Positions 1 to 64,000 of a stretch of 64,000 nucleotides of DNA are shown piece after piece (within the stretch, counting starts at the first letter, position 1; every line of letters starts with the position of its first letter). The position numbers were made by a program, and so were the translations under genes. Origin of the DNA: Phalacrocorax aristotelis (Eukaryota > Chordata > Aves > Suliformes > Phalacrocoracidae); contig NC_134288.1 in the NCBI RefSeq assembly GCF_949628215.1, positions 10,485,682 through 10,549,681 of the forward strand, read 5' to 3'. The notes below the pieces were generated by a model. It did not search any database. It was not told the DNA's origin and was given only the letters and a program-made list of their open reading frames with translations.

Positions 1-14885
<14,885 letters not shown>

Positions 14886-15560
14886 ACCTGCGATGTGGCT
14901 TTGCACGGCTGTGCACAACTGTAAGAGCGAGCCCCCTCCCTCCCAAATCTTCACAACAGCAACAACATGCGAATCCAAGAAGGGGCTGAGAGCCAGTCTG
15001 GAGAGATCCATCATTCATTCATAGACACTGCTGCTGGATCTAAGTCAAATAAAGAGAATGCAAAGTTTTGTACACAAATAATATTTTACACTAAGGTTTG
15101 TAGATTAAATGTATCACTGCTGTCCTTTTGGGAGAGCGTGTAAGATGGAGTTTCCTTAAAGTAGCTCAGAAATGCCACTGGTATAGATAAAAAACAGTTT
15201 TCCCTTGTCTGACATAACTTGGAACAGATACATTGCCCTGAGCAGCGTGAGGACAGCAGTTATTGGAGAAGCCAAGTGCATGGGCATCTTAGCTTCAGCT
15301 TCTGGCTATATTCTCTGTTAAGGGCATGCCATGCAGCTACTCGGTGAGCTCCCAGGCTTCTCCCGTTACTGTTTTCTCTGGCTCTCATTGGAGTAGTCTG
15401 GTAAATGGGGTAAACAGTTGGGTTTTTTTCTGGGCTCCCAAAAGGGAAACTTCACTTAGCAGCTGCCTCGTTGTTACACTAATGCTCTAGCTTTAACAAA
15501 ACTAAATCTTTATTTTTAAATGCAAAGAACTTTAAAGAAATAAAGCTTAAAAAAAAAAAG
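14886..15560 (+). other. TPD52L2: TPD52L2 3' UTR with alternative poly(A) signals
   Basis: Canonical AATAAA hexamers follow the stop at 15048-15053 and 15539-15544. Further ones lie at 15682-15687 and 16574-16579. The proximal site would give a 3' UTR of about 190 nt and the second about 670 nt. Which ends are used cannot be decided from sequence. Confidence 0.6.
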
Positions 15561-18500
15561 GAAGCTTTGACATCATATTAGGGAAATGCTCCCTTGAACT
15601 CTGGACTGAATTTCAAGCCTTATATCACCTTACGCTTTACTCGCTTCTGATTTTTTTTTCTATAGAGAAGACTGTAAGGGTAATAAAGCTGGATGTTGAG
15701 CACTGGAGTTTTGCATCATACAGTAGTAGCAGCATGCTTATAAGCCAGTTCTTGTGTTAAATTCAGTGGTGCACTCCGTCTCCTGAGTGTATGAAACTTG
15801 CTTCTCCCTTCTCAGTTTATGCCTTCGTTCTTGGAAGAATTTCTGAAGGCTGCTAGCAACAGGGGCAGATTAAAAAGGCCAAAGCTGTCTCTAGCAATAT
15901 TGACACTGTGTTGGAGGGGCTCTGCTCTGCTACCCTCTCCTTGGGCTTCTCCATCTGGTACATCCGACTGTGACTGGGTGGGTTTTTCAGTTGAAAGCCG
16001 CAGCTCTAATTTTGTTTTACAAAACTGGCAGAGAGAGAATCACGGAGCTCAACCAGTTCCCCCAGGGGCTGGATGTTTTGCTCTTTTGATGTCCAGCTTC
16101 ATTGCTCAGGAGCTGAAAGATTCTGAGTTTTCGTCTAGAGGCCTGATCTTATTCTAGGTAAGGTGCCTCCACATAGAAATACCTAGAGTGAGCAATTCCG
16201 TGCCTTAGAGGCGAAGTGGGACTTACTTGGGTCTTTAGACTGTACATACTCTAGGTGGTTTTAGTGGTTCATCACCCTGGAGGGACAGAACTTTCTCTGA
16301 CCGCTCTTTAGAGAAGCAAGTTTTGACACTTACCTGCTGATGAATCTCCATTTCCCCCGCCCTTGCTCCCCTCCCTCTGCAGACCTGGGGTCACAGGATG
16401 AAATATTAGAAGGCAGATGTGCTAGGCAGTAGGTGGAGTGTAGAGTGTCATTTACTGGTGCTCCTTGTTTGAAACTGGCCTCCCTGCGAGGAACAGAGCC
16501 AGTGGAACAGGGACTGCTGGAGCTTGGGTATTGAACTGTTTCTATTTACAGATAAAGACTGAGGAAACTTATCAATAAAGCATTCCTTTGGGAGAAGATG
16601 GGGTGAATGTTCTTGTCTTGTTCTAACAGTACTTAAGTCTGCTCTTGGGTGCATTATGTGAACTTGTCAGGCAAATAGCGGCTGCCTGCAGCAGTGTGAG
16701 GTGAGAAGCAACTGAAATATTGTAGTCCATCGTATCCTCTGGCTTGCTTGTCCATCAGCTCTCTGGATGCTTTCTTAGGACGTACCAAATAATATTTACA
16801 GTCTGATGTTTCCTTTTCAAGACACCAAACTCCAGCTGGTTCCTGAGACATACGTGTGCTCAACTGAGGGCCAGTGAGCTACAAGCCCACACTTACCCTC
16901 CAAGTACCCTCCGCGTTGCCACCTGTGCTGCCGGTGCCGTAGGTGAACCACACAGACGTGCCTCCAGCTCCCCCCTCGCCGTTCTCCTGAGCTCGGAGCA
17001 TAGGACCGCAGTCGCAGCAGTAACCTTGGCAGTGGGGGTGAGGCTGGAGAAACTTCTAATGTGGAAAAGCAGCAGCTGTGGTGCTGGCTCGGATTTACGG
17101 CATGATACCTCCGGGAATCGGCTTCTTGGAAGCTCTGGCAGTTGCTACTGATTTAAACAGCACGGTGCAGGGGGAGCAGCGAATGTATGACTGGAGTCAG
17201 GAGCTGCTCTCTTAAATTTAAAAGGGCAACGGAGAGCCAGCAAATAGGTTGTGAGGGAGGCCAGCAGAGCTCCATAGCTGCCCGGTGTGCTGTGCTTTCA
17301 GAGGAAGGATCCCTGACTAGGTTTGAAGCATCTGCTTGGTGCTGAGGGTTTGGTTTTGGTTTTTGTGGGGTTTGGGGTTTTTATTTGTTTTGAGGGTTTT
17401 TCTTTTTCTACTTCTGTAGTTTAAACTATACCTCTGCAACTGGGTCTGAGAGCAAAGGGCTTGGTACGATACCCAGTCCTGGAGGAGGGGTGCTGCAGGG
17501 AGCCCCCAGGCTGCAGAGCTCGGTCTGTGAGCTCCCCTGCGAGAGCCCTAGGGGCAGGCGGATGCTTTTTCACCTCTCCAGGCACCTTCCGTCGAGGGAT
17601 CTCAGGTGTTTTGAAGGAAGGTTAATTAAGCCTTTCCTTCCTGGTTACAGGCTTGACAGCATTTTTATCACTTTTGGTCACTTCTAAGTATGCTCCTGGC
17701 AGCTCTCGCAGGTGCAAACCTCCAGTTTCCTTCGGGGATGGGTGCTGGACTGCAGCGTACTGTGCAAAGGACAGAGGGCATGCGGCTTCCTTCCCTGCAA
17801 AAACTCAAGACCGGGAGCATACGAAGCACCAGCAGCCTTGTGAGCATCTGCATATTCTGTTGTAACCAGGGGAGAAGGCTTTGAAAGCAATATTCCTCTT
17901 CTGATCACCCCCTGCCAACAGCCTTGGTGAGCCAGAGCTGCTCAGAGGGGCTCGGGGGCAGCCCAGTGTCCCTGAGTGGCTCTCCTGCTGCCTCGGAGCC
18001 TGGAGAGGGTTTATCCTGGAGCTTTTACAGAGTCACTTCTCTCTCCTCCCTCTTTTTCCTGTTGCTTCCCTTAAATGAAACATCCCAGTATTAAATCTAC
18101 ACTAACGAGGCCAGCACGTGAGCCCTGTCAGCACTGAGATCTTTACAGGCAACGACAGAGCCAGCAACCAAAACAGCGTCTCCTCTTTCCTGCTCCTTTG
18201 GTTTTACCGCATGGTTTTCCTTTTCTTTCCTCATCACTGATGACTCGCTGGGCCTCCCCTGATTGCTCCCATGTTCCAGGGGGTCCATGCTGAGTGGATG
18301 TTATTAACTGGGGATGTGGTAGCTGGCGAGAGGCTTTTCCCATGACGGTGCCTCCGCTGCCTCCCCCAGGGGGATGCTCATCTCTCCCCACACCTCCCAC
18401 TGCTGCATTTGTCCCTGCCAGCTCCATGGTGCAAAGGATGGAGCTGGGTGGCACAGACAGCCTGTTCCTGATGCATTTCCTAGCCGGGGCTCATGCAGCA

Positions 18501-19094
18501 GTGTCTCTGTGCAGCCGGGTCCTGCTGCTGACCTTGGCTGCTCTGCTGGATGGGTTGGGGGTATAATTTAGGTCCATAACTGGGCAAGCACTGAGCAAAC
18601 AGGTGGGAGCTGAGATTCACCAGGGAAGAGAGAGCAGTAGGTGCTCCTGAGGAAGCCCAAAGCCACATTTTGGGGTGTGGTGACACATGAAAGAGACTTG
18701 GCAGTCATTGTCCCCTGCCAGCAAGCACCCAGGGACAGGCTCACCCTCTTGGGTGAAATGAAAACTTCCCAGGGCATTTGGGATTTTTGTCTCCTGCCTG
18801 TGAGGAAAAGGATGGGAGCCCTCATCCCAGCAATGCACAGACCCCTCACTCCTGCGGCACTGGGAGTTTCCTAAACCCCAAAGCATGAAGCGACACATGG
18901 TGGCCGGGCAGTGCAGCATCCCATGCCCTTGCTCTCGGTTCGTGCACTGCCATGGAAAGGAGAGTTTGGGAAAGTCCAGTGCAGAGCACTGGAATGCCTG
19001 AGCCATTGAAAGGAAACCTGCATCACTGTAAAAGAGAGGGTGAGTACCTGCACCTGAAAATGGGACGGTTTGGGCAGAGGAGCACAAGGTGCGG
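15561..19094. other. Intergenic spacer between TPD52L2 and the CR1 block
   Basis: If distal poly(A) signals at 15682 or 16574 are used, part of this is still TPD52L2 3' UTR. Otherwise it is unique sequence. It has a G/T-rich tract at 17341-17405 and moderately GC-rich DNA from 17.9 to 19.0 kb. I see no coding exon, RNA gene or recognisable transposon here. Confidence 0.65.
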
Positions 19095-20330
19095 GGGCTT
19101 CCTTGGGAGCGTCACAGGTAGAAGATCATGCCTGACCAACCAGATAGCCTTCTACAATGGTGTGACTGGCTGGGTCGATGAAGGGAGAGCAGTGGATGTT
19201 GTCTGTCTTGACTTCAGTGAGGCATTCAACACTGTCTCCCATAGCCTCCTCACAGGCAAGCTAGGGAAGTGTGGGTTGGCTGAGTGGACAGTGATGTGGA
19301 TTGAGAGCTGGCTCAACAACAGAACTCAGAGGGTTGTGATCAGTGGAGCAGAGTCTGGATGGAGGCCCGTAGCTAGTGGTGTTCCCCAGGGGTCTGTGCT
19401 GGGTCCAGTCCTGTTCAACATATTAATCAGTGACCTGGATGATGGGATAGAGTGTAACCTCAGCAAGTTCGCTGATGACACCCAGCTGGGAGGAGTGGCT
19501 GATACACCAGAAGGCTGTGCTGCCATCCAGCGAGACCTGGACAGGCTGGAGAGCTGGGCCGAGGGGAACGTGATGAAATTCAACAAGAGCAAGTGCAAGG
19601 TCCTGCCCCTGGGGAGGAACAACCCCCCACACCAGCACAGGCTGGGGGTGACCTGCTGGAAAGCGGCTCTGCTGAGAAGGACCTGGGAGTGCTGGTGGGC
19701 AGCAAGCTGACCATGAGCCAGCACCGTGACCTTGTGTCCAAGAAGGCCAAGAGTATCCTGGGCTGCGTTAAAAGGAGTGTGGCCAGCAGGGCGAGGGAGG
19801 TTATCCTCCCCCTCTACTCTGCCCTGGTGAGACCATATTTGGAGTACTGTGTCCAGTTTTAGGCCCCCGCAGTTAAGAAGGACGTGGAACTGCTTGAGCA
19901 AGTCCAGCGGATAGTTACTAAGATGATCAGGGGACTGGGGCATCTCCCTTATGAGGAAAGGCTGAGAGACCTGGGCTTGTTCAGCCCGGAGAAGAGAAGA
20001 CTGAGGGGGGATTTCATCAATACCTATAAATATCTAAAGGGTGGTGTCAGGATGATGGGACTAGGCTCTTTTCAATAGTGCCCAGTGACAGGACAAGGGG
20101 CAATGGGCTCAAGTTGGAACAGAGGAAGCTCCACCTCAATATGAGAAAAAACTTCCCTCTCTGGCGGGTGCCAGAGCAGGGGCACAGGCTGCCCAGGGAG
20201 GCTGTGGGGTCCCTTCCCTGGAGACATTTAAAACTTGTCTGGATGGGTTCCTGTGTCCCTGCTGAAGCAGGGGGTTGGACAGATGATCTCCAGAGGTCCC
20301 TTCTAACAACTACCATTCTGTGATTCTGTA
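19095..20330 (+). mobile_element. CR1 LINE, 5'-truncated, decayed reverse transcriptase, + strand
   Basis: The copy reads through CR1 reverse-transcriptase motifs: [36 protein letters not shown] and the catalytic FADD box at 19468-19479. It continues into the C-terminal domain of the CR1 ORF2 product ([20 protein letters not shown]). It ends in the typical CR1 3' tail, CCATTCTGTGATTCTGT. It is dead: there is a frameshift between about 19600 and 19665, and a TAG at 19860-19862 where the family has Trp. No ORF1 or 5' promoter is present. The 5' boundary is approximate. Confidence 0.93.
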
Positions 20331-20474
20331 GGGGGAAGCTGGATTGCTCTATCCCACAAAGTGGGAATGAGCAGATAAACAGCAGAATCAAAAAGCAACT
20401 GATTGCAAAAAGCTAGAAGGAATAATTTTTCTGTGCTGAAGCTGTGTCCCAGCCCTCAGCCTAAACAGTGGCAA

Positions 20475-21010
20475 GCTGGTGCAGCCTCGCCTCGAGTGCT
20501 GGGTGCAGTTTTGGGTGCCACAGTACATTAAGGATATAAAGCTACTAGAGAGCATCCAGAGGAGGGCCACAAAATTGGTGGAGTTTAGAGGAGAAGCTGT
20601 ATGAGAAGTGGCTAAAGTCACTTGGTTTGTTCAGCCTGGAGAAGAGGAGGCTGAGGGCAGACCTCATTGCAGTCTGCAGCGTCCTCCCAAGGGGAGGAGG
20701 AGGGGCAGGTGCCGATCTCTTCTCTCTGGTGACCAACGACAGGACCCGAGGGAATGGCAGGGAGATGTGCCAGGGGAGGGTTAGGTTGGATATTAGGAAA
20801 AGGTTCTTCCCCCAGAGGGTGGTGGAGTGCTGGAACAGGCTCCCCAGGGAGGCATCACGGCACCAAGCCTGATGATATTCAGGAAGCACTTGGACAATGT
20901 CCTCAAAGACATGGTGTGAATTTTGGGGTTGTCCTGTGCAGGGACAGGAGTTGGACTCGATGATCCTTGCTGGTCCCTTCCAACTCAGGACATTCTGTGG
21001 TTCTATGAAG
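20475..21010 (+). mobile_element. CR1 LINE 3' fragment, + strand
   Basis: This is a second CR1 copy of a different subfamily. It carries the 3' end of ORF2 (the [13 protein letters not shown]-type segment and a DRTRGNG-like block) in broken frames. It then has the 3' untranslated region ending near 21008 with ATTCTGTGGTTCTATGA. It lies head-to-tail with the preceding copy and is separated from it by about 145 bp. Boundaries are estimates. Confidence 0.9.
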
Positions 21011-22007
21011 AGTTTTTAAGGAATTTGACATTTATGCTCGTGAGAGGGGTTGCACAACTGCTCCAGTGACTGGGAGCCTGCGCTCATCCCTGGCTGAGCA
21101 GGCAGCATCCAGAGCCAAGCGCTGGCCCAGGGCTCCCCTGCCCATGGCCGCCTCCTTGTGTCCCTGTGAATGCGAGCAGCATCGGCTGGCCCTGCGTGGG
21201 TGCTGGGGTGCTTTCAGCATCTCTTCTTGGGTGCAGGCTCCGTGCAAGGCCAGTGCTGGGGAGCTCTTGCACGTAGGTGGTGTTTTGGATGGGGAGAGGT
21301 ACCGGGTGCCCCTGGAGCATCAGTGCCAGAGCTAGGCTGGGAAAGGGGACTTGGCAGCTGTTGAAGGAATCGGGGCTGGAGCAAGAAGAGGGTGTGGGTG
21401 CATGATTAATTGTGATGACTCTGTTGGCAAATGGGATCCATCATCGTTCATTTCTTTAAAACATGAGTCAAAGGCAGCAGTCAGGAAAGGCTATCAGAAC
21501 CATGCGGGGAGGTCACAAGCCAGTGGGGCCATGCCAGGGTGGTAGGAGGGACAGCCAGGGCAAGCTGTGGTGCCTGGGCAGTGTTTCTACATCGGCACTG
21601 GGGTCACCCACTCCAGGACACGCTGGATGGGGGAGGGGGAAATCAGACTTTCACCCACCAGTGGGAAACAGCAGCGTTCTCCAGGGAGCGGCAAGGAGTG
21701 CCAGGAAACTTGAGCAACTGAAGAAACCACTCTGACTCTTGAGCTAAAAAAACCCTGTTTTCCTCTAATTGTAAGTGCTGGTTTGTTTGTTAACAGGAAC
21801 TGGCTCAGCACCGTCCTTCTGGGGCATACAAGAGCTGGCAGTCCATGTGGGGATGTGCAGGTGGCAGGCTGGGTACAGCACCCCGAGAAAAAGTATAGAT
21901 GATGAAGGTGCTGCACAAATGTGATTTAAAACTGAGGGTCAATATGCATGGGCGCTGGGGGCTGAGCACCCCGGACACCACCTGGAAAAGCAGCAAACTC
22001 CCAAATG
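21011..22007. other. Intergenic spacer upstream of the tRNA
   Basis: This is GC-moderate unique sequence between two CR1 fragments. It shows no conserved coding pattern and no RNA gene. Confidence 0.6.
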
Positions 22008-22070
22008 AGGGTTGGACTAGATGACCTCTAAAGGTCCCTGCCAGGCCATACCACTCTACGATTCTATGAA
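22008..22070 (+). mobile_element. CR1 3'-terminal remnant, + strand
   Basis: Only the last ~60 bases of a CR1 are present: GGTTGGACTAGATGACCTC, then AGGTCCCT, ending in ATTCTATGAA. It stops about 100 bp before the tRNA-Glu gene. Confidence 0.88.
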
Positions 22071-22173
22071 ACCTGCAGCCGAAGGGGGATGTGTCGCTGC
22101 TGTGCCGCTGCAGCCCCTGCGCGGCCCCGGCGGGGACGCGGGAACAGCGGCGGGCGGGAGGAACTTTCATCGC

Positions 22174-22245
22174 TCCCTGGTGGTCTAGTGGTTAGGATTC
22201 GGCGCTCTCACCGCCGCGGCCCGGGTTCGATTCCCGGTCAGGGAA
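22174..22245 (+). tRNA. tRNA-Glu (anticodon CTC)
   Basis: The gene is 72 nt without intron. The acceptor stem pairs TCCCTGG with TCAGGGA, and the D arm carries TCTAGTGGTTAGGAT. The anticodon stem CGGCG/CGCCG closes a seven-base loop CTCTCAC with anticodon CTC at 22207-22209. The T arm is CCGGGTTCGATTCCCGG, giving an intact B box (GGTTCGATTCC). A TTTT Pol III terminator follows at 22253-22256. The sequence is essentially the vertebrate consensus tRNA-Glu, so it is probably functional and not a tRNA-derived repeat. Confidence 0.97.
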
Positions 22246-22252
22246 GGCTTAC

Positions 22253-22256
22253 TTTT
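22253..22256 (+). terminator. Pol III terminator of tRNA-Glu
   Basis: Four T residues start eight bases after the last base of the tRNA. This is the minimal vertebrate Pol III stop. A second TTTT follows about ten bases later and could act as backup. Confidence 0.75.
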
Positions 22257-22439
22257 ACCTCGCTTTTCGCGCCCGCCCTCCCCCCCGCTTTACCACGCAC
22301 CCCCCAAACCCGCTCCGCACACGCAGAATGCGCTGCGGGCGCATGCCCGCGCCCCGCGGGCGTGTGTGTGCGCGCGGGGGGGGCCCTGCCTGGCGGCGCT
22401 GCGCAGGCGCGGTGCGCTGGCCCCTCCCGCGCCCGCCGT

Positions 22440-22588
22440 CGGCGTTCGCCGGGTCCCGCTCGGTGTCTGGCGGCGGCGGCTGAGGGAGCCCCGCCGCGAC
22501 CCGCGGCCGCTCCGCGCCGGGAGGAGCCGCCCGCAGCGTGGGTGCCGCCCCCGCCCGGGGCTGCCCAGCCCCCGCCCTCGGGGCGCAG
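22440..22588 (+). other. DNAJC5: DNAJC5 noncoding exon 1 (5' UTR)
   Basis: A strong donor, GCGCAG|gtgagg, ends the exon at 22588 inside the CpG island. The coding exon at 45551 has an acceptor but no upstream coding sequence, so a separate noncoding first exon is required, as in mammalian DNAJC5. The left boundary is a guess. Confidence 0.7.
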
Positions 22589-25500
22589 GTGAGGCGCGGC
22601 GGCGGGGCCGGGCCGCGGTGGGCCCGGCCGGCGGGCGGAGGCCAAGATGGAGCTGGTGCTGCCGGGCCGGGGCGAGGGGCCGTGAGGGGAGCGGGGCGGT
22701 CTGGGGTGAGGGGGAGGCGGCGGAGGGGGGGGCTCCGGGGCAGGGCGCGGTGTCTCCGCCTGCTTCTGCCCCTGCCCGGGGGGCACCGGCTGGCGGGGGA
22801 CCGGGGGCGGCCCTGCGGGGCTTCCCCACCCGCGCCCCGCATCTCGGGAACCTCCTGCCCCGGGTGGGGGGTTCTGTGGAAATCCCTGCTGCCCCCTGAC
22901 ACCCACATGCGCGTTCACGCGTGGGGGTTTAGGGGCCTGCGTCCTCTGCCTCTGAGCTGTACAGATTGGGGGGGGGGGGGGAAAAACCCCAAAACCCGAA
23001 AAAAAACCCAACAAAAGGCCTGGAAAGGTGAATTCTAAATGAAAGTCATTTGTGTCGTGCGTGAGGCGTGACTCACAGTGACTAGTTTTTTTTTTTTTTC
23101 ACTGGAGGGATCTGGGATGATTTTTGGTTCCCCTTTCCATACGTTGTTCTGCTTAATTTTTAAAAACGTAATTTATAACTGCTCGGATTATGATATGCTT
23201 AATGAACGATGTATTGGCAATGGGAAGTAAATCCAGCCTTTATGATGAGAAACTTGCAAAGGCAGCATAATTTTATTTATTTGTGCAGTGCCTTCTGGCT
23301 CTTGGGTTAATGATTCTGGTCAGGTAATTCCGGCGATATGGAATGCACCTGGGCAAAACAGTGACAGCTCGTTTGCTGATAACGCCTCGCACTTGCTTTT
23401 ATGCTTTTTCAATATCTTGCTGTTATAGTGACACAAAGCTGTTGACTTTATTACTGGAGTATATTGCACTGATGGAGCCGCTTCTCCCTCGGAGAGCACG
23501 GTGAAGGCCATTCGTATGACACAGAAAGGAAAGCCAAACGGTTTTATCTTTTTCGGATTTGTTTTTATTGTGGTATTAATTTTTGTGTGCTGTGAGACAA
23601 TGCTGTAGAGCCCTGTATGCTTAATATTCTCTCTTCTGCGGTAAAGCTTAAAAAAATGGCATAAATTTGGAATATCATCTTAAACCAGTATGAAATAGTG
23701 TAATTCTCCTAGCTGATGTCTGCCTAACGATCTCATGCTAGGGTATCTTAAGCAAATGGAAGTGTTCTGTGTGTGCTTAAATACCAAATTAGTTTGCTGC
23801 TATTGAAGCACAAACTTGCAGGCCGAACTCACCCAGTGGCTGACCGGTGGTGTTTCACCCATTTCATTGGGGAAATTAAGCTATCGAAAGTATGCAAATC
23901 TGAAAGGATTTCTTTTTGAAATGCGTCAGGATTGTACCTATTTAAATTCTTGAATAGTAGCAGCCACCTTTAAGTGGAATTTATTCTTTAGACCAGGATT
24001 TCAGTAGAGGCTTTTTTGAGTTCTAAGGCATCTGTTGGTTTCAGGCTGCTTGAGATCAGTGTTGGCATTTTGTTTGCTTTTGATAGAAGATGATAGAGTC
24101 CTAATCTGACTAAGAGATCCTGAGAAATAGATGCCAAATTAATTTGCATTAATGAATTAGCTCTGATAATTCAAGTACACTGTGCTCTGGGAGGGAGAAA
24201 AGAGGGGAAGCAAAAGCTGGAGTTGAAGAGAAATTGACTTTAATATATAGAGTGTAGGATGAAAAGAAGTTTATTTTTATTGAGCATCTTCCTGTGGTTT
24301 CCTCACATTGCTCTAAGGACTTTGAGAAACTTGTCGTGATGCTGGCCATGCAGAATCTGCTTTGTGGGTGTCCCTGAGTTTGGAAATGAGATTTTCAGTC
24401 AAATAGCTTTTTACAAGCGTAAATAAATGCTGCTTTCCCTCCCTCCTGCATTTTTTCTTAGTGATTGTCCACAGTATTTAAATGAAAAGCGAGATGCTGC
24501 AGCGTGGTCATTTTCCTTCTAAATTTTTCATGTCTTGTATTGATAAATTGCAGGCTGTAAGTTCAAAGTGCTGGTGAAACCAAAGTAGAGATTTCCCAGC
24601 TTCACAGGGTGGCTGTGTGCTATATTTAACCACCTTTTATCAGCGAGCATCTGAAAAAAGTAACTTTTTTAGTATCTTTTGTCTCGTAGCATAGACCTTA
24701 TATCCATGTTGATTATTCCCAAGAAGTATAAACACCCTTTCAGTCTTCCTAAATGCCAAGCAACCCGCTGCCTGGTCCGTTGGAGGTTAGCGTTGCCATG
24801 GTCTACAGCTGAAGTGGAGTAACTTGATGTGGTTTGTGGCTGAGGTGGTGCAGTCACCAACCTGACTTCAGTTATGAAGTTACCCAAGATGGTTGGAGCC
24901 TGCCAGAGACTTGTTTGGCAGCAGAAGATCAGAGCAGGCGTCGAAATACAGCTCTGATGTGGACAGGCTTTTCTTACCATGCTGTACGAAGGTGCCCATC
25001 AAGTCAGCAGTGTTCCTTGGATCTTCATACTTGGGAAAGAGTTGAGTGGTACCAGAATGTGATTTAGCAACCTGGCAGTATGAATGTTGATTTGAGACTT
25101 CGGGCCTTGTTTGTGGCTTTTGCTGTGAGGGAGATGGTAGTTGTCAGCTATGATGTTCTTAATCATCGTATTTCTTCTCTTTGTGAGCTCCAAGAAGGCA
25201 TTTTGTCTGTGTTTAAGCATTTTGATAGTGAATACTAATGGAAGCCGAACTGGATTACTTCAGAAATCATGTTTTCAGTTAAATGTAAAAAGTTGCTGAT
25301 ATGACTCTCTGATTTTATGAATTCAAATGCCAAAATATCCTCTCTGGGGAGGTGGGCACAATTTAAGAATAGGAGATGGTTCTGCAAATCTTACCTGTCT
25401 GTTAAATGACTTGACTTATAATGACAGTACTGCAGCTGGCCTGTGATAATTGCCATATTTCCCCTTTTTGATCAGTTTGCCAGTGTTTCCTCTTTTAAAG

Positions 25501-28500
25501 TATGATGTTAATAACCAGATAAAAATATTTTTTCTGTATGTTTAGGAAGGGAAGGGGTTGGCAGAACTTTTCTGCAAAGCTTATACATAGACTGAGTGCC
25601 AGTGTCCTCCCCAGAGCATGCCAAATGGCACCTGCCAGTATTTTCACTGCTGTCCCGTCAAACACACAAGCGTGGGGATTAATTTAAGGTAATTTTAATA
25701 CACTAATTGATTTCCTTCAGTTTGGTCTGGAGCCATGCGAGTCCTCTTCGTTTGGCTTTGCTGCTTGCAGTCTAGCTTCGGGCTTTGCCGCAGCTGTGCT
25801 CGTGGCCTCTCTTCTCCTCCAGGTTTACCTGGAGCACTAGAGAGGGATTGCCTCTGCCTAGGAAGATGTGGCTCTTCTGGCGCTCTCCACTAGTCTGAGG
25901 AAAAGATATTTTAAAGTAGTGGGTGTATGCAGTTTGGCAAGTTGCTTGGTTTCCGCGAGGTGACCCCCAACTTGTAAGCAGATGGCACGGAGGGCTGCAG
26001 TGGGCCAGTCCACGGTCTCAGGAAATGGTTGTGTGGCCACCTGTGCCGTAAGACAGATGGGTCATGGCAAAATACAGGAGGAGGGATGAGGAACGTGGCT
26101 AGTGCTGAGGACCAAAGCAAAGTGTTGCACTGGTTTGTTTTTTTTTTTTAACAGAAAAAGTTGTTTTGCTTGTGCTCCAGTCATTGAAGTAATTTGAATT
26201 AAGCAATATTGGTTTAGAAGTGTCCTGCCCTGGTCATCAAAGCTCTTCCACACATTCAGACATTTGCAAAAGAAAAGGCTTGTAGGATAAAAAGGAAGTT
26301 GAGGAGTGACCTTGGGGCACCTGGTCAGCGTATGCTGTCAGCAGGTTGCAAATGCTTATAATCTCTCGAGCTGTTTGTGAATTCTTATCATTGTTTTAAT
26401 GTGTTTTTTATCCTTATGGTTTTGTTACTATGTTAACTACTATGTGTTGATGCTGGTTGGTTAACCTGTGACTGCTTTTTATCTTGAAAGACAGGAGTTT
26501 GAATAGTGCTGTATCCGCAGATTTTCTTAGAAGTTCACTTAAAGAATTTTCTTAATCCATAAAAACATACGAAGCACAATTATTAGAAAGTACATGTGTT
26601 AGCTTTGGAGACAACTTTGTTTCCTATTTCAGGCGGTGTAAGTTGATAAAAAAGAACTGCATTCCAGAATGAAAGTGCCTCAAAAGATTGTTTAAGTATT
26701 TTTAATGAAGTAATAGTAGCTACCAAGAAATTTAACTTTTTTTTCTGTGTGCATAGAATAGCTAAATAATAATAATTGGTGTTAGATTGAGTGGTCTCTA
26801 GTGCATTGTTGATGTGTAGGTTTTTCTCGGGAGAAGGTGAATAAGATTGCTTTAGCATACGTTCAGATTTCTTATGTCCTGGCAAATTCTCCTAACTGCA
26901 CTTACCTTGTATCTGCATTGCAATAAAACGTGCCTTTTTAAACTCCTTTTACGCCTTCTTCAGCAACGCTGAAACACTTTCAGTGCCAGCACATTGTAGG
27001 GCCAACTGTAAAATTTCAGAACGTTTTTCTTCTGGGTGCAAGTTTTCCATCCTCTTGTGCATGCATTGGTAGAAGAAAATCGAAGGCATGTGGTGTGCAG
27101 CAGTACAGTAGCTCCCTTGCAAACGGAACGGGTCTTCTAGGCCTGAGTAAATTTAAATTAGCAGCTGCTACCTCCTCTTTCGTGATCTGCTCAAGGATTT
27201 TGTAGTGAGAATAGGGTTTTTTGAGGAAATTTTTTCTTTTTAATATACTTCAGTACCATGATCTAAACCATGTGGGGTGAATGGTTCACCATACAAAGAA
27301 CCCCAGTGGTATTTAGTTACCTCTTATCAAAGCAGTGGTAAAGAACCAAGGGTTTTTTTTATGACACGATATATAGTTCTGTTTTTAAAATTTAGCACAG
27401 CAGCAAAAGATGAGCCATCATGAGTGTGTTGCCTTTAACTGGTATTTTTGTCATGGTGATGGCCTGATGGCTTCTGACAGATGAATGATGCAAGTAAATA
27501 GTTCTTTACATCTGATTGCAACAACAGGCAATATCTAATAGCAGTGCGGGGAGGTTAATAGAAGAGCACAAACCAGAGATCCAGCCAGCACCCCACTTTT
27601 CCCCCCGCCTGCCTTCTGGGCTTCCTCTTCCCTCCAAGAATATGTATTTATGTATCTGTCAAGAACCGTTTTTTTAACTGCTTGCTCTAGGAACACTGAC
27701 TTACACCATCCTGCCTTTGCTTTCGTCACATGGGACTTCACAGTCCTTACTTGGTTTCATCTGTGTCTTACTAAAGCTGTGTTAGGTGGCAGTGGTAGGG
27801 ATTCTGGAACACTTGTGGCTTTTACAGACAATCTGTAGAAAAGGTGGATATATAGGACCTATATGTTGATAATATTTTGCCATGTGGATGGGAAAAGTCC
27901 AAAGCTTACTGATGTCATTACAGTAGCCAATTACGCAGTTACAAAAAGTAACTTGCAGTGGTTTTCTGTTTGCTTTTCCCCTTTAAATTTAAATTTTTGG
28001 CTGTATTTCAAATGAAAATATTCTTTTCCCTTCCATCTGTCATTACATATTTTATATCTTAACAGGATTTTCTGTTACTGTGATGGTAATATCTTAGCAG
28101 TTTTATTTATGCTCAGAAATAGTTTGTAATTTTTGTGTCACAGCTGCAGTGCATGATGTGTAATGTGGATCTTTGCCTAGACTGGGTCAGTGGTTACAGA
28201 ATTTTCCTTACGAACCTGCTTTTCATGGCATAAGGATTTAGGGACACTTACTCTAAAAACATAATTAGGTTTAAAGCTGCTTGTAGAGAGGAGGGGGACT
28301 TGGGAACCCTAACTCCCAGTGTTTTTGTTCGCAGTTACTGGTGTCAGTGTCTGCAGTAATCTAGAAGGTGCCAAGTTCAGGAAATTCATTCTACCAAGAC
28401 TAGGTTGCACCAAGTGAGATATTTCTGATTTTGGGTTGCATCTATTGTTACTTGATGGTGTACAATTAGGAGATTAAAAAAAAATCTTAAGAAATGTCTT

Positions 28501-31500
28501 AATTTTTCTTTACTACTTTGTAGTTATGAGGTCAGCATGAAAGCTGGCAGTCCTGCTTCTGATATTTAGAAGTGCGAGAAGGGGGTCAGCGGACAAAATG
28601 GGATGTGTTAAAATCTTGTTCAGATACTGGAGCAGTGTGTCTTTGGGAGACGTGTAGTGCTGTGATAACAGAGGGTAGAAGAGGAATAAAATTAATGAGT
28701 GTTCATGTGCTTTTACAAAGGGCATACAGAAGCCTTGTGAAATCATCTGGTATCTGGACAGGGAATTGAAACAGTACTTTTTAAGTTCTGCTCTAGTTCA
28801 GGTCTTTTGGGGACTGGAGTTATCCTGGTACAGTTCCAGGTCAGAGCGATAACTGCTTTGATCCAAAACAGTTGGACTGATCAGATGCGCCTCAACTGAC
28901 TTGATCTGTGTAATGTTTCGGGCAGGGAACCCAGCTGCGTTCTGCAAGTTCTGGAAAAGGGTGAGATGGTTTGGCATGGCTGGTAGGACCTTGGCGGGAG
29001 CAGGGGTCTGTTTCTTTTCCTTCTTGCCTGCATGGTTTAGCTTCTACTGCTCCTAGATACTCCACTCTTCCCAGCACCCCTTGGCATCTCCTCGTCTGCT
29101 ACTCCTGGAGGAGGAGGGAAGGGACCACGAAATTGTTCAGTGCATCCACTGAAATATGAGGTGAGCTGTTTATTGGAAGCTATAAGCAGACATATTTCCC
29201 GTTCTAAATTGAGTTAAAAGAACTGATTCAGTTACTGTTCAGAGCAGTGAATTGATTTAAGTTCCAGGTTCATTCTGAGTTGCTGTTCTTTGTGAGCTTT
29301 AGGAATAAAACTAACTAACAAGCCCTGTCGCACAGGGACACCGCTTCTCCACACATGTAGGATCCTGATGTGTGTCTTAAGGAGTTACCCTGGTCTGTGG
29401 TGAAAGAAAAATGGGCAATGAGCCGTGTCTTGTCTTCAGAAAATTTCTTCTGTTATCATTGGGGGTTGGTTTGACAAGTGACTAGTCAGTCAGTCATTCT
29501 TCTGAAGGCCCTAACATTGATGTCCTTGCTTTGAGTAGACCATTTTTATCACATGGCAAAAGTTAATGCATATTGAACAGAAATGTTTTGCCTGGACAGT
29601 AATTAGTAAAAATATTTATCTTCCTTAATAACTGACTCCCTCTTTCTTTCTTTTTCCTACGAAGTTCCCAATTTCCACACTTGCTCACTTCATTCTTGTT
29701 GCACTCTTAAAAATTGCTTTGCCACAGCACTTGCTATTCACAGTTAACTTAAGAAAACCAGGCAAACAGAACTAATAAAAAAGTGTTTGGAAGGTGCATA
29801 GTTATTTCCCAAGCATACCTTGGTGTTTCACTGACTGGTTTGGATAACAGGGACAACAATCAACATGGCTTTATTTTTTATTACTGGTCTTGAAATGGAA
29901 TGTATGTTGGATGAAATATCTTGGGTGATGAAAACCCAGCATCTTCTATAGTTGTCCTACAATGTGCAATTCCTTACCCCAGTTTCCTATATCTTATCTT
30001 TAAACCACATTTCTTCCAGTGACTTGTTCTGTTGACATCTTCTGTATAAAACCCAGTTAGTCCCTCTTGCATGTCAAAAATTATCTTTCTATGTTGACTT
30101 TCACTCTTTATTCCTTGCTGTTTTGAGGCTGTTTAAATGTGTAGATGTATAAAATATTATTTTAAAATAACCCTAAAAGAGGAAAGGTGCTATTTTGTAA
30201 CTAATTCTGTTCCTCCAAATGATCCTCAGGAAGATGCTCTCTTGCTTTGGGGAGTATGTGTAAGACCACCACTGGTTTAACATTGCATTGACAGTGTCAT
30301 GTCGTGCATACAGGCACGCTGAAGAGACATCTCTCATACTGTGGTGTCAGTTAAGATCAGAGGGAGGAATAAAAACATCACAGTCACAAAAAACTATGGG
30401 GTTTTCTGGCTTTGTTCTCAGTTATTACTTCAGGTGGAAAAAAGACTAAATGTGGTAATTCTCTGCTTTACACTGAAACTAAAAGCCACGTGCATTGGAA
30501 ACGGCGGTGATAAAATTATGCATCAGTGTAATAGTGGCATTTTTGTTTTAAGTCCTCTGCAGCGCGATTCCACTCTGAACACTTCGTTAATAAAATCTAC
30601 ATGCGTTTAGATATTCTAGTTCTTATCCCAATTATAATGTTAGAAAACTCAGCTACAATTAAAGTCTACAACATGGTTTTTCCATAAGTACCAGGTTTGC
30701 AAACTAACTCTATGGTCTGAACTTCAAGCTGTGTCTTTTCTTGTTAATCACTTGTGAGTTAGTGGGAAAATCAGTAGGACAAATACCATTCTCAGTTGCC
30801 TTATTATTTCTAAATCATGGCCTTGCTTTTTTTTTAAAGCAGCCATGAAATACTATTGCCAGACCGAATGGCGGCACTGAGGACATACATCATCATGCAG
30901 TTTGCAGATTAAATGCATGCAGAGAGAGAGAATGACGGAAATAAATGTCAGTATGGTTTCTGTAGGAGTAGGACAGAATAAATCTTTTTGTTGGTGAAAC
31001 TGCACTGTATAGTTAGAAAATACCAAAGAGTTTCTCCTGTACGAAAATGTCACTTTAAATTAAAACCAATTTTAATCCAACCCTGTCATTTGTTTGGGTA
31101 TTTCTAGCCAAATGAGCTGGTAGAGACAATGTAGAAGGCCTTAGGTCCTGAGCACCTCGCAGTCCAGACTGACGCAAACATATGAATTCTATTCTGGTTC
31201 ATATATTCTTGGTGTGTTGTAGGAATATAGTTACGTTAGCAGTGGATTCATAGTGACTTTCTTCAGTGATGTGAAAACTGGACTTGATCACTAGGGAAGC
31301 AGTGTGTCATCTATCCCAAGGTGCTCTCTGCTCTGTCTTACTGTGTATTTACCTCTGGACATGGGCTCTGTTTTTGTTGACCCGAGATGAAACAAAAATA
31401 TTTGCCATGAAGGCATGCTCCTCCAGCATCAACCAGCCTTCAAAAGAAAAGGAATTTTATTGTGTTTTCTTGCCAAAACAATAAGTAAAAGTTTGAGTGA

Positions 31501-31826
31501 GAGAAGCTGTGCCGGTCAGTTCAGATTTCATCATGAAAATCATAAGTCTTAAATTCTTTTATGCTTCTAAATGTCCATGTGCTGGGGAGTTGAATGGGGC
31601 AAGTATGGAACTCGTCTCCTTGTGCCTTTTAAACCATTTTCTGTAACGTCTGACAGTGTCCAATGAGGAGGAATCTGTTGTATGAAGAAGACTGGAGAAT
31701 GTCTTGCATGTCCAAAATATTTATTTTGTTTGTTTGTATCAATTAGTTTAGTAAACCTGTGTTCATGACTTGCCATTTCACTTACATTTTTTTCAGATCT
31801 GTTCTACCACTCCATGTTTGTGCAGG

Positions 31827-32275
31827 GATAGAATCATAGAATGGTTTGGGCTGGAAGGGACCTTTAGGGGACATCTGGTACAACCCCCTTGCAGTGAGCA
31901 GGGACATCTTCAACTGGATCAGGCTGCTCAGAGCCCCATCCAGCCTGACTTTGAATATTTCCAGGGATAGGGCCTCCATAACCTCTCTGGGCAACCTGTG
32001 CCAGTGTTTCACCACCCTCACTGTAAAAAAAAATTTTTCCTAATATCCAGTCTAAATCTACCCTCCTTTAGTTTAAAACCATCACCCCTTGTCCTGTCAC
32101 AACAGGCCTTGCTAAAGAGGTTGCCCCGTCTTTCCTACAGACCCCCTTGAAGTACTGGAAGGCTGCAATAAGGTTTCCCCGGAGCCTTGTCTTCCCCAGG
32201 CTGAAAAACCCCAACTTTCAGCCTGTCCTCGTAGCAGAGGTGCTCCAGCCCTCAGGTCGTTTTTATGGCCCTTCT
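31827..32275 (-). mobile_element. CR1 LINE 3' fragment, minus strand
   Basis: Reading the + strand, the element begins with ATAGAATCATAGAATGG (the reverse complement of the CR1 tail). It continues through GGAAGGGACCTTTAGGGG and CTTGTCCTGTCACAACAGG to about 32275. On the minus strand it carries the end of ORF2 with disabled frames. It is the same subfamily as the copy at 59013-59425. Confidence 0.95.
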
Positions 32276-35200
32276 GATACTTCTGACTTGCAGAATTGCA
32301 GGGTATGCTTTGAGGTCTCGTGACCGCTGGGAGAGTGTTGTCCTTAATTCAGATGAGGTTGGCTGCGGAAAAAGCAGTTTGTGGTTTCTCTGTCAGTTGG
32401 CAAGTTGTGTTTGGGGCAGAGGTTTACCTGGGGGCTTGGGGAGCTTGGTCTGCTTGGGTTGGTGCTCCCCCCTCACTGTAGCACAGTGTTTTGGGTTTGA
32501 AAGATTTTTATTCTACAGCCTGTGCCTTGTTTGTAGTCAGGGGACCACTTATTCCTGGCCATGTCTGGTTTTGGGGTTTTTTGAGGCTTAACTGGACAGT
32601 GCAGTTTGGTGGCAGGCAGGACTCATGTCAGTGCTGCAGCTTGTTCTCAACGCTTCAGTTCATGCAGAGCCTGGTGAACCTAGGGTGGAAGAGATCTTGC
32701 GATTTAAAAAATATTATTGGTGTGTTTATAATTTTAATCTGTATTTTCCTGAAAGCAGTGGTTTTGAGGGCATTTTTGAAAGTTGTTGAAAATGTTATTT
32801 TCCACCTTAAACATCTTTTACAGCACCGATTGCTTTGTCCTGGTGTAGTTTTCTCAGCTGCAGGACTGCAGGAGAGACTGCCTATTGTGCTTGTGGTGTT
32901 TGACTAACAGGGAATGGTGACAAGCGGTGCCTTTGCGCCAAGGACCTGTCACCCGAAGGTGCTGTAACTCTGCTGACCTGGATTCCTGAGCTACTGTCAT
33001 GGCTTGGAGTGCCTTAATGTGAAGCTATACCAGCAAATCACTTGGTTGCCAGGTCTGCATCAGAAAGCTACGTCAGTGTGTATCTGTTGAATAGGACAGG
33101 TTGTTATTAAAACTCAACATTTATCAGCATATGGATGTCCTTACTAGGCACGAGCACTAGCACAGCAGTGGTCACCAGAACAGCTCTTCTTGTCTTTGAC
33201 TGCTCTGCTGGCTTTTTTGGATGAAGCTTGCGGTGCTGCATGCAGCCTTGCAATTGGGAAAGGGAAATGAGTGGTGGTTTGGTTTTGTTTTTGGGGTTGT
33301 TTTGTTTTTTTATAACTTTTTATTAGTATTCAGTCACATCTGAACAGAAGACAAATCTGTTGGGCTGGTTTTGCCTTTGTTTTTTTTACGGCCTAATAAA
33401 AAAGTTCTTGAATTTATGTTAGAAACCTGTGTTTTTTCAGTTGGTTTTTTTTGTTTGTTTTTTACAGAAGGAAATTAAAATGTTATTTTCTCTGGCAGTT
33501 TCTGTGAGGAAGTGAAATACTGAAACAGTGAAGTCTCCTCCCCACTCTCCAAAAAAACTGGGGCAATGCACTTGAGCAGTCAGGAGAAGAAGGGATTTTT
33601 AGATATGCTTAATTTTTAAACTTTGCAAAAGACAAAAATCTTTGGAACTAAAGTCTTCACAACTTAACTGAGCAGATACAAGTGTTGCTTGAATAATTAT
33701 GCATCTTCTTAGGCTGGCAGGACCTGATCAGGTACGTGAGGTAAAAGTGAATTGGGGAAAAAAGTTTCTTTTCTGCCTGCATTATTAAAGAAATAGGCTT
33801 AATTTTTTAGAGTAAAATCTTGTAGATTACTAAAAACTAATTACCCTGTAAAACAGAAAGAAAGGCTCTGACGTTACAATTACATTGGATTCCTGGTCGT
33901 CGTATAAAGGCATTTTAGCTTTCCTTTCCTCAGCTAGGTGGCTTGGTGGGTGGTTCTTTCTGGAAACTTGGCTTTATAAATTCTGCTGTTCAGTTCTGCT
34001 AGTTTTGCTCTTTTATTAATAACTTTTTGAAAGGAAGATTTGTGTGCTTGGTCGGGGAAGAGATAACTGTTAAAGAACTGAATGGCAGAGATTAATAACC
34101 GGAAAACAGAGGTAAAGTTTCTCAAAGAGAAACACCAGACTTGATAATTTTAGATCAGGTTGAAGATATGTGAATTAACTTCTGCTGTCGGTACAGCCTG
34201 GTCTTTGTTTTTCCTTTTTTACCCATTAAAATAGACTATTAATTTCAAAGTCGTTAGCAAAAACTGTTCATGATTGCAACTGCCAAGAGTGTTTATTTGA
34301 CAACAAAGAGATTCCAATAATAAATTAGTTTTGAAATAATTTTGGTCTGCATCTTGCAAGTTGTAAACCCAGCTCATATGTTATTTAAATTTTGAGGGGG
34401 AGAAATTCCTTATTTACCTTTTCAGCTGCCTCCACAATTGATAGCAAAAGAAGATAGGAACAACTTTTTTTTTTCCCCCTATATCTCCTGCTATTGTAGG
34501 TGAGTACGGAGGGTAATCTTCCCCAGCCCTTCCAGATTAACTTCTGATAAATCTCTCTCTTTCCCTTTGCTGACCAATTTGTAATTTGAAATATGTGTTC
34601 ATGTCTGGGAAGGTCACTGCGCCATTTCTTTTGCCTCTCAGACTGCTTATATGGCTTTTTCAGATGTACTCTGTAACCTCACTGTGTTCCTTCTTTTTGA
34701 CCAGGCAAAAACTGCCTGTGCTGTAAAGTGCTGCATAGACCATTGCTGGCTCCGTAACCAGCTGTTAAAGTTGTTTCAGTCCCTGTGTGTTTGTTGCACG
34801 GTTACTGCTTCGTGCAACAGAAAACTCATCCTAACCTACCGAAAGCCTCGAAGCATTGGATCAGTGCCTTGGCGTGCTCCAAGAGGTCAGTGATCCCATT
34901 TTTGGCAATTGAACCAATCTCTGAACCTTTTGTCACCTGAGTGAATAGACTTTTTTCATGTTTTACTGCTGTTTAAAAGCCTTTAGTTGTCTTACCTCCA
35001 GATGTGATGTAATAGTATAAACCCCACTTTTATGTGAGGAAACCCATCTGTTTGTTCCAAGACTTCTCTGTATTTTGAAGGTTTAATGCTTTGACTATAT
35101 TGGTGTAGTCATTAGCAATATGATTTTTTTAAATTGATAGAGTTTATTCCACTCACCTAGCACAAATGGAGCTGTACCTCTGTATTGATGATTTTGAAGA

Positions 35201-38200
35201 CGTGTAAGGTATTTCTTCTTCAGAAGAAATAAGTGACATCAGCATCATTCTGCCCACAGTAGGAATGTTGTGGTTTTCCTGATTTGTTCTAGTGAACTTG
35301 CATGCTATGAGTAGTTAAGCAATTCAAACACTGCATAGATTTGTATAGAGAAACAATTAAGAGTAGTAATGAGGCAAGCAAACAGAACTACAGGTTTTTG
35401 CTAAATTTTTAAATAGCTGAATGAGCAGGTGTAGGGTTCTTTATAGCCGTATACAGTTTGTGCCACTTGCACTCTGCCATATAAACTACTGTAATGCCAT
35501 AAACAGTAATTTAATTTTGCTGGAGGATTAAATAGGAACAATGAAATCCGAAGTAGAGAATCCACTCAAAACCCCAGGGTTTTACAGAGTAATTCTTTTA
35601 GTTGAGGAGAGACGATAGAAAATGTGACTCTAATACTTTTTTTCCCTCCTAATATGGAAAACCTTCTTCAGTAGGTTTGAATCTTACTCTTGCAAAAGGT
35701 ACAAGATCACAAGTCTGCTTGTCCAACCTGTTAAAAAGACTTAAATGGTTAAATTTTAATCTGCTAAGTTTATTAGAGGAACAATGCTTGTATCACTGTA
35801 AAGTTTGTCACAAGTTTCAGTGTAACATCCCTTGCAGTTGTTAATGATGTTACATGAATTTAGACTTGAATTTAGTAGAGAAGTTGTGTTGTCTCAGATT
35901 TTATTTATTTAAAAGCTGTGTGTTTCTGTGTTTTGGGTGGGATTTTTTTTAACCGCTATTTAAGAGAATTTAATGAAGATTTTAGTGTCACAGCCTTTCA
36001 CTGTTGGAGACCTGTCTTCTGTTCCAAAGGCAAATGAATTTGGCCATAGTAAGGTGGTTCTTTGTGGGAGAAAGATGTATACATTTGACATTAATTTACT
36101 GGATACTAGGTTAGATTTACATCAGGATTTACATGTTAAAACAGAATGCTTTTATGGATAGGAGATTTCTCACAGGACCTTTAGTGAAAGGCTACAAACT
36201 GAATAGCAAAATTTAGCTAAAAGGCTTTTGTGCTGTGTTATTAAAAAATATAAGCAACATCAAAACACTCACTCTTGGATGCTTTAATGAAATAGTAAAT
36301 ATTAGTGCTTCAGTTAATAGGTTAAAAATTACTATTTCAAGACAGCTAGAGGAATGTTCATGAACAGTCCTTTAAAAATAGTAGTAGTCTTCTGAGTGAC
36401 CGTATTAGCCAGTTTGCTTCATCTTCAGCCTTTTCACATCATTTTTCCAATACACGTTTATTTTGCAAGTGATGTGAGCAAGTGAGGATGTGAAAATAAA
36501 GGCTTTGGAGTTTCCGTTTTGTCTATTGACTTTGTGTGTTTGTTTAGCCTTAATTGTAGCATTGATTCTTTAAATACTTGAGAACTATGATACAGCTCAT
36601 GTGCATGAGAGATGGATCATGAAGTGAGGTATCCTAAAGGTACTCGCCTCTTTTTGTTAACAACATACCGAGCAGGGTGATGACAATTCTGTTAATAGAA
36701 CTGTTAAATAAAAATGGTTCTCCTGCATCTGTCAGAGGAGGTTAAGGTAGACAGAAGAAACAGAGGCCCTTTTTATCAAAAAGACTAGATCTGAGAACGT
36801 GTCTGATTTCTGTAAGGAAAAGGTAGTATGTATGTATGTCTTGGTTAGAGGTAGACTATTTATGGTCACAGTATATGGGGAAATATAATATTAGATGAAT
36901 CAAAATCAGATTTGTAGGACAAACGAGGCTAGAATAGCTGGTTTTAGTGTGAGGAGAATGGTTTAAAGAACACGCAAACTTCCTAAGTATATTTCTTCAT
37001 CTGTGTTACAAAACTTATCACAATTTTAATGAGTTATTGAATAAAGTTTGTATTTATGTAGCTTTGCTTGCTTTTGTTATCGTATCTTCATCATTCTTTA
37101 ATGTTCTGATTTTTATACTTACGTATAAATTCTCTGCCTCTTAAACAATTGCTTATTCCCTTTGAGTTTTTGTGTTTTTTGAAACATGGTAACATCCGTT
37201 AATCTTGATCTTAAATGCTTCTGTTTCTTTTTTGGCATCTGTCCCTTCGTTTTCTGTCCTTTTGTTTGTATTGTGAATATCATGTAATAAGGAGGGAAGA
37301 TGTATACAAGCCATTACAAGCAGGGTATTATGTAGAGCTCTGGGTCAGTGGATCTGGCCTGCTGAATAATGAGATTGGATGGGTAGATCAAAACATTCCT
37401 GAGTCACTAAATTAGAATTGCCGGTTGCAACAGACACCCAGAGAGCAAAACCCCAGAAAGGCGTCCTGCGGGTGGCCGCGGTGCTGGCAGGGAGCACGCA
37501 CAGGAGGCTGCAGTGAGGGAGAGGCGATGCGGGATAGCTGGCACGGCTTTCTCGTGTACTTTGATTTTTTGTAAGTGGTGGCTTCCTTTGGAATTTATTT
37601 TGGTCTTGTTCAGTTATTTCCAGCTGTAAATCAGGCTTTCTGCTGTGATGAAACTTGGTATTGGCATAACGGTGAGGCTGAAGACAAGATTGGTACTTGC
37701 AACCATATTAACATAAAAAAATGACTTTTCTGTATATTCTGAGTTCTGTACATAGCTAGGTATTGTGTATGTGTGCTATGAAAAATAAAGATTTTTCTTC
37801 TGACGGACTTTTGATGAGGTGTGGGCCGGAATCTTTTATTTGAGCTGTTTGAAGCTTCTATCCACACATCATTGTAATTTCATTTACTTCATTATGTGCC
37901 AAATGCTGACTTTAGCAGGATATCTCATTTTGTCAAAGGCAAGCTAGTATAATCAAATCTCCAAAGTATGTTTGGACTTTGCTTTCTTCTCCTGTTCCAC
38001 TCACAGATTTCCAACTGTGTACATCCATAAATTAAGCATATTGTAGCTGTTGATCAGTTTGACTGTCAACATTTCTGAAGCTTAGGTTGCTGTCTGAAAT
38101 GGAATTAGTGGTAAATTTAAAGATGTCTTCATCTCGGTATGAAGGTAGAGCTTATTTAGGAAATAAGAATTTCTGTGCATCTGCTAGCTAGAGATTGAAA

Positions 38201-41200
38201 GAGAAAATTTACAGAAACCACAGGCAAAACTGGTGGACTCGTCCATCCGAGTAGGTCTGTTCCAGTTGCCAGTGTCCGAAGAGCCTGGCTCATAATTCTG
38301 ATAGCTAGCCCTGACACCATCCGCAGCCTTCTAAAGAATATGTTAAAATCGCTCTGTTGTTGATCACCTTGTAATGAAGGGAACAGTGGGCAGGGAGCCT
38401 AGAAGCTTTCATGGGTTCACAAAACGGGACACTTCTCATCTGAGAGGTGGTTCACCCTCTCATATTGCACACACTCTGAGTGAGAAAGTTTAAACTCTGC
38501 CTGTAGCTTGTGTGCTCCCTGCCTTTCGTTTTTCAGGGAGAGTTCTCTGACGGGATCTATCAAATGAACTAAATAGATCTATCAACAGTAAGCTGATTAT
38601 TTAGCTGTTGGCTGGTTGATTCTTATTTATGGACATGCTGCTAAGATCAAGCAGCTTCTTACAGATTGCATAAAACAAATTCTGTGGTCAGTAACGACAG
38701 CAGCTTACCAGGTGTGTTCCCAACATCTCTGTCTGCGGCACCAAACCCTCCAAGTTTGTGAAAGACGTAGTTTTTAATTGAACGGGGAGTTTATTTCTCA
38801 AGTACATTCAGAGCTTGTTCTCTGGAATCTGTTGAAAGAGTTTGGATGATGATTAAACGATGACTTGCCGGGTAAGAGCTGCTCTGCAGTTACACTCACT
38901 AAGTTTGTTACTAATCTAATGCATAAGTGACTTTGTGATTAATGACGTGGGTTAGATGTATCCTGTAGCTGCTTAATTGGAAAGATACTTTAATCTGTTG
39001 CAGTGATTTTTCCCTAAATTCTTCTGTAGCACCATCTAGCATGTCCCAGGCTCCTCTTGTCCATTTGTTCTTAATTTTGTGTGATCGGTGATCTGGAGCA
39101 ATCTGTTTAACTTTGCCTTGACCGCTGAGAGAAGGGGCTTGTGTTGCTGGGTCATCTCAGGTTCTCTTCCTCTCTCTCTGCTGAAGTGAGGCTTGTTTCT
39201 TCTTTGGGTAATCTGCTTCAGGAAGAGGGAGTGTGAATAGGATAAAACTGTGGTTTTCTTGATGGGCATTTGTCCTGGCAAAATGAGCTGGCATCGCTCC
39301 TCTGTTGAAGCACATGAACCAATTTTGATGCTGGGCAGAATGGTGTTAGAAATGGCAGAGTAACGTTCAGCTGCTCCATACTCTTGTGCGTCTCCTTCGT
39401 CTTAGTGGCAATGCTGTTAATAACTTGCAAAGAAAGGTGCTGTACAGACAATACTGTTTTTATATTGAATTTTTTTTTTAAATTAGGTTGATTTGTCATT
39501 AAGGCATCTGGCATGTGAACACCACTACACCTCTCTAGGCTGTTGCAGAGTCTTACTCCGCTGTGGTTCGCCTTGCCCTGTGCCTGTGATTGGCTGCTCC
39601 CTTGAAGGGTGGTAGAGCAGGCTGTGTGCCCGCTTCTCGTGTGCCGGCGCTTGTAGTCCGCTGTATTAGCTAAGCTTCTTTAGCTGTCTCTCTCTAACAA
39701 CATTACAGATTATCAAGACTTGAAAAAACACACTTCTCTTGTTTTAAGTACAGGTATTTCACAAATGCTTAAGTTGAAAACGTCCAGAGTCTTAAACAGA
39801 TAATGGTTATTAGAGTTTCAGTGTGAAGACTGGTATCTTTATTTTAGACAAGTGTGTGTCTTTCCTGTGGTAGAAGGTTTGGGAAAAGAAGCTGAAGCTA
39901 CAGATAGAAGCACAGAGCCCTTGAATCTATGCTTCAAAATGTTTGTAACTTACTCTGACAGCTAATCAATTTGAAAGGTAAGTATTTACATTGTGGAAAC
40001 CTACTGTAGTATAAAATATTTTGGATGGTAAAAACACTTCTGTTTTATTCTGGACTTTCATATCGAGGTGGCATTTGAGTGAAAGCATAATGAAAATACT
40101 TAAATGCAGCCTTTAAAATACATTTTCTGATGCCAGCTGACCCTGTCATAGGAAGGTGCGTGCCTACTGAACGCATCCAGACTGCAGCATGCCTCCACAC
40201 TCCCGGTGGCTTCAATACTTGCCTGCTTTAAGTGAAAATTCTGTATAAGTATAGAAGGTTACATTTTTGTTATTTCACTTCCGTCTTGTCTTTAGCATAT
40301 TACAAGTATTGTTAAAATAAAATAATGTGATGATAATTTGGAAGAGAGCCCTCAACACAAGAGTTAGCGAACAATTGATTTGCTTTTGTTTTATCTATAG
40401 GAGATTCAGTTTTAGAAGCGTGTGGACGCTGTTACCACTTGCCTTAGAATATTCGAACTAGACACCAGGTAAGTACTGTATTTTTTGATTTATTTTGCAT
40501 TTCAATGACTAACTAAAAGAATGCCGAGGAAACAAAGTTCAAAGTTTCTTATAGAACTCTCTAATACCTCATGAAGCCAAGCTTAAAACACCTCATATTT
40601 TTCTTGATAATACAATCTTGTATATGTTTCTCTCCCTCCCCTATAAAAATTATTTTTTTTCATCCTCGAAAAAATACCAGATTGTGAGAAAGGCTCTAAA
40701 TGAATCTGAGACAGATGGACAGGATGCGGAGGCCAGTGATGCTATTTCATTTTTGTGATAAATCAATATTTACTAAGTGTTTTCTGACTTGGTGTTTTTA
40801 TTTAGACTTATACTAGTAAATACTGGTTCAGATAAAATAAATTATTCGAAGATTAATGCCTGTAGTTAATTTTTTTACACTGGAAATCTTTGAAAAGCTA
40901 GTAATCTTAAATTTAACTGACATATTTTACCCGTCAGTAACGAGAAATGCTTTGTGGAATACAAATCTTTCCTAAAATATGCGGGAGCTTCCTAAAGTTG
41001 TATAATAAAGCATCAACTAGACAGAATTTTTGTAAGAGCTGGCAAAACAATATTTCCAAGCTAGACTCTTTAATCGTATGCTAATATGTTCTTAAAACTG
41101 TAATTGCAGAGGGCTTGACAACATAACAGTTTGTATGAAACACACTTGCAGGGTTGGTGCCTTGGTGGGGTTGGGTTGTGCTAGGACAGCAGCCTACCTC

Positions 41201-44116
41201 TTCTGTCCAGCACTTCCAGCTTTGAGTGTCTTTCTCGTTCTTTTTGTTTCTTATTTGCCCCTTTTGGGGTTTTTTTCTATTGTCCATGTTACTGGCGTCG
41301 TAAGGAAAGACTGGGAAGCTGTTCTGTTCTTCTGGTTTCAACTGAACTTGTTTGCAAACATGCAGTTTGGATAGAGAGTATCCATTAAGGCTAGTGACCT
41401 TCCATTAACCTGTGTCTAGTAGGTAAGTATCATCTACCACGTCAGGAGGTGGTGGATTTTGTCTGTTACAGCAGGATTTCACTTCTTGGAACAGCTGTTG
41501 GCAGCCAGAATCCCTACATTGAAGATAGAAACTTCACTAAAATTATGAACAGCACATACGTAAAGGTCTGTGCAATGGTACCTGCTTTAATGGTGTGATT
41601 TTATTTTTCAGTAACGTAAGCTTATGAATATATAGGTATTAAGAAAATTTAAATTCTGGTGAAGATTGTACCCCAGTGTTCTGCTGTAGTAGTATTTTTT
41701 GAAGTTAACATTGTTTGGTTTCCTCTGCCCCTTCTGATTTTTATCAGTGGAGCTGAACAGCCACAACTCCTTCCAAAAGCAGAGTTCCTCCAGTGAGGAA
41801 ATTCAAGTGAGCGGCTGTGCTTTCTGACTTAAATGGGGAAATGTACAGAATTAATTGGAAATGGGAGAAGTGATATTGCAGACAACATGTTAACTTTATG
41901 GTTTCCAGTGGTTTGTTCATGAATAAATACTGAATGCTTCATACTTGAAGTGGAATTAAAAGTCCTGCTGTTAGCCTGCTTTCAGATGCTAACAACGCTG
42001 AAATACTGTTGATACTGTCCATTGAATTAGGCCTCTGTCCCTTTATCGCTACAAGGCGGCTCTTTCCATCAGGGATCCGACAGATGCGATGCAGTGTTTT
42101 TACAAACCTCAGCTCCCTGTGCGCGCAGCGTCAGTAACCTCCACCCTCTGTCCTGCCGTACAGCTAAGCACGTTTTCTTGGAAAAATTGATCTTCCCCCT
42201 CCAGTTAAATTCTTTGCAGCATCTTGAGGCAGGGTCAGATGAAGTTTTAGTCCTCCTTCCCTGCTTTTGGCCACCAGCTCTGCCATCACCCTTTTTGGTG
42301 CTGGCATTCCTTGGGATGTTCTGTGAGTAATTTCCTAAACTGGCAGGGAACTACTCATTTTTCTCGGCTGTAATAATAGTTTGCCATTTTAATGAGTTAA
42401 ATACAACTTATAGAAGGGTCAGCAGACCTGGCAGAAACTCAGATATCACCAGATTCATGAAACTTGACAGGATTATTTTGGGAAGCTAAAAACAAAATTA
42501 GCCTTTCTAAGGTTCAATTTACCATTGATGTATTTAAAATGCTACGGCTGGCTTCCCTATATAACCTATCAGGTTTAATATAAGTCTTTTCAGCAAGGTG
42601 GTGCAAATTATACTTACCTAGTCATGCTGGAAACAGTTGCATCTTCTGGTAAAGCTGACTAATGCAGGATATTCTGGTACACAGATGGTTAAACAGTGTG
42701 CTGTTTAATCCAGGGGATTACCTTTCTTCAGAGCCTTCGGAGAGAAACCTCTTCAGGGCATCCTGCTTGGTTAGAATATGTAGCAGATGGCTTGTTGCTG
42801 CTGAATACAAGACTTTTTTAAAAATACAGAGCAGCTTTCAGTACTGTGAATTAGAGCCACTTGTAAAAACAGTAGGATAGATAATATCCTGGTTTATGGA
42901 GTGCTCTGAACTTAAATAACTTGCACTTTTATTGTCTGTTTCATATTTAAAAAGCCAAAGGTTATGTTCCTAGGTATAATACTCTTCTGTTCCCTTAAAT
43001 AACAAGCTTCCCAGATGAATTCCCATTACCACCTTGTCCTCCACTCTTCTGCCAAGGCCAACGTGTTCAATACATGCCAGTATTGAAAAACAGACACCTC
43101 ATTCCACCGAACTCCAGATACCCTGAGCTGTTCGGATTGAAGCGATTAAAGATAGCAGCAGCGTGGAATTTTATTCCTGCGTCTGTCTTTATTCTTGATG
43201 GGCAGCCTGCGGACTGATAGACATTGCCTGGATCAAATTGAATTTATTTTTATTAAACAGATTGGCCCTAATTTAACAGCGGAGATTTTATTAGGCAGCA
43301 CATAGTGTATACCTGTGATCTGCAGCATCTGTGCACCAAAGGCATGTTGGATTGATTTTTTAAAGGAAGTTTGTTACGCCTGAACAGAGCTGCAGACTTT
43401 AAACAACACAAATGTTCATAATGCCCTTGAAGCTCCAGTTTGAAGCAATCCCTTTGGAAGATCTAAATTACCGTGTACAGTTTCAACCAGGATGCTATTT
43501 CCCCCCACCCCCCAGTCTTCAGATTAATCCCACAGGTCCCTGGCAAAGCGCAGTAGTGATAGACGCTCCCCTTGGCTGGCTGCTGCTGACAGGTGACCAG
43601 CATGATAGAGCTGCAGGAACGTATCGTAGGGAGGCTGCAAGGAAGTGGTGGTGGTCGGAGAGCAGGAGAAGCTGCGTGGGGGAGCCAGGACGGCCGTCAG
43701 AGCAGGCCTGTGCGATTAGCTAGATTACCAGATAGACATCAGGATCATCAGTCATTGACCTCAGCAGTGGGACTGCTTGGGTGGAGGGGGCTGGGAGGCT
43801 GTGGCCAGGTTCACCTGTAGCTGTGGATGGGAAAAGGCTGTTGCAGAGGGTTCTGCCTGGTGTATCCCTGGGTGCGGGATTTCTTTCCTGATTTTTTTTT
43901 TTCCCTTTTACTGAATGAGATTGTGCCCAAATCAGTGAATCAGTTGAATTGTGTCTGCAAAACTCAATAATTTTCCTCTCTCACAGAAACCTTTTGGTAG
44001 CTGAACAGTATTCTTCAAAAGAAATAAGATATTTTCTCTCACTATGCACATATTCACCTTCCAGATTTGGGGTGTATTTTGAATTCGTAGCCAAAGCATG
44101 AGGATTTAGACCTTTT

Positions 44117-44134
44117 ATTATTATTAATAATAAT
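44117..44134. repeat. 18-bp perfect AT palindrome
   Basis: ATTATTATTAATAATAAT reads the same on both strands. It is a simple-sequence inverted repeat in DNAJC5 intron 1, with no evident function. Confidence 0.9.
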
Positions 44135-45550
44135 GTATGGCTTCCTTTTTAGGTAGCCTTTAATTAAACTTACCAGAGCTGTCAATGACCACTTGAAGGA
44201 AATACGATGAGAGTTTCCTACTTTAGCTGGTGTACTCCAGTCAAAGAAGCTGGACGCAGTGCCCAGTGTTAAACTGATCTAAAGTTGGAGAGGCCAAATG
44301 CAGAGGAGTAGTGAACAGTACGCTCTGAGATGAACAAGAAAGTCACAATGGCTATATCCACATCTTCGCCACCTAGTCACGCTTGTACAGGCATGACAAT
44401 ACCCACGTGTTGGTACAAACAGAACTGTGTTTCTTGTGAAGCGTACCAGCATTATGAGGTCATACCAAGAACCAGGCAGTGCAAGATGCCATGTCTGAGA
44501 GTATTTCTTTCAGGTAGCCTTTTAAAAGCCAAAGTTATTAACTTTGTTATATAAGATAAAGGGTTAAATTAGAAAAGTCTGGTGCTTTAAATATCTTTTT
44601 CAAAGACTACATAATCTGGTGTAGGCTAACTGTAATGACATAATCCAAAAATAGCCAATAGTCTTTCTCTTCGATGCTCATCCTTGCTGCAGTTCTGCAG
44701 CTAAGGAATGGCAACTGCTAATCTCCTCAGGATGTTAGAGGACATAACCATATCACTCCGTGGCATGGCACAGGGGAGACCTCTAGGGTCTTTCCCATTT
44801 GAATTTGGAGCAGGAGGTTAATTCACGTTCAAGTAGTATGATTTTAACTGTAATATATGTTAAATGTTTGAGCCATGACTTTAAATTATAAGAGATTTCC
44901 CCTATGTAAGTGGGCAGGCATTCCCTCTCTCATAGTGGGGTGCACAGACGTAGTCAAACAGGGTTTGTCTAAAGGATTCTGCTCAACCTGGTGACAGTGA
45001 TGAGATGGGAGGCTGGGGTGTTGGAGCGTGCGTGGAGGTTTTATAAATTTTTTTAATGTAACAGAACGTATGCAATTGAAAATACAAATGAAATTGCGTA
45101 CTCCTGTGCAAGTGTGGTACAAAAAGACAGACTTAATGTAATAGCAACCTATCTGTTGTCAAGTTGTTTTTATAGGTATTATCACAAATAAATTATCTTA
45201 ATATTGAGACTAAGAAAGAAGATGGAGCAGCTTTAAGGATGTTTATGCAGTACATATCTATAGCTATACCTCAGCTCTTGATTTTGGGTTTTTGGAAAGA
45301 AGAGTTGAGTATGTACAGCAGTGATTCTAGGGTGCCTGTGTTGTGCTGAAAATGCAGTAGTTGCTTTCACTGATAATTAACTGAGTTTTGTAACTTTTTA
45401 ACTTCCACATAAGTTAATAGTCTTCTCAAAGCACATTTAAACCTTACAAAAGATGAATTTTCACACGCAAGCTCTGTTTTCAAGGGTGATTTGACTACTG
45501 AGGTCTGTGTTCTTTTTTGTTTAAGTATATCTTAACCTCTTTTTTGGCAG

Positions 45551-50510
<4,960 letters not shown>

Positions 50511-53500
50511 GTTAAGGAAACACTGTAATTAGAATGGATAAAAAAAAAAAAAACATGGCCAACTCAACATTAGAATCATGAACATTAGAAGTAGGGAATG
50601 GGGAGGGGGAATAATTCTGCCACAGTAAGACGGCAGCTTTCCAACCTGCCGAAAATATTTTGTAATCCCTTCAGCCTTTTGTCACCTTTCAGTGTCGTAT
50701 CTTGATGATACGTGAAGTGCTGTAGCATGCAGTATTTAAAGCAGTTTAGCTACGGTCTTATTTGTTTCCTTTCTTTTTTTTTGTTCCCTTTTTTTTTTAT
50801 AGCATGTATGGAGTTATGTTAAATGTCTGTGGTGTAATGTATTGAGTTGTCACAGTATAAGTGTGATGGAGACATTCTGCATTCTAAGCAGTGCTACTGG
50901 CCTAAAAATGAGATTTAAAAAGAAAAAATTTCACAGAAGCCACCATTCTTCCATACAGCTGAGCTGTCGAAGACCTTTAAAAGTTCATGATTTTCATTTG
51001 AGTGCAACAAACCAGTTCTTTTATTCCTTCTTCTATTCCTATGTTATCTAAGCAAGTTTACAAAGCCAAGAACCAAAAAATGCCAGTCCTGCAGAGCTGG
51101 AGTTCTCTTTAATGCTGGTGTTCAGCTTAAATAAATCTACCTTGAAAAATAAGAAGGGAGAGTTTCCAATCTTTGAACAGCAATTTATGTGTAAGGCGAT
51201 CTTCAGTGACAACATAACCGCAAACTGTAGTTTGTCACAAAACCAACGGTGAATGGGTTTGTTCGGTGGTGGCAGTGGGATTTTAACTTCAAGCACGATT
51301 CTGTTTTGGTTTGAGTTCAGTCATTTTCCTGAATTGCTAAAGACCAAATAGTGCAGCTTTTTTTTTGAATGCATGAGAATCTTAAAGTGAAACTGGTTAA
51401 TTGGTTTTTCACTGAGCAAGTGAGTAAAACGCAGACAGCAGGCAACAGCGTAAATGTTTAGAAAAAACTGGGTTTTAAACACTTGTTCTAATAATTTGAG
51501 ATAGTGATAGACAAATGGGGTATTGTGTGTCCTTTTTTTTAAAGCTTTTATAATATGCTGTCTCTGATTTTCTCATGAACGTCTTTGTGGAGTACTTATG
51601 GCTTTTTAAGAACACACCTTTGTGTTTATATTGTGTAATTTGCACATTGTCTTGCATTTAGACTTGTTTACACCAATGTGTTTCTTTTCCTCAGAACAAC
51701 TATGAGGAAACCATTGAAAGGTTTCCTGTACTATTTTGAAACCAAATCACATTCAATACTGCTCTAGAAATGCAGTTTATTGTGATTTAACTGTTAACAA
51801 AGCATTTTAGGCAGCTGCTGAATTGCTGGTATATTTTGTTGTTAATAATCTTGTTTTAGATGACATGGAGTCAGGATCTAGAACAGCTACCAGAGAACCT
51901 ACACTTGGTACTTTTAGCAGTTAATTACAGCCTCTTTAATTTTGATCTTTGTGGTTTTATATCACAATGCCTCTACCGTCCTTTGTATCCCCCATCTCCC
52001 CTTTTCATTTTTCACCTATTTCTGTCGAGAGGCTATTTACAGCCTTCCACCTGGTGTTTGCTTTGAAGGTCTTTCATGCTGCTCTGTTACGAGATCCAGG
52101 TGTTACTTTTGAATGGGGTAAAGCACTGTCGGTCTGCAAGAAAACCGTCAGAAAATGAAGGTGACTCTCCTGCCAGAGGATTGTTCTGAATATATTTTCA
52201 CACTATGTTTGCATGAGCTGAAAATGATGGAGCGCATAAAATCTGACGTGAATCTGTGTTAAACATGCTGGGTAGAAGAAAACGTGCTTAACACGGTCTC
52301 AATGCTAAGTGAGGGACGTTTGCAAAATCAGACTTCCCTGTAGCTGTTGGTACAAGCACATGTTTGTTGCCTGCATGTGAGCTTGTTGCAAATAAGCATG
52401 CTTGTGTTACCACATCAGGTCCCAAAAATTCAGAAAGAAATGTTACTCTTAATTAACTGGCTAGATCTCAGTAGCACGCTTGTTGAGTCATTTCTTCCTC
52501 GTTGATCGTTCTTTTAGACATGAAACTTGGTGGTACTGGAAGATACTTTTGTCTGGAAAACTCTCTTGGGTGGTTTTGAGGACAGTCGCGTCTGATTTGG
52601 TTTGAGGTCCTTATTTAACTAAAGTCTTTGTGTGACCCCTTGGAATGAAAAGCAATCTTTAGGCTTAAAAAAATAACATCACATTGGCTGTCCTTACAGA
52701 CTTTGCCTGAAGCCTGTTCTTGATGTCAAATTGCACGCTGGAATATACTTGAATATCTGCAGGCTTTGTCCCCTAAAACCTCGCTGTTTGCAACTGCCCT
52801 TATCTGTGCAAATATATTCTTGGTTAAAAAAAATAAATAGTGCTAGACATTTGGTAAACGAGCATAGTTGATCAGAGTGACGCAGTAGAACGAGGAAAAG
52901 GCTGTTTCCCATGCACTGTAGTTTGTTATACTCCGTGGCCCCTTGTTCATCTAGACGGGCAACACAAAGCCAGTTGTTTCAGTTGTTGCTGCAGCTGTGA
53001 CCCAATGACGCTGGGGGCTGGATGTTGGTGTTAATTTGGAGTAATACTCTTGTTTCTTAACACCTCTGGGCTACTTCCACTGAACTAGAAAGGCTGGGAG
53101 GAGGTTGTGGCTCTGGGGAGGTGTGTAACACACCTGGAGTCGCTCCGCAGGCTCCTGATGGCAGAACCGAAATGCGGGCAGCAAATGAGGATTAGAGGCG
53201 ATACCGTTATCAGTGTTTCCCGCTGCTTGGGAGAAGATGACATTGAGGATAAATTTGCTGTTTTAGCAAGGCATGGGTTTGAGAGAGACTGCCTTCCTTT
53301 CATCTGTGTCTGTGGGTGGTGTGTGAATAGTAAATTAGTCTGTATGCTGTTATATGCCAGAATGATGTTGGATGCTCCAAGGGAGACTACTCTGAGATCA
53401 CAGTTACAGGGAATGACGGGAAAACATGTTTTTAGATGCATATTCATGGTTTTGGAAACTTTTAAGTTTGTCTATTTTACTCTATAGTCTCTGACTTCAA

Positions 53501-55668
53501 GATTGTTGAGTATTAATGCAGTTGGTGAAGTATATAAGAAAGCAGTTTAAACATTGTTTTTTTAAAACAACTTGTGTAATTGGAAGGTAAGTAGGTTAAT
53601 GCCCACTGTTTTTCTGCTCTTGTAGGTAAGGTACAGGAGTATCCTGGGCTCTAACACCAGTTGCACTTCGAAAAGGCCATGTTGAATCCTAGTGAATGCA
53701 AAGTTGTATTGGAAATAATGGTTTAAAATCTGGTGCAGAAGATTGCTCAGCAGATCTGAGCTTGGGCGGATGGAGCTGCAGTGTCCCCACCAGAGCTGCA
53801 GTAGCATAGTGTTGCAGGCACTGCAGCCCCTTACCTGGCTTACATGCAGAATGTTTCCTTCCAGAATTAAACCTGAGCACTCTTGATCTCTGTTCAGTGT
53901 GTTGCCGGAATCAAAACTTGAGCTTTGGGTTTTCATTTTGTGTTTTTTGTTTGTTTGTTTTGATGGGATATTTTGGCTGGGTTTTGGTTTTTTTGTTTTG
54001 TTTCTTAAGAGCTGTATAATTTTTCACAAGTTGTCCAGGACCTCCATTTCAGTAGTTCAGCCACCTCCATCTAGCTCATCGAACCTCTTCAGCACCAATT
54101 TTCTTAGCACTTGTAGCTCCTCCTGATGAGGAGAAGTATCGGGGAGAATCTGATCTGGAGAGCTTCCACTGGCTGGTGTTAAGGACCACTGACTTTATTC
54201 CCAAGCTGTGTTGCGTGGAGAGCCATTTGTAGCTTAGGGTGAGCAGGGAAAGCTACTGCCTCGCTCAGAGCGTGCTGAGGTACCATCCCTCCTGGCCGCA
54301 GCCGAGCTGCTGGAGGAGGAGGTGCTGCTGGACCTGTGGTGTCCCATCCTCCCTGGGGATGGAATCCCCAACGCACTGTAGTACAAGGAATTGTACGCTC
54401 CACTTGAAGTGACCGAAGGGGCACCGCACCTGTTAAATGCCAGTTTCATTTTGTTAGTGAAGTTTGTAGGAAATTCTTAAATATTTATCTGTATATAAAT
54501 TTGTTTATGTAAACCTCAGTGGTGTCTGATAGGGTTAGATTTCTGCTGGTTCCATGCAGTGATGTTTTAGAGCCATGTTACCTTTTTAGTCTTATTTTTA
54601 GATTTGTAATATTTTTAAACTGCTTTAGATATTAGTGCTCATAGTGTACTTAAAACATGATGCTCTTCGAGGTTTGGGTGAGCACAGCCTGCAGCCTGAG
54701 CAGGAACACCTGCTGAGGAGGAAGGCTTGAGCACGGAACTGAGAAATACCGAGTCCTGCAGCAGTGCTGTAGTCGGGGGAATAGAGTTTACAAAACCCTT
54801 CATGTCAGCCTATGAACACTACAGGTGTAACCAGGGCAGGAGCCTGACTGAAAATATATTTCTGTCCCATCTGTGAAGCGGTTGCGTTGTGTGGTGTAGG
54901 GGGACACCAGTGTGCTTTTGGGGGAGGTTCTATCAGAGCATTTGTACTGTATGCGCTCCTTGAGAGAGGTACCTGCTTTTCTCAGCTAGTTTGTGTCCTT
55001 CGGTGTTCTTGACATTTCCAGATAATTTAGGAAACGTGTTTGTGCTGCAGGCTTTCCTACCTGATGTGACTGGATATTGGCGTCATGTTGAACAGGAGAC
55101 TCTTGCAAGGTGGTCAGGGAGGCTTTTGGAGCCCCCACCTCATGTTCATAATTCTGGATGCTGTTTAAGTATGCATTAATCTTAGAGCACTGAAAAGTAA
55201 CCCCCCCCCAGTACAAGTGTTTATATTGTAAGGTCGGTATAAACTTAACATGCTTAATTATTTGATGCCGCTTCTCTGTATTATAGTGGAAATCATCTAG
55301 TTTGTAGCGTATCATTACACCAACAACTGCTTAAAATATCTTGAAAGAAATGTAACTGATAGCTAACAAGGTGGCAGGAAATTTGTCAGTGTTAAGTCCT
55401 GAAAGAACTGTGTGGTCTGCTCCACGTCCTGCGCTGGGAGGCTTATGTACTATCTGGGACTCGGCGAGACTGAAATTCCCATTTCCTTCCAAGAAGATGC
55501 TTTCTTTACAAGAAGAAACCGCGTGAAGGAAGGAGTCTGTCTGATGTTTGCACAAGCCAAATGCCATAAATCTGGAAGACAAACCTTCGTTTGGAAATCA
55601 AATGCCAACATTACATGCACAGTTATTTTTTTCTTGTTAAAAGGCTAGATGCTGGGAATTTCTGATGG

Positions 55669-55699
55669 TTATATATATATATATGTATGTATATGTATA
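55669..55699. repeat. (TA)n/(TATG)n microsatellite
   Basis: This is an alternating TA run continuing into TATGTATG. A related TATG-rich stretch occurs at 56179-56222. Both are simple sequence in the presumed DNAJC5 3' UTR. Confidence 0.85.
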
Positions 55700-57487
55700 G
55701 AGGAAGCTCTTATATAAAGTGGCCATTCATTCTCGAGTGCTGTTGTCTCTCTGCTCCCTTTCCCCCACAGCCAGCCACGTGGGTGTGCTCTTGCTGCCTG
55801 TGCATGGTTACTCATCATACCCTTCCAAAAATGTAACGATCTACTTGAATTCTGCGAGCTGTCCCCTGTCCCCGGCCCCTCCGGCCCGAGCTGGGCTTTG
55901 CCTGCTCCAGCTTTCCTTCGGAGGACAGAAGGGAAACCCAGTGGTAGCGAGGAGGGCAAGGGCCCAGCTCTGGAATGACTTGAACTTACATGGGCTGGTA
56001 CGTGGGGTGTTCTACGTGTGGTCGATGTGCTCATCGCTAGAGGTGTAATAGAACACACTGATTTGTTTTTTTTTCCTTATACTAGTTTTCACCACATTGT
56101 ACCTCCCCACAGCGGGGCTCGGTGAGCTCATAGAGCAAGGTCCAAGCCCTCGCTGGAGGCTTTGGGTTGCAACATCATGTGTGTGTCTGTATGTATATAT
56201 GCACATATGTATATATTTATACAACAGGTGTGCACCTAGTACTTGCTGCTGTTTTTCCTTTGGTGGTAAAAACATGAAATTTGGCTCCAAGTACTGCTAT
56301 GAACTCAGCCAGACAAGTGGACGGTGTGAGTTTTGTGTGTCCAGAATTGTGCTTTCTCCTTTCAGCTGCAGGAAAAAAAAAACAAAAACCCAAACAAGAT
56401 CTTTCAGGCTAAATGACTGGTGAAGGAAACGGTGGAAGAATCCTGTTGTATAAATAAATGGGCAATACAAGCGGGAGAGCTGTGCTGTTTGAAAAGGAAA
56501 AGCGATCTTCTACTCCCAAGGCCTTCCCTCCTTGCTTGAGTGAGTTTACACTTGAACAGCGTGGCGTGTTTGCAGTCGGTCCTGGTACTCAGTGTGCAGT
56601 GCTTGCCGGTTGGATTCGTAAGGGCTTGGAGTTACTGCGAGTCGTAAAACTGAAGTTAGGCAGTGATCTGTGTAAAGGCACGATGATTGTGGCCAGCGTA
56701 CGTGTGTACCGCCAGATCACTTCTAGTTGTGCTGGGTAGAGCCTGCAGCCGGCCCGCCTCGGGCTGTTGGCTCCAGGGGCTGTCGCCTGACATGCGAAAT
56801 GCAGGAACGAGGGAATGTTGGGGGGATTCCTTTCTCACTTACACGTTTGAAGTTCTGTTTGTGTCCGTCGCAGTAGATGAACTGCGAGGTTTGCCAAGTT
56901 CCAAACACTGGCTGTTCCCGCGTCGGGATGCGTGTCGCCTGAGCCGGTCGCCGTCAGCCCTTCCTTCCACTCCACCCCACCTTCGCCCGCTTTTCGGGGG
57001 CTGGGTGTCATGGTTTGGTTTGTGTTACCACAGACACCCAAGGTGGTTTGTGTTCGTTTTGCATGTGAGCAAGGCCCCGAACTAAGTAATTCATCGTTGG
57101 GTTTGGTTGTGTTGGCCTCTTTATGAAGCCTGAGGGAGCGGAGGATGCCGGGAGAGAACGCGTTTTGCACTGTACTTCAACTCGGGCGGGGCAGGGTGGG
57201 GGGAGCCCATCTTTAAAAGAAGAAAAAATTATAAAAAAACCACCCCCACAAACCACAATCGAAATATAAATGTATCTGAAAAGCAATTCTAATATAGACA
57301 TATATTTTGTTATGTTACTAAAGGACCATACTTTGAATTGTATGTAAGTAGATGTGGCTGTCTGAACTTTGTGGATTGTAACACTCGATACTACTGAGCT
57401 CCTGTACATACACGCAGTTACGGCAGAAGGATTTATTTTACGTTTTAGCATGGTAATTTGTGTATTGTATGTCTGAATAGAAACTAA

Positions 57488-57531
57488 AATAAAGATTGCT
57501 AAGTTATCTGAAACCACTGTTGTAAAATAAA
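57488..57531 (+). terminator. DNAJC5: Tandem poly(A) signals, distal end of DNAJC5
   Basis: There are two AATAAA hexamers (57488-57493 and 57526-57531), followed by a T-rich element. The sequence becomes GC-rich and unlike a 3' UTR after about 57560. This is the best candidate for the end of the long DNAJC5 transcript. Confidence 0.65.
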
Positions 57532-57550
57532 TGTTTTCAACGCAGAAATG

Positions 57551-59012
57551 CGCATTGGCTTTTTCTTTCCTTACCTCGGGTCTGTGCGGCCCGAGGGACC
57601 CGGTGCTGTGGGGCTGTGTGTGGAGTTGGGTGGGAGCTCAGAGAGGTCTCCAGCCTCCGCTGTCCCCTGGATGGGCACGTCGTGGTGCCCGACCACTCCT
57701 CAGCTCTGTGCCTGCAGGTGGGGGCCGGGTGCCTGCGGCAGGGAATGCAACTGCCCCCTTCTGCCTCCTCTTGCACCTGCCAGGGAGTCCCTGGCATTTT
57801 TTGAGCATTGAAGGCCAAAGACCTTTAAACGATGCCAGACCATGGCAGCTATTTGGTGCGTAAATACAAGTTATAGTTGCCAGGTGGTACAAGAAATGAT
57901 TGCGGGTCATGGGGGAAGGGGTGTGGGGCACTGACAGCTGCTCCAGCCTCGGTGCAGGTCTGTCTGCTTGCAGTAAAAACACCCATTTCCAAAGAAGCTG
58001 ATGATGGAGACTGGTTTTGCTCCTGGTCTTGGTGGTGGAGAGACAGAAACAAAGATGAGCAAAAAGTGTGCCGAAGGCTACTATGAGGCTTGTTTTCAAG
58101 CCAGGGCGGGGACTGAGGCAGCGTAAATCTGAGCACTGCACCTGCGTCTGGGGGGGATGAAAGGCTGCCCTTACTGCAAGGTGGCACCAGCGGCTTTTAC
58201 TACTCACGCAGCTTCCCCAGGATCATTCATTTTGAAGAGGTTAATTCCGCATTTGATGGAAATGCTCTGGAAGGAGGTAAGCACAAAACCGTGATGTTCC
58301 AGCTGGTGTATGCTCTCTGGCAGGACTCGCCCTGGTGTGACAGGTATGGCCTCAGCGTACCTGGGGGGCTGTGGCCCGTCCTGCCCCAACCCCTCGCCTT
58401 GCAGGACGGTCCCCTGGGGGCCGCTGTCTCCAACTGCCCTCCCCTCGTGCCAAAGCTCAGTTGTGTCCTGGAGCCATCTCAGCAGAGCACGTTGGTGGCT
58501 GAGGAGGGGCTCCCATCACACGGTGCTCTGCTGTGGAGTAGCCGTGGCTGGGGATGCCTGGCTGGAGCGCAGGCAGGGTGCAGCAAGCAAAATGCTCCCG
58601 CTGGCAGCCTGAGGTTGGACACATCCAGGCCCAGCAGGGACCCCTTTGGCTGCTTTTTGCTGGGGAAAGGTGTCCCATCATCAGGCACCTTCTGGCCGTT
58701 CTGCCCCCAGGGTGCTGCAGGATGGAGTGTGGTGGGTCTGGCCATTCACATCAAGTGACATTTTCTATTTGAGGCTTCTGGTTATCTTTTTATTGGCTGT
58801 TTCCCCCTCATAACAAATTAAACCCCTTTATGCGTTACTTTGGCATTTGTGTCATGGGCTTCTTGTGTGTATGAATTTAATCTTCATCCCAGCTCTCGAT
58901 GAAACCTGGTACCTGCATAGGGCCACTGATCATGGGCAGGCTCCTGGCTCCCACCCTGCAGCCAGGCTGTTTGTGGCATGGCTGAGGGCCGCTGCTGCCT
59001 GCCTACCTTCAA
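57551..59012. other. Intergenic spacer 3' of DNAJC5
   Basis: GC-moderate unique sequence. Open frames on both strands are short and overlapping, and none resembles a known family. Confidence 0.6.
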
Positions 59013-59425
59013 TTTCATAGAATCATAGAATGATTTGGGTTGGAAGGGACCTTTGGAGGCCATCTAGTCCAACCCCCTTGCAGTGAGCAGGGACGTCTTC
59101 AACTAGATCAGGCTGCTCAGAGCCCCATCCAACCTGGCCTTGAATGTTTCCAGGGATGGGACATTGACCACCTCTTGGGGCAACCTGGGCCAGTGTTTCA
59201 TCACCCTCATTGTAAAAAATGTCTTCCTTAAATCCAGTCTAAATCTACCCTCCTTTAGTTTAAAACCATCACCCCTTGTCCTGTCACAACAGGCCTTGCT
59301 AAAGAGGTTGCCCCCGTCTTTCCTATAGTCTCCCTTGAAGTACTGGAAGGCTGCAATAAGGTCTCCCCTGAGCCTTGTCTTCTCCAGGCTGAACAACCCC
59401 AACACTCTCAGCCTTGATTTCCCAT
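59013..59425 (-). mobile_element. CR1 LINE 3' fragment, minus strand
   Basis: On the + strand the copy starts with TTTCATAGAATCATAGAATG (the inverted CR1 tail). It then matches the intronic copy at 31827-32275 closely, for example through GTGAGCAGGGA, TCAGGCTGCTCAGAGCCCC and CTTGTCCTGTCACAACAGG. It ends near 59425. The minus-strand frame carries the end of ORF2 but runs into unrelated flank. It is a fossil 3' fragment. Confidence 0.95.
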
Positions 59426-62094
59426 CACTTTGAAATGCTAAATACAAGCAGTGGCCTGTGTGCTGCAGGCTGAAGGATGCCCTGCCTGTGTGCCAACAGC
59501 TGAGGGATGCCCTGCCTCTGCCCGCCAGCAGCATGTCCTTGGCACCCCATATGCTGGCCTGGAGGGGCCAAGGAAGCGCATGATGCAGAGGGTCACTGAT
59601 GAGCAGGAGGAGATCCAGAGCCTCAGGTCCTTCTCCAGGCTCGGAGCTGGAGGACATGGCACAGCAGAGGCAGGGGCTGCAGGGACGTGGAGCTGGGGCT
59701 GGAGCGATCCCTAGCTGAAAGCCAATGTTTGGCTCATCAACCATGAGCTGTTGTAGCCTCCCTTGGAAAAGGCACTGCTGGGCAGAGGAAAAAGGCCGCG
59801 TTGGCAGAGAAGATCCTAGGAAAAGCCAGGAAGGGTGTGCAGGGTCAGGCTAGGTTGGGTTCACAAAACCAGGTCAAAGCTATTTAATTTGGGCACGTTT
59901 CCTCATCAGCGTGCCTCTGCCACGGCACCCACTCCCCTGTGCTCTTGTCTCGTCATGGTCTGACCTCTTACCTTGATTTCTGTCCTCACAAGTTGCTGCT
60001 CCCTCACCATCCCCTCTCTGATGTCCCCAGGGTGCCAGAGGGCCCGTCTCTCCCTGTGCCCACCCCCTGTCTGTCACCCAGTGCTGAGCTGGCCCTGGGG
60101 AGGGGACGCCAAAGACCCCACGATTTGCAGAGGGCTCTGTGCACAGCCCCAGGACACTTTTCCTCCTTGCCCCCGGGGATGCAGCAGAGCAAACTCTCCT
60201 GCCAGGATGGTCTGTGCCTGGGAGCCTTCCCCAAACCCTGTTCAGCTCCATCTTGCCCCAGTGCAGCAGCTCAGCCCCATGCTGGCAGCACAGGCAGGGG
60301 CTGGCAGGCAGCAGTTCCCACACAGCCTGCGGTGGACACGGCCTCTCCGAGTGCGGGTCTGTGTCTGTGGGAGGGGGATTGAGTTAATGGGGGGTCCATG
60401 GCCCAGTGCAGGAGGCAGTGTGAGGAGGGAGGGGCCAGGACCCCTGGGGGCCTGGGATGCTCTTGCTGCTGATGCACGGTCAGGAACTCTCTTAGAGGCA
60501 TGCTCGTCTTTCTCTCAAAGCCACCAAGCTGAGGTTTCATTAAACCTTACCCCGAACTGCCAGCTGTGACACTAAAAGGCACAGACTTGCTGCGAGGCTG
60601 GGAAGCGGCAGCTTTTGGAGCCACTCACAGCAATACTGGAGGAGGGAAAGCCCCGGCTGGGTTTTGGGGTGCAGCTCCCAGCCTGGGGCTCAGAGCAAAC
60701 CTCATTTGTCAAAGCCGTGTCTGCCCTGGGAGAGCTCTGAGGCCAGAGGACATGGGGCTGCTCCAGCTGGAGTTTGCCAGCACCCACAGACAGAGCCAGA
60801 CCCCTCACGGGGCAGGAAGAACCACCAGTGCCTGCCAAGCCGCTGTCCCTAGAGCAGCATCCCAGAGAGTAACATCCCCTACAGCCCCCCGTGGATGGAC
60901 CTGCACACCCAGCTGTCCCCCACTTGTGTCCTGAGCACTTGTCCTGCCTTAGGCTGCTGCTGGCACCCAGCTCCCTGCAAGCAGCAGAAATCATCGTCAT
61001 CCTCCTCCTCCCACCACGTCTGGGGGCCTTGGCTCAGCCAGCCCCATACCCCCTGCCCCAGCGAGGCCCCAGCTTTCCTATAGGATTAAAAGTGCTTCTG
61101 AGCCACCCCAGATACCTCAGGCTGTGTATAATTGCCTCTGGTTCAACAATCTGTTTCTCCCTTTCCTTGCAGTAATTACTGCTTTTATGTATTCCTTACA
61201 TTTTTTCATAATGGGAAAAAAACATACTTTTATAGAGGAAAAACCCAGCCCACAAAGAGATCACAGGGCATTAGCAGCACAAGGAGAAGCTTTGTCCCAT
61301 GGAGCCACCATCTTCAGAGAATATCAAACTTTGTTTGCAAGACCCAGGACAGCTCTCCAGGATAATTTAGATTGCCAGCACCGGAGCTGCTGCTAGCACA
61401 GCCCTGGGAGGAGGATGAGGGACCCCTGGGACCTTGTGGGATGCTGGTGCCTGGCTGCATGGGTGATGGCGATGGACTGGCAGGTGCTGCAGATCTCACA
61501 GGCCATGGTGAGACATGATCGCCCCTGCCACACCCCAACCAACTCAAGACCCTCTTGCAGGACTGACCGCAAAGGCCCCTCTGCAGCGTGTGCTGCCCCA
61601 TCCTGATGTGGAGGCTGTTTGTGTAACCTCACCTCTTATTGTGCAGCTGATGGTGGTTTTTCACATGCATGTACACGTGTGTGTCCACATGCACACGTGT
61701 TCCATGCTCCTGTGGCTACTGAGTGGTGCAGCTGGTGCCTCTCCTGCCCTTTCCTTGTTCCTCAGGTGGAGAGGTGCGAGCTGCACCACTCAGAGTGCTT
61801 TGCACCGGTGCCTTTCATCCAGGTATGCATCTGGGATTGCTCTGGTGGTTTTGGGGAGACCTATTTTGGGTCCATGGGTGGTGGTAGCTCTGGGAGGGGA
61901 AAAGGATGCTCCGTACCCATGGTTGCTGCAACATCAGTGTATCAAAGCATTTCCAAACCCTGTGCCTGCAAAGGGGTTGGATCCAGAGGGCTCAAAATCA
62001 GGGATGCCCCCTCCGAGGGAGGAGAGGAAAGGGTCGCCTTTGCCATCCCCGTGTAGGGCTGGAGCGGTGGGGAAAGCACAAAAGCACAGCAACG
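59426..62094. other. Intergenic spacer between CR1 and CRH2
   Basis: GC-moderate sequence with a duplicated 22-bp motif (GCTGARGGATGCCCTGCCT-type, at 59469-59490 and 59499-59520). An alternating purine-pyrimidine CATG/TGTG stretch lies near 61661-61705. I find no exon or RNA gene that I can support. Confidence 0.55.
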
Positions 62095-62113
62095 GAGCAA
62101 GTGCGAGGGTGAC

Positions 62114-62119
62114 TTTAAT
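62114..62119 (-). terminator. CRH2: CRH2 poly(A) signal ATTAAA
   Basis: On the minus strand the common variant hexamer ATTAAA lies about 184 bases after the CRH2 stop. No AATAAA is seen nearer to the stop, so this is the likely cleavage signal. Confidence 0.7.
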
Positions 62120-62302
62120 GCACAACAGTGAGAGCAACACACGGGACGCAGTGACGGGGACCCCACTGGGCAAGGTGAGGGGGGGCTCCCTGGGCACAGC
62201 TCCAGCCTCCAGCTGGGCAGCAGCATCCCCCCTCTCTTCTCCGCTCTGCCATGGCCACTCGCTATGGGGTTGGTCTCCTTCATTCCCTCCCACGACCCTC
62301 CC

Positions 62303-62695
62303 TCATTTTCCTATACTCTGCAGCAAGAGCTTATTGCTGAGCGCCTTCTGGGCCAGTCTTTCCTCCCGGGACATTTCCAGGAACTCGCGCAGGAGGTGGA
62401 AGGTGAGATCCAGTGAGTTGGGTTTGCCGTCTCGCCTCTTGCCAGTTTGCAGCGCCCGTGGGGTGCGTGGGACTGGGGTGGGCTCTGCCTCACGGGGCTG
62501 GCACAGTCTCTGGGGCAGGGGGCTGGCAGCGGGGTCGGGGGGTCGCGGGGCTCCCGGCCAGGGCTCCCAGGTGGGTTGGGGGGCCAGGGTCAGCCTGCGG
62601 GTCGGGCCCCGGGGCCACTGCAGGGGTGAGCAGGTCTCCGAGGGCAGGAAGAGCAGGACGAGGACGGAGGCAGCCGAAATCATCCTGACCCGCAT
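62303..62695 (-). CDS. CRH2: CRH2, corticotropin-releasing hormone 2 precursor (130 aa)
   Basis: Secreted neuropeptide precursor on the minus strand, ATG at 62693-62695 and TGA at 62303-62305. Residues 1 to ~22 form a signal peptide with a hydrophobic SVLVLLFLP core. A Pro/Arg-rich propeptide follows to residue 85. The dibasic site KRR lies at 86-88, the mature peptide is 89-128, and Gly129-Lys130 is the amidation signal. The hormone is 40 residues. It carries the CRH signature SLDLTFHLLRE, then LEM, LAQ, a Ser-Asn pair and C-terminal Ile before GK. SLDL followed by LLRE points to CRH or CRH2; urocortins have SIDL or related forms. Avian CRH1 is essentially identical to mammalian CRH, so this diverged sequence fits CRH2, a paralogue described in chicken and absent from placental mammals. 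CRH peptides act on Gs-coupled CRH receptors. A second in-frame ATG lies at 62681-62683. The first is preferred for its purine at -3. Confidence 0.93.
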   Translation of the reverse strand: MRVRMISAASVLVLLFLPSETCSPLQWPRGPTRRLTLAPQPTWEPWPGAPRPPDPAASPLPQRLCQPREAEPTPVPRTPRALQTGKRRDGKPNSLDLTFHLLREFLEMSREERLAQKALSNKLLLQSIGK

Positions 62696-62719
62696 CACAG
62701 ACGCTCCGGGGCCAGTTGC

Positions 62720-63183
62720 CTGCAAGAGCAGTCCCCCACCCCGGACCCTCACATCCCCCCCGATGCGGTCAGGGGGCACCCACGGGGCTTCACGCCATGG
62801 GGAACCCCACCCCAGGGATGACACCCCCCCCCGGGGATGGGACCCCCCTCCCCTGTCCCTGGGACGGGACCCCCCCCGGGGGCTGGAACACCCCACCCGG
62901 GAATGGGACACCCCTGCTCCCGGGGTGAGACCCCCTCCCCTCCCGGGCCATGGGGCACCCTTGGTCGCTGCGACAGGATCCCGCCCCGTGATGTGGCACC
63001 CCCGGGATCTGGGACGCGACCCTCCGGGGGTGGGATACCCCCCAGCCCGGGCACGGGACCCTCATATCCTCGGGACTGGACACCCCTCCCCGGGGTTTGG
63101 GGCTTCCCGCCCCGGGCCGGGACCGGCCGGGGCTCCTGAGTGGGGCGGAGTGGGGTGGGGGTGCCCGCCCCGGCCGCGCTCAC
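62720..63183 (-). other. CRH2: CRH2 intron (464 bp) with G/C minisatellite
   Basis: The donor gtgagc is at 63183 and the acceptor ctgctcttgcag ends at 62720 (minus strand). Most of it is a degenerate minisatellite built on CCCCGGGGATGGGACACCC-like units. The precursor frame happens to stay open into the intron up to 62911. That extension is not coding, because the acceptor and the signal peptide fix the real start. Confidence 0.8.
62805..63105. repeat. Degenerate ~25-bp C/G-rich minisatellite in the CRH2 intron
   Basis: On the + strand, units such as CCCCGGGGATGGGACCCCC, CGGGAATGGGACACCCC and CTGGGACGGGACCCCCC recur roughly every 20-35 bases. The copies are diverged, so an exact unit count is not given. 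Confidence 0.7.
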
Positions 63184-63247
63184 CGCTCGCCGCCGCTCCG
63201 GCCGCTCCGCTCCGCTCCGCACCGCACCGCTCCGCACCGCACCGCTC
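63184..63247 (-). other. CRH2: CRH2 noncoding exon 1
   Basis: The exon is inferred from a donor (GGCGAGCG|gtgagc, exon end at 63184) and a TATA box ~30 bases upstream of about 63247. It contains no ATG. It is almost wholly made of CTCCG/CACCG pentamers on the + strand. The 5' end is an estimate. Confidence 0.7.
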
Positions 63248-63257
63248 CGCACCGCCG
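63199..63257. repeat. Pentanucleotide (CTCCG/CACCG)n repeat over the CRH2 start site
   Basis: About eleven pentamers alternate between CTCCG and CACCG on the + strand, with little interruption. They cover most of CRH2 exon 1 and the predicted initiation site. Confidence 0.85.
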
Positions 63258-63269
63258 CCCGCCACCGCG

Positions 63270-63310
63270 CTATATAGGGGCGGCGGCGGGGCCCACGTGA
63301 CCGCGCTATA
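63270..63310 (-). promoter_or_regulatory. CRH2: CRH2 core promoter: TATA box, second TATA-like motif, CACGTG
   Basis: A self-complementary CTATATAG lies at 63270-63277, correctly spaced from the predicted exon 1. Further upstream for the gene is CACGTG at 63294-63299 in the context GTCACGTGG (E-box, CREB/USF-type). A second GCTATAGC follows at 63305-63312. TGACG, a CRE half-site on the + strand, lies at 63346-63350. A strong TATA box and cAMP-type elements fit a regulated neuropeptide gene; mammalian CRH is cAMP-responsive. Factor binding is inference. Confidence 0.75.
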
Positions 63311-64000
63311 GCCGGGCGGTGCGGGGCGCACCCCCACCCCACGCGTGACGAGGCGCGGGGCCGGGGCGGGGGAGCTGTCCGGGGTGCTGAACGGCCGCGG
63401 CGAGAGGGAGGGGCGGGCGGGGGGGGCACGGGGGTACGTGGGAGTGAGAGTGTGAGAGTCTGGGGGGAACACGGTGGGGTAAGAGTCTGGGGGACCACAT
63501 GGGGGGGCACGAGGCTACGTGGGGGTGCGAGTCTGGGGGTGCACATAGGGTTACGTGGGGGGGGACATGGGGCTACGTGGGGCTGAGAGTCTCAGGGAGC
63601 ACATGGAGGTACGTCAGGGTGCAAATCTGGGGGTACCCGGGGGAACCTGGGGCTGAGAGAGTGTGAGTTTGGGGGGCACGTGGGGGTGCGAGTCTGAGGG
63701 AGGTCACACGGGTGTACATGGGGGTGAGAGGTTAAGAGTCTGGGGGGGACACGGAGGGTGTGTGGGGTTGAGTCTGGGGGTATTTGTGGTGGGGGTGTGT
63801 GAGTGTTTTGGGGGATATATGGTGGTCCCAAAGTGGTGTGAGGGGTGCAGGGTGCAGCTGCAAGAAGCACACATGGTTTGTGGGGTGTTGCTGTGTGTGT
63901 CAGAGGGGTGGCAGTGTTTGGGAGATGCGGGGGCCGGGGTGTGTGTGTGTACACATGCATGTGCGTGAGGGACCCCGTGTGTGTGCTGGGGGCGATGGGG
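63311..64000. other. Upstream region of CRH2, right window edge
   Basis: A GC-rich first ~110 bp passes into a G-rich minisatellite (63420-63790) and then TG-rich sequence. The latter includes an alternating GTGTGTACACATGCATG stretch at 63940-63960 with Z-DNA potential. No exon of another gene is visible before the window ends. Confidence 0.65.
63420..63790. repeat. G-rich ~37-45-bp minisatellite upstream of CRH2
   Basis: The phrase GGGGGCACATGGGGCTACGTGG, then (G)GTGAGAGTCTGGGG, recurs about eight times with changes. Examples start near 63430, 63500, 63540, 63570, 63610, 63675 and 63715. Many G3-G8 runs give it quadruplex potential on the + strand. Confidence 0.8.

Follow-up and report, generated by a model that had tools for sequence, protein, structure and literature searches.

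A probable avian CRH2 neuropeptide gene next to DNAJC5 in the genome of Phalacrocorax aristotelis

In the present study, a small neuropeptide gene was located on the minus strand of the window, that is, the whole stretch of 64,000 nucleotides that was analysed. From its sequence we identify it with high confidence as avian CRH2, the orthologue of chicken CRH2 (KU887752), with an amidated, CRHR2-preferring peptide as its predicted product. The initial annotation had proposed a CRH2-type gene at this place, and this proposal is supported by a 39/40 match with the published chicken peptide, by the pairing of both sequences in a tree (support 97/95), by the occurrence of CRH1 at a locus of its own in this genome, by the gene layout and by the gene order.

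The coding sequence (62306..62695, minus) was translated into a precursor of 130 amino acids, lies entirely within exon 2, has a GC content of 67% and is followed by a stop codon at 62303-62305. The precursor begins with a likely signal peptide of about 23 residues (MRVRMISAASVLVLLFLPSETCS, residues 1-23, 62627..62695), whose cleavage point is approximate. The Kyte-Doolittle hydrophobicity of the precursor is highest from residue 6 (mean 2.65 over 11 residues) and reaches a maximum of just 0.82 in windows starting after residue 26, a profile with which a signal peptide in the leader is compatible. A KRR processing site for prohormone convertase follows at residues 86-88 (62432..62440), and the mature 40-residue peptide, DGKPNSLDLTFHLLREFLEMSREERLAQKALSNKLLLQSI, occupies residues 89-128 (62312..62431). 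It is succeeded by a Gly-Lys signal for C-terminal amidation (62306..62311) and then by the stop codon. The signal peptide, the basic cleavage site and the amidation glycine of a secreted precursor are thus all present as predicted sequence features, and the anatomy given by the initial annotation (130 residues, signal peptide, KRR, CRH-like 40-residue peptide, Gly-Lys) was confirmed by translation and by the hydrophobicity profile. A second in-frame methionine, M5 (62683), has an A at -3 and could be the true start, which would give 126 amino acids instead of 130. In the predicted mRNA stretch examined for ATGs (63245-63184 joined to 62719-62600), only M1 and M5 were found.

The gene is predicted to have two exons. 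Non-coding exon 1 (63184..63245, minus) ends at a donor reading CGAGCG|GTGAGC at 63184/63183, and its 5' end was placed approximately, some 30 bases downstream of the TATA box. The single GT-AG intron of 464 bases (62720..63183) ends at the acceptor TGCTCTTGCAG|GCAACT, so that exon 2 starts at 62719 and extends to about 62095, holding the remainder of the 5' UTR, the coding sequence and the 3' UTR with an ATTAAA poly(A) signal (62114..62119), a variant that is also present in chicken CRH2. Predicted donor, predicted acceptor and a single open coding sequence together give two exons with the coding sequence confined to exon 2. The putative core promoter lies in a 36-base tandem repeat (63264..63331, minus; 1.9 copies, 81% match), which contains TATATA at 63276-63271 and CACGTG at 63299-63294, and which duplicates the TATA-like box as CTATAG at 63311-63306. 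The two-exon layout of CRH genes, the TATA box and the poly(A) signal that had been claimed were therefore all found, the splice junction being read from the sequence alone. Immediately upstream of the promoter, at 63455-63614, there are also diverged G-rich tandem repeats with periods of 22 to 58.

The assignment to the CRF family was examined with profile searches. The Pfam CRF model (PF00473) matched residues 94-128 of the precursor over model positions 4-38 of 38 (E 4.2e-8), and its score of 33.6 bits is above the curated cut-off of 22.1. When the PDB was searched by phmmer with the precursor, the best match was Corticoliberin (E 2.5e-10), and nine distinct sequences were obtained at E up to 1, all named as corticoliberin/CRH, urocortin, stressin or astressin variants or as 'peptide agonist'. 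The sole difference between the mature peptide and published chicken CRH2 is at the first residue, D1 here and E1 in chicken. Within its own genome, the peptide is identical to CRH1 at 25/40 positions, to UCN1 at 18/40, to the UCN2-like peptide at 13/37 and to UCN3 at 9/37. Furthermore, a tree was built from mature peptides (11 rows, 42 columns), in which CRH2 was represented by the window and chicken rows only. These two rows were paired with the support already given, and UCN2/3 were parted from the other rows at 96/95. CRH1 (65/55) and UCN1 (67/31) each formed one group with weak support, 6 of the 8 inner branches were left open, and the program gave a long-branch warning. Hence the tree alone does not firmly separate CRH2 from CRH1 or UCN1, and because these forks are weak, the separation leans mainly on sequence identity and on the existence of separate genes. 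The family-tree check proposed in the initial annotation, carried out here with two CRH2 rows, put the window gene with known CRH2 and not inside a CRH1 or urocortin clade; it was strongly apart from UCN2/3 and weakly apart from CRH1 and UCN1.

Coding sequence of the chicken gene was also available for comparison through published primers. A piece of 75 coding bases was rebuilt from four overlapping chicken CRH2 primers, with the exclusion of primer L3, which conflicts at one base with U2 and U3. Over these bases, 69/75 are identical between the window and chicken, and all six differences are synonymous, an outcome that was reached in 24 of 200,000 trials in which six changes were placed at random. 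Primer L2 of the chicken reads GK and then TG at the same place as the Gly-Lys signal of the window. Five further chicken primers, from outside this 3' coding piece, were placed without gaps on the genomic, unspliced sequence. The reverse complement of the qPCR antisense primer matched 17/20 bases at 62637-62618, around CS|PLQ. By this ungapped genomic placement the other four matched poorly, with 6 to 11 mismatches; these were the exon-1 forward primer, the -112 promoter primer (7/19 mismatches) and two primers that were read as falling directly behind the stop codon.

The whole genome of the bird (1.28 Gb, 352 contigs) was searched with the CRF profile, and five loci, among 16 scored candidates, exceeded the Pfam cut-off. 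In addition to the window gene (contig C13, minus strand), these were CRH1 on C2, with a mature peptide that does not differ from that of chicken CRH1, UCN1 on C3, UCN3 on C1, and an open frame for a UCN2-like peptide (L004, C6:14308428-14308535, minus) that was named by elimination. CRH2 accordingly stands alongside separate CRH1 and UCN1 genes. The UCN2-like peptide was found to be nearer to Urocortin-3 (2.2e-8) than to Urocortin-2 (4.7e-4) in the PDB. When the genome was searched with the precursor, 41 candidates were scored and a single one matched over the full length. Four further matches were obtained, to CRH1 (47%, residues 57-130), to UCN1 (35%) and to two weak loci that each contain an in-frame stop (L009, E 0.07; L010, E 0.22). 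The receptors were looked for as well, in exons drawn from the 30 matches that a CRHR1 query gave, part of which are likely to belong to other class B receptors. Two exons tested on C23 had CRHR1 as their best PDB match, and two tested on C2 had CRHR2, one of them clearly and the second by a narrow margin (3.6e-24 vs 5.3e-23).

The surroundings of the gene were determined with human query sequences for TPD52L2, DNAJC5 and UCKL1, and the TPD52L2 and UCKL1 calls were made by these queries alone. The coding exons of DNAJC5 (45581..50507, plus) gave four matches, and the ORF of its J domain had DNAJC5 as its best PDB match (E 2.2e-39) and matched Pfam DnaJ at 8e-18. The next neighbour, TPD52L2 (coding exons 634..14882, plus), gave six matches with E values from 2.6e-6 to 1.6e-23. 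UCKL1 (minus, C13:10564097-10578199, L012-L013) gave 11 matches and lies about 15 kb past the 5' end of CRH2. The adjacency of DNAJC5 claimed in the initial annotation was thus borne out, with DNAJC5 beside CRH2 on the opposite strand, and the gene order on C13 is TPD52L2, DNAJC5, CRH2, UCKL1. In human, the order at 20q13.33 is TPD52L2-DNAJC5-UCKL1. In fish, dnajc5/dnajc5g are listed around crh1/crh2/ucn1, and uckl1 on the crh2 paralogon, in PMC9353778; both dnajc5 and uckl1 of the CRH2 paralogon neighbourhood are present here, UCKL1 as judged by its query. Of five ORFs of the window scanned with Pfam, three had no match, namely the cysteine-string ORF of DNAJC5, the first TPD52L2 ORF and a GC-rich ORF at 22032-22589. 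Two other elements were observed in the window. A 273-residue open frame at 18889-19707 (plus) contains RVT_1 (Pfam, 3.7e-20) and is presumably a remnant of a CR1-type LINE. A tRNA-Glu (CTC) gene at 22174-22245 (plus), called by ARAGORN and Rfam, adjoins a GC-rich stretch between the coding exons of TPD52L2 and DNAJC5.

That the window gene is instead classical CRH1 or a urocortin is exceedingly improbable. It has the SLDLTFHLLRE block in common with CRH1, its best PDB match is Corticoliberin, and the tree separates it from CRH1 and UCN1 with weak support, but CRH1, UCN1, UCN3 and the UCN2-like gene occupy their own loci, the neighbours are those of CRH2, and 39 residues of 40 agree with chicken CRH2 against 25 with CRH1. 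We consider this identity ruled out by the five separate CRF loci and the chicken match. A chance open reading frame was rejected on the Pfam CRF match, the Corticoliberin match in the PDB and the synonymous coding differences, and a retrocopy or duplicated copy was rejected on the predicted 5' UTR intron, the syntenic neighbours and the single full-length match among the 41 candidates.

The gene could also be a relic of CRH2, silent or in decay, whose intact state is fortuitous now that expression or need has gone. Losses of CRH2 in several vertebrate lineages, for example eutherian mammals and frogs, are reported in PMC9353778, so that the absence from placental mammals asserted in the initial annotation was already in print. 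Against decay, the gene retains an intact open frame, intact splice and processing sites and an intact poly(A) signal, the six differences from chicken in the 75 readable bases are all silent, and the chicken orthologue is described as widely expressed (PMC6727040); a relic is thus very unlikely. It is no more probable that a true CRH2 has departed from that of chicken in its receptor use, for instance towards a balanced action on CRHR1 and CRHR2, through the E1D change or through altered N-terminal processing. The differing residue is indeed N-terminal and the precursor is longer, but the remaining 39 residues are the same as in chicken, and the zebra finch and flycatcher peptides are likewise 97.5% identical to that of chicken according to PMC6727040. 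A CRH2 with lineage-specific regulation, in which the doubled TATA-like box and the longer precursor would cause a departure from chicken in the level or start site of expression and perhaps in additional products of the propeptide, is unlikely too, though it deserves somewhat more credit. An ordinary CRH2 of the chicken kind remains the preferred reading.

As a CRH2 gene, the locus would be transcribed from the TATA promoter into a short two-exon mRNA, of which exon 2 would encode the entire precursor. After removal of the signal peptide, a convertase would probably cut behind KRR, a carboxypeptidase would take off the lysine, and the glycine would be converted to the C-terminal amide, giving the 40-residue amidated peptide. 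By analogy with chicken, this peptide would act through cAMP on class B receptors, with CRHR2 preferred over CRHR1. Thyrotropes of the pituitary would respond to it with higher TSH-beta expression, and ACTH would be released at high dose only; in the brain the peptide may have a broader part in the stress response. The gene most likely serves to supply an amidated CRHR2-preferring peptide that would increase TSH-beta expression in the pituitary and have a weak stimulating effect on ACTH release. We expect the same pathway here because of the chicken data and because exons of both receptors occur in the genome, the functional steps being transferred from a chicken peptide that differs at one residue (E1 vs D1).

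The kind of gene, its presence in birds, its overlooked status with the proposed GC cause, and its action are already known and in print. A 2020 study (PMC7406891) places CRH2 among five ancient members of the family. The chicken gene was cloned and tested in 2019, when its tissue expression and promoter were published together with the receptor preference and the pituitary effects of its peptide, and the same report gives EC50 values of 1.86 nM on CRHR2 and 28.62 nM on CRHR1 for chicken CRH2, and similar potency of chicken CRH1 on both receptors (PMC6727040). In that report chicken CRH2 stimulates TSH-beta expression and, at 10 nM or more, ACTH release, and strong promoter activity is found in -112/+170 and -989/-519, with a TATA box predicted (PMC6727040). 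During immobilisation stress in chicken, CRH2 mRNA is described as rising late in two brain nuclei, after first falling in one of them (PMC9623009). The suggestion of the initial annotation that CRH2 is easily missed in birds through GC richness likewise has a precedent in PMC6727040, which states it for some birds, with GC content as a plausible cause. A full-text literature search with a 35-residue core peptide string gave no match, although PMC6727040 prints the peptide with a line-break hyphen. What is particular to this locus is small, namely a precursor longer than that of chicken and the duplication in its core promoter. The locus raises no new question; its predicted exon boundaries are clear and, like its promoter, can be used in comparisons.

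Compared with known systems, the gene is alike to chicken CRH2 (KU887752; PMC6727040) in its 40-residue amidated peptide (the amidation being predicted here), its GC richness, its predicted TATA box and its ATTAAA signal, and, as described in the same report, in having two exons with the coding sequence in exon 2. It differs from the chicken gene of PMC6727040 in its precursor of 130 amino acids against 107, with a longer propeptide, and in its intron of 464 bases against 416. Identity to chicken CRH2 is given there as 97.5% for zebra finch and flycatcher, which amounts to one residue of 40, and as falling to 58.54% in elephant shark (PMC6727040). CRH2 was called highly variable among vertebrates, and CRH1 much more conserved, in a 2015 paper (PMC4602089); the mature CRH2 peptide hardly varies between the present genome and chicken (1/40). 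The CRH1 of the same genome shares with CRH2 the SLDLTFHLLRE core, the KR ahead of the peptide and the GK amidation signal, but it is identical at only 25/40 positions, has 41 residues and lies on C2, not C13. UCN1 of the same genome shares the DLTFHLLR core and the CRF family with CRH2, and only 18/40 residues are identical.
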